This document shows positions 1-64,000 of a DNA stretch of 64,000 nt, piece after piece. Position 1 is the first letter of the stretch. Every line of letters starts with the position of its first letter. The translations under genes and the position numbers were made by a program. The notes under the pieces were generated by a model. That model was not told the origin of the DNA and made no database searches. It saw only the letters and a program-made list of their open reading frames with translations. Origin of the DNA: Chryseobacterium paludis (GTDB lineage Bacteria > Bacteroidota > Bacteroidia > Flavobacteriales > Weeksellaceae); contig NZ_CP099966.1 in NCBI RefSeq assembly GCF_025403485.1, positions 2,914,001 to 2,978,000 on the forward strand. The letters are read 5' to 3'.

Positions 1-16
1 CGATATGTTTTTTCCT

Positions 17-1120
17 TTATATTTTCAAAATAATATCCGCAGCATGATCACTAGCTCCTTTTCCGCCAAGTTTCTCTCTAAGCAGCTCATAATCTTTTAG
101 TACCTGATCTCTTTTTTGTCCTTCCAAAATTTTAGTTAATTCTTCAACAAGGTTTTTAGTATTCAGATCATTTTGTATCAATTCTTTCACAACCTCCCTA
201 TCCATGATCAGATTTACCAAAGAAATATAGTTGATATTCTTCACTAACCTTTTAGCAATGGCATAGGAGATTTTACTTCCACGGTAGCATACTACTTCAG
301 GAATATTCAGCAAGGCCGTTTCTAAAGTTGCTGTTCCGGAGGTTACCAATGCTGCTTTAGAACATCTCAACAAATCGTATGTTCTATTGGAGACAAAATG
401 AACATTATCATCCACATAACTTTGATAAAACTCTTTGGGAAGACTTGGTGCACCAGCAATTACAAATTGATAATTTTTAAAATGAGGCCTTACAGAAAGC
501 ATTATTTCAAGCATCTTTTCAACCTCCTGTTTTCTCGATCCCGGAAGCAGTGCAATTATTTCTTTTCCGTTTAAACCATGTTCTTTTTTAAATGCGTCGA
601 TGTTGATCTCTTGTAAACTTGAAATTGCATCCAGTAAAGGATGGCCTACAAAATGAGAGTGAACACCATGCTTTTTATAGAAATCTTCTTCAAAAGGTAA
701 GATAACCATCATTTCATCTACGTACTTCTTGATAATCTCTACTCTACCCTCTTTCCATGCCCATAGCTGAGGAGATATATAATATACTACTTTTATCCCA
801 AGTTCTTTGGCATATTTTGCGATCCTTAGGTTGAATCCTGGATAATCAACCAGAATTAAAACATCAGGTCTGTTATTCTTAATATCCTCTTTACAAAATT
901 TTATATTATTAAGAATTGTCCTTAGGTTCATAGCCACTTCCAAAAACCCCATGAAAGCCAAATCACGGTAATGTTTCACTAATGTGCCACCTTGTTTAGT
1001 CATCAGATCGCCACCCCAAAACCTAAATTCGGCATTTGAATCTTTTTGTTTTAAAGCTTTCATTAAATTACTTCCGTGTAAATCCCCTGATGCTTCGCCA
1101 GCAATGATGTAATATTTCAT
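17..1120 (-). CDS. lpxB: Lipid-A-disaccharide synthase
   Basis: LpxB condenses UDP-2,3-diacylglucosamine with lipid X to form the lipid A disaccharide at the inner membrane. The GT19 signature is clear: GEASGDLHGS at the N-terminus, PQLWAWKEGR in the middle, LPGSRKQEV, and TSGTATLE near the C-terminus. At 367 residues it has the usual family length. I chose the ATG at 1120 because the family begins MKYYIIAGEASGD; an upstream in-frame start at 1144 would add eight unlike residues. It is divergent from the DUF2480 gene, and a TATCTTTG promoter element lies at 1182-1189 on this strand. The gene is complete. Confidence 0.96.
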   Translation of the reverse strand: MKYYIIAGEASGDLHGSNLMKALKQKDSNAEFRFWGGDLMTKQGGTLVKHYRDLAFMGFLEVAMNLRTILNNIKFCKEDIKNNRPDVLILVDYPGFNLRIAKYAKELGIKVVYYISPQLWAWKEGRVEIIKKYVDEMMVILPFEEDFYKKHGVHSHFVGHPLLDAISSLQEINIDAFKKEHGLNGKEIIALLPGSRKQEVEKMLEIMLSVRPHFKNYQFVIAGAPSLPKEFYQSYVDDNVHFVSNRTYDLLRCSKAALVTSGTATLETALLNIPEVVCYRGSKISYAIAKRLVKNINYISLVNLIMDREVVKELIQNDLNTKNLVEELTKILEGQKRDQVLKDYELLREKLGGKGASDHAADIILKI

Positions 1121-1171
1121 TTCTATAATAAGGATAGAGAACAAATTAAGACTTTGTTAAATCTTAATTTG

Positions 1172-1189
1172 TAAATTTGTTCAAAGATA
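1172..1189. promoter_or_regulatory. Two facing Bacteroidota -7 elements (lpxB and DUF2480)
   Basis: TAAATTTG at 1172-1179 points right towards the DUF2480 gene, and TATCTTTG (reverse complement of 1182-1189) points left towards lpxB. Both match the consensus TAnnTTTG and are only 2 bases apart, so the two transcripts would start almost on top of each other and the promoters should compete. A possible TTG for the rightward promoter lies at 1154-1156, a spacer of 15, which is short. Confidence 0.55.
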
Positions 1190-1199
1190 ATGATAAAAA

Positions 1200-1709
1200 A
1201 TGTCAGAAGAATTTGAAATCAGAAATAAAGTAAATGAAAGTGGTCTGGTAAATTTTGATCTTACTACTCTTCTTCCCAAAGGAATACGTAAGGGTATAGA
1301 TCTTAAAGATTTTCTTTTCCAGGAAATGATCTTAAAAGAAAAAGATTTTCGCGAGAAAGTTGCCGCGATCAACACCGACGAATATACCGATACCTATATT
1401 TACATCTATAATTCCGCAGATGCCATTGTTCCATTATGGGCATATTTTGTCCTTACAGCTAAACTTACAGATGCAGCAAAAAAAATAGTTTTTGGCAATC
1501 GTGAAGATCTTGAAGTGATATTAATGCACAATGCAATACAAACTTATGATTTCGATGACATGAGAGGCAAAAGAGTTCTCGTAAAAGGTTGCTCAGATAA
1601 AGAAATTCCGGAAAATGCCTATGTAGAATTGGTAGAACAATTGAAACCTATTGTAAAGTCTCTTATGTTTGGAGAGGCATGTTCTAATGTCCCAATCATT
1701 AAGAACTAG
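1200..1709 (+). CDS. DUF2480 family protein
   Basis: A 169-residue soluble protein of the DUF2480 family, found across Bacteroidota and of unknown function. Recognisable features are the opening EIxNKVxESGLVxFDL, the internal TDTYIYIYNSADAIVPLWAYF and the cysteine-containing stretch VKGCSDKEIPENAYVELVEQL with a conserved-looking GEACSNVP end. No signal peptide or membrane segment is visible. It sits 2 bases upstream of the DUF2723 gene, so the two are probably cotranscribed. Its promoter is TAAATTTG at 1172-1179. Confidence 0.85.
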   Translation: MSEEFEIRNKVNESGLVNFDLTTLLPKGIRKGIDLKDFLFQEMILKEKDFREKVAAINTDEYTDTYIYIYNSADAIVPLWAYFVLTAKLTDAAKKIVFGNREDLEVILMHNAIQTYDFDDMRGKRVLVKGCSDKEIPENAYVELVEQLKPIVKSLMFGEACSNVPIIKN

Positions 1710-1711
1710 TA

Positions 1712-2971
1712 ATGAAAAAAAACGTAACCGCTTTTCTCTTATTTCTCATTTTTTTATTCATCTATTATGCTGGGAGTTTTACAAAAATTCCTTTCGCTGA
1801 TTGCGTTGGATTTGTAGCACTTGTGGAAAAAGGTGAATGGATGACCACAGCCACAGCTACGACACATTTTTTTTATACCAATACGGCAATTCTCATTAAG
1901 AATTTAGCCAATATTAATTCTATAGAAGCAAGCAGGATTCTGGTTATTCTTTCCGGAGCAGCCACAATTGCGATAATTTACCTCACTGTAAGGATTGTTA
2001 CAAAAAACGAATGGGTATCTATCACTACAGCTTTTGTGTTTGGTTTTAGCTTTACTTTTTGGAAAAATGCAGAAATAGTAGAAGTATATACCTATAATTC
2101 TTTATGGATTAGCCTCGTGTTTTTTTCAATAATAAAAAGTTTTATAGAAAATAAAAAAAATTACATTGTTTTAAGTGGATTATTTTTAGGGATCAGTCTC
2201 TGGATCCATATTCAGAATATCCTGTTGATCCCGGCGCTTCTTTTATTTCTTTTCTATTTCAGAGCAGAAAAAAAACAAGTCTTTTTATCCCTGCTTATTT
2301 TCTTAGTGCTTTTCTCTTCTCTATTTATTTTAAATACTTCTCAGGGATTATCACTAAGCTCTCCTTACACTTCCGATCAGGGAACCTGGGTTGAAGACTC
2401 CTTAAACAAAACATTTTTACAATATGTACAAGACTTCTTTAAGTCTTTTGTTTATCTAATTTATAACTTCAACATATTTACCTTCTTTGGAGTTGTTGGT
2501 GCATTTTTATTGTATAAATCAAATGCAAAAATGTTTTTTGTATTCTTTGCAGGATCATTATGCGTCTATGGGTTTTCAACTTTTTATGCGGTTTCGGATA
2601 ACTATGTATTTTTTATTCCGTTCAATATCATCTTTGCGTTGTCTATTGGATATGGACTATCATCTTCAAAATATGCTGCCTTCAAAAAGATATCCTGGCT
2701 CTGTCTTTTTATCCCTTTAGGATATGTTCTTTCATATAGCGCAGTATCATCAACAGATAAAGGAAAAAACTTCAACGATTTTAAAAAATACAAAGGTGGA
2801 CTAAAATATTATATGTTGCCATGGATGAATGACAATGTGGGTATTCTTGAATTTACTATTGATAAGAAAGAAGCTCCGGAACCAATCAACTGGATGACTG
2901 CCAGCGCTAAAGAATACATTAAGCTGTTAAGATCTAAAGGATATACCGACGAAGATATAAGAAAACTTTAA
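1712..2971 (+). CDS. DUF2723 family integral membrane protein
   Basis: A polytopic inner-membrane protein of 419 residues with about ten hydrophobic segments. The motif FWKNAEIVEVYTYNSLW around residues 112-128 and the acidic residue after the first membrane segment (PFADCVGFVALVEKGEW) match the DUF2723 family, which is related to GT-C glycosyltransferases of the protein O-mannosyltransferase type. A lipid-linked sugar transferase is therefore plausible, but donor and acceptor are unknown. Many Bacteroidota members are much longer (around 1000 residues) with a soluble C-terminal part; this is a short form. It starts 2 bases after the DUF2480 stop codon. Confidence 0.75.
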   Translation: MKKNVTAFLLFLIFLFIYYAGSFTKIPFADCVGFVALVEKGEWMTTATATTHFFYTNTAILIKNLANINSIEASRILVILSGAATIAIIYLTVRIVTKNEWVSITTAFVFGFSFTFWKNAEIVEVYTYNSLWISLVFFSIIKSFIENKKNYIVLSGLFLGISLWIHIQNILLIPALLLFLFYFRAEKKQVFLSLLIFLVLFSSLFILNTSQGLSLSSPYTSDQGTWVEDSLNKTFLQYVQDFFKSFVYLIYNFNIFTFFGVVGAFLLYKSNAKMFFVFFAGSLCVYGFSTFYAVSDNYVFFIPFNIIFALSIGYGLSSSKYAAFKKISWLCLFIPLGYVLSYSAVSSTDKGKNFNDFKKYKGGLKYYMLPWMNDNVGILEFTIDKKEAPEPINWMTASAKEYIKLLRSKGYTDEDIRKL

Positions 2972-3014
2972 CAGTAATTTTAGATTAAAAAAATTGTTTG
3001 GGAATATTTTTTGA

Positions 3015-3022
3015 TAACTTTG
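3015..3022 (+). promoter_or_regulatory. Promoter of the DUF937 gene
   Basis: TAACTTTG matches TAnnTTTG, with TTG at 2994-2996 and a spacer of 18. It ends 28 bases before the DUF937 start codon. Confidence 0.6.
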
Positions 3023-3050
3023 GTTTACTAACAATTTAACAGACACAAAC

Positions 3051-3704
3051 ATGAATTTAATCGATTTGCTTACAGGAAATACAAGCAACCAGGTTGCAGA
3101 ACAGGCAGAAAATAAATTTGGAATCAGTAAAAACCAGATTATTGCATTGTTGGCTGTTGCAGCACCTTTAGTTATTTCATATTTAAGAAATAAATCACAA
3201 GATTCAAAAGAAGCTGAAGCATTAAACAACGCCCTGGATAAAGATCATAACGGAAGTATTTTAGATGACTCTTCTCAGTTAGAAGCAAGACAAGCAGAAG
3301 GAGGTTCAATCCTTAGTCATGTTTTTGGTGGTGACAAACAAAATGTAGAAAATCAATTATCACAAAATACAGGGATTTCAATTGATAAAATAGGTCCCGT
3401 TCTGGCTATGCTTGCTCCACTTATCATGGGGTATATTGGTAAAGAAAAACAACAAAATAATGTTGGTGCCGGAGGCTTAGGTGATTTATTAGGCGGAATA
3501 CTTGGAAATGCATCTAATCAGGCTCAGGCTGAGCAATCCAATCCATTAAATGACATCTTAGGAAGTGTATTAGGGGGTGGTGGACAATCTCAATCATCCG
3601 GAAATCCACTGAACGACATTTTAGGAAGTGTTTTAGGAGGGGGACAGCAAAAACAGCAGGAAGGAGGACTAGGTGGTATTTTGGGAAATATTTTTGGAAA
3701 ATAA
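3051..3704 (+). CDS. DUF937 domain protein
   Basis: A 217-residue protein of the DUF937 family, function unknown. Two similar helical units, around residues 1-50 and 95-130, contain the family pattern of ISxxxIxxLLAVAAPLVISYL and ISIDKIGPVLAMLAPLIMGYI. The C-terminal 75 residues are glycine- and glutamine-rich, and the unit NPLNDILGSVLGGG occurs twice (about residues 163-176 and 184-197), followed by a related GGLGGILGNIFG end. No signal peptide is seen. It has its own promoter at 3015-3022 and is followed by a strong terminator, so it is probably a single-gene unit. Confidence 0.8.
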   Translation: MNLIDLLTGNTSNQVAEQAENKFGISKNQIIALLAVAAPLVISYLRNKSQDSKEAEALNNALDKDHNGSILDDSSQLEARQAEGGSILSHVFGGDKQNVENQLSQNTGISIDKIGPVLAMLAPLIMGYIGKEKQQNNVGAGGLGDLLGGILGNASNQAQAEQSNPLNDILGSVLGGGGQSQSSGNPLNDILGSVLGGGQQKQQEGGLGGILGNIFGK

Positions 3705-3720
3705 TTTAATTTGTATATAA

Positions 3721-3757
3721 AAAAGGCCAAAGAATAGATCTTTGGCCTTTTTTTATT
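3721..3757. terminator. Rho-independent terminator
   Basis: A 13-bp perfect stem (3721-3733 with 3739-3751, core AAGGCCAAAGA) with a 5-base loop and a T run. It ends the DUF937 transcript and, having A and T runs on both sides, can also serve the ribosomal THX gene on the other strand. Confidence 0.85.
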
Positions 3758-3761
3758 TTGT

Positions 3762-3881
3762 TTACTTTTTAGATTTTTCTTCCGAAGTCACTAATGATTT
3801 AGAAGCTTTTCTAGGTCTTCTTTTCCCATAGCTTCCATTATTAATTTTACCTCTTCTAGATTTTCTGTCTCCTTTTCCCAT
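3762..3881 (-). CDS. 30S ribosomal protein THX
   Basis: A 39-codon gene whose product opens MGKGDRKSRRGKINNGSYGK and continues RRPRKASK, which is the signature of the small basic 30S protein THX (bTHX), known from Thermus and common in Bacteroidota. It binds at the top of the 30S head and stabilises 16S rRNA. About a third of the residues are Lys or Arg, and the length is normal. It lies between the DUF937 terminator and the MATE gene. Confidence 0.9.
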   Translation of the reverse strand: MGKGDRKSRRGKINNGSYGKRRPRKASKSLVTSEEKSKK

Positions 3882-3949
3882 AATAATTAAGTATTTGTTG
3901 ATTCATACGAATGTAAGAAAACTCGTTCGAAACAGACTACTTATCGCTG

Positions 3950-3977
3950 TTAAAGTTTTTATAAATCTAAACTTTAA
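3950..3977. repeat. Inverted repeat at the MATE stop codon
   Basis: TTAAAGTTT (3950-3958) and AAACTTTAA (3969-3977) form a 9-bp stem with a 10-base loop that spans the stop codon of the MATE gene. It lacks a good T run, so it may be a weak terminator or an RNA-protecting hairpin. Confidence 0.4.
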
Positions 3978-5361
3978 TGGTCTTCCATTTTCCTTTTTTA
4001 AATAATATAAAAGCCACTATTGTAATTAGAATTTCTGCTACAGGGATTGAAATAAAGACCCCTTTCGGCCCCATTCCAAGATGTTTTGACAGAAAGTAGG
4101 CAAAAGGAATCTGAAACATCCAAAATCCAAAAAAATTTATCCAGGTCGGTGTCCATGTATCTCCGGCTCCATTAAAAGCATTAACCATGACCATTCCTAT
4201 TCCGTAGAAAAGAAAACCTACACTCATTATATGCAGCGCATTTTTAGCAAAGCTTTTAATTTCAACCTCCTGTGTAAAAAAACCGACCAGAAAATCTCCC
4301 AAAAGAAAAAATATCAAACTTACAACGAGCATAAAAACAACATTATACTTTACGGTTTTCATCACAGATTGTTCGGCTCTTAACATCTCGTTAGCCCCCA
4401 TGTTCTGTCCAACCAAAGTAGAAGCAGCATTACTTAAGCCCCACGCTGGAAGCATAAAAAACATCATCAATCTTAATGCTGTCTGATACCCTGCTGAAGC
4501 ATTTTCTCCTCCCGTTGTTGCGACAAGCTGTGCCAGAAATATCCAGCTGCATGATGCAATAACAAATTGAAAAATTCCTGGAGTTGCTATTTTTACAACT
4601 GATCTTATTAATCTGAAATCTGGTTTGAAATAATTTAATTTTATTCGGATTTGTGTATCAGCAATTAAGAGATGATACAATTGATAAATAACGCCCACAC
4701 TTCTTCCTATTGTTGTTGCAAGGGCTGCGCCAGTTAAACCCATTGCCGGAATAGGACCAAAGCCCCTAATTAAAATGGGACAAAGAATAATATTGGCAAT
4801 ATTTGCGATCCATAAACTCTTCATTGCAATGGCTGCATTTCCTGCCCCTCTGAAAATTCCGTTAATTAAAAACAGAAGCATAATGATAACACTGCTTCCC
4901 ATCATCATTCTTGTAAAATCTTTACCATAAGCGGCTGCTTCTGGCTTAGAACCCATAAGAATTAGGATTTCCTTTGCGTAAATTACTCCAAGTAAACTTA
5001 GAATAAAAGTAATGACAATCGAAACAAATAAAACCTGTGCAGCACTTCTGGAAGCTTGCTCAGGGTTTTTCTCACCAATTCTCCTTGCAACCAAAGCTGT
5101 TGCCGCCATACTCATCCCGATTGCAATAGAGTACATTACAGAAAGAACAGATTCTGTGAGCCCTACGGTTTGTATCGCATAACCACTTTCTTTCAGATGC
5201 CCTACAAAATACAGATCCACCAGAGCAAATACAGACTCCATTGCCATTTCCAGCATCATCGGAATGGCTAAAAGAAGTACAGCACTCCTTATACTGATCT
5301 TTGTATAGTCTACATCTCCGCCTTTAAATGCTTTTTTGAAAAAGTCTATATATTTTGTCAT
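3967..5361 (-). CDS. MATE family efflux transporter
   Basis: A 464-residue inner-membrane antiporter of the MATE family (MatE domain twice, about 12 membrane segments). Typical features are the first-segment IPMMLEMAMESVFALVDLYFVGHL, the GxGNA loop (FRGAGNAAIAMKSLW) and the symmetric second-half FNGAGDTWTPTWINF. Members export cationic drugs or metabolites using Na+ or H+ gradients; the substrate cannot be told from sequence. It is divergent from aspS, with a possible TATTTTTG promoter element at 5387-5394 on this strand. Confidence 0.9.
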   Translation of the reverse strand: MTKYIDFFKKAFKGGDVDYTKISIRSAVLLLAIPMMLEMAMESVFALVDLYFVGHLKESGYAIQTVGLTESVLSVMYSIAIGMSMAATALVARRIGEKNPEQASRSAAQVLFVSIVITFILSLLGVIYAKEILILMGSKPEAAAYGKDFTRMMMGSSVIIMLLFLINGIFRGAGNAAIAMKSLWIANIANIILCPILIRGFGPIPAMGLTGAALATTIGRSVGVIYQLYHLLIADTQIRIKLNYFKPDFRLIRSVVKIATPGIFQFVIASCSWIFLAQLVATTGGENASAGYQTALRLMMFFMLPAWGLSNAASTLVGQNMGANEMLRAEQSVMKTVKYNVVFMLVVSLIFFLLGDFLVGFFTQEVEIKSFAKNALHIMSVGFLFYGIGMVMVNAFNGAGDTWTPTWINFFGFWMFQIPFAYFLSKHLGMGPKGVFISIPVAEILITIVAFILFKKGKWKTIKV

Positions 5362-5450
5362 AATCTTTAATCATATTAATAGGATTCAAAAATATCACTT
5401 CCAAAACGATTAAGACTTGGCATATGGAAAGTTTTAGGAAAAAATAATAT

Positions 5451-5458
5451 TATCTTTG
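5451..5458 (+). promoter_or_regulatory. Promoter of aspS, decides its start
   Basis: TATCTTTG matches TAnnTTTG. The TTG at 5456 that could open the frame earlier lies inside this element and so would not be transcribed as a start codon. The ATG at 5474 is therefore the start. Confidence 0.65.
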
Positions 5459-5473
5459 CAAAAAATCTTATCA

Positions 5474-7228
5474 ATGTTCAGAACACATACCAACGGAGAA
5501 TTATCTCTAAAAAATCTTAATGAAGAAGTTACACTTTCAGGATGGGTACAAACTATCCGTGATAAAGGATTTATGATTTGGATAGATTTACGAGATCGTT
5601 ACGGAATCACTCAGTTGGTTTTTGACCAGGACCGTTCTTCTACTCAGTTGATGGAAGAAGCTAAAAAACTGGGTCGTGAGTTTGTGATTCAGGTTAAGGG
5701 AAAAGTAATTGAAAGGGTAAGCAAAAACCCTAATATTCCAACTGGAGAGATTGAAATTTTAGTTGAAACATTAACGATTCTAAATGAGTCACAGCTTCCA
5801 CCTTTCACTATTGAAGATGAAACCGATGGCGGCGAGGAACTAAGAATGAAATATCGTTATCTGGATATCAGAAGAAATCCTGTGAAAGATAAATTGATCT
5901 TCCGTCACAAAATGGCTCAAAAAGTAAGAAATTATCTTTCAGATGAAGGATTTATTGAAGTTGAAACTCCGGTTCTTATTAAATCTACTCCGGAAGGAGC
6001 AAGAGACTTTGTGGTTCCTAGCAGAATGAATCCAGGACAGTTTTATGCATTACCACAATCTCCACAAACTTTCAAACAGCTTTTGATGGTAGGTGGAATG
6101 GATAAATATTTCCAGATCGTAAAATGCTTCCGTGATGAGGATTTAAGAGCCGACAGACAACCGGAATTTACTCAGATAGACTGTGAAATGGCTTTTGTAG
6201 AGCAGGAAGATGTAATGAACGTTTTTGAAGGGATGACTAAAACGCTTATTAAAGATATTACAGGTCAGGAATTCGGAACTTTTCCAAGAATGACTTTTGC
6301 TGATGCCATGCAAAAATATGGGAATGACAAACCGGATATTCGTTTTGGAATGGAATTCGTGGAGCTGAATGAGCTTGTAAAAGGAAAAGAATTCAAAATA
6401 TTTGATGATGCTGAATTGGTTGTCGGAATCAATGTTGAAGGTTGCGCAGACTACACCAGAAAACAAATCGACGAATTGGTGGATTGGGTAAAACGTCCAC
6501 AGATCGGAGCTTCGGGAATGGTTTGGCTAAAATTCCAAAATGACGGGGTAAAAACGTCTTCTGTTAATAAGTTTTATAATGAAGAAGATCTGGCAAAGAT
6601 CATTGAAAAATTTGGAGCAAAAGAAGGTGACCTCATGTTGATCCTTTCAGGAAATGAGCATAAAGTACGAACTCAGCTTTCAGCTTTAAGAATGGAACTT
6701 GGAAACCGTTTAGGATTGAGAAAAGGAAATGTTTTTGCACCTCTTTGGGTAGTTGATTTTCCATTATTGGAATTTGATGAAGAAACTCAAAGATACCACG
6801 CTATGCACCACCCATTTACATCTCCAAAACCTGAAGATATCCACTTATTAGAAACAGATCCTGGAAAAGCAAGAGCTAATGCTTATGATATGGTTCTTAA
6901 TGGAAATGAAATTGGTGGTGGATCTATCAGAATTTTCGATAAGGATCTTCAGTCAAAAATGTTTGATCTTTTAGGGTTCTCAAAAGAAGAAGCGGAAGCT
7001 CAGTTTGGCTTCTTAATGAATGCATTCAAATATGGAGCTCCTCCTCATGGTGGTTTAGCATTCGGGTTTGACCGTTTGGTAGCTATTCTTGACGGAAATG
7101 AAGTGATCAGAGATTATATTGCATTTCCTAAAAATAACTCAGGACGTGATGTTATGATCGATGCACCAGCTTCTATTGCGGATGCTCAACTCGATGAGTT
7201 AGAATTAAAATTGAATTTAAAAGCATAA
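5474..7228 (+). CDS. aspS: Aspartate--tRNA ligase
   Basis: A class IIb aminoacyl-tRNA synthetase that charges tRNA-Asp. In order it has an N-terminal OB-fold anticodon-binding domain ([26 protein letters not shown]), the catalytic domain with motif 1 (EVETPVL) and motif 2 ([20 protein letters not shown]), the bacterial GAD insertion domain, and motif 3 ([14 protein letters not shown]). At 584 residues from the ATG it is the usual bacterial length. The start follows family alignment ([10 protein letters not shown]) and the promoter position. A strong terminator follows. Confidence 0.97.
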
Positions 7229-7230
7229 AT

Positions 7231-7260
7231 TTAAAGCGAGGTTTTTCCTCGCTTTTTTAT
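7231..7260 (+). terminator. Terminator of aspS
   Basis: A 9-bp stem AAAGCGAGG / CCTCGCTTT (7233-7241 with 7247-7255), loop TTTTT, then a T run. It starts just after the aspS stop codon. Confidence 0.9.
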
Positions 7261-7270
7261 TTTATCCCAT

Positions 7271-7498
7271 ATGACAAAAGAAGAACTCATTGATTTTATA
7301 GACAATCTTAGGAAAGATTTTATCGAAAATAAGGAGCAATGAGAAAACAGAACCATTGAAGATTATTTAGAAGCAATGTCTAGCTATATTCAAGATATAG
7401 ATGGTTATTATATTAATACCAGCCAAAATATTGATTTAGAAAAGATTAATTGGAAAGTTTTCTCCGACCTATTAAAAGGAAGCAGCATCTACGAATAG
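7271..7498 (+). pseudogene. DUF7660-like small protein broken by an in-frame TGA
   Basis: Reading from the ATG at 7271 gives 23 codons (MTKEELIDFIDNLRKDF...), then TGA at 7340-7342, then 51 further codons in the same frame (ENRTIEDYLEAMSSYIQDID..., ending SDLLKGSSIYE) to TAG at 7496-7498. Both halves look like one acidic protein of the DUF7660 type, in which a tryptophan commonly precedes EN-TLEDFLEA. A single TGG to TGA change explains the break. The family call is from memory and moderate. It may be a recent pseudogene or a base-call error. Confidence 0.6.
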
Positions 7499-7515
7499 AA
7501 AGATATAGATTATTC

Positions 7516-8787
7516 TTAATCCATTTTTATAATCTGCTCTCTTCCGGGTCCCGTAGAAAGATAGCTCACAGGAATTTTCAATTCTTTTTCCAGGAAACTA
7601 AGATAATTCTTCAATTGTTCGGGTAAAGAAGAAGCATCATCATAATTGGAAATATCTTCGTCCCAGCCTTTCATCCACTGTAACACGGATTGAACTTCAT
7701 CATCAATAAATAAACCAGGCATCATTGAAATCTGCTGATTCTGTATTTCATAGTGAGTACATACGGCTACTGATTCAAAACCACTTAAAACATCTGCTTT
7801 AGTAAGCACCAGCTGAGTTACCCCATTTATCATAACAGCATATTTCAAAGCGGGTAGATCCAACCAGCCAATCCTTCTTGGCCTTCCTGTATTGGATCCA
7901 AATTCATTGCCTTTCTGTCTAATTTCTTCACCCAGATCATTAAATATTTCTGTAGGAAAAATTCCATTACCTACTCTTGTACAATAGGCTTTAGCAACTC
8001 CATATATCTCACCTACTTTTTTAGGTGAAATTCCTAAACCACCACAGGCTCCCGCTGCTAAAGTAGTTGAAGAAGTAACATATGGATAGGTGCCATGATC
8101 AATATCAAGCAATGTAGCTTGTGCTCCTTCTGCCAGAATGGTCTTTCCTTTACTCAATGAATTATTTAAAAACATTTCTGCTTCAATAAATTCAAATCTT
8201 TTCAGAAACTCTACAGCATCAAAAAAATCTTCACATAGTTTTTCTAATGACGGAAGTATCTGCCCATAGCTCAAAAGCTGATTATAATCTCTTTCTAAAA
8301 TATGAATTATCCGATCCGTAAAATCCGGTGATAAAATATCCCCTACTCGTAAATTCTGCCTAAGAATCTTGTTTGCATATGCCTGTCCAATGCCATTTCG
8401 TGTAGTTCCAATAGCCGTATAAGAAGAATTTTCTTCCATGAAGACATCCATTAATTGATGAGTAGGAAGAACAAGATGTGCCTTTTTTGAAATAGAAACA
8501 TGCTTCTCCACCTGGATGGTTTCATCAAATGATCTTAAATTTAAAACTTCTTTTTTAAAATTAACAGGATCCAGGACCATTCCTGTTCCGATTACATTTT
8601 GTACACCCTTCATAAATATTCCTGAAGGAAGAGATTTTAATGTTATTCTCTTTCCATAACGCTCTATGCTGTGTCCGGCATTAGCCCCACCGTTGAAACG
8701 TGCTACAATATCATAATTCTGACTAATAAGATCAATGAATTTACCTTTCCCTTCATCTCCCCACTGTAAACCTAATACAATATCCAT
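7516..8787 (-). CDS. purA: Adenylosuccinate synthetase, divergent paralog
   Basis: PurA joins IMP and aspartate using GTP, the first committed step to AMP. The 423-residue protein keeps the P-loop-like GLQWGDEGKGK with the catalytic Asp11, the NAGHS His39, the EGAQ-TLLDIDHGTYPYVTSS segment, TGRPRRIGWLD and the TKAD guanine site. Several motifs differ from the usual enzyme: TTRNGIGQAY for T-G-RGIGPAY, EGAQA for EGAQG, RVGNGIFPTE for RVG-GPFPTE, and STGPGREQ for STGPDR-E. Flavobacteria usually also have a PurA with GLQYGDEGKGK, so this may be a second copy. Its promoter and a palindrome lie at 8816-8859. Confidence 0.85.
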   Translation of the reverse strand: MDIVLGLQWGDEGKGKFIDLISQNYDIVARFNGGANAGHSIERYGKRITLKSLPSGIFMKGVQNVIGTGMVLDPVNFKKEVLNLRSFDETIQVEKHVSISKKAHLVLPTHQLMDVFMEENSSYTAIGTTRNGIGQAYANKILRQNLRVGDILSPDFTDRIIHILERDYNQLLSYGQILPSLEKLCEDFFDAVEFLKRFEFIEAEMFLNNSLSKGKTILAEGAQATLLDIDHGTYPYVTSSTTLAAGACGGLGISPKKVGEIYGVAKAYCTRVGNGIFPTEIFNDLGEEIRQKGNEFGSNTGRPRRIGWLDLPALKYAVMINGVTQLVLTKADVLSGFESVAVCTHYEIQNQQISMMPGLFIDDEVQSVLQWMKGWDEDISNYDDASSLPEQLKNYLSFLEKELKIPVSYLSTGPGREQIIKMD

Positions 8788-8815
8788 ATCTATAATTTAT
8801 CGTTTTTGTATATGA

Positions 8816-8845
8816 CAAAGCTATCATATATGAATAGCGGGGCAA
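8816..8845 (-). promoter_or_regulatory. Promoter of the purA paralog
   Basis: On the minus strand TAGCTTTG (8816-8823) matches TAnnTTTG and TTG (8843-8845) lies 19 bases upstream, the best spacing for this class of promoter. The palindrome at 8846-8859 directly abuts the TTG. Confidence 0.65.
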
Positions 8846-8859
8846 TTGTCATTTGACAA
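8846..8859. promoter_or_regulatory. Candidate Crp/Fnr-type operator upstream of purA
   Basis: TTGTCATTTGACAA is a perfect 6+2+6 palindrome in the size and style of Fnr/Crp sites (TTGAT-N4-ATCAA). It lies directly upstream of the purA -33 element, about 40 bases before the expected transcript start, where class II activators bind. A 12-of-14 match sits in front of the neighbouring regulator gene. Confidence 0.5.
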
Positions 8860-8869
8860 GAAAGGATTT

Positions 8870-9439
8870 CTATAATATATTTTTCCGGATACGACTGAAT
8901 GAAGAAGGAGTAATTCCTAAATAAGAAGCCAACATTGCTTGTGGAACACGATTGGCCAGGCCAGGATAATGACTGAGAAAATGAAGATATCGGGATTTAG
9001 CATCCAGGTTGAGCATTGTACTTACTACCTTAAGCTTATTCTCAGCAACAAAAGCATGTAGCTTAGCAATTAAAACAGGCCAAATAATAATTTCCTTTTC
9101 AATTGATTTTAAAAAATCAAAATCAAGTGTTAATAATACCCCATCGGTTATAGCTTCGATATATTCATTAGAAGGTACCTGATCAGCAAAACCTTGAAAA
9201 TCTCCAATAAACCGTCCTTCATAAATAAAGTACCTCGTAAAGTCATCTCCTTGTTTGTTATAATACAATGATCGAAATACCCCTTCTTTTACAAAAGCAA
9301 TCTTTTGGCTTATCTTACCAGCTTCTACAAATGGTTCTCCTCTAGAAATGTTCACTTCTTTGATTCCACCAGCAATTAATTCTTCCTCTTTGTCACTAAG
9401 CATTCCAAATTTTCTGATGTAATTAAATAGCTCTTTCAT
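8870..9439 (-). CDS. Crp/Fnr family transcriptional regulator
   Basis: A 189-residue regulator with an N-terminal cyclic-nucleotide-binding-like beta roll (residues about 20-115; ISRGEPFVEAGKISQKIAFVKEGVFRSLY) and a short C-terminal helix-turn-helix (ANRVPQAMLASYLGITPSSF, SRIRK). No cysteine cluster for an iron-sulfur centre is seen, and the cAMP-contacting Arg/Ser pair is not obvious, so the ligand is unknown. Bacteroidota have many such short Crp proteins. It lies 82 bases upstream of purA on the same strand, and the paired palindromes suggest it controls itself and purA. Confidence 0.88.
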   Translation of the reverse strand: MKELFNYIRKFGMLSDKEEELIAGGIKEVNISRGEPFVEAGKISQKIAFVKEGVFRSLYYNKQGDDFTRYFIYEGRFIGDFQGFADQVPSNEYIEAITDGVLLTLDFDFLKSIEKEIIIWPVLIAKLHAFVAENKLKVVSTMLNLDAKSRYLHFLSHYPGLANRVPQAMLASYLGITPSSFSRIRKNIL

Positions 9440-9458
9440 GTTTTGATCAATCGAATTT

Positions 9459-9495
9459 TAAAGATATACAAATACTTATTATTGTCAATTGCCAA
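9459..9495 (-). promoter_or_regulatory. Promoter and candidate autoregulatory operator of the Crp gene
   Basis: On the minus strand TATCTTTA (9459-9466, one base off TAnnTTTG) is preceded by TTG (9486-9488) with a 19-base spacer. That TTG lies inside TTGTCAATTGCCAA (9482-9495), which matches the purA palindrome at 12 of 14 positions. Here the site overlaps the -33 element, which would favour repression. Confidence 0.45.
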
Positions 9496-9574
9496 TTGGT
9501 AATAAAACTAAACAGCTACTATCACACCTCTCAATTATATATTTATACATGATAAATCTGATTTTAAAGCATAT

Positions 9575-9605
9575 AAAAAGCGGAGAATATATCCGCTTTT
9601 TATCA
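9575..9605 (-). terminator. Terminator of the 9642-10415 gene
   Basis: A 10-bp stem AAAAAGCGGA / TCCGCTTTTT (9575-9584 with 9592-9601) with A and T runs on both sides. It lies just past the stop codon of the secreted-protein gene. Confidence 0.8.
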
Positions 9606-9641
9606 TTGATCTAGAATTTCAAATCATTAATTTTTTCGCTT

Positions 9642-10415
9642 TTAAAGATAATTATTCTGTACCAACCAAGCCGTAATTCTTTTAAGAGTAAGTGCATTAG
9701 GATCTACAACGGATGAAAGAGAATTCACTTTATCTTTCTGTGGAATAGAAACCACTTTCCGCACTTTATCCCGTGCTGTAAATAATTCAAAATTCTGAGC
9801 ATTGTTTCCTCCTGCAAAACTTATTTTAGCTACCATAATTCCATCGGGAATAAAAAATTCGTACGAGTCTTGACCGTTTACATATCCTGTAGAAGTAAAA
9901 AAGCCAATCGTTTCTCCTCCCTGTTCAATTGACTTTGTTTCCTTTAACTCGATTGGCCAGTTTTTATTACGTGATACCAAACTATAATTAACGGCAGTTC
10001 TGGGTGTCACTCCTTTTGTAGCAATTAATTCTGTAATTTTATCTGCATTTAAGCTATTCCCGTCAATTACTCCTCCTTTACCGATTAAATTTACAAACCC
10101 TTTCTCCATCCCCAACGTTGATAACTTGAAAATTCCAACCTGATTGGTAGGTAAAAAAGTGAAACGATAGTACATACTTGCATTGTCATTTTTATCACCT
10201 TCAAACTCTGTACTGAGAACTGCAATGACCAGTTTTTCGCCTTCCATTGAGTAAAGGTTAAAGTTTTTGGTAAGCCCAAAATTTTGTTTCTGTACTTCGA
10301 CTTTTCCAAGCTTATTTCCATCCACAGTAATGATATTATTTTTGTAATCGACTTTCTGTGCCGATAGAAAGACATTTACTCCAAGTACAAATAAAAAAGT
10401 AAAAATTGTTTTCAT
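9642..10415 (-). CDS. Hypothetical secreted protein
   Basis: I do not recognise this 257-residue protein. It has a clean signal peptide (MKTIFTFLFVLGVNVFLSAQ, cleavage after AQ) and then a beta-rich body with no cysteines and no repeats. The opening KVDYKNNIITVDGNKLGKVEVQK is the kind of leader seen in many small flavobacterial periplasmic proteins. No lipobox, membrane segment or type IX tail is visible. It has its own terminator and lies divergent from the Ku gene. Confidence 0.75.
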   Translation of the reverse strand: MKTIFTFLFVLGVNVFLSAQKVDYKNNIITVDGNKLGKVEVQKQNFGLTKNFNLYSMEGEKLVIAVLSTEFEGDKNDNASMYYRFTFLPTNQVGIFKLSTLGMEKGFVNLIGKGGVIDGNSLNADKITELIATKGVTPRTAVNYSLVSRNKNWPIELKETKSIEQGGETIGFFTSTGYVNGQDSYEFFIPDGIMVAKISFAGGNNAQNFELFTARDKVRKVVSIPQKDKVNSLSSVVDPNALTLKRITAWLVQNNYL

Positions 10416-10530
10416 TATAGGTTATATTTTATTTTGGTCCAAAATACAAATAATAATTTAGTGTGCTTATCCTGTATTTTTAATATTAATCAAAATAATA
10501 CATTTAGTAAATATTTTTCACTCGGCACAA

Positions 10531-10565
10531 TCATTGTACGTTATTATGTAAACATAGTACAATGA
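10531..10565. repeat. Inverted repeat enclosing the Ku start codon
   Basis: TCATTGTAC (10531-10539) and GTACAATGA (10557-10565) are perfect 9-bp inverted repeats with a 17-base spacer. The right arm contains the Ku ATG (10562-10564). It could be an operator, or in RNA a hairpin hiding the start codon. Confidence 0.5.
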
Positions 10566-11347
10566 AAGCAATTTGGAATGGTGCCATTGGCTTTGGTTTA
10601 GTCAATATCCCTGTAAAGATTTATTCCGCAACCGAAACAAGTAAGTTGGATCTGGATATGCTTGATAAATCTGATTTTTCAAATATCAAGTTTAAAAGAG
10701 TCAATGAAAAATCAGGTAAAGAAGTGAAATGGGAAAACATCGTAAAAGCTTATCTCATGGATGACAGATACATTGTTCTTGACGATAAAGATTACGAAGC
10801 AGCAAGTCCCGAAAAGAGTAAGATACTTTCTATTGATCAGTTCGTAAAAGAAGTGGAAGTAGACAGCGTTTATTTTGAAAATCCTTATTTTTTGGAACCT
10901 CAGAAAAACGGAGAAAACGCTTACCGCCTTCTAATGAAAGCTTTAACAGAAACTAAAATGGTCGGTATAGGAACTTTTGTTCTTCGTGAAAGTGAGGCTA
11001 TCGGAATGATTCGACCCTATAATGAAGAGGTTTTAATTCTTAACAGATTACGCTTTAATCAGGAAATAAGAGATTATAAAGACTTAAAGATTCCACCTAA
11101 GAAAGCTCCAAAACCTGCGGAATTAAAAATGGCAGTAAGTCTTATTGAACAACTTTCCCAGGAGTTTGATCCTACTGTGTATAAGGATACCTATTCAGAA
11201 GCATTAATGAAAATCATCAAACAGAAAGCGAAGGGTAAGAGTGTAAAAGCCCAAAAGGCAGAGCCGACAAAAGAAGGTAAAGTCATTGACTTAATGGCAC
11301 AATTGAAAGCCAGTTTACAAAGTTCTAAATCCAAAAATGCATCGTAA
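10562..11347 (+). CDS. ku: Ku protein for non-homologous end joining
   Basis: Bacterial Ku homodimers encircle DNA ends at double-strand breaks and recruit LigD. The 261-residue protein has the single Ku core (MKAIWNGAIGFGLVNIPVKIYSATE, then VKWENIVKAYLMDDRYIVLDD and VDSVYFENPYFLEPQKNGENAY) and a short lysine-rich C-terminal tail of the kind that binds DNA and LigD. Length is typical. The stop codon TAA overlaps the next ATG by one base (TAATG), so translation of the LigD phosphoesterase part is likely coupled. The start codon lies within an inverted repeat. Confidence 0.95.
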   Translation: MKAIWNGAIGFGLVNIPVKIYSATETSKLDLDMLDKSDFSNIKFKRVNEKSGKEVKWENIVKAYLMDDRYIVLDDKDYEAASPEKSKILSIDQFVKEVEVDSVYFENPYFLEPQKNGENAYRLLMKALTETKMVGIGTFVLRESEAIGMIRPYNEEVLILNRLRFNQEIRDYKDLKIPPKKAPKPAELKMAVSLIEQLSQEFDPTVYKDTYSEALMKIIKQKAKGKSVKAQKAEPTKEGKVIDLMAQLKASLQSSKSKNAS

Positions 11348-11949
11348 TGGCTCTTAAAGATTATAACGAAAAACGGAAATTCAACGAAACCAGTGAACCA
11401 AAAGGGAAAACTAAGAAGAGTAAGGATCAACTTATTTTTGTAGTTCAGAGACATGCGGCATCACATCTCCATTATGATTTTCGATTAGAGATGGAAGGTG
11501 TCCTTAAAAGCTGGGCCGTTCCAAAGGGTCCATCATTAGACCCTAAAGATAAACGTCTTGCCATGATGGTGGAAGATCATCCATACGATTATAAAGATTT
11601 TGAAGGGAATATTCCTGAAGGCAACTATGGAGCCGGCCAGGTTGAGGTTTGGGACAGTGGCACTTACGAACCACTGGAAGAAAACAACAAGCTTTCCGAT
11701 GAGAAAGAACTGTTAAAGGAATTACACGCCGGATCATTAAAATTTATTCTCCACGGTAAAAAATTGAAAGGTGAATTTGCTTTGGTTAAAATGAAAAACA
11801 CTGAAGGCAATTCCTGGTTGCTCATAAAACACAAAGATGAATATGCAGAAACAAATTATGATGCTGAAGAAAACACTTCTGCAAAATCTTTAGTCACCCA
11901 ATTTTTAGAGGAAAAAAAAAGCCTAAAAAGCAGCAGAAAGAAATCATAA
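11347..11949 (+). CDS. ligD: LigD 3'-phosphoesterase domain, separate frame
   Basis: This 200-codon frame encodes the 3'-phosphoesterase domain of DNA ligase D, which removes 3'-phosphates and ribonucleotides during end joining. Family hallmarks are FVVQRHAASHLHYDFRLEMEGVLKSWAVPKGPS and EGNYGAGQVEVWDSGTYE. In most Bacteroidota it is the N-terminal part of one PE-ligase-polymerase protein. Here the frame ends shortly after nine A at 11912-11920. One extra A, or a -1 shift there, continues as KPKKQQKEIITTQPRFRNFN and then reads without a stop into the ligase frame. This is therefore probably the first half of a frameshifted ligD. Confidence 0.9.
   Translation: MALKDYNEKRKFNETSEPKGKTKKSKDQLIFVVQRHAASHLHYDFRLEMEGVLKSWAVPKGPSLDPKDKRLAMMVEDHPYDYKDFEGNIPEGNYGAGQVEVWDSGTYEPLEENNKLSDEKELLKELHAGSLKFILHGKKLKGEFALVKMKNTEGNSWLLIKHKDEYAETNYDAEENTSAKSLVTQFLEEKKSLKSSRKKS
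11911..11921 (+). promoter_or_regulatory. Nine-A slip site joining the two LigD frames
   Basis: Codons GAG GAA AAA AAA AGC contain nine A in a row (11912-11920). A -1 ribosomal slip or insertion of one A by RNA polymerase would fuse the phosphoesterase frame to the ligase-polymerase frame with no stop between. No clear stimulatory hairpin follows. Confidence 0.55.
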
Positions 11950-12020
11950 CGACTCAGCCAAGATTCAGAAACTTTAATGCTCTAACCAACGAAAAAAAAC
12001 TTAAAAATTTCATCAGGCCA

Positions 12021-13904
12021 ATGCTTGCAAAGTCCTTTGAAAAAGCGTTTGATGATAAAGATTGGATCTTCGAGATAAAATGGGATGGCTATAGGGCTAT
12101 TGCTGATGTTAGTAATGATACGCCTCTGTTTTATTCCAGAAATGGCATTTCTTTCCTGGATAAATTTCAAAAGATTTCAAGAGATTTCGATTCGCAAAAA
12201 CATAAGATGATTCTGGACGGAGAAATTGTAGCTTATGACGAAAACGGAAAGCCCAGCTTCCAGTTGCTACAACAGATCGGAGATAATCCTAACCTTGCTT
12301 TGGTTTACCAAGTTTTTGACCTTCTCTGGCTCAATGGTCATTCTACAGAAGATATCCCATTATTGCAAAGAAAGGAACTTTTAAAAGAGGCCTTGATTGA
12401 GACTGAAGTTATTAAATATTGCGACCACATTCCCGAAAAAGGAATTGACTTTTTCAATCAGATGAAAAAAATGAAGCTTGAGGGGATGATCGCAAAGAAA
12501 GCAAACAGCAACTATATTGAAAACCATAGAACCACGGATTGGCTCAAAATAAAATTTACGGATACTGAAGAAGCCATTATCTGTGGATTTACGGAACCGA
12601 GGGGCTCAAGAAAAGGATTTGGAGCATTGATCTTAGGAAAATATAGTAATGGGAAATTGATTTATTCCGGTCATACAGGAACAGGATTTAATAAAGAATC
12701 TTTAAACCAGCTTCATGAGAGATTGAAAAAATTAATTATAAAGAAATCTCCATTTGAAACTGTTCCTAAAACCAATATGCCTGTAACATGGATAAAGCCC
12801 GAATTGGTTTGTGAAATTAAATTTTCAGAAATTACAAAAGATGGTATTTTCCGGCATCCCGTTTTTATTGCAATCCGTGAGGATAAAGATCCCGAAGAAA
12901 TAAAAGGTTCGACAAATACCAATATCCAAACTAACGAAAAACCTAAAGAAATGAAAGCTACAACCTCTTCTCCCAAAAAAGCGCCACATTCTGAAAAGGA
13001 AATAACGTTAAACCGACATTCTGTAAAGTTGACCAATCAGGATAAAATCTATTTTCCAAAAGATGGTATTACAAAAGGGAATGTTATTGAATATTATCAA
13101 TCGGTAGCTGAATATATACTTCCGCATTTAAAGAACCGTCCACTTTCCTTAAACCGCTTTCCAAATGGAATTGAAGCCCAGGGTTTTTATCAAAAAGATG
13201 CCAGTGATAATATACCTGATTGGATAAAAACCACTCAAGTTTATTCAGAGTCCAATGATAAGTACATTGATTATATTTACTGTAATGATAAAGCCACCTT
13301 AGCCTATCTTAATAATTTAGGCTGTATCGATCTCAATCCATGGAACAGTTCGCTTCCTGATCTGGAACATCCAGATTATTTGGTTTTGGATCTTGACCCT
13401 TCTAAGAAAAATAGTTTCGATGATGTGATTGAGGCGGCATTACAGGTGAATGAAGTTTTAAATTCAATTAAAATTAAAGGCTACTGTAAAACTTCCGGAA
13501 GTACCGGAATTCATATCTACATTCCAATGGGTGGTAAATACGATTTTGACCAGGTGAAAGACTTCGCTCATATCGTGATGAAACAAGTTAATGAAAAGCT
13601 ACCTAAAACAACTACATTAGAAAGAAACTTACAAAAAAGAGATGATAAGAAAATTTATCTCGATTATCTTCAAAACAGAACAGGTCAGACATTGGCGAGT
13701 GCCTACAGCTTAAGGCCTAAGGAAGGAGCTTCTGTTTCTATGCCTTTAGAATGGGATGAGGTAAAGCCAGGATTAAAACCAACAGATTTTACTATTCATA
13801 ATGCTTTAGAAAGAATTAAAGAAAAAGGAGATTTATTTAAATCTGTATTGGGAAAAGGAATTGATATGATGAAAGCATTGGAGTTGTTACAGAATCTTAA
13901 GTAA
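12021..13904 (+). CDS. ligD: LigD ATP-dependent ligase and polymerase domains
   Basis: This frame encodes the remaining LigD domains. The ATP-dependent ligase comes first, with the adenylated lysine at about residue 20 in FEIKWDGYRA and SRNGISFLDKF, LDGEIVAYDENGKPSF and EGMIAKKANS; its OB fold follows. A linker at about 300-330 leads to the primase-type polymerase (PDYLVLDLDPSKK, TSGSTGIHIYIPMG, KRDDKKIYLDYLQNRTGQT). The frame is open upstream of ATG 12021 as far as the nine-A run and reads like linker (ALTNEKKLKNFIRP then MLAK). The whole fused protein would be about 850 residues, the family norm. Whether ATG 12021 is used is unknown. Confidence 0.92.
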   Translation: MLAKSFEKAFDDKDWIFEIKWDGYRAIADVSNDTPLFYSRNGISFLDKFQKISRDFDSQKHKMILDGEIVAYDENGKPSFQLLQQIGDNPNLALVYQVFDLLWLNGHSTEDIPLLQRKELLKEALIETEVIKYCDHIPEKGIDFFNQMKKMKLEGMIAKKANSNYIENHRTTDWLKIKFTDTEEAIICGFTEPRGSRKGFGALILGKYSNGKLIYSGHTGTGFNKESLNQLHERLKKLIIKKSPFETVPKTNMPVTWIKPELVCEIKFSEITKDGIFRHPVFIAIREDKDPEEIKGSTNTNIQTNEKPKEMKATTSSPKKAPHSEKEITLNRHSVKLTNQDKIYFPKDGITKGNVIEYYQSVAEYILPHLKNRPLSLNRFPNGIEAQGFYQKDASDNIPDWIKTTQVYSESNDKYIDYIYCNDKATLAYLNNLGCIDLNPWNSSLPDLEHPDYLVLDLDPSKKNSFDDVIEAALQVNEVLNSIKIKGYCKTSGSTGIHIYIPMGGKYDFDQVKDFAHIVMKQVNEKLPKTTTLERNLQKRDDKKIYLDYLQNRTGQTLASAYSLRPKEGASVSMPLEWDEVKPGLKPTDFTIHNALERIKEKGDLFKSVLGKGIDMMKALELLQNLK

Positions 13905-13950
13905 GCTTTGACTGATGAGGATCATTTCAGCATTCAAGCCATGGTAATAA

Positions 13951-13990
13951 AAAAATTCCTGCATTTATAATTAATGCAGGAATTTTTACT
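13951..13990. terminator. Bidirectional terminator between ligD and mscS
   Basis: A 15-bp perfect stem AAAAATTCCTGCATT / AATGCAGGAATTTTT (13951-13965 with 13973-13987), with A and T runs on either side. It serves two convergent genes. Confidence 0.85.
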
Positions 13991-14007
13991 ATTTTTATTT
14001 ATAACCG

Positions 14008-14853
14008 TTACTTATTATAAAGATGTACATCTCGTTGTGGAAAAGGAATTTCAATTCCAGCTTGATCAAGAGCTGCTTTACAGGTTATCATTAACTCTTC
14101 GTTCATCGCCCAGAAATTTTCATTGGTAGTCGCTACTCTTATAGATAAATTAACTGCACTATCTCCAAGTTCAGTTACGACCACTTGTGGGACTGGTTCT
14201 TTAAGTGCATATTCGTTATTCTTTATCACCTCCAGTAGTATTTCCTTTGCCTGTTTTAAATCGGCGTTATAAGAAACTCCTATGTCGAACCATGTTTTAC
14301 GTGTTCCTAGCTGTGTGTAATTCGTAATACTTTTATTTGAAATTTCGCCATTAGGTATTACGATTAATTGATTTTGTGGAGTAATTAATCTTGTGTGGAA
14401 AACATCAATTGCATTTACCGTTCCTGAAACTCCCGAACTTGTGGAAATAAAATCTCCGATCTTAAATGGTTTCAATAATAAGATAAGTATCCCACCTGCA
14501 AAATTGGTCAGTGAACCTTGTAATGCCAATCCCACCGCCAAACCGGCAGCACCTATCATTGCAACAAATGCAGAGGTCTGTACCCCCAATTGAGTTACGA
14601 CAACGATAAAGAGCAAAATATTGAGACTCCAATTAATAATATTCAAAAGAAAAAGCTGTAAGGACGGCTCCATATTGCGCCTTTTAAAGGCTTTTTCAAC
14701 TAATTTCTTTATCATCCTTATGATCCATGATCCGATGAGATATATCAAGAACGCAGAGATTACTGCTGTAATAATCTTTGGAGCCCATGCAATAGCTGAA
14801 GCCATAAAGGTATCCCAATGTTGCTGAATGTTATTCAATTTTAGATCGTCCAT
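14008..14853 (-). CDS. Small-conductance mechanosensitive channel (MscS family)
   Basis: A 281-residue MscS-type channel that opens under membrane tension to release solutes during hypo-osmotic shock. There are three membrane segments (about residues 20-45, 62-85 and 90-115). The pore helix carries the Gly/Ala pattern AAGLAVGLALQGSLTNFAGGILILLLKPFKIGD, followed by the beta domain (VNAIDVFHTRLITPQNQLIVIPNGEI) and a cytoplasmic domain ending IPFPQRDVHL. Length and layout are those of the compact E. coli MscS class. It faces ligD across a shared terminator. Confidence 0.93.
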   Translation of the reverse strand: MDDLKLNNIQQHWDTFMASAIAWAPKIITAVISAFLIYLIGSWIIRMIKKLVEKAFKRRNMEPSLQLFLLNIINWSLNILLFIVVVTQLGVQTSAFVAMIGAAGLAVGLALQGSLTNFAGGILILLLKPFKIGDFISTSSGVSGTVNAIDVFHTRLITPQNQLIVIPNGEISNKSITNYTQLGTRKTWFDIGVSYNADLKQAKEILLEVIKNNEYALKEPVPQVVVTELGDSAVNLSIRVATTNENFWAMNEELMITCKAALDQAGIEIPFPQRDVHLYNK

Positions 14854-15220
14854 CTTTGTATTTATTTAATTTTTGATATTTTACCCGTTTATTTACTCTC
14901 ATTTTGTAATTAATTTTGAAAAATAACCTGCATCCAAAAAACAACAAACTCTAAACCTTTGGTTTAAAGTACATATTATAGTAAAAAAATAAATTGGATA
15001 GCAAAATAGCCCTGTTTCAGGCTTAATCAATGATCATTTTTGAAATTGAATCTTGTAAAAAGAAGTAATTAGAATTTTAAAAATACTGAAAAAAAAAGTA
15101 ATCCACAATTTCTATGAAGTCTGCCTTTTGGAAAACCTATAAGCACAAAAACAACAAATAAATCTATTTATTCTATTTCATGAAAATAAATTATCAAAAA
15201 TAAAAATTAAATGAAAAAAA
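14854..15220. other. Intergenic stretch, nothing recognised
   Basis: 367 bases between mscS and the dehydrogenase gene, very A+T-rich. It has no open frame longer than a few codons, no strong hairpin apart from a small TAAACC-TTT-GGTTTA at about 14953-14967, and no clear promoter. It should contain the mscS promoter. Confidence 0.5.
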
Positions 15221-15955
15221 TTACGGCAATTTAGCAACAAGACTTTCAGGTAAAACTTTCAAAATATTATAAATTATCTTCCATTTAAGATTAGGTACAA
15301 TGGTAAAAGAATTACCTGCATGAACAATGAACTTTGCTACATAGTCGGGTTCCATCATTAAAGAATCATTAAGCTCCAGACCTTCATTCATTTTAGTTCT
15401 GATATAGCCAATCACTAAAGCATTAACAATGACTTTTCTGGAAGACAGTTCTTGTCTTAGCCCCGCTAAATATTGTGTGAATGCAGATTTTGTGCTTCCA
15501 TAAATAAAATTACTCTTTCTTCCTCTTACCCCTGAAAGTGAAGAAAGTCCAACAATTCTTTCCAATCTTTTATTACTTTCATCCATGGCTATAATATTAA
15601 GGATAGAGACTCCACCCATATAATTCACCTGCATCATCTGGTAAGTTCCTTTGAAATCTCGTAAAGCTTTTTGATTATCAACTAAAAAACCTGCGGCATA
15701 AACCACAATATCAGGTTTTACAGGAAGGTCATTATAAAACTTCTGATGAGAATCAAAATCAGCTGCATCAAAATATAAAACCTTTATTCTTGAAACATCT
15801 AAATCATTATCTCTTACAAAACTCTCCAAGGATTCCGTATTTCGCGATGCTGCAATAACAGAAAATCCCTTCTGCAAGTATTGTCTACCTGCCTGCTTAG
15901 CAACATCAGAATTAGCACCTAAAATAAGAACAGTTTTATTTGTATTTTGATTCAT
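15221..15955 (-). CDS. SDR family oxidoreductase
   Basis: A 244-residue short-chain dehydrogenase/reductase. The nucleotide-binding glycine motif is the variant LILGANSDVA (residues about 9-18), then DAADFDS, YAAGFLVDN (the NAG-type motif) and the catalytic Ser, Tyr and Lys in SLSGVRGRKSNFIYGSTK. The VLILGANSDVA start resembles the DprE2-type keto-sugar reductases, but no DprE1-like flavoenzyme lies nearby, so the substrate is unknown. ATG 15955 is preferred over a TTG at 15958. A TATCTTTG promoter element ends only 4 bases before the ATG. Confidence 0.85.
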   Translation of the reverse strand: MNQNTNKTVLILGANSDVAKQAGRQYLQKGFSVIAASRNTESLESFVRDNDLDVSRIKVLYFDAADFDSHQKFYNDLPVKPDIVVYAAGFLVDNQKALRDFKGTYQMMQVNYMGGVSILNIIAMDESNKRLERIVGLSSLSGVRGRKSNFIYGSTKSAFTQYLAGLRQELSSRKVIVNALVIGYIRTKMNEGLELNDSLMMEPDYVAKFIVHAGNSFTIVPNLKWKIIYNILKVLPESLVAKLP

Positions 15956-15959
15956 CAAG

Positions 15960-15967
15960 CAAAGATA
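15960..15967 (-). promoter_or_regulatory. Promoter of the SDR gene, near-leaderless
   Basis: TATCTTTG on the minus strand, with its last base 5 positions from the A of the ATG at 15955. The message would begin at or within a few bases of the start codon. Confidence 0.5.
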
Positions 15968-16024
15968 GATTAAACCATAGATAAGTCAAATAATCAAATA
16001 TTTATTAGCTATTCAAACTGGTAT

Positions 16025-16063
16025 AAAAAAATCGGCGCGGTGAACAAAGTTCACCGCGCCGAT
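16025..16063 (-). terminator. Strong terminator of the nusB-yajC operon
   Basis: A 15-bp perfect G+C-rich stem, ATCGGCGCGGTGAAC (16031-16045) with its exact complement (16049-16063) and loop AAA, followed on the minus strand by six T. It stands out against the A+T-rich surroundings. Confidence 0.9.
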
Positions 16064-16085
16064 ACTATACGATTTAAACTAAAAA

Positions 16086-16463
16086 TTATTTCTTTTCAGT
16101 TTCAATTACTTCTTTTTTCTCAGCAGTTTTTTCAGCTGCTTTTGTTGCTTTTTCTCCAAAACGAGTATCAGTAAATTCTCTTGATACTGCTGCTTTTTCG
16201 AATTTTAATTTTCCTGATAATGTTTCAATAACAAAACCATCATCCTGAATTTGAGCAATTCTTCCATGAAGACCAGAAGTAAGAACTACCCTACTTCCTA
16301 CTTTCAGATTCTCCTGAAAGCTTTTTTCCTGCTTTTGTTTTCTCATTTGTGGTCTTATCATTAAGAAATAAAAACCGACAAACATCACACCCATCATGAT
16401 CAGCATCATAGAAGATCCTCCACCTTGTGGCTGTGCTTGTAAAAATATGGTTAACGTATTCAT
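16086..16463 (-). CDS. yajC: Preprotein translocase subunit YajC
   Basis: YajC is a small single-span protein of the SecDF-YajC accessory complex of the Sec translocase. The 125-residue product has one membrane helix (SMMLIMMGVMFVGFYFLMI), then the family hallmark RPQMRKQKQEK and the beta segment VGSRVVLTSGLHGRIAQIQDDGFVIETLSGKLKFEKAAV. The C-terminal tail is rich in Lys, Glu and Ala. It is the last gene of nusB-DUF1573-yajC, 4 bases after the DUF1573 gene, and ends at a strong terminator. Confidence 0.95.
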   Translation of the reverse strand: MNTLTIFLQAQPQGGGSSMMLIMMGVMFVGFYFLMIRPQMRKQKQEKSFQENLKVGSRVVLTSGLHGRIAQIQDDGFVIETLSGKLKFEKAAVSREFTDTRFGEKATKAAEKTAEKKEVIETEKK

Positions 16464-16467
16464 TTTA

Positions 16468-16977
16468 TTATGGTTGAATATTCGCTGTGAATGTTAATTT
16501 AATTGGAGCTTTTTCTACGTTAGCATATACATCAGCATATTTCTGAACGTTTCCATCGAAGTTTGAAGAATCAAAGTGTAATGTAATTTTTCCTTTTTTT
16601 CCAGGTAAGATAGGCTCTTTAGTAAAATCAGGAGCAGTACATCCGCATCCAGGTTTAACTTCAGAAATTACCAATGGATTTTTTCCGGTATTAGTAACTT
16701 CATATACATGCTGAACTTTATCTCCTTTTTTGATCTTTCCAAAATCAAAATTACTTTCTGATAGAGCAATTGATGTAGATGGCTGGTCAGACTTTACCGG
16801 AGCTGCTGCAGTTTCTTCAGCTACAGGAGCTGTTGCAGAGTCAGCAGGAGCTGTAGTTACAGCGGCAGAATCTGCTGCTATAGATTCAGCACCTTTAACT
16901 TCTTTGTTTTCTTTTTTACAAGAAACTAAACCAAAGCCTATAATAGACAAAGCGATAATTGATAACGTCTTTTTCAT
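16468..16977 (-). CDS. DUF1573 domain lipoprotein
   Basis: A 169-residue lipoprotein with signal sequence and lipobox GLVSC (Cys20), a low-complexity Ala/Pro/Thr/Ser linker to about residue 65, and a DUF1573 domain of immunoglobulin-like fold (SNFDFGKIKKGDKVQHVYEVTNTG, then ISEVKPGCGCTAPDF with the family's conserved Cys-Gly-Cys). Function is unknown; the domain is very common in Bacteroidota. It lies between nusB and yajC with gaps of 1 and 4 bases, a fixed flavobacterial arrangement. Confidence 0.9.
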   Translation of the reverse strand: MKKTLSIIALSIIGFGLVSCKKENKEVKGAESIAADSAAVTTAPADSATAPVAEETAAAPVKSDQPSTSIALSESNFDFGKIKKGDKVQHVYEVTNTGKNPLVISEVKPGCGCTAPDFTKEPILPGKKGKITLHFDSSNFDGNVQKYADVYANVEKAPIKLTFTANIQP

Positions 16978-16978
16978 G

Positions 16979-17884
16979 TTAAATTCTATTTTGATCTTTA
17001 CAATATTTATCTAAAATTCCATTAATGAAGATATTAGATCGATCAGTAGCAAATACTTTAGCAATTTCTATATATTCATTAATTATTACTCTTGAAGGCG
17101 TGAAAGGAAAATTATCAATTTCTGAAATAGCTGTAGATAAGATAACTTTATCCATCAAAGCAATTCTTTCCAAATCCCAGTTTTCTAATCTCTCACTTAA
17201 TTTCTTCTCATTATTCTCCCAGTTATTCAATGTGTCTCTAAGAAGTTTACCCGCAAAGCTTTTATCATCTTCATCTTTGATCATTTTTATCAATGTTCTG
17301 CTTTCTTCGTCTTCTTTAAGGAAACCAATCGTTTTCTGAACCATTGAATTTGCTATGTGAATATCATCATACCAAGTTAATTCTTTATCACCAAGGTAAT
17401 CATGAAAATCTTCATTTTCAGCGATATATCGCAAAAATAATTTCCCGATAAATTTTTGATCTTCTTCGAAAGAATATTCTTCCACTTTCATGAAATCCTG
17501 ATAACGCTTTCCAGCAGTAATCCTTTGGAAAGTTTTTACCAATAGGTCATCATGCAAATCCCATTTTAATTCCTTATGTTGTCCTGTAAAGAAAAGTCTT
17601 TCTGGATTTTCTTCAAGTTTAATCAACACCTGGTTGCTAATAAATTTTTGATTGGGATTAATGTCAGAATCAGTCTTCAAATACTTCTTCTTCCCAATTT
17701 CCATTTGGTTTTCCGCAAGATCTTTAAGACCTACTAAAAAATTAAGTTGATAAATATAGAGATGATAGATTTTTTCTATACTAGAAAACATGTTTTTCTC
17801 TAAAACATCGAACTTAATGGGATTCTGGTAGTATGAATATACATTTTCTACCACTTTTTCACGGATTTGTCTTCTTCCTAACAT
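16979..17884 (-). CDS. nusB: Transcription antitermination factor NusB, long form
   Basis: NusB binds boxA RNA with NusE (S10) to support rRNA antitermination. The conserved NusB fold is at the C-terminus (about residues 165-300), with WDLERIALMDKVILSTAISEI and PSRVIINEYIEIAKVFATDRSNIFINGILDK. The N-terminus begins MLGRRQIREKVVENVYSYY. At 301 residues it is about twice the E. coli protein, because of the middle extension normal for Bacteroidota. It leads the nusB-DUF1573-yajC operon from a TATCTTTG promoter at 17906-17913. Confidence 0.93.
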   Translation of the reverse strand: MLGRRQIREKVVENVYSYYQNPIKFDVLEKNMFSSIEKIYHLYIYQLNFLVGLKDLAENQMEIGKKKYLKTDSDINPNQKFISNQVLIKLEENPERLFFTGQHKELKWDLHDDLLVKTFQRITAGKRYQDFMKVEEYSFEEDQKFIGKLFLRYIAENEDFHDYLGDKELTWYDDIHIANSMVQKTIGFLKEDEESRTLIKMIKDEDDKSFAGKLLRDTLNNWENNEKKLSERLENWDLERIALMDKVILSTAISEIDNFPFTPSRVIINEYIEIAKVFATDRSNIFINGILDKYCKDQNRI

Positions 17885-17905
17885 TCAAAGAGCTTTTTAT
17901 GGGTG

Positions 17906-17913
17906 CAAAGATA
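17906..17913 (-). promoter_or_regulatory. Promoter of nusB
   Basis: TATCTTTG on the minus strand, 22 bases before the nusB ATG. No well-spaced TTG is seen upstream. Confidence 0.5.
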
Positions 17914-17957
17914 CAAAATTTAAAATTTATGAAATTCGTAGTGTGAAGGTATTTTTG

Positions 17958-17965
17958 TAATTTTG
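17958..17965 (+). promoter_or_regulatory. Promoter of the ABC transporter gene
   Basis: TAATTTTG matches TAnnTTTG and ends 10 bases before the ATG at 17975, giving a very short leader. Confidence 0.5.
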
Positions 17966-17974
17966 TAAAACTAT

Positions 17975-19636
17975 ATGAAAGCTTTAAAAACTCTGAACCC
18001 TTACTTTTGGAAACACAAAATATTATTGTTTTGGGGGTTATTATTCATCATCGCCAGTAATTTCTTCAATACCTATAAGGTTCAGTTTGTGGGAAAATCC
18101 GTAGATGAGCTTACAAAAGGAGGACAGATGGGTTTTAATAAGCAGGTATTGATTTACGTTGCTATCATTGTAGGCTGTTCATTATTGACAGGATTCTTCA
18201 CTTTCATGATGAGGCAAACAATTATCGTTGCTTCAAGAAGAATTGAGTACGAGTTAAAAAATAAGATTTACAGACATTATCAGGAATTATCTTTAACTGA
18301 TTACAAACAAACTACCATCGGAGATCTCATGAACAGGTTAAGTGAAGATGTAGTGGCTGTAAGAATGTATCTTGGCCCTGGTGTCATGTATGTTGTGAAC
18401 CTGGTAATTTTGCTTCTTATCACCAGCATCTATATGATAAAAACAGATGTTTCAATGACCTTATGGACATTGTTACCACTTCCCATATTATCATATCTTA
18501 TATTTAAGGTAAGCTCGATCATCAATAAAAAGTCAAAAATCATGCAGAAAAGCCAGTCTGGCATTTCGACTTTTGTACAAGACAGTTTTTCGGGGATCAG
18601 GGTTGTTAAATTCTTTGCCAAAGAAAATTACATTAAAAAAAATTACGGTATTAAAGTTACCGACTATCAGGATAAGGCCTTAGATCTAGCCAAAACGGAA
18701 GCCTATTTTTTTACAATTATCCTATTTGTAATAGGACTTTTAAATGTAGCGATCATTGTAATTGGTGGCCAAAAATACATTGCCGGAGAATTGAGCATCG
18801 GAAAAATCGCTGACTTTTTCATGTATATTAATACTTTGATATTTCCATTTTCAATGGTCGGATGGGTAACTTCGGTTAATCAGAGAGCGGAGGCTTCTAT
18901 GCAAAGAATTAATGAATTTTTAGATAAAAAATCTGAGATCACTAATAAGAATTTCGATGACTATTCTATTAAAGGTGACATTGAATTTAGAAATGTTTCT
19001 TATGTTTACCCAAATACAGGAATTAAAGCTTTAGAAAATCTAAGTTTTACAATTAATGCAGGACAATCACTAGCCATTATGGGAAAGACCGGAAGCGGAA
19101 AGTCTACTATAGCATTACTCCTTTGCCGTCTAATTGATCCTACGGAAGGAGAGATCTTGATTGATGGTAAAAACCTTAAAGAACACAATCTTGAGGTTTA
19201 CAGAAATTTTATAGGTTATATTCCTCAGGAAAGTTATTTGTTTTCTGATTCTATTGAAAATAACATTGGTTTTGCGATTGACAATCCTTCGCATGAAAAA
19301 GTAGTTGAATATTCAAAAATTGCTGATGTTCACAAAAACATTATAGAGTTTAAAGAACAATACAAAACTACGGTTGGAGAGCGTGGAGTGATGCTTTCGG
19401 GGGGCCAAAAACAAAGAATTTGTATCGCAAGAGCATTAATTAAGGATCCAAATATCATTATTTTTGACGATTCTTTATCTGCTTTAGACACCGAAACAGA
19501 GCAAAATATTCTTGAAAATATTGACACTAAAATCAATAACGCAACATCCATAATCATCACACACAGAGAGTCTAGCGCTCAAAAAGCTGATAAGATCATT
19601 AATCTTACCGAAATTACCAATTCTGTAACTGCTTAG
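17975..19636 (+). CDS. ABC exporter, fused permease and ATPase
   Basis: A 553-residue half-size ABC exporter that works as a dimer. The N-terminal half has six membrane segments (type IV exporter fold, residues about 15-300). The ATPase domain carries Walker A GKTGSGKST, the Q loop IPQESYLFSDSI, the signature LSGGQKQR, Walker B IIIFDDSLSALD and the switch His in ITHRES. It resembles the MdlB/LmrA-type multidrug and lipid exporters; the substrate is unknown. It is a single gene, divergent from nusB. Confidence 0.93.
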   Translation: MKALKTLNPYFWKHKILLFWGLLFIIASNFFNTYKVQFVGKSVDELTKGGQMGFNKQVLIYVAIIVGCSLLTGFFTFMMRQTIIVASRRIEYELKNKIYRHYQELSLTDYKQTTIGDLMNRLSEDVVAVRMYLGPGVMYVVNLVILLLITSIYMIKTDVSMTLWTLLPLPILSYLIFKVSSIINKKSKIMQKSQSGISTFVQDSFSGIRVVKFFAKENYIKKNYGIKVTDYQDKALDLAKTEAYFFTIILFVIGLLNVAIIVIGGQKYIAGELSIGKIADFFMYINTLIFPFSMVGWVTSVNQRAEASMQRINEFLDKKSEITNKNFDDYSIKGDIEFRNVSYVYPNTGIKALENLSFTINAGQSLAIMGKTGSGKSTIALLLCRLIDPTEGEILIDGKNLKEHNLEVYRNFIGYIPQESYLFSDSIENNIGFAIDNPSHEKVVEYSKIADVHKNIIEFKEQYKTTVGERGVMLSGGQKQRICIARALIKDPNIIIFDDSLSALDTETEQNILENIDTKINNATSIIITHRESSAQKADKIINLTEITNSVTA

Positions 19637-19698
19637 CCGATTCATTCAAAATTGTTAAATAAATCATAAAAAAAATTTTGTGATTAAAAGAAATCTTT

Positions 19699-19706
19699 TA
19701 TATTTG
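19699..19706 (+). promoter_or_regulatory. Promoter of the DUF3276 gene
   Basis: TATATTTG matches TAnnTTTG with TTG at 19678-19680, a spacer of 18. Confidence 0.6.
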
Positions 19707-19735
19707 TTCTTAACAAGATTAAAAAATATCTAACA

Positions 19736-20071
19736 ATGAGTGAATACAAGGAACGCCATGAAAATGAAATTTTCACGAAGGTGTTAAAAGCAGGAAGAAG
19801 AACATATTTCTTTGATGTGCGTGAGACGAAAGCAGGGGATTATTATCTTACAATTACCGAAAGTAAAAAGAATTTCGGAGAAAATGGAGAGGCTACATTT
19901 GAGAAACACAAAATATACCTTTACAAAGAAGATTTTAAAAGTTTCCAGGAAATGTTCAATGAGTCAACAGATTTCATCATTAATGAAAAGGGTGAGGATG
20001 TAATTTCAGAAAAACATGACAAAGACTTCAAAAGCAAATCTTATACTATAGATTCTGACGACGAAGTTTAA
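19736..20071 (+). CDS. DUF3276 (Pur-alpha-like) nucleic-acid-binding protein
   Basis: A 111-residue protein of the DUF3276/PUR family, found across Bacteroidota and in spirochaetes (Borrelia BpuR), which binds single-stranded DNA or RNA. The PUR-repeat pattern is visible: IFTKVLKAGRRTYFFDVRETKAGDYYLTITESKK, then KHKIYLYKEDFKSFQEMFNESTDFI. The C-terminus is strongly acidic. It is probably an abundant, singly transcribed gene, with a good promoter in front and a terminator behind. Confidence 0.9.
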   Translation: MSEYKERHENEIFTKVLKAGRRTYFFDVRETKAGDYYLTITESKKNFGENGEATFEKHKIYLYKEDFKSFQEMFNESTDFIINEKGEDVISEKHDKDFKSKSYTIDSDDEV

Positions 20072-20093
20072 AAAAAAGAATATCTAAAAACAC

Positions 20094-20124
20094 AAGCATC
20101 TGAAAAAAGGGTGCTTTTTTTGTG
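20094..20124 (+). terminator. Terminator of the DUF3276 gene
   Basis: AAGCATC (20094-20100) pairs with GGTGCTT (20110-20116), followed by a T run. Confidence 0.7.
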
Positions 20125-20166
20125 TCCAAAAATTCTAAAAGTGACCATTTTCCTTATTAAATATTT

Positions 20167-20200
20167 AAAATAAAAAAGTACACTTTTGAAAAGTGTACTT
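20167..20200. repeat. 34-bp hairpin repeat, left copy
   Basis: A 34-base sequence with core AAGTACACTTTT / AAAAGTGTACTT. It matches 23096-23129 at 33 of 34 positions, including non-stem bases AAAATAAA on its left. The right copy is the terminator of tRNA-His. About 21 bases to the right lies TCTCGAACC (20222-20230), as in the tRNA T arm (23149-23157, 19 bases from its hairpin). Together these suggest a duplicated tRNA end. Confidence 0.6.
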
Positions 20201-20301
20201 GTATGCTGTTAGCTGCTATAATCTCGAACCATTTTCTGACTCTTGCATTGTTTTTATTCCACAACTTTGATAGAAGTAAGCCATACAGTATAATACATTT
20301 C

Positions 20302-22848
20302 TTAGTTTTTAATAAATTTTTTAACGGCATCACCATTGTTTGTAATTACTTTAATCAAATAAGTACCAACTTGATAATTTGACACATCAAGTTGAACATC
20401 TTTTTTATTTACCTTTTCAGCTTTCAATACCCTTCCTGCCATGTCATAAAGTTCAATAGATTTAATATTTGAGTTTGAATTTTTAACGGTGATTATTGAA
20501 TGAGCTGGATTTGGAAAAACTTCAATATCATCGTTCTCAAAATTTAATGCTGATAACCCAAGCAGAGAAGCAGGAATTAGAGAAACATTGTCTAAAAAAT
20601 AATATGCATCAGGACCATTGCTATTTTGAAATTGAACATTATTTAATCCCCCAATATAAAGGTATTTTAAATTCGGGTTGCTGCCAGTTGTAAATGTAAA
20701 AGTAATTGTTTCCCATTCAGTTGCCGAAGTAGAGCTTGAAAACGTTGGATTTGTCAAAAAAACTTTATCCGAAGTTATATTTGAAGTTGGAATAATTCCG
20801 CCTGTTGTTAACTCTAAATTAGCATCTGTAATAAATACTTGAAATTTTATGCCGTTTAATAAATAATTATCAGCCTTTGATACATCAAAAGACAATTGAT
20901 ATTTAGTGTTCGGCAGCAAAGAACTCGTTAACTCGGTTTTTAAAGATTCACTATAAACATTTTGTAATAAAGCAGGTCTATTTGAAGAGATAAACATTCC
21001 AACATAAGCATGGTTTCCACTGATTTTATCGGCCTGATTACCAAATACGTTTGAAGGAATGCTTACTTGTGGATATGTTGAATCTGAATTGAAGTAATCA
21101 GGAGATGGGAAATAACTTGGAGATTGCCAACCACATGATTTATACAGTTGACTGGTATAACTGGGAGCGTAACTGTGTTCTTCAAAATCACCATTTCTAA
21201 CCAAATTGGGTTGAGTAACACTTGTACAATGATTGAAAACATTAACATAAATATAGGTAATGTTTCCACGTTGCCCAGTTATATTGTCAAATGGCACATA
21301 CCGTAACAGATGAACACCCGGGACATAAGATTTGAATGTAAATGAAGTGGGGGTAATTCCTGATATAATTGCATCCGGATCATATAAATCCTGAACAAAT
21401 TCAAAACTTAAATTGGACGATGAACCACTAGTATAATCATTACTCAATATTCCATCTATACTAATATTTGTGCCTCCATTGCCTTGATAAGTATAAACTC
21501 CATTTAAAAATCCGTCATTAACTCCGCCAATTGATATTCCTCCACAACTTGCGACCCCATAATTTTTGTAGGTAAAGTTGCTAGTACTTCCAAAAGTTCC
21601 TTGAAGACTATAACCAATATCACATAACACCTGTCTTTCTTCACTTGTTAAAGTTCTTTTAGCGAAAAAACTGGAAGCCCGGTCGCTCATCATAAAATAC
21701 TGATCGTTAGAATTCCCGTTGTAACAAGCGTCTTCAAAATGACTTAAGCTACCTCCATTTTCAAAACACGGCGGATTGTAAACAGGTACTGTAACATTAC
21801 CAACATATTTCATCGAACTTGAACAATTAAAAGAACCACTATTGCCGTTAAATTCAGGTGGAAATACATTGCAGCTCGGAAATAAAACAGGACCTGGAAT
21901 AGCTAAATTATAATTAAAACCATACATTTGGCCACCAATTGCGGGAGAATTTATAATTAATGATACATCTGAACTTGTTTTCAAATTTTTATCATATCTC
22001 GTAAAATAATTTCCCAGATTATTAAAGAAAGAACTGTTTCCATTATATCTCATTAAACTATTAACCCCCAAAGCATGTGTAACTTCATGAATTATTGTGG
22101 AGTAAAAATCAAGATAATTAGCTGGATATGCCGTAGCTGTATTATATTTATTATAATCTAAATTCCAGTTTACTGTTCCTGTAAAATTAAAACATGCCCA
22201 ACCGTGATAGAACTCACCGACACTATTTGTGTTAATAATAGGAAGAACAGTATTAGAATACGAATCAACTCCGGCATGTATCGTCTTCCAGATTTCATTA
22301 TCTAAAATTCCCCCAAAATCAATATTTTGATTACTAATTCCGGCTGAAAATGTTGGAAAACTATAAAAGGCACTTGCAGAACTACCTGTATTTGAGGACA
22401 ACCCTACAGTTGTGGGATTTCGTATCCAAAACTTCACCTTATTTCCTGTATTTTTTAAAGGAGTGTTGATAAAATCAGAAATATCCAGAAATGCCTGAAG
22501 TATTATAGACCTTCTTTGGTCATGAACCACATTTCCGACAATTTCCATACCACTTCCATTTTCAAAATAAAGCTCAAAAATACCTGAAGTGAAAGACTGT
22601 CCATTTAATATTGTTTTTCCATTTTCTGTAGAATGAGATTTTATAATTTCAATTTCGGATAATTTCAATATTCGACCTTCATTATCGAAAACTTGGTCAA
22701 AAATCCCATTTGGTGTATGGTAAATTTCAGAAGCTTTTTTATCCTGTGCAAAACCCAAACAACTTATAAACAGCACTATATAAATAAACTTATATAATTT
22801 GTGAAAATTAGAATGAATCGATTTTTCCTTGTCTAGATAATTTTCCAT
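20302..22848 (-). CDS. Secreted metalloprotease-like protein with type IX sorting tail
   Basis: An 848-residue exported protein. A late signal sequence (about residues 17-35, KFIYIVLFISCLGFAQ) is followed by a domain with the zinc motif HEVTHALG at 254-261. The third metzincin ligand expected three residues after the Gly is Ser, not His or Asp, so the metal site may be completed elsewhere or be inactive. Around residues 555-760 is a beta-sandwich domain opening LVRNGDFEE, of the carbohydrate-binding style. The last 73 residues (VFPNPAHS..., SIELYDMAGRVL, GTYLIKV) are a type A T9SS sorting domain, so the protein is probably carried by the gliding-type secretion system. It lies between duplicated hairpins. 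Confidence 0.85.
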   Translation of the reverse strand: MENYLDKEKSIHSNFHKLYKFIYIVLFISCLGFAQDKKASEIYHTPNGIFDQVFDNEGRILKLSEIEIIKSHSTENGKTILNGQSFTSGIFELYFENGSGMEIVGNVVHDQRRSIILQAFLDISDFINTPLKNTGNKVKFWIRNPTTVGLSSNTGSSASAFYSFPTFSAGISNQNIDFGGILDNEIWKTIHAGVDSYSNTVLPIINTNSVGEFYHGWACFNFTGTVNWNLDYNKYNTATAYPANYLDFYSTIIHEVTHALGVNSLMRYNGNSSFFNNLGNYFTRYDKNLKTSSDVSLIINSPAIGGQMYGFNYNLAIPGPVLFPSCNVFPPEFNGNSGSFNCSSSMKYVGNVTVPVYNPPCFENGGSLSHFEDACYNGNSNDQYFMMSDRASSFFAKRTLTSEERQVLCDIGYSLQGTFGSTSNFTYKNYGVASCGGISIGGVNDGFLNGVYTYQGNGGTNISIDGILSNDYTSGSSSNLSFEFVQDLYDPDAIISGITPTSFTFKSYVPGVHLLRYVPFDNITGQRGNITYIYVNVFNHCTSVTQPNLVRNGDFEEHSYAPSYTSQLYKSCGWQSPSYFPSPDYFNSDSTYPQVSIPSNVFGNQADKISGNHAYVGMFISSNRPALLQNVYSESLKTELTSSLLPNTKYQLSFDVSKADNYLLNGIKFQVFITDANLELTTGGIIPTSNITSDKVFLTNPTFSSSTSATEWETITFTFTTGSNPNLKYLYIGGLNNVQFQNSNGPDAYYFLDNVSLIPASLLGLSALNFENDDIEVFPNPAHSIITVKNSNSNIKSIELYDMAGRVLKAEKVNKKDVQLDVSNYQVGTYLIKVITNNGDAVKKFIKN

Positions 22849-22887
22849 TGACGTTTAATTTAAGAGTTTTAATGGGGTTAGTTTTTA

Positions 22888-22895
22888 CAAATCTA
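22888..22895 (-). promoter_or_regulatory. Possible promoter of the metalloprotease-like gene
   Basis: TAGATTTG on the minus strand matches TAnnTTTG, 39 bases before the start codon. No well-spaced TTG is seen upstream. Confidence 0.4.
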
Positions 22896-23095
22896 GGAAA
22901 TAATAGCATTTCTTTATTTTTTTGAACCAAATTTCATTAAATTAAAATTCAATCATTTTTTCACATCACTATTTAATGTAATTCAAAATTTTTCTCCCCG
23001 TTTTATATGCTCTGCGGAAAATTATCAATAAAAAAAAATTAAACAAAAGAATTGAATCTTAATAATTATGATTCTTTTTAATCTTAAATTGATAC

Positions 23096-23129
23096 AAAAT
23101 AAAAAAGTACACTTTTAAAAAGTGTACTT
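23096..23129 (-). terminator. Terminator of tRNA-His; right copy of the 34-bp repeat
   Basis: An AAGTACACTTTT / AAAAGTGTACTT hairpin starting 5-6 bases past the 3' end of the tRNA on the minus strand, followed by a T-rich run. Apart from one loop base it is identical to 20167-20200. Confidence 0.8.
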
Positions 23130-23134
23130 TCTTT

Positions 23135-23210
<76 letters not shown>

Positions 23211-23245
23211 GTTTTGTGGTTGCAAATATAGGAAAGAATTTTTAA

Positions 23246-23965
23246 TTACAAAACAATTCCTTCAAAATTTTTCAATGCAATTAACTTCTCTGTCGTAAAG
23301 CCCTCAGCGTAAGCAACTCCCGATAAACGCCCTAAATCCTGAGCTCTGTAAGTTAAACTTTCAAGGAAGTCTTTGGTGGCAATTGGAGTCACCGGTTCTT
23401 TAGAATTTGGGTCATAAAATTGAGTTTTGAATGCTAAACATGCTTCAATCTTTTTATCAAGATGTTCGGATATATCTATTACGAATTCCGGTTGGATATG
23501 TTTCCACTGGATATAATGAAAAATATGCTTCGGTCTCCATACTTCTTGGTTTTCTCCTTCTGCTACAGTTACCACTTTTCTAAGCCCTGCTAAAAAGCAT
23601 GCATCGGAAACTAATTTTGATCCTTTTGCATGATCTGGATGTCTGTCATCAATCGCGTTGGCTAAAACGATTTCTGGACGGTATTTGCGGATCATTTTCA
23701 CAATTTCCATTTGGTACTCTTCTGAATTAACAAGAAAGCCATCCTTCATTCCTAAATTCTCCCTAGCAGAAACGCCTAAAATCTTAGCAGAATCAGCAGC
23801 TTCCAGTTTTCTGGTCTCATCAGTACCTCGAGTTCCCAGTTCACCTTTTGTCAAATCAACAATAACGCATTTTTTACCCTCTGACACCAATTTGGCTATT
23901 GTGCCTCCGCAACCCAATTCTACGTCATCAGGATGCGCTCCAAAAGCTAGTATATCTGTTTTCAT
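23246..23965 (-). CDS. bshB1: Bacillithiol biosynthesis deacetylase BshB1
   Basis: BshB1 removes the acetyl group from GlcNAc-malate in the second step of bacillithiol synthesis, before BshC adds cysteine. The 239-residue LmbE/PIG-L-type enzyme shows the zinc site GAHPDDVELGCGG (residues 8-20) and the second His pair in DDRHPDHAKGS. KGELGTRGTDETRKLEAADSAKILG is typical of the subfamily. No bshA or bshC lies nearby. A 22-codon ORF starts at a promoter just upstream and ends 16 bases before this ATG. Confidence 0.94.
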   Translation of the reverse strand: MKTDILAFGAHPDDVELGCGGTIAKLVSEGKKCVIVDLTKGELGTRGTDETRKLEAADSAKILGVSARENLGMKDGFLVNSEEYQMEIVKMIRKYRPEIVLANAIDDRHPDHAKGSKLVSDACFLAGLRKVVTVAEGENQEVWRPKHIFHYIQWKHIQPEFVIDISEHLDKKIEACLAFKTQFYDPNSKEPVTPIATKDFLESLTYRAQDLGRLSGVAYAEGFTTEKLIALKNFEGIVL

Positions 23966-23981
23966 CTGTTCTTTTTATTTT

Positions 23982-24050
23982 TTAATATGTCAGATGGAAC
24001 GCCCAACAATTATGCTCATGTTTTTGAATTTTTAACCAAGGGCGTTTCAT
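23982..24050 (-). CDS. Possible 22-residue leader peptide before bshB1
   Basis: A short open frame opening MKRPWLKIQKHEHN and ending AFHLTY, with one Cys and two Trp. Its ATG lies 5 bases past a TATCTTTG promoter element (24056-24063), so the message would be nearly leaderless. Its first and last thirds form an 11-bp inverted repeat with one mismatch (around AACGCCC and GGGCGTT). It could be a translated leader acting on bshB1, or chance. I know of no homolog. Confidence 0.3.
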   Translation of the reverse strand: MKRPWLKIQKHEHNCWAFHLTY

Positions 24051-24055
24051 ATTTT

Positions 24056-24063
24056 CAAAGATA
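24056..24063 (-). promoter_or_regulatory. Promoter of the bshB1 unit
   Basis: TATCTTTG on the minus strand, 91 bases upstream of the bshB1 ATG and directly before the short ORF. Confidence 0.55.
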
Positions 24064-24074
24064 AGTTTAAAACA

Positions 24075-24107
24075 AAAACTTCCCAAACATTACGAATGGG
24101 AAGTTTT
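24075..24107 (-). terminator. Terminator of the TPR gene
   Basis: An 11-bp stem AAAACTTCCCA / TGGGAAGTTTT (24075-24085 with 24097-24107) with a T-rich run on the minus strand, just after the TPR gene stop codon. Confidence 0.85.
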
Positions 24108-24131
24108 AATATCTATAATTTAAATTTTAAA

Positions 24132-25763
24132 TTACTTATTGATCTCGCCGTTAAGTTTTACAGCATCCTGATATGTTGGATCTAATTGAAGAGACTTAGC
24201 AACATAATCTTTAGCTTTAGCAATATCAGAGTCTTTACTCATATAAGCTACTGCAAAGTAAGCATAAGCTAAAGTCTGCTTATTAGCTTCTGTATCGGCA
24301 GGCTTTACAGTACTGATAAATTTCTCATAAGCTATTTTCGCAGCATCATTATTTCCAGCTTGTTGATAAGAATATCCCTGACTGTAATAAGCAGGAGCCC
24401 AATCTGGAAGTAAAGTACTCATTTTTTGCCAAGTAAGGATTGCCCCATTCCAGTTTTTAACATCTTGATAAGCTGTTGCTAATTTGAATAATGAATCAGT
24501 ATCCTGAGTATTAGCAGCTACTTTTTGTTTTAAACCTTCAATTGTTGGGTTTGTTGGTCCTGAATCTGCAGAACCTTGTGTTGCCCCACCGCCTGCAATT
24601 TTAGCAAGCTCCATATCCCACTTCATGGTTTCATCTTTTGCAGCTTTAGCAATAGCAACTTTTTGTTGAGCTTCAGTTGTTAAAGCAGTCTTCTTAGCAG
24701 CATCCTTTTCGTCTTTAGCCAATCCAGCAGCAATTAGCCCCTGTAAACCTTGATCTGCAGGCTGCATTCTTGATTTATCAGCCTGAGAAGCGAAGCTGTC
24801 CATATTTTGTTTAGCTTCTGCATATTTTCCATCAGCATACAATTGATAAGCCCTCAATTTAAATTTGATTGGATCATCGATCTTGTCAAATATCTTATCT
24901 AATACTGCTTTAGAATTAGTATAATCTTCATTTGTAAAATAAAGTTTAGAAATTTCTAATTGTGTATATGGATCTTCATCTGCATATTTTGTATAATTGA
25001 TCAAATCCTGAGTTGCTTTATCATTCTGCTGATACTTGATATCATAGGCAGCCAAAGCTTTATAAGCAGGAGCATATGTTGCATCAACACCAACTGCTTT
25101 ATCAATATTTTCTTTAGCTAACTTCCATTGTTGAGCAGCCATCCATAAAGTCCCCATTCTTGCATAAACAGAAGCTTTATTTTTAGCAAGTGGTAACGCT
25201 TTATCATAAGCCGTCATTGCATCACCAGGAATTTTCTTTAATCTGTAGGCATCACCTAAAGTATAGTAATAATTTGCTGGAACTTCTTTTTTCTGTGCTC
25301 TTTCGATTGCTTTATTCAAGAATTGAATTGCTAAGTCAGGAGAGTTATTTTTCTCAAATAAAGTTAAAGCTTCAGCCGCTCTAAACAATACTTCAGCATC
25401 TTTTTCTCTTGAATCACTTACAATTTTCTGAATTTCAGCTACTGCAGCTTTATCACCTTTTCCTAATTTTACAGCTGCCAATCCAATCTTGTTTAGGTAA
25501 CTTTTGTTATCCGCTGCAAGACCTTTGTTGAAACTCTCTGTTGCTTTTGCAAAATCTGGTTCACCCTGTCTTAGAAAAGTATTTCCCAAATAGAAATAAT
25601 TTTCAGCAGTAGGTGCTTTTGCGATCATATCAGTGAAGTTAGTTTTTGCCTGAGCAAATTTATCACTATCGATGCTGTTAATACCATCTTGCAATGTTTG
25701 TGCAAACGAAAAATTGGCAAAAAATACCACCGCTGCTCCAAAAGCAATCTTTTTTACATTCAT
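24132..25763 (-). CDS. Periplasmic tetratricopeptide-repeat protein
   Basis: A protein of 543 residues from the chosen start, with signal peptide MNVKKIAFGAAVVFFANFSFAQ and about ten TPR-like helical pairs (for example KAPTAENYFYLGNTFLRQGEPDFAKATESFNKGL and YYTLGDAYRLKKIPGDAMTAYDKAL). The role is probably protein binding in the envelope. Upstream in-frame starts at 25781 and 25814 would precede the signal peptide with extra polar residues. It follows the PstS-like gene by 107 bases and may share its transcript. This gene order beside TonB/ExbD is frequent in flavobacteria. Confidence 0.85.
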   Translation of the reverse strand: MNVKKIAFGAAVVFFANFSFAQTLQDGINSIDSDKFAQAKTNFTDMIAKAPTAENYFYLGNTFLRQGEPDFAKATESFNKGLAADNKSYLNKIGLAAVKLGKGDKAAVAEIQKIVSDSREKDAEVLFRAAEALTLFEKNNSPDLAIQFLNKAIERAQKKEVPANYYYTLGDAYRLKKIPGDAMTAYDKALPLAKNKASVYARMGTLWMAAQQWKLAKENIDKAVGVDATYAPAYKALAAYDIKYQQNDKATQDLINYTKYADEDPYTQLEISKLYFTNEDYTNSKAVLDKIFDKIDDPIKFKLRAYQLYADGKYAEAKQNMDSFASQADKSRMQPADQGLQGLIAAGLAKDEKDAAKKTALTTEAQQKVAIAKAAKDETMKWDMELAKIAGGGATQGSADSGPTNPTIEGLKQKVAANTQDTDSLFKLATAYQDVKNWNGAILTWQKMSTLLPDWAPAYYSQGYSYQQAGNNDAAKIAYEKFISTVKPADTEANKQTLAYAYFAVAYMSKDSDIAKAKDYVAKSLQLDPTYQDAVKLNGEINK

Positions 25764-25870
25764 AATCATTATATCTTTCATTTTATATTTTCTAAATCGA
25801 TTTAAATGATACACAATTTTCAGACCAAAATAGTGTATTTATTTAGGGTAAAAAGTTAATTTAATATTTT

Positions 25871-26743
25871 TTAACGCATTTGCACCTCTCTTTTATAGAT
25901 ATTATATGGTTGCAAACCTTCTTTTTGAACGATCATCTGCCCTAATTGGGTACATGAATATCTAATAAAGCCATTAGCAATATTAAAATTCCCTTCATTT
26001 GTTAAAAAATACAAAATTCTTGTAAAAGGATATTTCATTTCCCGTAAACCTGCAGCATCCGCAGTATATAATTTTCCGTTATTTTCTACAGGTAAAATTT
26101 TAACCATATCTCTTAATTGTTCAGAAGTCTTATCATAAGGACGACTAAATGTATTGAGTCCAATTACTCCAATTTTGTCGGGATACTTGTTCAACTGCTC
26201 AATAATATTTTCACTACCTGGAATAATAGAAAATTTCAGATCCTTAGGTTGTTTCTTTAATTTCTGAGCAACAAAATTCAGATTACTGGAATTCACACCA
26301 TCAAAAATAAACTCTTTACTTTCGGAGAGAAGACCTTTTTGAACTTCATCCATTGAGATACTGGTCTTCGCAGAATTTTTCGGAACTACAAAAACAACTG
26401 CATCTGCAGCGAATCTGGCAGGAAGAAATTTAGAACCAACCTGCTCCTTATAGGCTTTAAGTTCTTCAGAACTAAGATCTCTTGACATGACAGCAACTCT
26501 GGCTTTATCATTTAATAAATCCAAAAAGCCTAAATCTTCTTTCTTTGTAACGATTTTTATATGTGCTTCAGGATAGTTGATCATATAGCCATCAGCTAAT
26601 GCTTCTGTAACACTTTTAAAGGATTCATCTGTAAGAATCGTAAGATCTCCTTTATAATAGGAAGGAGACTTATCCTCTTTTTTACAACTTACAGCAATAA
26701 CGCTTAAAACAAAAAGCATTATAACTTTTATACTATTCTTCAT
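25871..26743 (-). CDS. PstS-like phosphate-binding lipoprotein
   Basis: A 290-residue lipoprotein (lipobox AVSC, Cys20) with the type II periplasmic binding fold. The opening KGDLTILTDESFKSVTEALADGYMINYPEAHIKIV and the pattern VAVMSRDLSSEELKAY correspond to PstS-family phosphate-binding proteins, where related Ser/Arg loops hold the anion. No PstABC transporter genes are near. Its ATG overlaps the preceding small gene by 11 bases. Given its neighbours it may serve TonB-linked phosphate handling or signalling; that is inference. Confidence 0.8.
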   Translation of the reverse strand: MKNSIKVIMLFVLSVIAVSCKKEDKSPSYYKGDLTILTDESFKSVTEALADGYMINYPEAHIKIVTKKEDLGFLDLLNDKARVAVMSRDLSSEELKAYKEQVGSKFLPARFAADAVVFVVPKNSAKTSISMDEVQKGLLSESKEFIFDGVNSSNLNFVAQKLKKQPKDLKFSIIPGSENIIEQLNKYPDKIGVIGLNTFSRPYDKTSEQLRDMVKILPVENNGKLYTADAAGLREMKYPFTRILYFLTNEGNFNIANGFIRYSCTQLGQMIVQKEGLQPYNIYKREVQMR

Positions 26744-26930
26744 TTCCTGAATTTTTTATTCTTGAAACCGCTCTATAAATTCTAAAGATTCCGTATAGGA
26801 TCATAACGCCTCCAAGAGGATACGCTACAGTAGGCTCTAAAATAATAAAGAAGAATTTGTAAAAAATAACTACAATTCCTAAGACAATATAAAACAATCC
26901 TGTAACTAGGGATAACCAATTGAACATCAT
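26733..26930 (-). CDS. Small inner-membrane protein
   Basis: A 65-residue protein with two hydrophobic segments (about residues 5-28 and 33-50: LVTGLFYIVLGIVVIFYKFFF and YPLGGVMILYGIFRIYRA), followed by a charged tail. I do not recognise a family. It overlaps the PstS-like gene by 11 bases in another frame, so translation is probably coupled. A terminator lies between it and tonB, so the pair may have a separate promoter or depend on read-through. Confidence 0.75.
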   Translation of the reverse strand: MMFNWLSLVTGLFYIVLGIVVIFYKFFFIILEPTVAYPLGGVMILYGIFRIYRAVSRIKNSGNEE

Positions 26931-26953
26931 ACAACAAAAATACCAAAAAAAAT

Positions 26954-26985
26954 AAAAAGAGAAGCATATGCTTCTCTTTTTTAAT
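26954..26985 (-). terminator. Terminator after tonB
   Basis: A perfect 14+14 palindrome centred on GCATATGC (26954-26981) with A and T runs. On the minus strand it lies just past the tonB stop codon and separates the exb-tonB operon from the PstS-like genes. Confidence 0.85.
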
Positions 26986-27004
26986 TATTATTTAAAGATA
27001 AAAA

Positions 27005-27841
27005 TTACCCTTCAAAATTCATTGTCAATGGTAATCTGAAACGGTAACGTACAGATTGTCCATTAATTTTAGCAGGACTCCATTTATTCTTAATAGATTT
27101 AATGGTTCTTACTGCCTCAGAATTAAAGTCTGAATTTTTACCAGTTGCTTTAACGTCTGTAATACTTCCATCTCTTTCAACTACGAAAGTTACTTCAGCT
27201 TTTACAGCTCCTTCATCTCCATTCATCGCAGAACCATCAAAGTTACTAGACACTTTATTTCTAAATGCGTTAATACCTCCTGGGAATTCTGCAGTTTGCT
27301 CTACCTCGGTATAAACCTGAGTATCACTAACTTTCACTTCAGCAGTTGAAGTTTTTGTCCCTGTAGATGGCGGTGGCGGTGGTGGTGTGTAAGCCGGAGC
27401 TTTTACCCCCTCCTGATTATTTAAACCAGTCGTCGTTTCTAACTGCTTAGAAATTGGCGGTGGTGGAGTTTCAATCTTTGGAGCTTTTACAGGCTCCGGA
27501 ACTACGTTCTGGATCACCTCAATTTTCTCCTCTTTTGGAGGTGGAGGTGGTGGAGGTGGTTCTTCTTCTTTTGGCTGCTCAATAATTTTATCTTCCTGAA
27601 GAATTTCTACCAAATCAGCTTTAACTTCTTGCTTTTCCGGTGCTGTAAGTCTTTTAATAGTAAGATAAATAAAAGGAGACAAAGCCGCAACTAGGAATAA
27701 TGCCGTTCCAACAATAAAAGATTTTGTCAGAAGTCTTGGATACTGATGTCTCAGATCATAGGCACCATATTCCTTGTTTCTATTTTCAAATACAATCTCG
27801 TCTAAAGTAAGATTCTGACCGTATACATTTTCATCTGCCAT
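27005..27841 (-). CDS. tonB: TonB family energy transducer
   Basis: TonB spans the periplasm and transmits the proton-motive force captured by ExbB-ExbD to outer-membrane receptors. The 278-residue protein starts with a cytoplasmic stretch containing NKEYGAYDLRHQYPRLL, typical of Bacteroidota. Next come one membrane segment (about residues 37-60), a proline/glutamate-rich rod (about 80-165, with PPPPPPP runs), and a TonB C-terminal domain (EFPGGINAFRNKVSSNF, VEVTFVVERDGSITDVK, KWSPAKINGQSVRYRFRLPLTM). It is last of exbB-exbD-exbD-tonB, 23 bases behind the second exbD. Confidence 0.95.
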   Translation of the reverse strand: MADENVYGQNLTLDEIVFENRNKEYGAYDLRHQYPRLLTKSFIVGTALFLVAALSPFIYLTIKRLTAPEKQEVKADLVEILQEDKIIEQPKEEEPPPPPPPPKEEKIEVIQNVVPEPVKAPKIETPPPPISKQLETTTGLNNQEGVKAPAYTPPPPPPSTGTKTSTAEVKVSDTQVYTEVEQTAEFPGGINAFRNKVSSNFDGSAMNGDEGAVKAEVTFVVERDGSITDVKATGKNSDFNSEAVRTIKSIKNKWSPAKINGQSVRYRFRLPLTMNFEG

Positions 27842-27864
27842 AGATTTACAATTTTATGGTTAAA

Positions 27865-28437
27865 TTACTTTGTAGCTGGTGTAGCCGCAGCTCCATTATT
27901 CCCAACTTTCTTGTTATAAATAGCTTGCTCCCAAGGCTTCACATCGGTAACTCCGTACTGCTCGCTTTTGGTAATAGCCATTTCATCAAGAATATCAACA
28001 AAGTTCTTATATACAGCATCGTCTGTCGGCTTGATAATTACAGTAAATTTAGTTTTATCTGCCGCTTGTGCTTTTGCTTGCTCAATTACTTTTCTAACAC
28101 CTTCTCTATCAAAAGTAGTTTCATTAAGATTCTGATCAGTTAAAGATGTATTATCTTGCTGATGCCAAAAAATCCTATTGTTCTTACCTAATAATAAAGA
28201 AATTGAGTTAGAAAGTTTAATTTCAGTTGGAGGTGGTTTTTTGTCTTTTTCTTTCGGTTTTGCCGGAAGACCCAAATCCATAACGTTAGGTTTACTAAAC
28301 GTGGTTGTGAACATAAAGAAGGTAATCAATAGAAAACCCAAGTCCACCATTGGAGTCATATCGACTCTGGTACTCTGTTTCTTGGAACGTACCTTGCCGC
28401 CTTTGGCGCCTTTTTCCTGTACTTGTACTTCTGCCAT
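27865..28437 (-). CDS. exbD: ExbD/TolR biopolymer transport protein (second)
   Basis: A 190-residue ExbD-type protein: a basic cytoplasmic N-terminus, one membrane helix with the proton-carrying Asp in VDMTPMVDLGFLLITFFMF (about residues 25-43), and a periplasmic domain. It lies 11 bases behind the first exbD and 23 before tonB. The orphan ExbD at 43582 is a close paralog, sharing TPMVDLGFLLITFFMFTT, KPNVMDLGLPAK, NFVDMLD/NFVDILD and YGVTD-KPWE. Confidence 0.94.
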   Translation of the reverse strand: MAEVQVQEKGAKGGKVRSKKQSTRVDMTPMVDLGFLLITFFMFTTTFSKPNVMDLGLPAKPKEKDKKPPPTEIKLSNSISLLLGKNNRIFWHQQDNTSLTDQNLNETTFDREGVRKVIEQAKAQAADKTKFTVIIKPTDDAVYKNFVDILDEMAITKSEQYGVTDVKPWEQAIYNKKVGNNGAAATPATK

Positions 28438-28448
28438 TTCTAGTGATA

Positions 28449-29051
28449 TTAAGGTTTACCTTCTTGTGATGTAATCAACCAAAATTTAAGAAAATCGATA
28501 TCTCTTAAACCTTCAAATAGGCTTTTAACTTTAGGATATTGAGTTGTAACGTCTCCTTTGATCGCTAATTTGTAATCAGGATTTACGCTCAAACTTTGTT
28601 GTACCCAGTCTACTAACTGCTTATTTGTACTGTCCATAGGAATCCCGGTAGGACTCTTAAAACTTTTCTGCTCCTCATCTGACAAATCAAGATAGCTTTT
28701 AAGTTGGTTCATAGGAACCCCAATTGCTTGTACTTTTTGAAATGCAGCTTTTTCGTTGTTGTCAAAACTAATTCCATATTTTTGACCCATTTTATCTAAA
28801 AGCTGTAATCTCTCTGATGCGTTCTCAACAGGCTGGAAATAAAATTTTCCATCCGGAGTAGCGTTGATAGTCATTAAACTAGCATCAGGAAGTAACTTCT
28901 CTGATATTGAAGATGGCGGTTTAATCTGCTCCACGTCAGGTTTTTTAAACTGAGTGGTCAATATAAAGAATGTAAGTAGTAGGAACGCAACGTCACACAT
29001 TGCGGTCATGTCCGTTACTACTCCATGTCTTTTTGGTTTGACTCTCGCCAT
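28449..29051 (-). CDS. exbD: ExbD/TolR biopolymer transport protein (first)
   Basis: A 200-residue ExbD-type protein with the helix DMTAMCDVAFLLLTFFILTT carrying the conserved Asp, then FKKPDVEQIKPPSS and a periplasmic domain longer than in enterobacteria. It is the first of two unequal ExbD genes in the operon, a normal Bacteroidota arrangement in which two ExbD types may form a mixed complex with ExbB. It lies 62 bases behind exbB. Confidence 0.94.
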   Translation of the reverse strand: MARVKPKRHGVVTDMTAMCDVAFLLLTFFILTTQFKKPDVEQIKPPSSISEKLLPDASLMTINATPDGKFYFQPVENASERLQLLDKMGQKYGISFDNNEKAAFQKVQAIGVPMNQLKSYLDLSDEEQKSFKSPTGIPMDSTNKQLVDWVQQSLSVNPDYKLAIKGDVTTQYPKVKSLFEGLRDIDFLKFWLITSQEGKP

Positions 29052-29113
29052 TATTTTTATTATTTTTAATTAAACTTCTTTTATTGCTAATGCAAATAGC
29101 TTGCTAAAAATTC

Positions 29114-29977
29114 TTAGTTGAATTCCGCGAAAGATTGTTGGATGCTCATAGCGATCTCATCGATCTTGTAAGTTAATCCATCAATTTTAGATGTAAAGAA
29201 GTTATAAAGGATAATAGCGATAGCTGAAGTACCAATACCTAATGCCGTGTTGATCAAGGCTTCAGAGATACCTGTAGAAAGTGCAGCAGCATCTGGAGTA
29301 CCACCACCTGAACCTAATGCGAAGAATGCTTTGATCATCCCGATTACAGTTCCTAAAAGTGCTACTAACGTTGCAACAGTACCTAAAGTAGAAAGAATCA
29401 TCATGTTCTTTTCTAACATTGGCATTTCAAGAGTTGTAGCCTCTTCGATAGCTTTATTAAGAGCTACCATTTTTTGCTCTTTGTTTAAAGTCGTGTCATG
29501 AGATAAAGCTTTGTAAGTCGTAAGACCTTCTTTAACTACATTACCTACAGATCCTTGTTGTCTGTCGCACTCTTCTAAAGCTTCATCAATTTTGTTTTGA
29601 TTTAATAAACTTCTTACTTGAACTACGAAGCTATCTAAGTTTCCTTTTCCAGCTGCTTTACCAAGAACGAAGTATCTTTCAAAAGAGAAAACGATTACAG
29701 TGATCATGAAAGTAATCAAGATTGGTACGATAACCCCTCCTTTGTAGATAATACCTAAAAACGACTCTGGGTGAATGTCTTTTCCTTCAACACTTGAAAA
29801 AGCTACAGATCCACTCCCTAGTTTATCTGCATCTTTGAAGTTACCAGGACTCCCTAATACGAATAAATAAATACAAACTCCTATAACGAATAAAATAGGA
29901 ATAATAATAGCCGGGTTTAAACCTCCTGCTTTTCTAGCAATTACTTGCTCATCATTTTTTGAAACATTCATTTCCAT
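29114..29977 (-). CDS. exbB: MotA/TolQ/ExbB proton channel protein
   Basis: ExbB forms the inner-membrane pentamer that, with ExbD, harvests proton flow for TonB. The 287-residue protein has three or four membrane segments. The C-terminal family core holds TLGTVATLVALLGTVIGMIKAFFALG and EALINTALGIGTSAIAIILYNFF. The N-terminus carries an extra segment (PAIIIPILFVIGVCIYLFVLG) and a periplasmic loop, as usual in Bacteroidota. It leads the operon; a TAATTTTG element lies at 30029-30036. Confidence 0.95.
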   Translation of the reverse strand: MEMNVSKNDEQVIARKAGGLNPAIIIPILFVIGVCIYLFVLGSPGNFKDADKLGSGSVAFSSVEGKDIHPESFLGIIYKGGVIVPILITFMITVIVFSFERYFVLGKAAGKGNLDSFVVQVRSLLNQNKIDEALEECDRQQGSVGNVVKEGLTTYKALSHDTTLNKEQKMVALNKAIEEATTLEMPMLEKNMMILSTLGTVATLVALLGTVIGMIKAFFALGSGGGTPDAAALSTGISEALINTALGIGTSAIAIILYNFFTSKIDGLTYKIDEIAMSIQQSFAEFN

Positions 29978-30028
29978 ATTTAACTAAATTATATTGTTTT
30001 AAAATTTTATCAAGTTGTAAATTAAAGG

Positions 30029-30036
30029 CAAAATTA
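30029..30036 (-). promoter_or_regulatory. Promoter of the exbB-tonB operon
   Basis: TAATTTTG on the minus strand, 52 bases before the exbB start codon. The rest of the 240-base gap up to leuS is A+T-rich with no other structure I can name. Confidence 0.45.
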
Positions 30037-30218
30037 ATTAAAATACAAGAGTCTTAAATAAACATTTTGCTTTTTTTTGATAACGAAATATTATTACGAT
30101 TTCGATATTTCAATTATTTTCTTTTTTTTTATTGATATTCTCCAATATTTAAAAATACTTTAAAAATTTGAAAAAATTAACCCCTCATTTTTTCAAATTT
30201 ACCAATGTTAATTTTTTT

Positions 30219-33032
30219 TTAAATTACAATATTCACAATTCTGTGAGGGACAACAATGATTTTTTTAGGGGTTTTTCCTTCCAAAATTTGTTGCATTTTG
30301 GGATCGCTAATCACCAAATCTTCAACCTCTTTGGCCGATAATTGAGCAGATAGGGATATTTTGAACCTCATTTTACCATTTACGCTTACAGGATACTGAA
30401 TTTCATCTTCTACTAAATAAGATTCATTCAATTCCGGGAATTTCTCAAACTCTATAGATGTATTATTTCCTAACAGACTCCACAGCTCTTCACAAATATG
30501 AGGAGCATAAGGAGAGATGATAACGGCTAAGGGTTCAAGAATATTGCGTTTGTTGCATTTTATTTTTTGTAATTCATTTACAGCAATCATAAATGAGGAT
30601 ACAGAAGTATTGAAAGAGAAGTTTTCGATATCGAAAACAACCTTCTTTATTAAGGTATGTAATATTTTATATTCAGCTTTTGTAGGTTCTTCATCAGAAA
30701 CTTCAAATACATCACCATTAAAATATAGGTTCCAGAATTTTTTAAGGAAACCATATACTCCACTTAGCCCTTGTGTATTCCATGGCTTTGATTGTTCTAA
30801 CGGACCTAAAAACATTTCATACAATCTTAATCCGTCTGCTCCGTATTCATTACAGATATCATCGGGATTTACCACATTGTATTTTGACTTAGACATTTTT
30901 TCTACTTCACGATCCACAATGTATTTTCCATCTTCTAAAATAAATTCTGCCTCTGCATAATCTGGTCTCCATTGTTTGAACGCTTCAGTATCCAATTCGT
31001 CAGACGTACCTTTTAATAAAGAAACATCAACATGGATCTTCTGAGTCTTATATTCATTTGATAGAGCTTTTGAAACATATTGGTTGGTTCCCTCTATTCT
31101 ATACACAAATGCACTCATCCCCAAAATCATTCCTTGATTGATCAATTTTTGAAATGGTTCATCCTGATTGATATATCCTCTGTCTTTTAAGAACATATTC
31201 CAGAAACGGGAATATAGTAAGTGTCCGGTCGCATGTTCGCTTCCTCCTATATATAGGTCTACCTGTCCCCAATAGTCTGTTAATTCCTTTTTAGCAAAAC
31301 CTTCTTCATTATGAGGATCCATATATCTTAAGAAATACCATGAGCTTCCCGCCCAACCTGGCATTGTAGATAATTCCAGTGGAAAAACAGTTCCATCATC
31401 TATCAGATCTGTAGCTACTACTTTTTGATTTGCTTCATCCCACGCAAAAAATTTCGCGTTTCCTAATGGTGGATCTCCATCTTCAGTTGGCAAATATTTT
31501 TCAACTTCAGGAAGTTCTAAAGGTAAAGCAGAAACTGGCAAAGTATATGGCATTCCATCCTTATAATATATAGGAACCGGTTCACCCCAATAACGCTGTC
31601 TTGAGAATATAGCATCACGCTGTCTGTAATTTGTGGTTCCATGACCAATATTGCGATTTTCAACTTCAGCAATTATTTTTGCTTTAGCCTCCTCGTAACC
31701 TAATCCGTTTAGAAAATCTGAGTTTACGCAAGTACTCGTTTTAGAATCAAAAGATTTTTCCTGAATATCTTCATCGGTTTCAACAACCTTTTTAATTTCC
31801 AAATTAAATTTCTTAGCGAATCTGTGATCGCGCTCATCGTGAGCTGGAACAGCCATTACCGCTCCTGTACCATAACCCATCAATACATAATCTGAAATGT
31901 AGATCGGCATTTTTTCATTGCTGAACGGATTGACCGCATAACTTCCGGTAAAAGCACCACTCACGTTTTTAACGTCAGCCATTCTGTCTCGCTCCGTTTT
32001 TTTAGAAGTTTCTTCAATATAAGTATCTACTTCTGCTTTTTGAGCTTCTGTAGTAATAGCATCTACTAAAGGATTTTCAGGAGCCAACACCATGAATGTT
32101 GCTCCATATATAGTATCCGGCCTTGTTGTGAAGACCTCGATAATTTCGTTATGATTTTCAACGTTAAATTTTACCTGAGCTCCCTGAGACTTTCCGATCC
32201 AATATTCCTGAGAATCTTTCAACGGTTGTGGCCAGTCTAAAGTTTTCAGACCTTGAAGCAATCTTTCAGAATATGCAGAAATTCTCATACTCCACTGCAT
32301 CATTTTTTTCTGAAACACTGGAAAACCTCCTCTTTCAGACTTACCATCTTTTACTTCATCGTTAGCAAGTACTGTTCCTAATGCAGGACACCAGTTTACA
32401 GTCGTTTCTGCTCTGTAAGATAAACGGTAATTTAACAAAGTATCTTCCTTATCTATATCAGAAGCATTTTTCCATTCTTCTGCTGTGAAGTTTAACTCTT
32501 CATTTTGATTGGCATTTAAACCTTCCGTTCCTTTTTCTTCAAAATGCTGAATTAAAGTTTCGATAGATTCTGCCTTGTCTGTATTTTTATTATACCAGGA
32601 ATGATATAATTCAATAAAGATCCATTGTGTCCATTTATAATAAGAAGCATCTGAAGTTCTCACTTCTCTACTCCAATCGAAGGAAAAACCAATTTTTCTT
32701 AACTGCTCTTCATATCGCGTAATATTCTGCTCAGTAGTAATTGCAGGATGTTGTCCCGTTTGAATAGCATATTGTTCAGCTGGAAGTCCAAAACTGTCAT
32801 AACCAACGGGGTGAAGTACATTAAAACCTTGATGTCTTTTATATCTCGCATAGATATCAGATGCGATGTATCCTAGAGGATGCCCAACATGAAGTCCTGC
32901 TCCGGATGGGTACGGAAACATATCGAGAACATAAAATTTGGGTTTATCTGTTGTATCGGAAGTCTTATAGGTCTGTTTTTCTTCCCAGTATTTCTGCCAC
33001 TTTTTTTCTATCTGCTGATGATCGTAAAACAC
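30219..33032 (-). CDS. leuS: Leucine--tRNA ligase
   Basis: A class Ia synthetase that charges tRNA-Leu and edits wrong amino acids. The HIGH motif appears as PYPSGAGLHVGHPLGY (residues about 40-55), the KMSKS loop as VEKMSKSKYNVVNPD, and the CP1 editing domain as TTRPDTIYGATFMVLAPE with VPAHDERDHRFA. At 937 residues it is longer than E. coli LeuRS, mostly through an insertion near residues 160-195, as in other flavobacteria. It is monocistronic with a TATTTTTG promoter at 33082-33089. Confidence 0.97.
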   Translation of the reverse strand: MFYDHQQIEKKWQKYWEEKQTYKTSDTTDKPKFYVLDMFPYPSGAGLHVGHPLGYIASDIYARYKRHQGFNVLHPVGYDSFGLPAEQYAIQTGQHPAITTEQNITRYEEQLRKIGFSFDWSREVRTSDASYYKWTQWIFIELYHSWYNKNTDKAESIETLIQHFEEKGTEGLNANQNEELNFTAEEWKNASDIDKEDTLLNYRLSYRAETTVNWCPALGTVLANDEVKDGKSERGGFPVFQKKMMQWSMRISAYSERLLQGLKTLDWPQPLKDSQEYWIGKSQGAQVKFNVENHNEIIEVFTTRPDTIYGATFMVLAPENPLVDAITTEAQKAEVDTYIEETSKKTERDRMADVKNVSGAFTGSYAVNPFSNEKMPIYISDYVLMGYGTGAVMAVPAHDERDHRFAKKFNLEIKKVVETDEDIQEKSFDSKTSTCVNSDFLNGLGYEEAKAKIIAEVENRNIGHGTTNYRQRDAIFSRQRYWGEPVPIYYKDGMPYTLPVSALPLELPEVEKYLPTEDGDPPLGNAKFFAWDEANQKVVATDLIDDGTVFPLELSTMPGWAGSSWYFLRYMDPHNEEGFAKKELTDYWGQVDLYIGGSEHATGHLLYSRFWNMFLKDRGYINQDEPFQKLINQGMILGMSAFVYRIEGTNQYVSKALSNEYKTQKIHVDVSLLKGTSDELDTEAFKQWRPDYAEAEFILEDGKYIVDREVEKMSKSKYNVVNPDDICNEYGADGLRLYEMFLGPLEQSKPWNTQGLSGVYGFLKKFWNLYFNGDVFEVSDEEPTKAEYKILHTLIKKVVFDIENFSFNTSVSSFMIAVNELQKIKCNKRNILEPLAVIISPYAPHICEELWSLLGNNTSIEFEKFPELNESYLVEDEIQYPVSVNGKMRFKISLSAQLSAKEVEDLVISDPKMQQILEGKTPKKIIVVPHRIVNIVI

Positions 33033-33081
33033 TTATGTATAGATTTTATTTAAAATTATTTTCAAAAAATTTGAAGAATTA

Positions 33082-33089
33082 CAAAAATA
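33082..33089 (-). promoter_or_regulatory. Promoter of leuS
   Basis: TATTTTTG on the minus strand, 50 bases before the leuS ATG. Confidence 0.45.
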
Positions 33090-33144
33090 AAGATTTTAAA
33101 AGAAATAGAACTTTAATTTTTAATTAATTAGCATGCTTTAACTA

Positions 33145-33175
33145 AACTAAAAGATCCCATCCGAAGATGAGATCT
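33145..33175 (-). terminator. Terminator of the lipocalin-like gene
   Basis: AGATCcCATC and GATGaGATCT (33152-33161 with 33166-33175) form a stem with one mismatch and loop CGAA, followed by TTTT on the minus strand. Confidence 0.6.
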
Positions 33176-33203
33176 GTATATTTAATATGTAAAGTCTTAT
33201 ATA

Positions 33204-33671
33204 TTACTGAGGAATTCTCTTGAATGTAATAGTTTTTGACTTGTATACATTAGGATCTGTAGCATCTTCGATCGTAAGATTCATTGTACTTTCATTGAGC
33301 GTAGTTACTTTTCCTTTATCCGGAACTACAGTTCCCTGATATTTAATCTCTATTCTGTTATCACTTGTACTGTAGGTATATGTAAAATTCTTTTCAGAGA
33401 CTGTACTACATATTGCTGGATTTCCTATTTCATCTTTATCTGTTCTTTTTCCAGTACTCCCCTCATTGAACAGCCATCTTGAATCTTTTTGGCATGTTGT
33501 GTAGGCAATTTCGTCTGATACTCCAGCCCCATTTACAGGAACAGTTGTTACCACTTCTTTTAATGGTTGCCAAAGTCCGTTAATTGGAAATAGCTGCTGT
33601 GGATCATCATCTTTACACCCGGTTGCTACTAATAATGATAAACCTGCAAATAGTAATGCTAATTTCTTCAT
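33204..33671 (-). CDS. Lipocalin-like lipoprotein
   Basis: A 155-residue lipoprotein (lipobox VATGC, Cys19) whose body fits the short lipocalin-like domain common in Bacteroidota: an opening INGLWQPLKEV, a central CQKDSRWLFNEGSTG and alternating beta strands. Two Cys in the mature part (around TTCQKD and AICSTV) could form a disulfide. Ligand and role are unknown. It stands alone between leuS and the glycosyltransferase. Confidence 0.75.
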   Translation of the reverse strand: MKKLALLFAGLSLLVATGCKDDDPQQLFPINGLWQPLKEVVTTVPVNGAGVSDEIAYTTCQKDSRWLFNEGSTGKRTDKDEIGNPAICSTVSEKNFTYTYSTSDNRIEIKYQGTVVPDKGKVTTLNESTMNLTIEDATDPNVYKSKTITFKRIPQ

Positions 33672-33796
33672 ATATCAAATTTTTCAAGGCCTAAAATTAT
33701 GATTTTTTTTAAATACTCTGTCATTTTTTTTAGGTTTTGCAATTATAATTTTCATTTTCTTAAAATTCCTTCAATAAAACAGATATTTTAAAACCT

Positions 33797-33804
33797 TATA
33801 TTTG
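33797..33804 (+). promoter_or_regulatory. Promoter of the glycosyltransferase gene
   Basis: TATATTTG matches TAnnTTTG and ends 13 bases before the ATG at 33818. Confidence 0.5.
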
Positions 33805-33817
33805 CAGAAAAACACGC

Positions 33818-34570
33818 ATGCCCCAAGTTTCGATAATTACTCCATGTTATAATTCTGCCAGGTTTTTGGAAGAAACGATACATTCTGTAATGAGCCAAAC
33901 ATTTACAGATTGGGAGTGGTTGATCACAGATGATAAATCTGCTGATAACTCTGTGGAAATTATTCGGAAGATCAGTGATCCAAGAATAAAACTATCTGTT
34001 GCCGGAAAAAATGGTGGTGCCGGACATGCAAGAAATCTTTCTTTACAAAAAGCAAATGGTAGATATATTACTTTTTTAGATGCTGACGATTTCTGGGAAC
34101 CCAATTTTTTAGAAGAAATGGTTAATTTTATGAAACGTGAAAATGCTGAAATTGCCTATTCAAATTATGCCAGATGTAACGAAGAACTAATTCCCCAAAT
34201 TGAAGACTTCAAAGCTGACAAAGAGGTTACATTTGATAATCTATTAAAAACATGCCGCCTGTCTTTATTATCTTCAATGTATGATTCCCAGAGAGTAGGA
34301 AAAGAATACTTCCCGGAAGGCAGCAAACGTGAAGATCACGTAATGTGGCTGAATTTACTTAAAAAAATCCCTGTAGGAAAACCTCTTCCTAAAACTATGG
34401 CAAAATACAGAATGCATTCAACAAGCGTTTCGAGAAAAAAACAACATATTATAAAAGATCAATATCTGGTATACAAAGACTTTATGAAATTTTCTACATT
34501 AAAATCATTATACTATACCGCCAACTGGGCTTTAAATGGATTTATGAAATATTCTAAAATTTTCAACTAA
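33818..34570 (+). CDS. Glycosyltransferase family 2
   Basis: A 250-residue GT-A fold enzyme. It opens VSIITPCYNSARFLEETIHSVM with the nucleotide-binding loop, then WEWLITDDKSADNS and the metal-binding DxD as FLDADDFWEP (residues about 86-95). The late segment KREDHVMWLNLLKK is typical of GT2 sugar transferases of LPS and capsule. The sugar is unknown. Its stop codon overlaps the next ATG by one base (TAATG). Confidence 0.9.
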   Translation: MPQVSIITPCYNSARFLEETIHSVMSQTFTDWEWLITDDKSADNSVEIIRKISDPRIKLSVAGKNGGAGHARNLSLQKANGRYITFLDADDFWEPNFLEEMVNFMKRENAEIAYSNYARCNEELIPQIEDFKADKEVTFDNLLKTCRLSLLSSMYDSQRVGKEYFPEGSKREDHVMWLNLLKKIPVGKPLPKTMAKYRMHSTSVSRKKQHIIKDQYLVYKDFMKFSTLKSLYYTANWALNGFMKYSKIFN

Positions 34571-35196
34571 TGGAATATTCAAAAGAATTCAAAACTGCAT
34601 TAAGTAATTTTTCTTCTATAGAAAAAGACCGTCTTATTTTCAGACTCCTCAAAAAGGATAAGCTTTTATCTAAGAAATTATATTTCGAGCTTATTGACAC
34701 TGAAACAACAGATCAGAAAAGAGACCAAATGGAAGAATTAATTGAAGAAAAAGTTCTTTCCGCATCTAAACATCTGAGCAATCCAAAATATTTCCTCGTT
34801 CTCATCCGCAAATTAAGTGCAGAAATTACGGAACATATAAAAGTGACCACGGATAAATTTGGTGAAGTATCTCTTCATTTATTTCTGATCAATAAAATTT
34901 TAGATCATAATGATAAGTTAAGCCATCAAAGATTCGACAATGTTTACAAGTTATATCTTTATCTGATCAATAAATTGATAAAAGCTCTGCTCACCATAAA
35001 AAAACTGGATGAAGATTATTGGATCGAATTTGATGAATTATTAGAAGAATTGGAAACTAAGATACTTAAAAATAATTATTTACAAAAGCTTTGTATCAAT
35101 AATAGTTTTGATTTTAATTGGTTAAAATCCGATGGAATCCCCGAAAACTTAGATCTGATTATAAAAGGAATAAAAAGCCAGGGCTTTTTAAAATGA
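34570..35196 (+). CDS. Hypothetical protein coupled to the glycosyltransferase
   Basis: A 208-residue, highly charged, helix-rich soluble protein that I cannot assign. It is rich in Lys, Glu and Leu, has no signal peptide or membrane segment, and has one Cys near the C-terminus. It overlaps the upstream GT2 gene by one base and the downstream waaA gene (opposite strand) by 9 bases, so it is probably made together with the transferase. Confidence 0.7.
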   Translation: MEYSKEFKTALSNFSSIEKDRLIFRLLKKDKLLSKKLYFELIDTETTDQKRDQMEELIEEKVLSASKHLSNPKYFLVLIRKLSAEITEHIKVTTDKFGEVSLHLFLINKILDHNDKLSHQRFDNVYKLYLYLINKLIKALLTIKKLDEDYWIEFDELLEELETKILKNNYLQKLCINNSFDFNWLKSDGIPENLDLIIKGIKSQGFLK

Positions 35197-36423
35197 TTTG
35201 ATTTTTTCTATAATAAGTGCTGAAGATTCTGGTTTATCATCTACAAATTTCCTGGCATTACCTGACATTTCTTCAATTACCTCATCGTTATTAAGAAGAA
35301 AAAGAATAAAATCGGCAGCTAAAGCTTCACTTGAGAAGGCTTTCCCTCCATTTGCAGAAATTAATTCATCTGCTTCAGGGTTTTTCTTGTAATGATCCCC
35401 AAACACGACTGGGACCCCGTACGTTGCTGCTTCAAGAATATTATGTAATCCGGCATCATGAAACCCCCCTCCTACGACTGCAATATCAGCATAGGAATAT
35501 AATTTAGACAGTAAACCAATGCTATCTATAATTAGGAGTTGTTGATTCTTAATTAACGATTGGTCATTAGTTATTTCACTATACAATAAGGAATCTGGAA
35601 AACTTTGTTTTAAATTATGAACTCTTTTTAAATCATGGGGAGCAATAATAATTTTAACACTCCTATTCATCCCCGTAATTAACTCCGCAATTTTTTCTTC
35701 AGCATGCCATGAACTTCCAAAAACAATTGTCTTGTCTTTTCCTTTGAAGTCTTTAATATAATCTACATGATGATCAACGTTTCTCAATTGCTTCACTCTA
35801 TCAAATCGGGTATCACCTGTTATAGAAGATTTTACCAATCCTACATTTTTAGCTAAAGCATACGAAAACCCCGTTTGGTGAAAAAACCAATCGACATTAT
35901 TCTGCAATTGCTTTACAAACCATTTTCCGTAGGATGTAAAGAAAGACTGCCTTTCATAAAACAATGCTGAAATCACAAATACTTTTACATTTCTGCTTTT
36001 CAGCTCTGCAAAGAGATTATACCAATAGTCATATTTTACCGTAAAAAATAGTTTAACATTAAACTGTGAGACAAACTCTTTTATAACTTTCTTTCTATCA
36101 AAGGGTAAATAACAAACAACATCTGCAATATGTTTCTTTTTAACCACGTTTTCATAACCAGAGGGAGAAAAAAAAGTAATCAGAATTTTATGATCTGAAA
36201 ATTCTTCTTTTAATTTTTCTAAAACAGGAAGTCCTTGTTCATATTCCCCTAAACTCGCAGCATGCATCCAAATAACTTTATCGCTTGGAGAAAAGCTGGA
36301 TTTAACAAGTGCTAAAGATTCTTTACGACCTTCAAAACCCTTTTTTGTCTTTTCATTGAACAATGAAAAAAGTCTCATTCCGAAAACGAGTAAATTGACA
36401 AATATGTTATAAATAAAAGACAT
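35188..36423 (-). CDS. waaA: 3-deoxy-D-manno-octulosonic acid transferase
   Basis: WaaA (KdtA) adds Kdo residues to lipid IVA at the inner membrane. The 411-residue GT30 protein has an N-terminal membrane anchor, WMHAASLGEYEQGLPVLEKL (the catalytic Glu region), TFFSPSGYE and, in the C-terminal half, FGSSWHAEEK, APHDLKRV and VVGGGFHDAGLHNILEAATYGVPVVFGDHYKKNPEA. It is the last gene of nlpC-DUF1648-cupin-waaA. Its 3' end overlaps the converging 34570 gene by 9 bases. Confidence 0.96.
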   Translation of the reverse strand: MSFIYNIFVNLLVFGMRLFSLFNEKTKKGFEGRKESLALVKSSFSPSDKVIWMHAASLGEYEQGLPVLEKLKEEFSDHKILITFFSPSGYENVVKKKHIADVVCYLPFDRKKVIKEFVSQFNVKLFFTVKYDYWYNLFAELKSRNVKVFVISALFYERQSFFTSYGKWFVKQLQNNVDWFFHQTGFSYALAKNVGLVKSSITGDTRFDRVKQLRNVDHHVDYIKDFKGKDKTIVFGSSWHAEEKIAELITGMNRSVKIIIAPHDLKRVHNLKQSFPDSLLYSEITNDQSLIKNQQLLIIDSIGLLSKLYSYADIAVVGGGFHDAGLHNILEAATYGVPVVFGDHYKKNPEADELISANGGKAFSSEALAADFILFLLNNDEVIEEMSGNARKFVDDKPESSALIIEKIKSF

Positions 36424-36426
36424 TAG

Positions 36427-36771
36427 TTATTTTTCAATTTCGGTTCTATCATTGTTAGTTGAGGGGTTAGAGATCACTAAGAACTCAAGATCTTTTGTTG
36501 CTTCATTAGCAATATAATGTTGAACTGTAGGTAAGATAGAAATACTTTCTTCTTCTTTTACTAAAACTTTTTCATTGTTGATATAAAACACAGCTTCTCC
36601 TCTTAAAATATAGAAGAACTGACTGGCTACCTTGTGGAAGTGTAATTTTTCAGCACTACCAGGAGGCATTTTTTCTTGCTTTACAGAAAGCCCGGGAGTA
36701 TCTTTCAATACCCAGCTATCACAATTATTTCCCCAGATATAATGTTCGGAATTATCTTTCGAGTTTTTCAT
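36427..36771 (-). CDS. Cupin domain protein
   Basis: A 114-residue single-domain cupin. Motif 1 appears as LHFHKVASQFFYILRGEAVFYI (His/His/Glu-like ligands partly present) and motif 2 as ILPTVQHYIANEA. Such small cupins act as sugar isomerases or metal-dependent oxygenases, or simply bind ligands; no substrate can be inferred. It overlaps the preceding DUF1648 gene by 20 bases and lies 3 bases before waaA, so it is translated within the operon. Confidence 0.85.
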   Translation of the reverse strand: MKNSKDNSEHYIWGNNCDSWVLKDTPGLSVKQEKMPPGSAEKLHFHKVASQFFYILRGEAVFYINNEKVLVKEEESISILPTVQHYIANEATKDLEFLVISNPSTNNDRTEIEK

Positions 36772-37219
36772 TTCTACTTTTTTTGAGCATGATAAATATA
36801 TTAAACCCTAAAGCAATAAACAATAATCCCAGAAACACAAAAATCATATTACTTAATGTCCTGATCTTCTCTTCAGCCACCCACACACTCTCTACAACAG
36901 TATCTCCCATTAATAATAAAAATGGAATTAAGATACTGTAAGCAAATATTTGTATTGATTTCTTGTTACGAAAGCCATCAGGAACATGAACCATCGGAGA
37001 ATTTGGGTTTCTTGTAACTCCGACAAGAATAAGAAAGACAAATGTAGAAATAGAAGGGGCAACCCATATCATTTTTTTATGATCATACCCATTTATATTT
37101 CCCTGAGCATCAAAATGAGTGGGAATAATATCTGGCAGTCCTGCATATTTCATTCCGGTAAAAACCCAAATTGAAATAAGTAAAATAATGCTGACAATTA
37201 ATAAACACTTTGAAATCAT
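36752..37219 (-). CDS. DUF1648 domain membrane protein
   Basis: A 155-residue membrane protein with four hydrophobic segments. The first loop LPDIIPTHFDAQGNINGYDHK is the DUF1648 signature seen in SdpI-like and other small membrane proteins. Function is unknown; SdpI homologs give immunity or sense stress. It lies 12 bases behind the NlpC/P60 gene and overlaps the cupin gene by 20 bases. Confidence 0.85.
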   Translation of the reverse strand: MISKCLLIVSIILLISIWVFTGMKYAGLPDIIPTHFDAQGNINGYDHKKMIWVAPSISTFVFLILVGVTRNPNSPMVHVPDGFRNKKSIQIFAYSILIPFLLLMGDTVVESVWVAEEKIRTLSNMIFVFLGLLFIALGFNIFIMLKKSRNEKLER

Positions 37220-37231
37220 TTCCTTTACTTA

Positions 37232-37948
37232 CTAAAGAACACTTTTTATGACCCTCAATTTGTGGGTATGTTTATTCATTTCTTTATTAAAAATCCCTGT
37301 AGAATCCAGGATATCAATTCTTACTTTTCCTGAAGCGTGAATAATTTTCTGATTCTCCAGCATAATTCCAACATGGATAATTTTTCCTTCGGGGTTTTCA
37401 AAAAAGGCTAAGTCTCCCGGCTGACTTTCTTCAACGAACGTTAGCGGTTCTCCTACTTCCGCCTGTTGATAAGTATCTCTAGGAAGTTTTATATCGTGAA
37501 TCTTATAAACCAATTGGGTAAAACCAGAACAATCTACTGCAAAGAAACTCTTTCCGCCCCATAAGTAAGGAACATTAATGAATTCTCTTGCTGTTAATGC
37601 AATACTTTCACGAATGTCATGACTTCTTCGGGATGCTACTGCAGAAAATTCAACTTCTGAACCCATGGAAAGTAATGTTTTCCCATCATTCATTAACACT
37701 GAAGCAAAGTCCTCAGTAATTAAAGTTACCTTTCTTTTAGCAAGCTCTTCGTCTGAAACAGATCTTATTTGTTTAGTATCCATCCATCCTTCATACCCAT
37801 CATAGTGCATCTTTATTTTGGTCCAGTTTTTATCTACTTCCAAAATATCAGCACTTTCACCAAACAATATCTCTGTAACAATTTCTGCTTTATCCGAGTT
37901 TTCTGCACGAACAGGAGCTACAGTAACAATACAAATTCCTTTACTCAT
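37232..37948 (-). CDS. NlpC/P60 family peptidase with SH3 domain
   Basis: A 238-residue C40 peptidase. The N-terminal bacterial SH3 region (residues about 8-65, ending YEGWMDTKQIR) is followed by the NlpC/P60 domain with catalytic Cys in FFAVDCSGFTQLVYK, His in GKIIHVGIML and a polar third residue near IIHASG. Members cut gamma-D-Glu-diamino acid bonds in peptidoglycan fragments. No signal peptide is visible, which suggests a cytoplasmic role in recycling muropeptides (like YkfC) or a missed leader. It is first in its operon. Confidence 0.92.
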   Translation of the reverse strand: MSKGICIVTVAPVRAENSDKAEIVTEILFGESADILEVDKNWTKIKMHYDGYEGWMDTKQIRSVSDEELAKRKVTLITEDFASVLMNDGKTLLSMGSEVEFSAVASRRSHDIRESIALTAREFINVPYLWGGKSFFAVDCSGFTQLVYKIHDIKLPRDTYQQAEVGEPLTFVEESQPGDLAFFENPEGKIIHVGIMLENQKIIHASGKVRIDILDSTGIFNKEMNKHTHKLRVIKSVL

Positions 37949-38014
37949 TAAGTTTATATTAAAAGATTGAATGATTCAAAGATTAAAGAATTAGATTCTC
38001 CAAAACCCTTGAAT

Positions 38015-38662
38015 TTATTTTCTTCTCAGAAAATTTACGCCATCACGCAAAGGTAAAATAAGATTTTCAAAATCTTCATCTTTTGCAATCAAATCATTAA
38101 GTTCCTTAATTACCTGTGTTGATCTTTGTTTTGGATTCTCTTCCAATACTTTTCCGTACCAAAGAACATTGTCAAATAATATTACAGAACCAGATTTTGT
38201 ATGCGGTTTAATTAATCTAAAATATTCAGCATAATTATCTTTATCCGCATCAATGAAAACCAAATCAAAAACTTCTTCAGTTTCTTTTAAAAAATCTTTG
38301 GCATCCTGAAGTCTAAAATATATCTGCTCTGAATATTCACTTTCTGAAAAATATTTCTGGGGAAGATAAGCAAGATCTTCATTCACATCTAAAGTCGTAA
38401 TTTTTCCATCTTTAGACAAGCCTGTAGCTAAGCAAAGGGTTGCATAACCTGTAAAAGTTCCTATTTCAAGAACATTTTTAGGCTGCATCATTTTGGAAAT
38501 AATAGTCAAAAGCCTTCCCTGCTGATAGCCGGAGATCATGTGAGGCTGCGTTGTTTTCTGGAAAGTTTCTCTCCTTAATTTTTTTAGAATTTCAGGTTCT
38601 GAAGAAGCATGTGCTTCCAAATATCTGTCCATTTCAGGGTTCTTTTCTTCAAAAAAACTCAT
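38015..38662 (-). CDS. O-methyltransferase (class I SAM-dependent)
   Basis: A 215-residue enzyme of the catechol-O-methyltransferase-like family 3. The SAM site is NVLEIGTFTGYATLCLATGL with TTLDVNEDL, and the metal/substrate motif is DLVFIDADKDNYAEYF with LFDNVLWYGKV. Family members methylate catechols and caffeoyl-type phenols using Mg2+. The bacterial substrate is unknown. It has its own promoter (TAAATTTG, 38682-38689) and length is typical. Confidence 0.92.
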   Translation of the reverse strand: MSFFEEKNPEMDRYLEAHASSEPEILKKLRRETFQKTTQPHMISGYQQGRLLTIISKMMQPKNVLEIGTFTGYATLCLATGLSKDGKITTLDVNEDLAYLPQKYFSESEYSEQIYFRLQDAKDFLKETEEVFDLVFIDADKDNYAEYFRLIKPHTKSGSVILFDNVLWYGKVLEENPKQRSTQVIKELNDLIAKDEDFENLILPLRDGVNFLRRK

Positions 38663-38681
38663 GTTACCAATTTTTGTTATT

Positions 38682-38689
38682 CAAATTTA
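38682..38689 (-). promoter_or_regulatory. Promoter of the O-methyltransferase gene
   Basis: TAAATTTG on the minus strand, 20 bases before the ATG. Confidence 0.5.
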
Positions 38690-38742
38690 GCTAAATAAAA
38701 GAAAAAAATACCTCAATCCGCAACAAAAGATATGATAAAAAT

Positions 38743-38809
38743 AGGGAAACCCTCATTATAAATACCGTAAAAACCCGGATGGTTTCGCCGACAATACATG
38801 GTATCTTTG
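38743..38809 (+). promoter_or_regulatory. Promoter with two small palindromes
   Basis: TATCTTTG (38802-38809) is preceded by AAACC-CGGAT-GGTTT (38771-38785) and AGGG-AAA-CCCT (38743-38753). The first palindrome would lie near -35. The segment is G+C-richer than its surroundings and looks like regulator binding sites for the small gene at 38849. Confidence 0.45.
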
Positions 38810-38848
38810 CTAAGCGATAACGACACCAAATATTATATTATATATACC

Positions 38849-38998
38849 ATGGAAACAGAAGTAAGTAAAGTTAAACAAAAGAGAAGAGTTACAGGATCTC
38901 TCGAAAATGTATCTTCTTCTGGAGAAAAGACACGCAAATTATCCGATTCATTTTTTAAGCGAATTATTTCATTATTGAAAAGAGAAGAACTAGTTTGA
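38849..38998 (+). CDS. Small basic protein, unknown
   Basis: A 49-residue protein with a basic, Ser-rich first half (VSKVKQKRRVTGSLENVSSS) and an amphipathic, basic end (SFFKRIISLLKREELV) that could touch a membrane or nucleic acid. I do not recognise it. I prefer ATG 38849 because an earlier ATG at 38798 lies upstream of the promoter element. A good promoter, palindromes and a terminator around it suggest a real, regulated gene. Confidence 0.6.
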   Translation: METEVSKVKQKRRVTGSLENVSSSGEKTRKLSDSFFKRIISLLKREELV

Positions 38999-39005
38999 TT
39001 AAAAG

Positions 39006-39038
39006 AATAAATCCCGAATTTCTTCGGGATTTATTTAT
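39006..39038. terminator. Terminator between the small gene and ompA
   Basis: A 12-bp stem AATAAATCCCGA / TCGGGATTTATT (39006-39017 with 39024-39035), A+T-rich on both sides. It can serve both converging genes. Confidence 0.8.
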
Positions 39039-39054
39039 TATTATAGTTTTTGAA

Positions 39055-39888
39055 TTATTTCTTAGGCGTAATATCCATTAGTTTCATAAACTCATCAAGT
39101 TTAGGCATAATGATAATTTCTGTTCTTCTGTTTTCAGCTCTTCCGGAAACGCTCATATTTGTTGCCTTAGGATTGTATTCTGAACGTCCTCCCGCAGTAA
39201 TTCTTGAAGGATCAACACCAAACTGAGTTTGTAGTATTTTAGCAACAGCAGTACCTCTCAATGCAGAAAGATCCCAGTTATCTCTTGGTAAATTCGCTGA
39301 ACTTAAAGGAGCATTATCTGTGTTACCTTCGATCAATACAGAATATTTATCGTAATCGTTGATTACTTTCGCTACTTTACCTAACACCTCCTGAGCTGCA
39401 GGCAAGATATTGTAATCTCCAGTTTTATATAACATTTTATCAGATAGAGAAATCATAACTACTCCTTTCAATACTTTTATCTGAACATCTTCATCCGTCA
39501 CATTATCCAATGATCTTTTCAGTTTATTAGACAATGCTAAGTTCAAGCTATCGTTTTTAGCATTATTTGAAATCAATTGCTTGATATAAGAGTTGGAAGC
39601 ATTAATCTCACCTACCAATTTATCAATATTCGCAGAACTTTTTCCTGTATTAGACAAACAGGCATCTAAAGATGACTTTAAAGCATCATGCTGACTTTTC
39701 AGTAAATTATTCTCACCTGATAACGCAGAATTCTGAGACTTCAGATCCTGGATCTCTCTTTGTCTTTCTCCGATGTTTTCAATACATTGCTTATAGTTAG
39801 AACTTAATGCATCATACTGCTTTTTGCTGACACAAGATGTCATTCCCAACGCCATTGCAGAAACTGCTAAAATTTTTAATATCTTCAT
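39055..39888 (-). CDS. OmpA family lipoprotein
   Basis: A 277-residue envelope protein: signal peptide with lipobox MTSC (Cys19), a coiled coil at about residues 30-85 (EIQDLKSQNSALSGENNLLKS...), then an OmpA-like peptidoglycan-binding domain at about 150-265 (YSVLIEGNTDNAPL, DLSALRGTAVAKIL, RITAGGRSEYNPKATN, RAENRRTEIIIMP) with the Asp and Arg that hold diaminopimelate. It anchors the outer membrane to the wall. It has its own promoter, TAACTTTG at 39911-39918. Confidence 0.93.
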   Translation of the reverse strand: MKILKILAVSAMALGMTSCVSKKQYDALSSNYKQCIENIGERQREIQDLKSQNSALSGENNLLKSQHDALKSSLDACLSNTGKSSANIDKLVGEINASNSYIKQLISNNAKNDSLNLALSNKLKRSLDNVTDEDVQIKVLKGVVMISLSDKMLYKTGDYNILPAAQEVLGKVAKVINDYDKYSVLIEGNTDNAPLSSANLPRDNWDLSALRGTAVAKILQTQFGVDPSRITAGGRSEYNPKATNMSVSGRAENRRTEIIIMPKLDEFMKLMDITPKK

Positions 39889-39910
39889 AAATAATCTTTT
39901 TTAGACGAAT

Positions 39911-39951
39911 CAAAGTTAGAAAATTCAATTGAATTATATGAATTATCTTTG
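39911..39951. promoter_or_regulatory. Divergent promoters of ompA-like gene and tilS
   Basis: TAACTTTG on the minus strand (39911-39918) serves the OmpA gene. TATCTTTG on the plus strand (39944-39951) serves tilS and ends 23 bases before its ATG. Confidence 0.55.
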
Positions 39952-39974
39952 CACAAAAGAAATTCTCAACATGC

Positions 39975-41285
39975 ATGTTGAAAAAATTAAGTATTAAAGA
40001 TCAGCTAGAAAATCTCGTTAACCTACCAGAAAAATACACCTACCTTTTAGCGGTAAGTGGTGGTGCTGATTCTATGGTTCTAGTGTCACTTTTCCACAAC
40101 TTGGGGCTCGACTTTGAGGTCGCCCATATTAACTATAAACTTCGGGGTGAGGATTCTGATTTGGATCAAAAAGTTGTACAAGATTTTTGTGAGAAAAATC
40201 ATATTAAATTTCATTTGTATGAAGTTTCAGAGAAAGATAACAAACCAGAAAATTCTATTCAACTTTGGGCCAGAGAAATCAGATATCATTTTTTTAAACT
40301 AATTCAGGAAAAAGAAAATCTAGACTTTCTCGTAACAGCACATCATTTAAATGATCAGCTGGAAACCTTCATTATCAATCTTTCAAAAGCATCCGGAATT
40401 ACTGGGTTGAGTGGAATTCCTGCAAACGACAATAAAATACTGCGACCACTCTTAAGCTTTTCCAAACAAGAGATCTATGCTTTTGCAAAAGATAATAATA
40501 TTCAATACAGAGAAGATGCTTCCAATAAAAAAAGTGATTATCTAAGAAATAAGATCAGAAATGAAATTGTTCCGAAACTTATGGAAACAAATGATCATTT
40601 TTTAGAAAATTTCAAGAAAACATCTTCTTATTTAAATCAAACTAAAGATTTTGTTCAGAAACAAATTCAGGAAATTGAAAATAACCTTTTAATATTTAAC
40701 AAAGACCATAAAATACTATCAAAAGAAAAGCTAAATCAGGAAAGTGATTTTGTAAAGTTTGAGATTCTGAAGAAATATGGCTTTAATCAGGAAGAGGAAA
40801 TTAAAAAAATTTTTAATGCCGAAACCGGAAGTTCTTTTTTTTCCAGTAATTACCAGTTGATTGTCAATAGGAATGAATTAATTATTATTAATCAAACCGA
40901 TGAAAAAGAAAATGAAGAGGAAATTATTCTGATGGAAAAATTCAATTCCAATACAACAGATATTAACATAGATCTTAACGACTTTATCCCTCCAGGTACT
41001 GATATTGAAAAAAGTTTCCGATGGTGTTTTGATGCAGAACAGATCGAGTTTCCATTAGTTTTGCGAAAAAAACAGGAAGGCGATTTATTTTATCCATTAT
41101 ACTTTTCGGGAAAAAAGAAAGTTTCCAAGTTTTTTAAGGATGAAAAATTATCTATTTTAGCGAAGCAAAAAATTTGGGTATTAGCAGACGGCAATAAAAA
41201 TGTATTAGGCGTTATTCCTTACAGACAAGACAGACGATTTGTATGTACTGAAAAAACAAAATATACCCTCAACCTTTTTAACTAA
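39975..41285 (+). CDS. tilS: tRNA(Ile)-lysidine synthetase
   Basis: TilS converts C34 of tRNA-Ile2 to lysidine, so that it reads AUA. The 436-residue protein has the PP-loop ATPase motif LLAVSGGADSMVLVSLF (residues about 22-38), a TilS central region and a C-terminal substrate-binding domain (FPLVLRKKQEGDLFYPL, GKKKVSKFFKDEKLS). ATG 39975 follows family alignment; an ATG at 39971 is out of frame. dsbD follows after 8 bases, so the two are probably cotranscribed. Confidence 0.95.
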   Translation: MLKKLSIKDQLENLVNLPEKYTYLLAVSGGADSMVLVSLFHNLGLDFEVAHINYKLRGEDSDLDQKVVQDFCEKNHIKFHLYEVSEKDNKPENSIQLWAREIRYHFFKLIQEKENLDFLVTAHHLNDQLETFIINLSKASGITGLSGIPANDNKILRPLLSFSKQEIYAFAKDNNIQYREDASNKKSDYLRNKIRNEIVPKLMETNDHFLENFKKTSSYLNQTKDFVQKQIQEIENNLLIFNKDHKILSKEKLNQESDFVKFEILKKYGFNQEEEIKKIFNAETGSSFFSSNYQLIVNRNELIIINQTDEKENEEEIILMEKFNSNTTDINIDLNDFIPPGTDIEKSFRWCFDAEQIEFPLVLRKKQEGDLFYPLYFSGKKKVSKFFKDEKLSILAKQKIWVLADGNKNVLGVIPYRQDRRFVCTEKTKYTLNLFN

Positions 41286-41293
41286 AAGTAAAA

Positions 41294-43369
41294 ATGAAAA
41301 GTAAATTTAAAGCATGGCTGTTATTAGCTTTGGTATTCTTATTTTCAGGACTCAACGCACAGATCAAAAATCCTGTAAAATTTAAATTCACAGTCAATGA
41401 TCTAGGAAATAATCAATATGAAGCAGTACTGAATGCTACTATGGAAAGCGGCTGGCATATTTACTCCAGAGACATTCCTGAGGATACAGGAATTCCTACG
41501 GAGTATAAAGTTTCGGGGAAAAACATAGAATTGATTGGAAAATTTCAAGAGGTTGGAAAAAAGCACGAGGAATTTTCAGAGGCTTTTGGTGGTACCATTG
41601 TTTTTTATTCAAACTCTGCAGGTTTTAAACAAAAATTCAAACTTAAAGATCCTACAAAACCAGCTGACGTAACTTCAGAGATCACCTATCAAACTTGTGA
41701 TGATAGAGTCTGTCTTGCTCCCAATACATTAGAATTTAATCAAAAAGTAACCCCAAAAGGAGTTACTGAAGAAGTAATTCCTGAAACCACCACAGAAGCT
41801 GCAAAAGATTCTGCGAAAACAGCAGTAACGGTTGTAGAAAATCCTGCAAAGGGTGATGTTACTGTTACAGAAGCATCACATTTAGACCCTAAACAATTAA
41901 AAATAGAAACACTAGATTTCAAAAAACCTTTAACTGATTGTGGCACTAAATCTTCAAAGGTTGACGAAAACTATTGGACTTATCTGTTTTTAGGGTTTAT
42001 TGGGGGCTTAATCGCCTTGTTAACACCATGTGTTTTCCCAATGATTCCTTTAACGGTTTCCTTCTTTACAAAGGGAAACAAGAACAAAGCAAAAGGTAAA
42101 AGAGATGCCCTTATTTATGGATTTTTTATTTTATTAATATTTGTTCTGTTAAGTCTTCCTTTCCATTTAATTAATGGAATCGCTGGAAATATTTTCAATG
42201 AAATTTCTACGAGCGTTTGGCTAAATGTAGCCTTCTTCATTATATTTATTTTCTTCGCAGGAAGTTTCTTTGGATATTATGACATTACATTACCAAGCTC
42301 AATAGCCAACAAATCTTCTAAAGCTGAAGAAGCAGGAGGAATTATCGGAATCTTCTTCATGGCTTTAACACTGGTTATCGTTTCATTCTCTTGTACAGGA
42401 CCAATTTTAGGAAGTTTATTAGGAAGTGCTGTTACAGGTTCTACGAATGTACCCATGTTATTAACTTTTGCACTAGCAGGATTTGGATTAGCTTGGGCAA
42501 TTATTTTTGGACTTTTAGCATTATTCCCACAAGCATTACAAAGCCTTCCAAAATCAGGAGGCTGGATGAATACAGTAAAGGTCTTTTTAGGTTTCGTAGA
42601 ATTAGCTTTAGCTTTAAAATTCTTATCCAAAGCAGATTTGGTTTCTAAAACATTCTTCCTAAAAAGAGAATTATTTATCGTTATCTGGATTATCATTACT
42701 ATAGGTCTTACTCTATATTTATTTGGACTGATCAGATTCCCTCACGATGACAAAAAACCTAAGATCTCTATTACAAGAAAAATATTGGGAGCACTAGGTG
42801 TTGGATTTGTCATCTATTTAATTCAAGGGTTAATTCCTTCAGAACGTCCAAAGCTTCAATTATTGAGTGGAATCTTGCCACCATTGAATGTTAGTTATTT
42901 CCATGATGAAAAAGATGGAATTCTGGGAATGCATCCTGAACATGATTTCTTTAGTGCTATTGAGTTAGCGAAAAAAGAAAATAAGCCAATTCTAATTGAC
43001 TTTACCGGTTATGGTTGTGAAAACTGTAGAAAGATGGAAGAATTTGTTTGGAGCGAACCAGACATTTTGCCAATCCTTCAAAATGATGTTGTTCTTGCCT
43101 CTCTTTATGTAGACGACAAGGAAGAGCTTCCGGAAGATCAAAAAACTAAAATTGATCTTGGAGAAGGGCAAATAAAAAAAGTAAAAACAATTGGTGACCG
43201 ATGGAGTTTGTTCCAACAAGTGAATTTTAATAATAACTCACAACCACATTACGTATTGGTTACACCAGACGGAAAAGTAATCAATTCACCCGTATCCGGC
43301 TACATGCCAAAAGAGGATTTCAAAAAATTCCTTGAATGCGGAGTTAATTATTACAAACAGAATAAATAG
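41294..43369 (+). CDS. dsbD: Thiol:disulfide interchange protein DsbD
   Basis: DsbD carries electrons from cytoplasmic thioredoxin across the inner membrane to reduce periplasmic disulfides. The 691-residue protein has a signal peptide (ending GLNAQ), an N-terminal DsbD-alpha domain (MESGWHIYSRDIPEDTGIPTEY, CDDRVCLAP), eight membrane segments with the redox Cys in LLTPCVFPMIPLTV and SFSCTGPILG, and a C-terminal thioredoxin domain with active site GCENCRKMEEFVW. All key Cys are present. It follows tilS by 8 bases and ends at a terminator. Confidence 0.95.
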   Translation: MKSKFKAWLLLALVFLFSGLNAQIKNPVKFKFTVNDLGNNQYEAVLNATMESGWHIYSRDIPEDTGIPTEYKVSGKNIELIGKFQEVGKKHEEFSEAFGGTIVFYSNSAGFKQKFKLKDPTKPADVTSEITYQTCDDRVCLAPNTLEFNQKVTPKGVTEEVIPETTTEAAKDSAKTAVTVVENPAKGDVTVTEASHLDPKQLKIETLDFKKPLTDCGTKSSKVDENYWTYLFLGFIGGLIALLTPCVFPMIPLTVSFFTKGNKNKAKGKRDALIYGFFILLIFVLLSLPFHLINGIAGNIFNEISTSVWLNVAFFIIFIFFAGSFFGYYDITLPSSIANKSSKAEEAGGIIGIFFMALTLVIVSFSCTGPILGSLLGSAVTGSTNVPMLLTFALAGFGLAWAIIFGLLALFPQALQSLPKSGGWMNTVKVFLGFVELALALKFLSKADLVSKTFFLKRELFIVIWIIITIGLTLYLFGLIRFPHDDKKPKISITRKILGALGVGFVIYLIQGLIPSERPKLQLLSGILPPLNVSYFHDEKDGILGMHPEHDFFSAIELAKKENKPILIDFTGYGCENCRKMEEFVWSEPDILPILQNDVVLASLYVDDKEELPEDQKTKIDLGEGQIKKVKTIGDRWSLFQQVNFNNNSQPHYVLVTPDGKVINSPVSGYMPKEDFKKFLECGVNYYKQNK

Positions 43370-43390
43370 TTTTAAACTTAAAATAATGCA

Positions 43391-43421
43391 GCCTTACCAA
43401 TCTCTTTGGTAAGGCTTTTTT
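43391..43421 (+). terminator. Terminator of tilS-dsbD
   Basis: A 10-bp stem GCCTTACCAA / TTGGTAAGGC (43391-43400 with 43406-43415) followed by a T run. Confidence 0.9.
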
Positions 43422-43581
43422 AATGCATTGATTTTAACAACATTTAAGTATAAATATTCAATAAAACAATTAAATTATTATCACTTTACTTAATTAGGTA
43501 TAAACTTTGCATAGATTTCCTCAAATAAAGAAAAACACTTCATTCTTTATTAAAAACCGTTTAACATTTAAAAATTGTATT

Positions 43582-44109
43582 ATGGCTGAAGTTATCGCAC
43601 AAGAAAAATCAGGAAGCAAGCAACGGAAAAAATTAATCCGTATTGACATGACTCCAATGGTAGATTTAGGTTTTTTATTAATTACCTTTTTTATGTTCAC
43701 TACCAATTTTACGAAACCGAATGTAATGGATCTGGGATTGCCTGCAAAGGATCACACTCCCAACCCTATACCTCCACCAATAGATATTGACACCCAAAAT
43801 CAAATAACATTTATTATCGGGAAAGATAACAGAGTGTTTTACCACCAAGAGGCAAAAGAAGATTTAAACACCAACAATTTAAAGGAGACAAACTTCAGTG
43901 GAGTAAATATCTCAAAAGTAATTTCAGAAGCTTATAAAAAAGCTCCTAAAAAAGAAATCTTTACTATCATTGTAAAACCTACAGACGATTCCAATTATAA
44001 GAACTTTGTAGATATGTTAGACAATATTGCTATTTCTAAAAAGGAACGATACGGCGTTACAGATATCAAGCCTTGGGAGAAAAAAGTCTACGAAGAATTA
44101 ACAAAATAA
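43582..44109 (+). CDS. Orphan ExbD-type biopolymer transport protein
   Basis: A 175-residue ExbD with membrane helix IDMTPMVDLGFLLITFFMF containing the conserved Asp and a periplasmic domain. It closely parallels the second ExbD of the tonB operon (27865-28437) over its whole length, but no ExbB or TonB gene is adjacent, so it probably joins the main complex as an alternative subunit. ATG 43582 is chosen by alignment (MAEV.. in both). A near-consensus AAACTTTG lies at 43502-43509. A terminator follows. Confidence 0.9.
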   Translation: MAEVIAQEKSGSKQRKKLIRIDMTPMVDLGFLLITFFMFTTNFTKPNVMDLGLPAKDHTPNPIPPPIDIDTQNQITFIIGKDNRVFYHQEAKEDLNTNNLKETNFSGVNISKVISEAYKKAPKKEIFTIIVKPTDDSNYKNFVDMLDNIAISKKERYGVTDIKPWEKKVYEELTK

Positions 44110-44114
44110 AAAAG

Positions 44115-44146
44115 AAAAAGAGCATTTTATGAATGCTCTTTTTTAT
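44115..44146 (+). terminator. Terminator of the orphan exbD
   Basis: A 12-bp stem AAAAAGAGCATT / AATGCTCTTTTT (44115-44126 with 44132-44143), loop TTATG. Confidence 0.88.
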
Positions 44147-44176
44147 TTACTTTTGAGTGTATAATTATATTCTTTG

Positions 44177-44686
44177 ATGAAAAATATTTTAATTGCAGCC
44201 ATTACCGCTACCTTTTTCGTTTCATGCTCAAAAAAAGAAACACAATCAACTCTAAATCAAACAGACAGTATCAAAATCATTGATTCTATTAATGCAGCCC
44301 GAACAAAAATAAATGACAGCATTAGAAGTACAAATTATTTTAAAGATTTTAACGGAGATCACAAATTCACCCACAACCTTATTAAAAAATCGGGTTCTGT
44401 AAATTTCAAAAAGACAGAAGGAGAAAAGGATCACTACAAAGTTCTTGGGGATATAAAATCAGGAAAAGATTATGTACATATTCAAGGTTATATGAAAATT
44501 GTTTCTGAGAAACATATGAATTTTACAGGAAGTATATCACAAAGTATTTCTGAAAATGAGAACGGAAAAATAGACATAAGACAGGGTACAAAAACTTTCC
44601 TATCCAAAGATGGTGGAAAAACCTGGCGGCTTCAGGACATGGTAAACGGCTCAGGATTTGTAGACTATATCGATATTCACTTTTAA
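44177..44686 (+). CDS. Hypothetical lipoprotein
   Basis: A lipoprotein of 169 residues from ATG 44177 (an in-frame TTG lies directly before it), with signal sequence and lipobox FFVSC. The mature part starts with a Ser/Thr/Asp-rich linker and continues as a beta-rich domain (FNGDHKFTHNLIKKSGSVNFKKT, KDYVHIQGYMKIV, FTGSISQSI). I do not recognise a family. It begins a run of four same-strand genes with short gaps (11, 10 and 49 bases), perhaps one transcript. Confidence 0.75.
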   Translation: MKNILIAAITATFFVSCSKKETQSTLNQTDSIKIIDSINAARTKINDSIRSTNYFKDFNGDHKFTHNLIKKSGSVNFKKTEGEKDHYKVLGDIKSGKDYVHIQGYMKIVSEKHMNFTGSISQSISENENGKIDIRQGTKTFLSKDGGKTWRLQDMVNGSGFVDYIDIHF

Positions 44687-44697
44687 TTTTTGAACGC

Positions 44698-45480
44698 ATG
44701 CTAAACTTTGAGAAAACAGGAAATGGAAAAGAGACATTAGTTTTACTTCATGGCTTTATGGAAAATCTTTCCATTTGGAGTGATGTTGAGTCTCATCTAT
44801 CAAAAAACTTCACTCTTCTAAAAATAGATCTGCCTGGTCATGGGAAATCTGAAATTTTAGCCGATGTTCATACCATGGAACTTATGGCTGAAGAAGTAAA
44901 AAAAGTCTTAGTTGATCAAAAACTTGACAAAGTTCATTTATTAGGACACTCCATGGGAGGTTATACTTCATTAGCATTTGCTGAAAAATACCCCGAATCA
45001 CTAAAAAGTTTAACTTTATTTTTCTCCACCTACTTTGCTGACGATGAGGAAAAGAAAAAACAACGTATAAAAAGTTACCGAATTATTCAGGAAGCATTTC
45101 CAAATTATGCCAGAGCGGGAATCCCCAATTTATTCAATCCAAATGAAAGAGATACGCTTGAAGGAAAAATAGAAACAGCTTTAGAGGTTGCCCTTTCTAC
45201 CAATAACCTTGGGGCTTTAGCATGTGTAAAAGGTATGGTTGCACGAACAGATAAAAAACACGTCATAGAAAATCTCGAAGCGAAAATTCTGGTTCTGTCA
45301 GGAAAACATGACAATGCGGTAAAAACAGAAACCACCATTAGCAATCTTCCTGACAGAACAAATATAAAATCTTACGTTTTAGATTGCGGACATAACGGAC
45401 ACTGGGAAAAACCAAATATTTGTGCCGAAATTATCAACACAGAACTGCTTCATAATATGCCGAAAAATTTAGTTTTATAA
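44698..45480 (+). CDS. Alpha/beta hydrolase
   Basis: A 260-residue alpha/beta-hydrolase. The oxyanion strand is LVLLHGFMENLSIWSDV, the nucleophile elbow LLGHSMGGYTSLAFAEKYP (Ser at about residue 86), the acid lies in LSGKHDNAVKT and the catalytic His in CGHNGHWEKP. The fold is that of small esterases and MenH-like hydrolases; no menaquinone genes are near, so the substrate is open. No signal peptide is seen. Confidence 0.88.
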   Translation: MLNFEKTGNGKETLVLLHGFMENLSIWSDVESHLSKNFTLLKIDLPGHGKSEILADVHTMELMAEEVKKVLVDQKLDKVHLLGHSMGGYTSLAFAEKYPESLKSLTLFFSTYFADDEEKKKQRIKSYRIIQEAFPNYARAGIPNLFNPNERDTLEGKIETALEVALSTNNLGALACVKGMVARTDKKHVIENLEAKILVLSGKHDNAVKTETTISNLPDRTNIKSYVLDCGHNGHWEKPNICAEIINTELLHNMPKNLVL

Positions 45481-45490
45481 AATTTAGTAT

Positions 45491-46312
45491 ATGAAAATCT
45501 GGATACTCTCATTCATCTTTATTGTATTTCTCAACTGCAACAAAGAAGCTGCAGAAGCGAAGAGTATTCCAAAGGATTCAATTCAATTAATTGAAAACAC
45601 CAAAAAGGACAGTATAAAAACACCAGAAAATAAACCTGGCATCTTTACTTTCACCACTGAACTTTGCAATAACACCGGGTATTATGACAAGACCAAATAT
45701 ACGAAAGAAGAACTGGAAGGAACCTACAAGTTATATTTTGAACTTAATGGTTTATTACTAGATTCACCGCACGTTTTTGGACTCGAAGCGCTCCGGGAGA
45801 CCAGAAGAAATAAAGATCAGATATTGCAAAAATTGGAGAAAGATTTTACTGAGAAGAAAAAGCTAATTGAAAACCTGAAAATTGTAAATATCCCGTATTG
45901 GCAGAATATGAAGAGGCAAAAATATCAGGAACTGCTCCAATACTATGAAAGGCAAAAAATTCAGATCATGGCCTATTCTGATCCATCGATTTTACTCAGC
46001 ACCAAAACATCTCAAAAGTGCAGCCGTTTTGTAAAAGCTCTGAATTCGGATGACACCCAAATGGTTGAAGTATGGAGAAAGCTAAGAGAAGAGATGAGTA
46101 AAAGGAATGGAAACCCTCAAGAAGTTATGAATGAGTTTGAGAACCATCTCAATTCAGTCGACAAAAAAGACTATGCGATCATAGATCTGATTGTTTTTGG
46201 CTGGGGAAACTGCGTTAATAACGAAATTGAAAGGCCTAACTATGATGAAAAAATGAATGACCAATTTTATGCTCTCTTTATAAAAATGGATTCTGAATGC
46301 GATGAACCCTAA
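45491..46312 (+). CDS. Hypothetical lipoprotein
   Basis: A 273-residue lipoprotein (lipobox VFLNC, Cys16). The mature part has an acidic/lysine linker, then an all-alpha domain with Cys at several sites (FTTELCNNTGYYD, TSQKCSRFVKALN, GWGNCVNNEI, SECDEP at the end), which could form disulfides. I cannot assign a family. It lies 10 bases after the hydrolase gene. Confidence 0.75.
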   Translation: MKIWILSFIFIVFLNCNKEAAEAKSIPKDSIQLIENTKKDSIKTPENKPGIFTFTTELCNNTGYYDKTKYTKEELEGTYKLYFELNGLLLDSPHVFGLEALRETRRNKDQILQKLEKDFTEKKKLIENLKIVNIPYWQNMKRQKYQELLQYYERQKIQIMAYSDPSILLSTKTSQKCSRFVKALNSDDTQMVEVWRKLREEMSKRNGNPQEVMNEFENHLNSVDKKDYAIIDLIVFGWGNCVNNEIERPNYDEKMNDQFYALFIKMDSECDEP

Positions 46313-46361
46313 TCCAGCCTTATTAAAATTTCTTGTATCTTAGTAAAGATTAATTTTCTCA

Positions 46362-47153
46362 ATGAGTTTATTCTCTTTCAAAAAAAAGGACCCCATTATC
46401 GGCTTGACACTTTCTGGCGGAGGCATGCGTGGAATTGCTCACATTGCTGTTTTAAAAGCACTAGAAGAGTATAATTTAAAACCACAAATTATTTCCGGAA
46501 CCAGTGCAGGTTCTATTGTTGGAGCATTCTATTCTTTCGGGAAAACACCCGATGAAATGATGGAAATCGTAAAGAGTACAACTTTTTTTTCAAGGTCCTA
46601 TTTAAAGCTTTCTAAAAATGGGATTTTCAGCTCAAATTTTATTTTAAAACTCCTTACTGATTACTTTCCCGAAGATGATTTCAAGATTTTAAAAATCCCT
46701 GTCTATGTTGCTGCAACAGAAATGACACATGGAATTGTAGATTTCTTCTCGGAAGGCCCACTATTCCAACCTCTGTTAGCCTCTTCCAGTGTTCCTTTTG
46801 TTCTTCCTCCTGTAAGAATGGGTGAAAAAATATATGTAGATGGTGGCGTTTTAGATAACTTACCTATTGAACCTATTATTGATAAATGTGATTTCTTAAT
46901 TGCATCTCATGTTAATTCGATCAGTTATGATGAATTAAAAAAAATGAGCTTAATGAAAGAGTTTGATAGAATTTTGCATTTAGCAATTGCAAAATCCGTT
47001 TATTCTAAAGTGAGTTCCTGCGATATCTTCTTAGATCCGCCCAAAATGACAAAATTTAGTTTATTCCACAAGAAAAATCTGGATGAAATGTTCCAACAGG
47101 TCTACGAATACACCTGTAAAGAATTGGAGAGCAAGGGGTATACAAAAATTTAA
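46362..47153 (+). CDS. Patatin-like phospholipase
   Basis: A 263-residue patatin-fold lipid acyl hydrolase. The oxyanion motif is SGGGMRGIAHIAVL, the nucleophile Ser lies in SGTSAGSIVGAFYS, and the catalytic Asp in VDGGVLDNLPIEP. It belongs to the RssA-like short bacterial group and lacks a signal peptide, so it probably acts on inner-membrane lipids from the cytoplasm. A near-consensus TATCTTAG lies at 46336-46343, so it may have its own promoter. Confidence 0.92.
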   Translation: MSLFSFKKKDPIIGLTLSGGGMRGIAHIAVLKALEEYNLKPQIISGTSAGSIVGAFYSFGKTPDEMMEIVKSTTFFSRSYLKLSKNGIFSSNFILKLLTDYFPEDDFKILKIPVYVAATEMTHGIVDFFSEGPLFQPLLASSSVPFVLPPVRMGEKIYVDGGVLDNLPIEPIIDKCDFLIASHVNSISYDELKKMSLMKEFDRILHLAIAKSVYSKVSSCDIFLDPPKMTKFSLFHKKNLDEMFQQVYEYTCKELESKGYTKI

Positions 47154-47204
47154 AAACCCTTTTTCTCTCTTTATGACTTCTTAAATCTAAACGATTTTAC
47201 CTTC

Positions 47205-48209
47205 TTACAAATTCTCTTCTGCCACTCTGGTTTTAAAGGTCTCGAGGGTATCAGGTAAAGATTCATTTGATTTTCCACCTGCCGCATTGATATGACCACC
47301 GCCATTGAAATACTTTCTTGAAAACTGATTCACATCCACATCATCTTTACTTCGGAAAGATATTTTTATGAAATCCTCGTACAAATCTTCCATAAAAAAT
47401 GCAGACATTTTAACGCCAACGATACTTAGTCCATAATTAACAAAACCTTCAGTATCTCCTTTTTGGAAACCATATTCCTGAAGCTCTTTTCTTGTCAGAT
47501 ACAAAACCGCTACTGTGCCATCATTTACCACTTCTATCCTTCCCAGAATTAAAGCAAGTAAGTGTAATCGGGAGACAGTGTTGGTATCCCAGGTATTAGA
47601 AGTAATAACAGAAGGATCAGCACCCTTTTCAATTAGATTAGCAATAATACGGTGCGTTGTAGCACTCGTGGAACGAAAACGAAATCCTCCGGTATCTGTC
47701 ATAATTCCGGTATAAAGACATTCTGCAATATCTTTATTCACTAAATCTTCATCACCCATTGCTTCAATAAAATGATAGATCATTTGTGAAGTGGCAGGAA
47801 TAATCGTATCAGAATACACATAATCAAATGCTTCAGGCTGCTGATGATGGTCGATAAGGATTTTTTTTGCAGTAGATTTTACAAGCCAATCTCCTAAAAT
47901 TCCAATTCTTGAAGGTGAATTGAAATCCAAACAGAAAATTACATCAGCCTCATTAATCAGATCAAAAGCAATCTTTCTCTTATATTCAGCGACTATATTT
48001 TTCCTCGCCTCAGGCATCCATTTCAGAAACTTAGGAAAATCATTTGGCACAAGCACTTCAGCTACAATTCCTTTAGCATTCAAATAATGTTTTAAACCTA
48101 AACTGGAACCGATAGCATCACCATCAGGATTATAATGGGTAAGAATAACTATTTTATTTTCAGGAGTAAGTAGTGTATTAATTTCTAAAAGTTCCGCTGG
48201 TGTAAACAT
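47205..48209 (-). CDS. nrnA: DHH-family oligoribonuclease / pAp phosphatase (NrnA)
   Basis: NrnA degrades short oligoribonucleotides and dephosphorylates 3'-phosphoadenosine 5'-phosphate. The 334-residue protein has the DHH motifs VILTHYNPDGDAIGSSLG, CLDFNSPSRIG, ILIDHHQQPEAF and TDTGGFRFRST, then the DHHA1 end FSRKYFNGGGHINAAGGKS. ATG 48209 is chosen because a TATCTTTG promoter element (48236-48243) lies between it and the earlier in-frame starts. Confidence 0.92.
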   Translation of the reverse strand: MFTPAELLEINTLLTPENKIVILTHYNPDGDAIGSSLGLKHYLNAKGIVAEVLVPNDFPKFLKWMPEARKNIVAEYKRKIAFDLINEADVIFCLDFNSPSRIGILGDWLVKSTAKKILIDHHQQPEAFDYVYSDTIIPATSQMIYHFIEAMGDEDLVNKDIAECLYTGIMTDTGGFRFRSTSATTHRIIANLIEKGADPSVITSNTWDTNTVSRLHLLALILGRIEVVNDGTVAVLYLTRKELQEYGFQKGDTEGFVNYGLSIVGVKMSAFFMEDLYEDFIKISFRSKDDVDVNQFSRKYFNGGGHINAAGGKSNESLPDTLETFKTRVAEENL

Positions 48210-48235
48210 CTTTATGTTCTTTAAATTTGAGTCTC

Positions 48236-48243
48236 CAAAGATA
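48236..48243 (-). promoter_or_regulatory. Promoter of nrnA, decides its start
   Basis: TATCTTTG on the minus strand, 27 bases before ATG 48209. Starts upstream at 48305 or 48284 would not be transcribed from it. Confidence 0.55.
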
Positions 48244-48385
48244 GAGCTTTTAAATAAATCATTAAGCATTAATTTAAACAACATAGATGCTCTATTTACA
48301 ATCAACCATATTAATATGACACAAAAAACATTTGAAATTATTTCAAAAAAAAGTAATATAAATTTGTAACTTCTAAAAAAATATA

Positions 48386-48393
48386 TATCTTTG
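48386..48393 (+). promoter_or_regulatory. Promoter of rpmH
   Basis: TATCTTTG with TTG at 48364-48366, spacer 19: the best match to the Bacteroidota consensus in the window, fitting a highly expressed ribosomal gene. Confidence 0.7.
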
Positions 48394-48437
48394 CAACCTG
48401 AAAAATAAATAGATAATTACGATTTAAATATATAGTA

Positions 48438-48596
48438 ATGAGTAAAAGAACATTCCAGCCATCAGAAAGAAAAAGAAGAAACAAACACGGTTTCAGAGAA
48501 AGAATGTCAACGCCAAACGGTAGAAGAGTTTTGGCTGCAAGAAGAGCTAAAGGCAGAAAGAGTTTAACGATCAGTGCTGCACGCGCTAAGAGATAA
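48438..48596 (+). CDS. rpmH: 50S ribosomal protein L34
   Basis: A 52-residue basic protein, [20 protein letters not shown]... with [20 protein letters not shown], the invariant L34 sequence. It binds 23S rRNA in the large subunit. It is not next to rnpA or dnaA here, which is usual in Bacteroidota. It has a strong promoter and its own terminator. Confidence 0.98.
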
Positions 48597-48620
48597 TCTC
48601 AAAATTATCATATACAAATC

Positions 48621-48655
48621 ATGCTTGAAAAGAAGTTTTTCAGGCATTTTTTGTT
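48621..48655 (+). terminator. Terminator of rpmH
   Basis: An 11-bp stem ATGCTTGAAAA / TTTTCAGGCAT (48621-48631 with 48637-48647), one G-T pair, then a T run. Confidence 0.85.
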
Positions 48656-48753
48656 GTTAAAATTTACTAAAATTTAGGTTCTTTAGGTTTCTTTTTTCTA
48701 TTTTTAAAATCTGAAAAGATTTTCTTTAGAAATAGCCCTTTTAAAATTGAATT

Positions 48754-49464
48754 ATGCCACATACAAATATCATAGGAGATAGCATTATAACTTTGCAGCA
48801 CGCAAAAATTGCCCAAAAAAGCTTCACTGTACTTTCCGACGTTAATCTAAACATTAAGAAAGGAAGATTCTGTTATCTTATTGGAAAAACGGGATCAGGA
48901 AAAAGCTCTCTTTTGAAAACACTGTATGGACATATTCCTTTAGCATCAGGACATGGAGATGTAGTAGGTTTTGATCTTGCTAAAATGAGAACCTCTGACA
49001 TTCCTAATCTAAGAAGAAAATTAGGAATTGTTTTCCAGGATTTCCAATTGCTTTCAGACAGAACCGTAGAAAAGAATTTAAAATTCGTCCTTGAAGCTAC
49101 CGGATGGAGTGATAAGATAAAAATGGAGGATCGCATCAATGAAGTTCTGGGAAGCGTAAACATGAAAAGCAAAAAGCATAAAATGCCACACGAACTTTCC
49201 GGAGGAGAGCAACAACGTATAGCGATTGCAAGAGCTTTATTAAATCATCCTGATCTTATTTTAGCGGATGAGCCAACTGGAAATTTAGATCCTGAAACTT
49301 CAAATGAAATCATGACCCTTCTAAAGCAGGTTGCTTTGGAAAACGGAGCTGCAGTAGTAATGGCAACCCATGATTACCATATGATTCAAAATTTCCCGGG
49401 GGAAGCTATCAGATGTGAAGATGGAAAAGTATCAGTATTGGATACTACAGAATTATTTGAATAA
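48754..49464 (+). CDS. ftsE: Cell division ATP-binding protein FtsE
   Basis: FtsE with FtsX forms the division-site complex that activates peptidoglycan hydrolases. The 236-residue ATPase has Walker A GKTGSGKSSLL, the Q loop VFQDFQLLSDRTVEKNLKFVLEATGW (typical of FtsE), the signature LSGGEQQRIAIARAL, Walker B LILADEPTGNLDPET and the switch His in ATHDY. No ftsX lies beside it; in flavobacteria the pair is often separated. It runs tail to tail into trmN6 with no gap. Confidence 0.9.
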   Translation: MPHTNIIGDSIITLQHAKIAQKSFTVLSDVNLNIKKGRFCYLIGKTGSGKSSLLKTLYGHIPLASGHGDVVGFDLAKMRTSDIPNLRRKLGIVFQDFQLLSDRTVEKNLKFVLEATGWSDKIKMEDRINEVLGSVNMKSKKHKMPHELSGGEQQRIAIARALLNHPDLILADEPTGNLDPETSNEIMTLLKQVALENGAAVVMATHDYHMIQNFPGEAIRCEDGKVSVLDTTELFE

Positions 49465-50160
49465 TTATTTACTAAAAATATGAAACTCTTTTGTGAGTTC
49501 CAGATATTGGTCCGAGTATTTTCTCGGACTTTTTTCTATCACAAAATCAACTTCTTCAATATTACTTTGATTCAAAGAAAATTCTAAGATTAATCTCTTA
49601 GTCTTTGAATTTTCTATTCCTTTAATATCAATTCTCCTTTTTAAAAACAAATGATGATCTTCAGAAATCTTCATAAAATCATTTCCGGCCTCAACAGGAA
49701 TAATTACGGAGAAAATTCCATTTTCAGAAAGCAATGAAAAAGCTTTTGAAATCAGTTGCTTAAAATTTAACTCAACAGTTTGTCGGGCAACTTTATCTTT
49801 AGCAGAATTAGACTCTTCAAAATAAGGTGGGTTAGAAACAATCAGATCAAATTTTTCATTGGTTTCGAAAGTTTTAAAATCCTGAAGGGTATTTTTTAAT
49901 CTTGCTCTAAAAATAGAATTTTCAAAATTAGTTTTAGTTAGGTTTACAGCCACATCCTGAATATCTAATCCTAAAAATTCGGCATCGGAGTTCCTCTGAG
50001 CAAGCATTAATGATATTAAACCAGTCCCTGTACCCACTTCCAGCACTTTTCGTACACCTGTTACATAGGCAAGAGCTCCGAGCAAAACACCATCCGTCCC
50101 AACACGGAAAACCTCCGGGGATTGATGAATATCAAATTGTTTAAACTTAAAAGGGTTCAC
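49465..50160 (-). CDS. trmN6: tRNA1(Val) (adenine(37)-N6)-methyltransferase
   Basis: TrmN6 (YfiC) methylates A37 of tRNA-Val. The 231-residue protein opens FKQFDIHQSPEVFRVGTDGVLLG, has the SAM motif VLEVGTGTGLISLMLAQRN, and shows the N6-adenine catalytic motif NPPYFEESNSAKD. It is last of ribE-kinase-trmN6: its start codon shares a base with the kinase stop codon. It ends directly against ftsE on the other strand. Confidence 0.93.
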   Translation of the reverse strand: MNPFKFKQFDIHQSPEVFRVGTDGVLLGALAYVTGVRKVLEVGTGTGLISLMLAQRNSDAEFLGLDIQDVAVNLTKTNFENSIFRARLKNTLQDFKTFETNEKFDLIVSNPPYFEESNSAKDKVARQTVELNFKQLISKAFSLLSENGIFSVIIPVEAGNDFMKISEDHHLFLKRRIDIKGIENSKTKRLILEFSLNQSNIEEVDFVIEKSPRKYSDQYLELTKEFHIFSK

Positions 50161-51614
50161 TATAAGTTAGTGGGGAGTGTGATCGTAAATGTAGAACCTT
50201 TATCAACTTCCGATTTCACAGAAATCTCACCTTTATAATCTTCTACCATTTTTCTTACCATTGATAACCCTAATCCCATTCCACTATTTTTTGAAGTGAA
50301 ATTAGGCTCAAATATTCTTTCATACATATTATCAGGAATACCTACCCCATTATCCTGCACAGAAATCATTACCCTTCTTTGATGCTGTTCTATATCGACA
50401 TTAATGATTAATTTCCTATCATCACTTTGAGCCTGTTTCGCATTGGTAACAAGGTTTGTAATGATTCTTGAAAGATAAATCTTATCCATATTAATCATAA
50501 TATTGGATTTGTTCGTATGAACGAAAACACTGTCATCGCTGAAAACCCGAAGAATATCCGCTATTTCTGCATTAAGGTTAATTGTCTCATTGTTTTTTTC
50601 AGGAAGCTTTGCAAATTCTGAAAATGCTGAAGCAACAGTAGCAATTAAATCGATCTGATCTACCATCGTCTTACTCATCAATTTCACCCTCTCCGTAACA
50701 TTGGGATCCTGTGGATCGAATTTCCTTTCAAAATTCTGAATGGTAAGTTTCATAGGAGTCAAAGGATTTTTCACTTCATGAGCGACCTGCTTTGCCATTT
50801 CTCTCCATGCTTCCTCAGATGCTTTGAAACGAAGCCTTTCTTTTTGATCCTGAATCTGAAGGATCATCCTGTTATAAGCTCTTGCTAAGGCATTCAATTC
50901 ATCATTCTTATAATATCTGATCGGACGCATTTCGTTCTCAAACAAAGTAATCCGGGTAATCATATCAGAAAATTTAGTAATATTTTTTGCTAAACTGTTT
51001 GATGTTACCCAACTGATCCATATACTAAATATGATAAGGAAAAAGTCAACTAAAAGGATATATTTAACATACTTATGAAGCACCTCCAGATAAGATGATT
51101 CATTATGATAAAGCGGAATATATACGATCCCTATTGGCTCCAAAACATTGTTTTTTAAAACCATATAAGAGGAAGTAAATACCGCATCTTTAGCCTGATC
51201 ATAACCCCTGATATCCACTCTGGCATCAGTTGTCAGTATTCGATTAACAATATCTACCGGAATTGACTTTTGTGAGATCAATCCCTCATCTTTATTTGAA
51301 AGCAGATAATGACCTTTTAAATCGTAAATAACAATATCATGTTGATTAATATCTGCAATTTCGAAAATCTTATTTCCTAAAACTTGTGGAAGATCTTTTG
51401 TCTCAAGAATAGTACGACTTACAGCATAATCCAGAAATCTCATTACAGCACTGGTTTTTTCCTGCATGTCTATCTTACTTTGCTGTAATGAATTGCTTCT
51501 TAAAACAAAATAAGGAACAAGAGATGAAGCAACTACACTTAAAAGACATACCAACAAGAAACCGAAAAACACACGATTTCTCAAGCTATATCCTTTGTAC
51601 TTATTAATTGCCAT
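50160..51614 (-). CDS. Sensor histidine kinase, NtrY-like
   Basis: A 484-residue membrane kinase. Two membrane segments (about residues 14-35 and 180-200) enclose a periplasmic sensor domain, followed by a HAMP-like linker. The phosphoacceptor box is VAHEVKNPLTPMKLTIQNFERK, and the ATPase has N box RIITNLVTNAKQAQ, G1 VQDNGVGIPDNMYERIFEP and G2 GMGLGLSMVRKMV. The HEVKNPLTPMKLT form is that of the NtrY/nitrogen-type group. No response regulator is adjacent. It overlaps ribE by 11 bases and trmN6 by one, so it sits in a metabolic operon. Confidence 0.92.
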   Translation of the reverse strand: MAINKYKGYSLRNRVFFGFLLVCLLSVVASSLVPYFVLRSNSLQQSKIDMQEKTSAVMRFLDYAVSRTILETKDLPQVLGNKIFEIADINQHDIVIYDLKGHYLLSNKDEGLISQKSIPVDIVNRILTTDARVDIRGYDQAKDAVFTSSYMVLKNNVLEPIGIVYIPLYHNESSYLEVLHKYVKYILLVDFFLIIFSIWISWVTSNSLAKNITKFSDMITRITLFENEMRPIRYYKNDELNALARAYNRMILQIQDQKERLRFKASEEAWREMAKQVAHEVKNPLTPMKLTIQNFERKFDPQDPNVTERVKLMSKTMVDQIDLIATVASAFSEFAKLPEKNNETINLNAEIADILRVFSDDSVFVHTNKSNIMINMDKIYLSRIITNLVTNAKQAQSDDRKLIINVDIEQHQRRVMISVQDNGVGIPDNMYERIFEPNFTSKNSGMGLGLSMVRKMVEDYKGEISVKSEVDKGSTFTITLPTNL

Positions 51615-52200
51615 TCTGTTTATTAATTAACCTAGCAATATACTTACCAATTATATCAAATTCCAGATTTACTTTGTCTCCAATTTTTAAATGTTGCATA
51701 TTGGTAAACTCCCAGGTATAAGGAATAATGGCTACCGAAAATTGAGAATCTTCACTTTTTGCTACTGTTAAACTTATTCCATTCATGGTAATTGAACCCT
51801 GAGGAACAGTTACAAAACCTCCTTCATTGTCATATTTAATGGTAATAAAATAACTTCCGTCTTTATTTTCAATTCCTGCAACCTCTCCCGTTTTATCGAC
51901 ATGCCCCTGAACAATATGCCCATCCAGTCTTCCGTCCATCTTCATACAGCGCTCCAGGTTCACAACTGTTCCAACGTTCCAATTTCCGAGATTCGTTTTT
52001 TCTAATGTTTCATTAATCGCTGTTACAACATATTGGTCATCTTTAATTTCAACAACCGTTAGACAACAACCGTTATGAGCCAGACTCTGATCTATTTTCA
52101 ATTCATTGGTAAAGGGACAGGTTAAAGTAAAATCAATATTACTTCCTTTTTCCTCAATTTTCTCAATAACCCCAACTGCTTCAATAATTCCTGTGAACAT
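51604..52200 (-). CDS. ribE: Riboflavin synthase
   Basis: RibE (alpha subunit) dismutates two 6,7-dimethyl-8-ribityllumazine molecules into riboflavin. The 198-residue protein has two lumazine-binding repeats (MFTGIIEAVGVIEKI with NGCCLTVVEI; GHIVQGHVDKTGEV with NGISLTVAK). ATG 52200 follows the invariant MFTGIIE start; upstream starts in the same frame are not conserved. A TATCTTTG promoter lies at 52236-52243. The kinase gene starts within its 3' end. No FMN riboswitch is visible. Confidence 0.95.
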   Translation of the reverse strand: MFTGIIEAVGVIEKIEEKGSNIDFTLTCPFTNELKIDQSLAHNGCCLTVVEIKDDQYVVTAINETLEKTNLGNWNVGTVVNLERCMKMDGRLDGHIVQGHVDKTGEVAGIENKDGSYFITIKYDNEGGFVTVPQGSITMNGISLTVAKSEDSQFSVAIIPYTWEFTNMQHLKIGDKVNLEFDIIGKYIARLINKQNGN

Positions 52201-52212
52201 ATTATTTTTTGC

Positions 52213-52243
52213 TAAATTTGTAAAATTATAATCTTCAAAGATA
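52213..52243. promoter_or_regulatory. Facing promoters of ribE and pdxA
   Basis: TAAATTTG (52213-52220, plus strand, pdxA) and TATCTTTG (52236-52243, minus strand, ribE) point at each other with 15 bases between, so the two transcripts would start within a few bases of one another. Each promoter's upstream half lies on the other gene's side. Confidence 0.5.
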
Positions 52244-52249
52244 ATCAAA

Positions 52250-53341
52250 ATGAGTCCAAAAAACTATAAAGTACGAGTAGGAATTTCAATAGGTGATTTC
52301 AATGGTATCGGCCCTGAAATCATCATGAAGTCTTTGAAAGACAAAACAATTACAGATTTTTTTACTCCGATAATTTTCGGATCAGGAAAACTTTTTACTT
52401 ATCAGAAAAATATTTTTAAACTGAATCTTAATTTCAATTATATTAATGAAACTTCACAAGCGCAAGGCGGAAAGCTAAATATGGTAAACCTTGCAAAAGA
52501 CAACTCCAATGTAGAATTAGGTGTTCCAACGGAAGAGTCTACCCAAATGGCAATTGCTTCTCTGGAAGCTGCTACTGAAGCTTTGATAAAAGGAGAAATC
52601 GATGTTCTTGTTACTGCTCCCATCAATAAAGATGAAATGGTAAAAATGGGCTTCAAGCACGCAGGTCATACCGGATATTTTGAAGAGAAATTCAATAAAA
52701 AAGGGCTAATGTTTCTAGTAACTGATGATTTAAAAGTAGCCGTTTCTACCCATCACATCCCTATTGCCAAGGTAGCAGAAAACATATCCAAAGAGAAAAT
52801 CAAAAAGCAGATCAAAGCTTTAAACCAAACTCTAATAGAGGATTTCTGTATTCAGAAACCCAAAATTGCTGTATTAGGATTAAATCCTCACTCAGGAGAT
52901 GGCGGAGTTATTGGAAGCGAGGAAATAGAAATTATAGGACCAGCTATAAAAGAACTGTCAGACAATGGAATTTTAGCTTTTGGCCCATTTCCCGCAGACA
53001 GCTTCTTTCAGCCCAATAAATACAAAAATTTCGATGCCGTTTTGGCAATGTATCATGATCAGGGATTGGCACCATTCAAAACATTAGCTTATGAAGAGGG
53101 TGTAAATTATACTGCTGGGTTACCGTTTATAAGAACCTCTCCTGACCACGGAGTCGCTTATGATATTGCCGGAAAAAACATTGCAGATGAGCAAAGTTTT
53201 ACGGAGGCTATTTTTACAGCAATTAAAATTTTCAACAACAGGAGTGAATATAATGATCTAATGAGCAATAGAATGCAGCCAAGAAAAATGGTTGTAGACA
53301 ATGGAATAGACGAAGATTTGCCTGATGAAAACGAAGCGTAA
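52250..53341 (+). CDS. pdxA: 4-hydroxythreonine-4-phosphate dehydrogenase
   Basis: PdxA oxidises 4-phosphohydroxy-L-threonine in the DXP-dependent pathway to pyridoxal 5'-phosphate. The 363-residue protein shows VGISIGDFNGIGPEIIMKSL, TAPINKDEMVKMGFKHAGHTGYFEEKF (metal-binding His), TTHHIPI, LGLNPHSGDGG and AMYHDQGLAPFKTLAYEEGVNYTAGLPFIRTSPDHG. All three metal His regions are present. The C-terminal 20 residues are an extra acidic tail. It is divergent from ribE. Confidence 0.95.
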   Translation: MSPKNYKVRVGISIGDFNGIGPEIIMKSLKDKTITDFFTPIIFGSGKLFTYQKNIFKLNLNFNYINETSQAQGGKLNMVNLAKDNSNVELGVPTEESTQMAIASLEAATEALIKGEIDVLVTAPINKDEMVKMGFKHAGHTGYFEEKFNKKGLMFLVTDDLKVAVSTHHIPIAKVAENISKEKIKKQIKALNQTLIEDFCIQKPKIAVLGLNPHSGDGGVIGSEEIEIIGPAIKELSDNGILAFGPFPADSFFQPNKYKNFDAVLAMYHDQGLAPFKTLAYEEGVNYTAGLPFIRTSPDHGVAYDIAGKNIADEQSFTEAIFTAIKIFNNRSEYNDLMSNRMQPRKMVVDNGIDEDLPDENEA

Positions 53342-53405
53342 ATAAAACAAACGCATTTTAAAACAATTTGTTTGACATTTTATTTGTAATTATAAAAAAA
53401 ATGCA

Positions 53406-53413
53406 TATTTTTG
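53406..53413 (+). promoter_or_regulatory. Promoter of the yceD-rpmF unit
   Basis: TATTTTTG with TTG at 53384-53386, spacer 19. It lies over the in-frame TTG at 53411, which excludes that codon as a start. Confidence 0.65.
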
Positions 53414-53425
53414 CACACTCATTTT

Positions 53426-53953
53426 ATGGACAAGTTAAGAAACTATGACGTAAGCTTTTCCGGATTAAAAAACGGCAAGCATCAGTTCAAATTTGAGATA
53501 GATCAATCGTTCTTTCAATTATTTGACACTGAACAGGAATTTACAAATCCTAGAATTACGGTAGATGCTTTCCTAGAAAAGCACACCACTTTTTTAGAAT
53601 TTGAAATAAAAATCAATGGAATTGTAGAATTGGTTTGTGATATTACAAACGCAGAATTCGACTATCCTATAGAGAATGAAATTAAAGTTTTGGTAAAGTT
53701 TGGAGAAGAATATGATGATAGTGATGAAAACGTTATTACCATTCCAAGCACAGACCACGCTTTCAATGTAGCACAGTTGATTTACGAGAATGTGATGCTT
53801 TCCATACCAATGAAAAAAGTATCTCCAAACGTAAGCGATGAAGATTTAGAAATTCTTGATCAATTCAGTCCTAAAGATATTGAAGAGGTTGAAGAAGAAC
53901 ACGAAAGTGACCCGAGATGGGAAGCGCTTAAAAAATTAAAAGACAAAAATTAA
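53426..53953 (+). CDS. YceD/DUF177 family protein
   Basis: A 175-residue protein of the DUF177 family, which commonly precedes rpmF in bacteria and has been linked in plants and E. coli to 23S rRNA accumulation. The family region is VELVCDITNAEFDYPIENEIKVLVKFGEE and the C-terminal DLEILDQFSPKDIEEVEEEHESDPRWEALKKLK, which ends with the conserved DPRW-AL-KL. ATG 53426 is chosen because the promoter element covers the earlier TTG. rpmF follows 69 bases later. Confidence 0.9.
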   Translation: MDKLRNYDVSFSGLKNGKHQFKFEIDQSFFQLFDTEQEFTNPRITVDAFLEKHTTFLEFEIKINGIVELVCDITNAEFDYPIENEIKVLVKFGEEYDDSDENVITIPSTDHAFNVAQLIYENVMLSIPMKKVSPNVSDEDLEILDQFSPKDIEEVEEEHESDPRWEALKKLKDKN

Positions 53954-54022
53954 AATAATTTAAATATGATGAGATGATGAAAAAAATCTCATCGCTCATC
54001 AAATTAAAATAGTTATTACACA

Positions 54023-54226
54023 ATGGCACATCCAAAGAGAAGACAGTCGTCCACAAGAAGAGATAAGAGAAGAACTCACTACAAAGCTGTAGTTCCTCAA
54101 TTAGCTAAAGATGCAACTACAGGTGAACTTCACCTTTACCACAGAGCTCACTGGCATGAAGGAAAACTTTACTATAGAGGTAAAGTAGTATTGGAGAAAA
54201 CAGTGGAAACTACTGAAGAAAACTAA
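54023..54226 (+). CDS. rpmF: 50S ribosomal protein L32
   Basis: A 67-residue protein opening [20 protein letters not shown], the L32 signature. It lacks the zinc-binding Cys pairs of many L32 proteins ([17 protein letters not shown] in their place), the normal Bacteroidota form. It follows the DUF177 gene and ends before a very strong terminator. Confidence 0.97.
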
Positions 54227-54260
54227 GAGGCTATTTTTTAAAAAAACCTCATTTTAATAC

Positions 54261-54299
54261 AAAAACCGTCCAATTTTGATAAAATTGGACGGTTTTTTG
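54261..54299. terminator. Terminator of rpmF
   Basis: A 17-bp perfect stem (54261-54277 with 54281-54297, core ACCGTCCAATTTT) with loop GAT, flanked by A and T runs. The TTG of the next promoter begins right after it. Confidence 0.92.
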
Positions 54300-54320
54300 T
54301 TGTTTTTTATGTTTTTTTGG

Positions 54321-54328
54321 TATCTTTG
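54321..54328 (+). promoter_or_regulatory. Promoter of accB-accC
   Basis: TATCTTTG with TTG at 54300-54302, spacer 18, immediately behind the rpmF terminator. Confidence 0.65.
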
Positions 54329-54351
54329 ACCCAAAATCAAATATCAAATTT

Positions 54352-54831
54352 ATGGACATTAAAGACATACAAAATCTTATTAAGTTTGTATCTAAAGCTG
54401 AGGTTTCAGAAGTAAAATACAAAACTAAAGATTTCGAAATCACTATTAAAACTCCATTAGCAGGAAGTGAAGTGAACTATGCACAACCTGCAGTTTACCA
54501 TACTGCTCCACAGCAAGCAGCTGCTCCTGTACAAACGGCTACTCCTGTCGTTCCTACTGAAAAGACTGAAGCCGCTTCTGATGACAGCAAATATGTAACT
54601 ATCAAATCTCCAATGATTGGTACTTTCTACAGAAAGCCATCTCCAGATAAAGATGTTTTTGTAAATGTAGGTGACGAGGTTTCTAACGGAAAAATTGTTT
54701 GTGTAATTGAAGCAATGAAGTTATTCAACCAGATAGAATCTGAAATCAGCGGAAAAATCGTTAAGATATTGGTAGATGATGCTACACCTGTAGAGTATGA
54801 CCAACCTTTATTCTTGGTAGATCCATCTTAA
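54352..54831 (+). CDS. accB: Biotin carboxyl carrier protein of acetyl-CoA carboxylase
   Basis: AccB carries biotin between carboxylase and transferase in malonyl-CoA synthesis. The 159-residue protein has an N-terminal helical region, a Pro/Ala/Gln-rich linker (about residues 45-78) and the biotinyl domain with biotinylated Lys123 in [12 protein letters not shown] (AMKL replaces the usual AMKM, as in other Bacteroidota). The thumb segment [19 protein letters not shown] is present. accC follows after 93 bases. Confidence 0.96.
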
Positions 54832-54924
54832 GGAATTTTAGATTAAAGATTATAAATTTTAGATGAATACTTTTCATTTAAAATAATTTAAAATTCAAAA
54901 TTTATAATTTAAAATTTCGGAAAG

Positions 54925-56280
54925 ATGTTCAAAAAAATATTAATAGCCAACCGTGGCGAAATTGCAATGCGTATTCTTCGTACTTGCAAAGAAATGGGGA
55001 TCAAAACCGTTGCAGTATATTCTACTGCAGACAAAGACAGTCTTCACGTAAGATTTGCTGATGAGGCAGTTTGTATTGGTCCTGCGATGAGTAAAGACTC
55101 TTATCTTAAAATTCCAAATATCATTGCTGCTGCAGAAATAACCAATGCAGATGCTATTCATCCTGGATATGGTTTCTTATCTGAAAATGCTAATTTCTCA
55201 AGAATCTGTCAGAAGAATGGTATTAAATTTATTGGTGCTTCTCCTGAACAGATCGAGAAAATGGGTGACAAAGCTAATGCCAAGGCAACTATGAAAGCGG
55301 CTGGTGTACCATGTGTACCAGGTTCGGATGGATTGATCGAATCCTATGAACATGCTGTAAAAGTAGCTGGGGAGACAGGATACCCAGTCATGATCAAAGC
55401 AACTGCAGGTGGTGGTGGAAAAGGAATGAGAGCTGTTTGGAGAGCTGAAGACCTTAAAGACCATTGGGAATCTGCCATTCAAGAAGCCGTAGCTGCTTTC
55501 GGAAACGGAGGTATGTATATGGAAAAATTAATTGAAGAGCCTAGACATATTGAAATTCAGGTAGCAGGAGACCAATACGGTAAAGCCTGTCATCTTTCTG
55601 AAAGAGATTGTTCAGTACAGAGAAGAAATCAGAAATTAACTGAAGAGACTCCATCTCCTTTTATGACTGATGAACTTCGTGAGAAAATGGGTGATGCAGC
55701 AGTAAAAGCAGCAGAGTTTATTGGTTACGAAGGTGTGGGAACAATAGAATTCTTAGTAGACAAGCACAGAAATTTCTATTTCATGGAAATGAATACAAGA
55801 ATTCAGGTGGAACACCCGATCACTGAGCAGGTAATTGATTATGATCTGATCAGAGAACAAATTCTTTTGGCTGCAGGAACGCCTATTTCAGGAATTAACT
55901 ATTATCCAAAATTACATTCTATCGAATGCAGAATCAATGCAGAGGATCCTTATGCTGATTTCAGACCATCTCCAGGAAAAATCACAGGATTGAACATTCC
56001 TGGTGGACATGGAATCAGAGTTGACACTCACGTATATTCAGGATACACAATCCCTTCCAACTATGATTCAATGATTGCAAAATTGATCACTACGGCTCAG
56101 ACCCGTGAGGAAGCAATCGCTAAAATGAAACGTGCATTGGAGGAATTTTATATTGAAGGTGTAAAAACAACAATCCCTTTCCACAGACAATTAATGGATG
56201 ATGAGGATTATCTTGCAGGAAACTACACCACAAAATTCATGGAGAGTTTTGTAATGGATAGAAAATACGATAATCATTAG
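54925..56280 (+). CDS. accC: Biotin carboxylase of acetyl-CoA carboxylase
   Basis: AccC carboxylates AccB-bound biotin with ATP and bicarbonate. The 451-residue ATP-grasp enzyme has the opening [22 protein letters not shown], the glycine-rich lid [15 protein letters not shown], the active-site [17 protein letters not shown] and the end [24 protein letters not shown]. Length is normal. A terminator follows, so the unit is accB-accC. Confidence 0.97.
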
Positions 56281-56303
56281 GATTATTTTATATAAAAAAG
56301 CAG

Positions 56304-56335
56304 AAACTGTCTCATTATGAGGCAGTTTTTTTTAT
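56304..56335 (+). terminator. Terminator of accB-accC
   Basis: An 11-bp stem AAACTGTCTCA / TGAGGCAGTTT (56304-56314 with 56318-56328) with one T-G pair, then a T run. Confidence 0.85.
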
Positions 56336-56429
56336 TTAAAATTCACAGAATTCAACAAGAAATCTACAATCAATTATACTGCATGACTTTTATCACATCT
56401 CATTATTTCCCTTTTTTTTGATTTAATAT

Positions 56430-56437
56430 TACTTTTG
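56430..56437 (+). promoter_or_regulatory. Promoter of the MACPF gene
   Basis: TACTTTTG matches TAnnTTTG and ends 19 bases before the ATG. No well-spaced TTG is seen. Confidence 0.45.
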
Positions 56438-56456
56438 ACATGATTTAGAAAAAATT

Positions 56457-57482
56457 ATGAAGAAACAAATTCTATTATGCATAAGTACCTTGCTTATGCT
56501 ATTTATGTCATCATGTTCCAGTGATGAAATTAATCAAACAACCACTGAAAAATCAGCAAATGAGAATCCAATATCGCTTGAAGATAGTAAAGAATTTGGA
56601 TCCTATAATGCTTTAGGATACGGCTATAACGTTACCGGAGAATATGCAAATTCCAATTCTACAGGCTTTAAAGTAATTGATATTGATAAGTTTAAAATAC
56701 ACCAAAATCCTAGATTGGTTGATGAAAATACAGTATCTCAAGAATATTCAGAAGAATATGGCGCAGATGCAGCAGCTTTTTCACAAGTCATTTCAAAAAA
56801 AGTAAGTGCAACAGATAACCTGCTTCTTTATGGAAAAACAATATCAAATCCATTCAAGTCGGCCATCACAGAAAATTTTAATTTTTTTGATCCTAAATAT
56901 ATTTATGGAAGTTACAACCTCCTAATTAAACAAAAAAGATTTCGATTCAATGCTACAGCAGATTTACTAAGCAATTATTTAACTCAAGATTTTTTAAAAG
57001 ATCTACAGACAAAAACACCAGAGCAAATAGTACGTGACTATGGTACACATGTCACAGTAGACATTTACACAGGTGCTAAATTAGATATCTTCTTTCAGGC
57101 ACAAACAACAAATCAAGATCGTCAACGTGCTGCAAGAGCAGGCATAGTAACCGCTGTAAGTACTCTGAACTCAAGTATAGCAAACGATATAGACATACAG
57201 GAGGCTTCTAAAAATTATTCTAAAAAGCTATATTACAAAACAAGAGGAGGTGACAAGTCTAAGCGTTTTGCTAACATTATAAATATCGATCAAGGTATAC
57301 CAAAAATTAATATTTCAGATTGGCAAAGCACCTCTAATAAAAACAATTCTGTTTTAGTAGATTTCGGAGCCAATGGCTTGGTAATAATTTATGATTTAGT
57401 AAAAGATCCATTAAAAAAATCTCAAATGAAATCATACATTGACAAATATCTCACTAACAATCAAGTATTTTTAGCTCCGTAA
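56457..57482 (+). CDS. MAC/perforin (MACPF) domain lipoprotein
   Basis: A 341-residue lipoprotein: signal sequence with lipobox FMSSC (Cys20), then a domain with the MACPF signature YGTHV at 195-199 followed by the membrane-attack strand region DIYTGAKLDIFFQAQ. Upstream is the helix-sheet part with FGSYNALGYGYNVTGEYAN, which resembles the start of Bacteroidota MACPF proteins. Family members form pores. In Bacteroidales, secreted MACPF lipoproteins (BSAPs) kill related strains by targeting surface proteins or LPS. The region after the signature is short, so the protein has essentially one MACPF domain. It is monocistronic, with promoter and terminator. Confidence 0.82.
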   Translation: MKKQILLCISTLLMLFMSSCSSDEINQTTTEKSANENPISLEDSKEFGSYNALGYGYNVTGEYANSNSTGFKVIDIDKFKIHQNPRLVDENTVSQEYSEEYGADAAAFSQVISKKVSATDNLLLYGKTISNPFKSAITENFNFFDPKYIYGSYNLLIKQKRFRFNATADLLSNYLTQDFLKDLQTKTPEQIVRDYGTHVTVDIYTGAKLDIFFQAQTTNQDRQRAARAGIVTAVSTLNSSIANDIDIQEASKNYSKKLYYKTRGGDKSKRFANIINIDQGIPKINISDWQSTSNKNNSVLVDFGANGLVIIYDLVKDPLKKSQMKSYIDKYLTNNQVFLAP

Positions 57483-57515
57483 AAATATTATACAATTACT
57501 CCCATATTACATAGT

Positions 57516-57542
57516 CCGCCCATTATATGGCGGATTTTTTAT
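57516..57542 (+). terminator. Terminator of the MACPF gene
   Basis: TCCGCC (57516-57521) pairs with GGCGGA (57530-57535), followed by a T run. Confidence 0.8.
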
Positions 57543-57648
57543 TACTAAAAAACACCTTTAAAATATAATAAGAGATTATAAAATACAATCCAATTGAAAT
57601 TCCAAATTAAAAATAAACATATCACTAATCAATCCAACATATAATTAT

Positions 57649-57656
57649 TAACTTTG
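57649..57656 (+). promoter_or_regulatory. Promoter of rocD
   Basis: TAACTTTG, 17 bases before the rocD ATG. Confidence 0.5.
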
Positions 57657-57673
57657 TACAAAACCAAAAGAAT

Positions 57674-58924
57674 ATGTCAACAGTAGAAACAGAAAAAAAC
57701 TCACAGTATTTTATTGACCTTGAAGACAAACATGGAGCACATAACTATCATCCTTTACCCGTAGTTTTAGACCGTGGAGAAGGTGTTTTTGTTTGGGATG
57801 TAGAAGGCAAAAAATATTATGATTTTCTTTCAGCTTACTCTGCTGTTAACCAAGGGCATTCTCATCCTAAAATTGTAGAAGCTTTAGTAAATCAAGCAAA
57901 AAAATTAGCTTTAACTTCTAGAGCATTTTACAATTCTAACTTAGGAGAATACGAAGAGAAAATCACAACCTTATTCGGCTTTGACAAGGTATTACCTATG
58001 AATTCTGGAGCAGAAGCTGTAGAAACAGCGGTAAAACTTGCCAGAAAATGGAGTTATGAAGTAAAAGGAATTTCTGAAAATGCTGCAAAAATAGTTGTAT
58101 GTGAAAATAATTTTCACGGAAGAACAACAACGATCGTTTCTTTCTCTAATGATCCTGATGCTAATCAGAATTATGGACCTTTTACACCCGGGTTCATTAA
58201 AATCCCATATAATGACATTGCTGCACTTGAGGAAGTACTAAGCAAAGAAGCAGGAAATATTGCCGCATTTTTAGTTGAACCTATTCAAGGAGAAGCTGGG
58301 GTTTATGTTCCAAATGACGGATTTCTGAAAAATGCATCTGAGCTTTGTAAAAAACATAATGTTCTCTTCATTGCTGACGAAGTACAGACAGGTATCGCAA
58401 GAACAGGAAAATTGATCGCTTGCCATCATGAAGATGTACAACCTGACATTTTAATTTTAGGAAAAGCGCTTTCAGGTGGTATGTATCCAGTATCTGCTGT
58501 TTTAGCAAATAATGAAATAATGAATGTCATTAAGCCTGGTCAACACGGTTCAACATTTGGCGGAAACCCAATAGCATGTGCGGTTGCAATTGCAGCTTTA
58601 GATGTTGTTGCCGATGAGAATTTATCTGAAAGAGCCGAGCAATTAGGACAACTTTTCAGAAGCGAGATCGAAAAATTAATTGAAAAATCTGATTTGATTA
58701 CTAAAGTTAGAGGTAAAGGCTTATTAAATGCTATTTTAATTAACGATACACCAGATAGTTCTACAGCTTGGAATCTTTGTCTGAAATTAAAAGAAAACGG
58801 ATTGCTAGCTAAACCAACTCACGGAAACATCATCAGATTGGCACCACCATTGGTAATCACTGAAGAGCAGTTACTTGATTGTGTGAAAATTATCGAAAAA
58901 ACTATTTTAGATTTCAAAAAATAA
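57674..58924 (+). CDS. rocD: Ornithine--oxo-acid transaminase
   Basis: RocD moves the delta-amino group of ornithine to 2-oxoglutarate, giving glutamate semialdehyde in arginine breakdown or proline supply. The 416-residue class III aminotransferase has the PLP site with [35 protein letters not shown], the Asp in [15 protein letters not shown] and the Schiff-base Lys in [15 protein letters not shown], then [21 protein letters not shown]. Length is normal. The following glycosyltransferase gene starts 2 bases after its stop codon. Confidence 0.95.
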
Positions 58925-58926
58925 AT

Positions 58927-59688
58927 ATGCCTGAACTCACTGAAAAAGTAAGTGGCTTAATCATAACCTATAACGAAGAAAAAAACATTCGGGAAGTACT
59001 CGAATGTTTTGATTTTTGCGATGAAATTGTTATTATTGACTCTTTTAGTAGTGATAAAACTTTAGAAATTGCTGATGCTAATCCTAAAGTAAAAATAATC
59101 CAGAATGTCTTTGAAGATTTTACAAAACAAAGAAATCTGGCTCTGGATCATGCTAAAAATGATTGGGTTTTATTTTTGGATGGTGATGAGAGAATTACGT
59201 CATTATTAAGAGCTGAAATTATTAACGAGCTCAATAAATCCGACAAAAAGGATGCCTATTATTTTTATAGAAAATTCTTTTTTGCAGGAAAGCCTATTCA
59301 TTTTTCGGGAACTCAAACTGATAAAAATTTTAGACTTTTCAGAAGATCAAAAGCAAGATATATTTCAGAGAAAAAAGTTCATGAAACATTGGACGTTTCA
59401 GGAACAATTGGAGAATTGCAAAATAAATTACTCCATTTTTCCGTTTCAGATTATGAGTCCTACAAACACAAGATGATTCATTACGGAATTTTAAAGGGGC
59501 AGGAGTTATCAAATAAGGGGAAAAAATTTACTACAATAACACAATATACTAAAACAGCATTTAAATTCTTCAAGGCATACATTTTGCGGTTAGGAATATT
59601 AGATGGCAAAGAGGGGTATCAACTTTCATATTTACAGGCGTTAAGTGTATATGAAACTTATGAATCGTTAAAAAGGGAACAAAATTAG
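58927..59688 (+). CDS. Glycosyltransferase family 2, WaaE/KdtX-like
   Basis: A 253-residue GT2 enzyme. The opening SGLIITYNEEKNIREVLECFDFCDEIVIIDSFSSDKT and the metal site WVLFLDGDERIT, with KRNLALD-like FTKQRNLALDHA, are those of the WaaE/KdtX group that adds glucose to the LPS core. ATG 58927 is preferred over a start inside rocD at 58879, because family proteins begin just before the SGLIITYNE strand. It begins a run of five transferase-like genes with very short gaps (4, 24, -4 and 4 bases). Confidence 0.9.
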   Translation: MPELTEKVSGLIITYNEEKNIREVLECFDFCDEIVIIDSFSSDKTLEIADANPKVKIIQNVFEDFTKQRNLALDHAKNDWVLFLDGDERITSLLRAEIINELNKSDKKDAYYFYRKFFFAGKPIHFSGTQTDKNFRLFRRSKARYISEKKVHETLDVSGTIGELQNKLLHFSVSDYESYKHKMIHYGILKGQELSNKGKKFTTITQYTKTAFKFFKAYILRLGILDGKEGYQLSYLQALSVYETYESLKREQN

Positions 59689-59692
59689 TTGA

Positions 59693-60673
59693 ATGAAGAT
59701 TTGTGTAATTAGTTATGATTTTTGGGGTTATGATAAACATATTGTAGAAACATTATGCAAAAAAGGTATTGATGCACATCATATCAAAATTGCTAATGTT
59801 ACCCATTCTAATTTTCAAGAAAGAGCAACTAATGCAATTAGCAAGGTTTTCTTAAATAAAAATCTAAAAACAGAAAAAAGACAACAGTTTGTTTTAAATT
59901 CATTAGCGAAAATAGGTCATCAGGATCAAATATTAGTTTTAAACCCTGATGCTTTTGATACGTCTACTTTAGAAGAAATTAAAACCTATAGCAAACGACT
60001 GATCACCTATCTCTATGATAGTCTTGAAAGATTTCCTGTAGAAGATGAAAAGCTGGCTCTTTTTGATAAAGTTTTTTCGTTTGATATTACTGATATCGAA
60101 AAGCATGGATTCGAAAAGCTGACTAATTATATTTATCTGGATCATCTTTCCAATAAGAGTCAAAATCCTCAGATGGATCTTTTTTATATTACCTCATATG
60201 ATAATAAAAGGGTCTCATACATTAAATTACTAGCTAAAAAATTAATTGCGCTGAACTTAAAATTTCAAATAATGATTATTGGAAAGAAAAGTTGGAAAAA
60301 TCAGCTAAAAAACTTATTTATCACTGTCCCAGAAAACCTTTCCGTTATATTTAGCATCAAAAAAATCTGTCACAAAGATCTTCCTAGTTATTACAAAAAC
60401 TCGAAAGCTTTACTAGATCTAACTCGAGAGAATCAACACGGTTTAAGTTTTAGAGTTTTTGAAGCAATGGCTCTTGAAAAAAAAATTATTACAGATAACA
60501 GTATTATCAAAGATTATGACTTCTATAACCCTAATAATATATTGGTTTTAGACGAAACTTGCAGTAATTTAACCAAGTCTTTTTTTGACCAGCCTTATCA
60601 AAAAATTCCCGATGAGATTTATAATTATTATATGTTAGACAAATGGGTAGATCGGGTTTTTAGACTATCTTAA
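59693..60673 (+). CDS. Glycosyltransferase-like protein (CgeB-type), copy 1
   Basis: A 326-residue soluble protein resembling the CgeB / GT-B-like glycan proteins. Recognisable parts are YLYDSLERFPVEDEKLALFDKVFSFDITDIEKHGF and the C-terminal sugar-nucleotide region LDLTRENQHGLSFRVFEAMALEKKIITDNS with IKDYDFYNPNNILVLD. It is a paralog of the gene at 61684-62631, which carries the same motifs in the same order. Donor and acceptor are unknown. It lies 4 bases after the GT2 gene. Confidence 0.78.
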   Translation: MKICVISYDFWGYDKHIVETLCKKGIDAHHIKIANVTHSNFQERATNAISKVFLNKNLKTEKRQQFVLNSLAKIGHQDQILVLNPDAFDTSTLEEIKTYSKRLITYLYDSLERFPVEDEKLALFDKVFSFDITDIEKHGFEKLTNYIYLDHLSNKSQNPQMDLFYITSYDNKRVSYIKLLAKKLIALNLKFQIMIIGKKSWKNQLKNLFITVPENLSVIFSIKKICHKDLPSYYKNSKALLDLTRENQHGLSFRVFEAMALEKKIITDNSIIKDYDFYNPNNILVLDETCSNLTKSFFDQPYQKIPDEIYNYYMLDKWVDRVFRLS

Positions 60674-60697
60674 TCAAAAAAATTGAACCATACATCA

Positions 60698-61687
60698 ATG
60701 ATTACTTATACTGATCAATCGAAAATTATAATATTTTGTCCACCAAATAGTGTAACCGGAGGTCCTGAAGCTCTGCATCAACTCGCAGATAAGCTATATC
60801 ATCTCCACATAAAAAATGTTTTTATGCATTACATCCCTAAAAGGAAAAATGCAAAACCAAAAAATTATTCTGTTTATCATACAAGTGAAATTGACATTGT
60901 AGAAGATAATTCTAAAAACATTTTAATAATTCCAGAATCTATGACTTTTTTGGTAAAAAAGTACCCTGAAAGCCAAAAAATAATATGGTGGTTGAGTGTT
61001 GATTTTTATAAGGTTTTGATGGATCATAGAATAAGAAAGCAAAATATTTTCACAAAACTTTTCTACAAACAAAAAGATAAGGAATATTATTTTGAAAATT
61101 TACCTAATGTTTTTCAGTGGGCTCAGTCTTATAGATCATCTGTTTATATTAAAAAGCATGGCATTCCTGAAAATCAAATAGATTTTGTTTGTGATTATAT
61201 TAACCCTAGTTTCTTACAGAATAAAGGAACCATTGTAAAGGATTTATCAAATAAGAAAGTTCTATACAACCCTAGAAAAGGAAAGAAGGAAATATCTCAA
61301 TTAATCAAAAATTCACCAGAGTTAAATTGGGTACCAATTCAAAACATGAATGCTGATCAGATAAAAGATTTGATGTCACAATCCCTGTTATATGTTGATT
61401 TTGGGGAAAATCCTGGTAGAGATAAAATGTTACGAGAATCTGTGTCTCAGGATTGTTGCATTGTTTCAGGAAAAAATGGTTCTTCCATTTATTACGAAGA
61501 CCTGATGATTCCAGATGATTATAAATTTAGCTTTAGTGAAGATAAGATCCCTGAAATTATAAAAAAAATAAAGGAAATTTTGGAAAACTATAATGAACAT
61601 ATTCCTTACTTTTCACTTTACAAAAAAATGGTTTTAGATGAGGAAATCTCATTTGAAGAAAAACTAAAAGAAATATTTAAAAAATGA
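60698..61687 (+). CDS. Putative glycosyltransferase
   Basis: A 329-residue protein from ATG 60698 (an in-frame TTG at 60683 is less likely). The opening IIIFCPPNSVTGGPEALHQLADKL is a glycine-bearing loop like those that hold nucleotide sugars in GT-B enzymes. Later parts are KIIWWLSVDFYKVLMDH, RKGKKEISQLIKNSPELNWVPIQNM and VDFGENPGRDKMLRESVSQDCCIVSGKNG, the last resembling the donor-binding half. Such proteins are found in capsule and O-antigen clusters. It sits between the two CgeB-type paralogs and overlaps the second by 4 bases (ATGA). Confidence 0.7.
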   Translation: MITYTDQSKIIIFCPPNSVTGGPEALHQLADKLYHLHIKNVFMHYIPKRKNAKPKNYSVYHTSEIDIVEDNSKNILIIPESMTFLVKKYPESQKIIWWLSVDFYKVLMDHRIRKQNIFTKLFYKQKDKEYYFENLPNVFQWAQSYRSSVYIKKHGIPENQIDFVCDYINPSFLQNKGTIVKDLSNKKVLYNPRKGKKEISQLIKNSPELNWVPIQNMNADQIKDLMSQSLLYVDFGENPGRDKMLRESVSQDCCIVSGKNGSSIYYEDLMIPDDYKFSFSEDKIPEIIKKIKEILENYNEHIPYFSLYKKMVLDEEISFEEKLKEIFKK

Positions 61688-62631
61688 CGCCAAAGAAGAT
61701 CACATTAATCTATCCTTTTGCGTACGGTTATATAGATTTTATTGTTCAGGAGTTGCAATCAATTCCTAATGTAAAAGTTACGGATCTCAAAACAGATATC
61801 ATAAAATATAAGTATCCAAATATATTTGTGAAAATCTGGAATGGCGTTACCAAATTATTTGGAAGTAATGTCAAGAAAAAATATCTTAGACAACAGATCC
61901 TGCAGAAAATCAAAGAAAAGCAGGATATTATATTTATTATTCGTCCTGATTTATTAGAAAATTCTTTATTAAAAGAGCTCAAGAATAATACAGCTTGTTT
62001 TATCGCATATTATTATGACAGCTGCAAAAAATATCCCCGACAAATTGAAATAATTCATTTTTTTGATGAAATATACTCGTACGAAAAAGAAGATATAGAA
62101 AAATATCATTTTATTGAAACTTCCAATTTTATTTATGATGAGACTTTACAATCACTACCTATAAAGTATGACATTTTCAATGTTTCGTCTTATGATTCAA
62201 GAATTGATGAAATCGACAGAATTTCAAAGACATTATCTGATGCTGGTTTCATAATTTATTTTGCATTATTCTGGTATGAGAAATTGGTTTATCCGCATTT
62301 ACATTCTATAACAGAATATTTGTCCCTTAACGAAACGAAGAAACTTATTTCCGAGTCTAAGGCAATGATAGATATTCAAAGGAAAGACCAGAGGGGCCTT
62401 TCTTTTAGAACATTTGAAAGTATAGGATACAGAAAAAAATTGATTACAACAAACCCAGCAGTTAAGGACTATGATTTTTATCATCCAAATAATATACTAA
62501 TTGTTGATAGTGATCAGCTAGATACTGCCGAAATTAAAAAATTTCTTGAATCAGAGTATGTAGAGATACCACGGGATATCATCAATAAATATACAGTCAA
62601 GAGCTTTATAAAGAAAATATTCAAATTATAG
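61684..62631 (+). CDS. Glycosyltransferase-like protein (CgeB-type), copy 2
   Basis: A 315-residue paralog of 59693-60673. Shared segments are YYYDSCKKYPRQIEIIHFFDEIYSYEKEDIEKYHF and IDIQRKDQRGLSFRTFESIGYRKKLITTNPAVKDYDFYHPNNILIVD against their counterparts in copy 1. The rest has diverged widely, so the duplication is old, or the two copies have different substrates. It overlaps the previous gene by 4 bases and precedes the GT4 gene by 4. Confidence 0.78.
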   Translation: MTPKKITLIYPFAYGYIDFIVQELQSIPNVKVTDLKTDIIKYKYPNIFVKIWNGVTKLFGSNVKKKYLRQQILQKIKEKQDIIFIIRPDLLENSLLKELKNNTACFIAYYYDSCKKYPRQIEIIHFFDEIYSYEKEDIEKYHFIETSNFIYDETLQSLPIKYDIFNVSSYDSRIDEIDRISKTLSDAGFIIYFALFWYEKLVYPHLHSITEYLSLNETKKLISESKAMIDIQRKDQRGLSFRTFESIGYRKKLITTNPAVKDYDFYHPNNILIVDSDQLDTAEIKKFLESEYVEIPRDIINKYTVKSFIKKIFKL

Positions 62632-62635
62632 AATC

Positions 62636-63847
62636 ATGGGTATTAAAAGAAAAATAAAAAATTATATATATTTAAAAAATCATTATCCTTTATCAGAAAA
62701 GACCATTATTCCTGATGAAAGTAAAAAAAATATACTTATTGTAGACAGTCAGATCCCAACATTTGATAAGGATTCTGCTTCTAATCGTATTACAGAAATT
62801 GCTAAGTTTCTGGCAAAACATTATAATGTATATCTTATGGATTGGAGAAAGGCAATTCCAAAAGTAGAATCTAAGAAATACATCAAAAATCTAAATGATC
62901 ATAATGTAAATGTTTATACTCCATTTATAGGAAAATATGGTATAATGAAGGGTAAAAAGCACTTTATTAATGATTTGCTTCCAAAACTTGATTTCGTGTG
63001 GTGCCACAGACCTGAACTTTTCGAATATTATTTAGATTTCTTTAGAGAAAAAGCACCGAAAGTAAAGATCATCTATGATATGGTGGATATTCATTATCTA
63101 AGAATGGAGAGGGGTCTTGAAATTAAGTATGATAAAAACAGAGCTAAAGAATTAGTTCATTATAAGCATATAGAAACTGAATTATGCAAAAAAGCAGATA
63201 AAATTGCAGTAATCAGTGATAAAGAAAAAGAATTTATGACCGCTTTTGTAGATGAATCAAAGTTGTTTACAGTAAGTAATGTTCATAATTTAAAGGTAAA
63301 ACCAGAAGATATGCCAACTTTTGAAAAGAGAAATGGAATATTTTTTATAGGTACTTTTTTACATGATCCCAATGTGGATGCTGTAGAAATATTATATCAT
63401 AAAATCATGCCCTTGGTATGGAAAACCCTGCCAGACTTAAAAATTACAATTATTGGTTCTGAAGCTCCTGAATCAATTGTAAAAATGAATTCAGAAACAT
63501 TTGAAATTGCAGGCTTTGTAGAGAATATAATTCCTTATTATGAAAAATGTTTTGCTTCTGTATCTCCGTTAAGATTTGGAGCTGGTGTAAAAGGTAAGAT
63601 TGGACAGGCATTAGAGTATACTCTTCCTGTATTAACAACCGAAATAGGTGCAGAAGGAATGTTTTTAGAAGATGGAATTACTGCTTTAATTTCTGGTAAT
63701 GAAGATTATCAAAAATTTGCAGATAACATCATTGAGATATGCAGTAATCCATTAACCTGGAATACATTGCATAACAATTCGGAAAAAGCTATTTATCCGT
63801 TTTCGATAGAAGCTCAGAAAGAAGAGATTTTTAAAATGCTGCAATAA
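62636..63847 (+). CDS. Glycosyltransferase family 4 (GT-B fold)
   Basis: A 403-residue GT-B enzyme. The N-terminal half has NILIVDSQIPTFDKDSASNRITEIAKFL and WCHRPELFEYY. The C-terminal donor-binding half has GIFFIGTFLHDPNVDAVEIL, ITIIGSEAPESI, YEKCFASVSPLRFGAGVKGKIGQALEYTLPVLTTEIGAEGM, the usual family-4-like EX7E region. It is the last plus-strand gene of the cluster and faces another transferase gene across a short gap. Confidence 0.88.
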   Translation: MGIKRKIKNYIYLKNHYPLSEKTIIPDESKKNILIVDSQIPTFDKDSASNRITEIAKFLAKHYNVYLMDWRKAIPKVESKKYIKNLNDHNVNVYTPFIGKYGIMKGKKHFINDLLPKLDFVWCHRPELFEYYLDFFREKAPKVKIIYDMVDIHYLRMERGLEIKYDKNRAKELVHYKHIETELCKKADKIAVISDKEKEFMTAFVDESKLFTVSNVHNLKVKPEDMPTFEKRNGIFFIGTFLHDPNVDAVEILYHKIMPLVWKTLPDLKITIIGSEAPESIVKMNSETFEIAGFVENIIPYYEKCFASVSPLRFGAGVKGKIGQALEYTLPVLTTEIGAEGMFLEDGITALISGNEDYQKFADNIIEICSNPLTWNTLHNNSEKAIYPFSIEAQKEEIFKMLQ

Positions 63848-63874
63848 TTAGGAAAGTATATTGTTACAGATCAC

Positions 63875-64000
63875 TTAAGAATCGCTTATTTTTTGATAAA
63901 TAGTAACAAGTTCTTCAGCACTTTTTTCCCAAGAGAAGAGTGCTGAGCGATCCAGTCCTTTTCTAGCATATTTCTCTCTTAATGGCTCATTCAGATACAA
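63875..64000 (-). CDS. Glycosyltransferase C-terminus, partial
   Basis: The last 41 codons of a minus-strand gene that continues beyond the window. They include REKYARKGLDRSALFSWEKS and AEELVTIYQ, the typical C-terminal helix of family-4 glycosyltransferases (FSWEKSAEEL...IY). The stop codon is at 63875-63877. No terminator is evident between it and the converging gene at 62636. Confidence 0.75.
   Translation of the reverse strand: MYLNEPLREKYARKGLDRSALFSWEKSAEELVTIYQKISDS

Follow-up and report, generated by a model that had tools for sequence, protein, structure and literature searches.

A conserved run of nine adenines at the frame change of a split ligD in Chryseobacterium: a candidate transcriptional slippage site

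The ligD locus of Chryseobacterium paludis raises the question of how a complete LigD protein could be made when its domains are encoded in two open reading frames that are out of phase with each other. In the window analyzed here (the whole 64,000-nucleotide stretch of contig NZ_CP099966.1), a Ku gene (10562..11347, + strand; TIGR02772, E = 2.3e-87; PF02735) lies directly upstream of an ORF of 200 amino acids encoding the LigD 3'-phosphoesterase (PE) domain (11347..11949, + strand; TIGR02777, E = 1.5e-67; PF13298), and the Ku stop and the LigD start codon overlap as TAATG. The PE ORF can be aligned with the solved PE structures 2lj6 and 5dmp. The ligase and primase-polymerase domains are encoded by a second ORF of 627 codons (12021..13904, + strand; TIGR02779, TIGR02778 and TIGR02776; PF01068, PF04679 and PF21686). 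Based on the NCBIfam profiles, the PE (TIGR02777), ligase (TIGR02779) and polymerase (TIGR02778) domains all score above their cut-offs and follow this order, though on two ORFs. The same domains in the same order, adjoining Ku, are found in the LigD of the Pseudomonas type, which is a single open frame. By-eye reading located HxxxxxHxDxR and KWDG, which we take to be the PE and ligase motifs, respectively, of domains with putative catalytic activity.

The frame change lies at a run of nine adenines within the PE ORF (A9; 11912..11920, + strand), read in the codon phase G-AA AAA AAA A-GC, preceded immediately by GAGG (11908..11911, + strand) and followed by GCC. The genomic frame ends 29 nucleotides beyond the run (11921..11949, + strand), a stretch that closes the short product when read in frame 0 and is linker sequence when read in the -1 frame. 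From the run onward the -1 frame reads AAG CCT AAA AAG and continues open into the frame of the ligase-polymerase ORF, through the PE-ligase linker (KPKKQQKEIITTQ...FIRP; 11919..12020, + strand). If joined, the two parts would form a PE-ligase-polymerase protein of about 852 residues; naturally fused LigD proteins of other Chryseobacterium strains have 844 (L027), 849 (L038) and 852 (L010). The first-pass annotation of this region had described the PE frame closing at 11949, the -1 frame open from the nine adenines into the ligase frame and a joined protein of about 850 residues with the normal LigD domain order, and the ORFs and profiles bear it out on each of these points.

A split of this kind could be a sequencing or assembly indel, as homopolymers are error-prone. 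This alternative was raised in the first-pass annotation, and comparison with relatives removed it. After identical stretches were discarded, 109 distinct loci of the Chryseobacterium type were retained (PE identity above 79%, ligase above 70%), and 100 of them, from many sequencing projects as judged by contig titles, share a run of exactly nine adenines, an identical codon phase and a ligase shifted to the -1 frame. The remaining nine comprised two A10 split loci, three A10 fused loci, two A9 loci fused through other changes downstream and two A8 loci with the ligase in the third frame, giving 102 split loci in total. With duplicates kept, and the window counted together with 110 loci, the A9 configuration was found in 106 of 111 rows. 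It is shared by the only other genome of the same species (L082) and by Chryseobacterium sp. ISL-6 (L001), which is possibly the same genome. In the protein database, each of the best 120 PE relatives listed has a length of 200-204 amino acids, under a length limit that excludes fused proteins there. Since relatives share both length and frame, sequencing error was rejected and its probability is practically nil for the A9 type; it may nevertheless explain the two A8 loci (L180, and L238 from an assembly that is 75% complete). The split and the run are conserved among relatives, which the first-pass annotation had left to be seen, and the outcome that it named as refuting a slip site, a single open frame and no A run in every relative, did not come about. 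ISL-6 is also the nearest named locus.

At the level of genomes, a PE match was identified in 145 of the 173 analyzed from the genus. The open frame of the best match closes at 201-257 amino acids in 137 of these, a class that includes A10-type copies and three genomes (G063, G123 and G128) with a stop inside the PE match and the third frame; it reaches 845-864 amino acids in seven, and one (G016) was left unclassed. The run is longer by one adenine in the fused A10 copies L010 and L038 than in the split A9 copies. Homopolymers mutate fast, and A10 and A11 fused forms occur in related species, so that the run might act as a contingency locus in which replication slippage toggles LigD on and off between cells; the first-pass annotation had also regarded it as prone to on/off mutation. 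However, the predominance of split loci with exactly nine adenines, with which the same-species locus L082 agrees, means that the length of the run hardly varies from species to species, and for this reason the contingency locus was rejected as exceedingly improbable.

Whether the -1 frame is used can be judged from the linker itself. Between the run and the internal ligase methionine, all 97 loci compared are free of stop codons in the -1 frame, while each of the other frames is interrupted in all 97. From the PE stop to the internal ATG (72-84 nucleotides in 102 loci), the loci fall into three length classes, set apart by whole multiples of three nucleotides; pN/pS in the -1 frame was 0.36, 0.18 and 0.18 for these classes, whereas the other two frames gave 1.0-2.0. 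In the overlap between the run and the PE stop, which ends 23-32 nucleotides past the run in the 97 loci, dN/dS was 0.28-0.45 for the -1 frame and 0.44-0.49 for frame 0, so neither frame stands out there and no selection on the tail of the short product is evident. The -1 linker is under purifying selection, and the C-terminal part read in the shifted frame is thus a selected one. The absence of stops together with the low pN/pS points to translation of the linker within a PE-ligase chain, and full LigD is predicted to be produced.

These data also bear on plain gene fission, in which PE and ligase-polymerase would be separate proteins, the second started at the ATG at 12021. This ATG is present in 101 of 102 loci, databases carry the 200-amino-acid PE as a protein of its own, and what by eye appear to be true fissions with their own start exist in distant Bacteroidota (L199, L206, L210 and L212). 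Yet the ATG at 12021 is the methionine of the PMLA motif inside the ligase, and 83 of 102 loci lack any ATG, GTG or TTG in the ligase frame between the run and this codon. The open, constrained linker that grows in steps of three is contrary to fission as well, and under it the persistence of A9 would be without reason. Fission was rejected on the selection acting on the -1 linker, and we regard it as very improbable here.

The run is conserved as DNA, beyond the need of the protein. The 97 loci were picked for A9; the remaining 12 of the 109 differ in run length, by an upstream indel or by changes beyond the run, and none of these 12 interrupts the run with a synonymous G. Codons 188-191 (GAG GAA AAA AAA, with A9 at offset 565) are identical in all 97, whereas synonymous variation is seen in every one of the other conserved Lys (17) and Glu (12) columns of the PE domain; G-ending codons average 17% in the Lys and 13% in the Glu comparison columns, so that the GAA of the run, never GAG, stands against Glu columns averaging 13% GAG. 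On a quick DNA tree the run codons required no A-G changes, compared with medians of 10 for Lys (18 columns) and 9 for Glu (14 columns). The GAGG before the run was likewise invariant in the 97 loci, the third base of its GAG codon showing no parsimony change on that tree. In the set of A10/A11-type loci (32) the three AAA codons also need no changes, but this set is little informative because the medians there fall to 2.5 and changes are missing from some of the comparison columns as well.

The mere presence of nine adenines is a different matter. When the Lys-rich linkers were resampled with synonymous codons (217 of 228 distinct loci, leaving out third-frame loci, those with stops in the joined frame, those without a run and those of unfitting length), A9 or longer arose in 0.22 to 0.69 of cases, depending on the group. 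For the Chryseobacterium type it was expected in 73.5 of 107 loci, and in fused relatives it was seen in 25 of 37 against 16.6 expected, a modest excess over the synonymous-codon null. An A9 in such a linker is therefore common, and what is improbable is its invariance, its exact length and its tie to the frame change. Selection for A9 in distant fused LigD was considered and dropped, as the run was found in 9 of 13 loci with ligase identities of 43-50% (7.1 expected) and in 8 of 24 below 43%, paralogues included (5.4 expected). We observed in passing that Lys-rich linkers of AT-rich genes commonly contain A9.

We consider it probable that ligD of Chryseobacterium is a recoding gene in which transcriptional slippage at A9 gives rise to both free PE and full LigD. 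Translation in the genomic frame would yield the 200-amino-acid PE, ending about 10 codons past the run. RNA polymerase would slip on the nine adenines in some transcripts, and those with a net gain of one A (or of four, or a loss of two) would continue in the -1 frame to give the PE-ligase-polymerase LigD. The run would then set the ratio of the two products, both from one gene. A slip site with these two products had been proposed in the first-pass annotation and is the best-supported reading; the sequences show a run and a frame offset that are kept and a linker constrained in the -1 frame, whereas the transcriptional nature of the slippage, its efficiency and the usefulness of the short product are inferences. 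A run of at least nine adenines inside a coding region counts for transcriptional slippage, while the invariance of GAGG, which polymerase slippage does not explain, counts against it.

The main competitor is -1 programmed ribosomal frameshifting, in which tandem tRNA-Lys would slip on A_AAA_AAA and the ribosome would enter the -1 frame on a uniform mRNA. The heptamer A_AAA_AAA lies inside the A9 run in the correct phase and is read in frame, and since a usable one exists in each configuration of the run found, conservation of the run alone is compatible with the ribosome. The invariant GAGG, similar to a Shine-Dalgarno (SD) sequence, may also speak for it. The direction of the shift is a further point: 139 of the 142 non-fused loci with a junction run of 8-10 adenines need a -1 offset and only 3 the third frame, a one-way bias that fits -1 ribosomal shifting too; the third frame would be reached if the polymerase dropped an A. 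Nevertheless, nine or ten adenines are kept where seven suffice for the heptamer, and a GAG is never found in place of the run's GAA. Four stretches folded as single sequences gave no stable structure (z from +0.05 to +1.71; +0.59 for the downstream stretch) and RNAalifold on 36 sequences gave no pairs, in models that do not include pseudoknots, so that the downstream stem-loop typical of -1 ribosomal frameshifting was seen neither in these folds nor in the alignment. E. coli dnaX, a -1 ribosomal frameshift, resembles ligD in its slippery A run and in giving two products per gene. Its frameshift uses a stem-loop and an SD sequence spaced about 10 nucleotides from the slip site. Neither a spaced SD nor a stem-loop was seen at the ligD run; the GAGG touches the run, much closer than the spacing in dnaX, and is absent from the A10 type. 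Heptamers without stimulators are reported to be weak in E. coli, reaching at most 10 times a background of 0.055% (PMC4066793). Polymerase slippage is favored because there is no conserved RNA structure and because nine adenines are kept where seven would serve the heptamer; the ribosomal shift is unlikely, and all other explanations taken together improbable.

Transcriptional slippage in runs of this kind has been described in other bacteria. In Thermus thermophilus dnaX, slippage at an A9 run gives 50% short product (PMC1088944). According to what is described there and in a review (PMC5009743), the gene resembles ligD in having A9 on the sense strand, a short and a long product from one gene and a nearby stop in another frame. 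The two differ in that the genomic frame gives the long product in dnaX and the short one in Chryseobacterium ligD, and in that slippage was measured in the former while it is predicted from sequence in the latter. The A11 run of Citrobacter rodentium tssM1 produces transcripts of 10-15 adenines and 20-25% frameshifting (PMC4256274), making an extra A a natural direction. As proposed for ligD, the long form of tssM1 needs an added A; the account of the site in that report mentions no structure or SD nearby, and the stop is placed 28 nucleotides past the run, compared with 29 in ligD when the stop codon itself is included. In tssM3 of Y. pseudotuberculosis the polarity is reversed relative to tssM1 (PMC4256274). 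Such sites are described in the same report as uncommon among tssM genes, whereas the ligD site belongs to a DNA repair enzyme and is kept throughout a genus and outside it; and the need for both forms was demonstrated for tssM1, while a use for the short form of ligD is only presumed.

Outside the genus, PE matches were found in 108 of 197 sampled genomes of the same family and in 59 of 395 of a phylum sample. Among distinct loci whose ligase is at least 50% identical, 139 have a -1 offset, and the junction run of every one consists of 9 or 10 adenines, none fewer, in 11 combinations of run length, phase and position. The three third-frame loci (L180, L237 and L238) have A8 or A9. In one genus (g9) most copies are split, with an A10 run that lies at offset 582 and is read in a different phase (AGT AAA AAA AAA A), and its two fused loci (L155 and L159) have A11, one A more. 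Another (g26) is mostly fused with few split copies, and split copies turn up as well in a second family of the class (L182 and L197) and in Edaphocola (L069). On a quick FastTree protein tree of 184 rows, at least 19 exchanges between the split and fused states were counted, of which at least 13 are forced by well-supported branches, weak inner branches amounting to 69 of 181. Several exchanges coincide with a change of one A in run length, a pattern resembling the statement in the review cited above that a single nucleotide can swap which product needs the shift if shifting occurs at close to 50% (PMC5009743). The run is absent from 12 of 42 fused and none of 138 split rows (180 rows, relatedness ignored); a tree-aware pair test of split state against run length, asking whether loss of the run is confined to fused copies, yielded too few informative pairs. 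More distant loci with no junction run, in another frame or as two genes (L199, L206, L207 and L209-L215), were left out of the split counts, and three loci (L192, L193 and L208) have a PE and no ligase within the stretch examined.

Tentatively, and with somewhat less than even confidence, we suggest a dosage control of NHEJ in Bacteroidota: a selected ratio of free 3'-phosphoesterase to full LigD set by transcriptional slippage, the run and offset being kept across the genus and rebuilt at varied positions, phases and lengths, with slipped and unslipped roles swapped many times. The conserved recoding site itself appears real, of a known kind in a new gene and with broad conservation. In the open-access literature searched, no paper linked LigD with transcriptional slippage, with ribosomal frameshifting or with a frameshift in Chryseobacterium, and the main text of the GeneTack survey contains no mention of ligD (PMC3711429). 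In this large genus the NHEJ ligase linked to Ku appears to be made only via recoding. If confirmed, this would be a case of poly-A slippage put to use in a cellular repair gene and conserved widely, and it raises the question of the role of the free phosphoesterase. The A9 split, A10 split, A10 fused and A11 fused copies offer a natural series for relating run length to product ratio. Databases list the first part separately, under names such as "3'-phosphoesterase" and "DNA polymerase ligase N-terminal domain-containing protein".

The tetranucleotide GAGG at window positions 11908-11911, directly 5' of the run of nine A (A9) at the junction of the split LigD, was unchanged in 97 of the 97 Chryseobacterium-type loci that carry A9 at offset 565, whereas Glu codons elsewhere in these loci do vary. 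When all 109 distinct Chryseobacterium-type loci were considered, the sole exception was locus L120. The length of the run does not account for this invariance.

LigD of the type typical of g9, another genus of the same family, was found in ten Chryseobacterium-genus genomes (L177, L178 and L230-L237), with a phosphoesterase identity of 68-71% and A runs of 9, 10 or 11. The presence of this type in Chryseobacterium-genus genomes suggests gene transfer. Chryseobacterium-like LigD genes were located in Edaphocola aurantiacus (L069) and in a genome from a different family (L182); their phosphoesterase identities are 76-78%, the codon phase of their A9 is the same as in the Chryseobacterium-type loci, and they were possibly acquired by gene transfer.

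LigD is also split in four loci of other Bacteroidota (L199, L206, L210 and L212), at a junction without an A run, and by-eye reading assigns to their ligase part its own overlapping ATG. A second LigD paralogue, fused in a single open frame and mostly of 898-953 aa, was identified at 13 loci (L272-L282, L284 and L285), two of which have A9 in the linker; several genomes hold both this paralogue and the other copy.

Further A9 runs occur in the window at 60477-60485, within ORF 59693-60673, a putative glycosyltransferase gene by eye, and at 15089-15097 and 23030-23038, both lying between listed ORFs and neither inside one.
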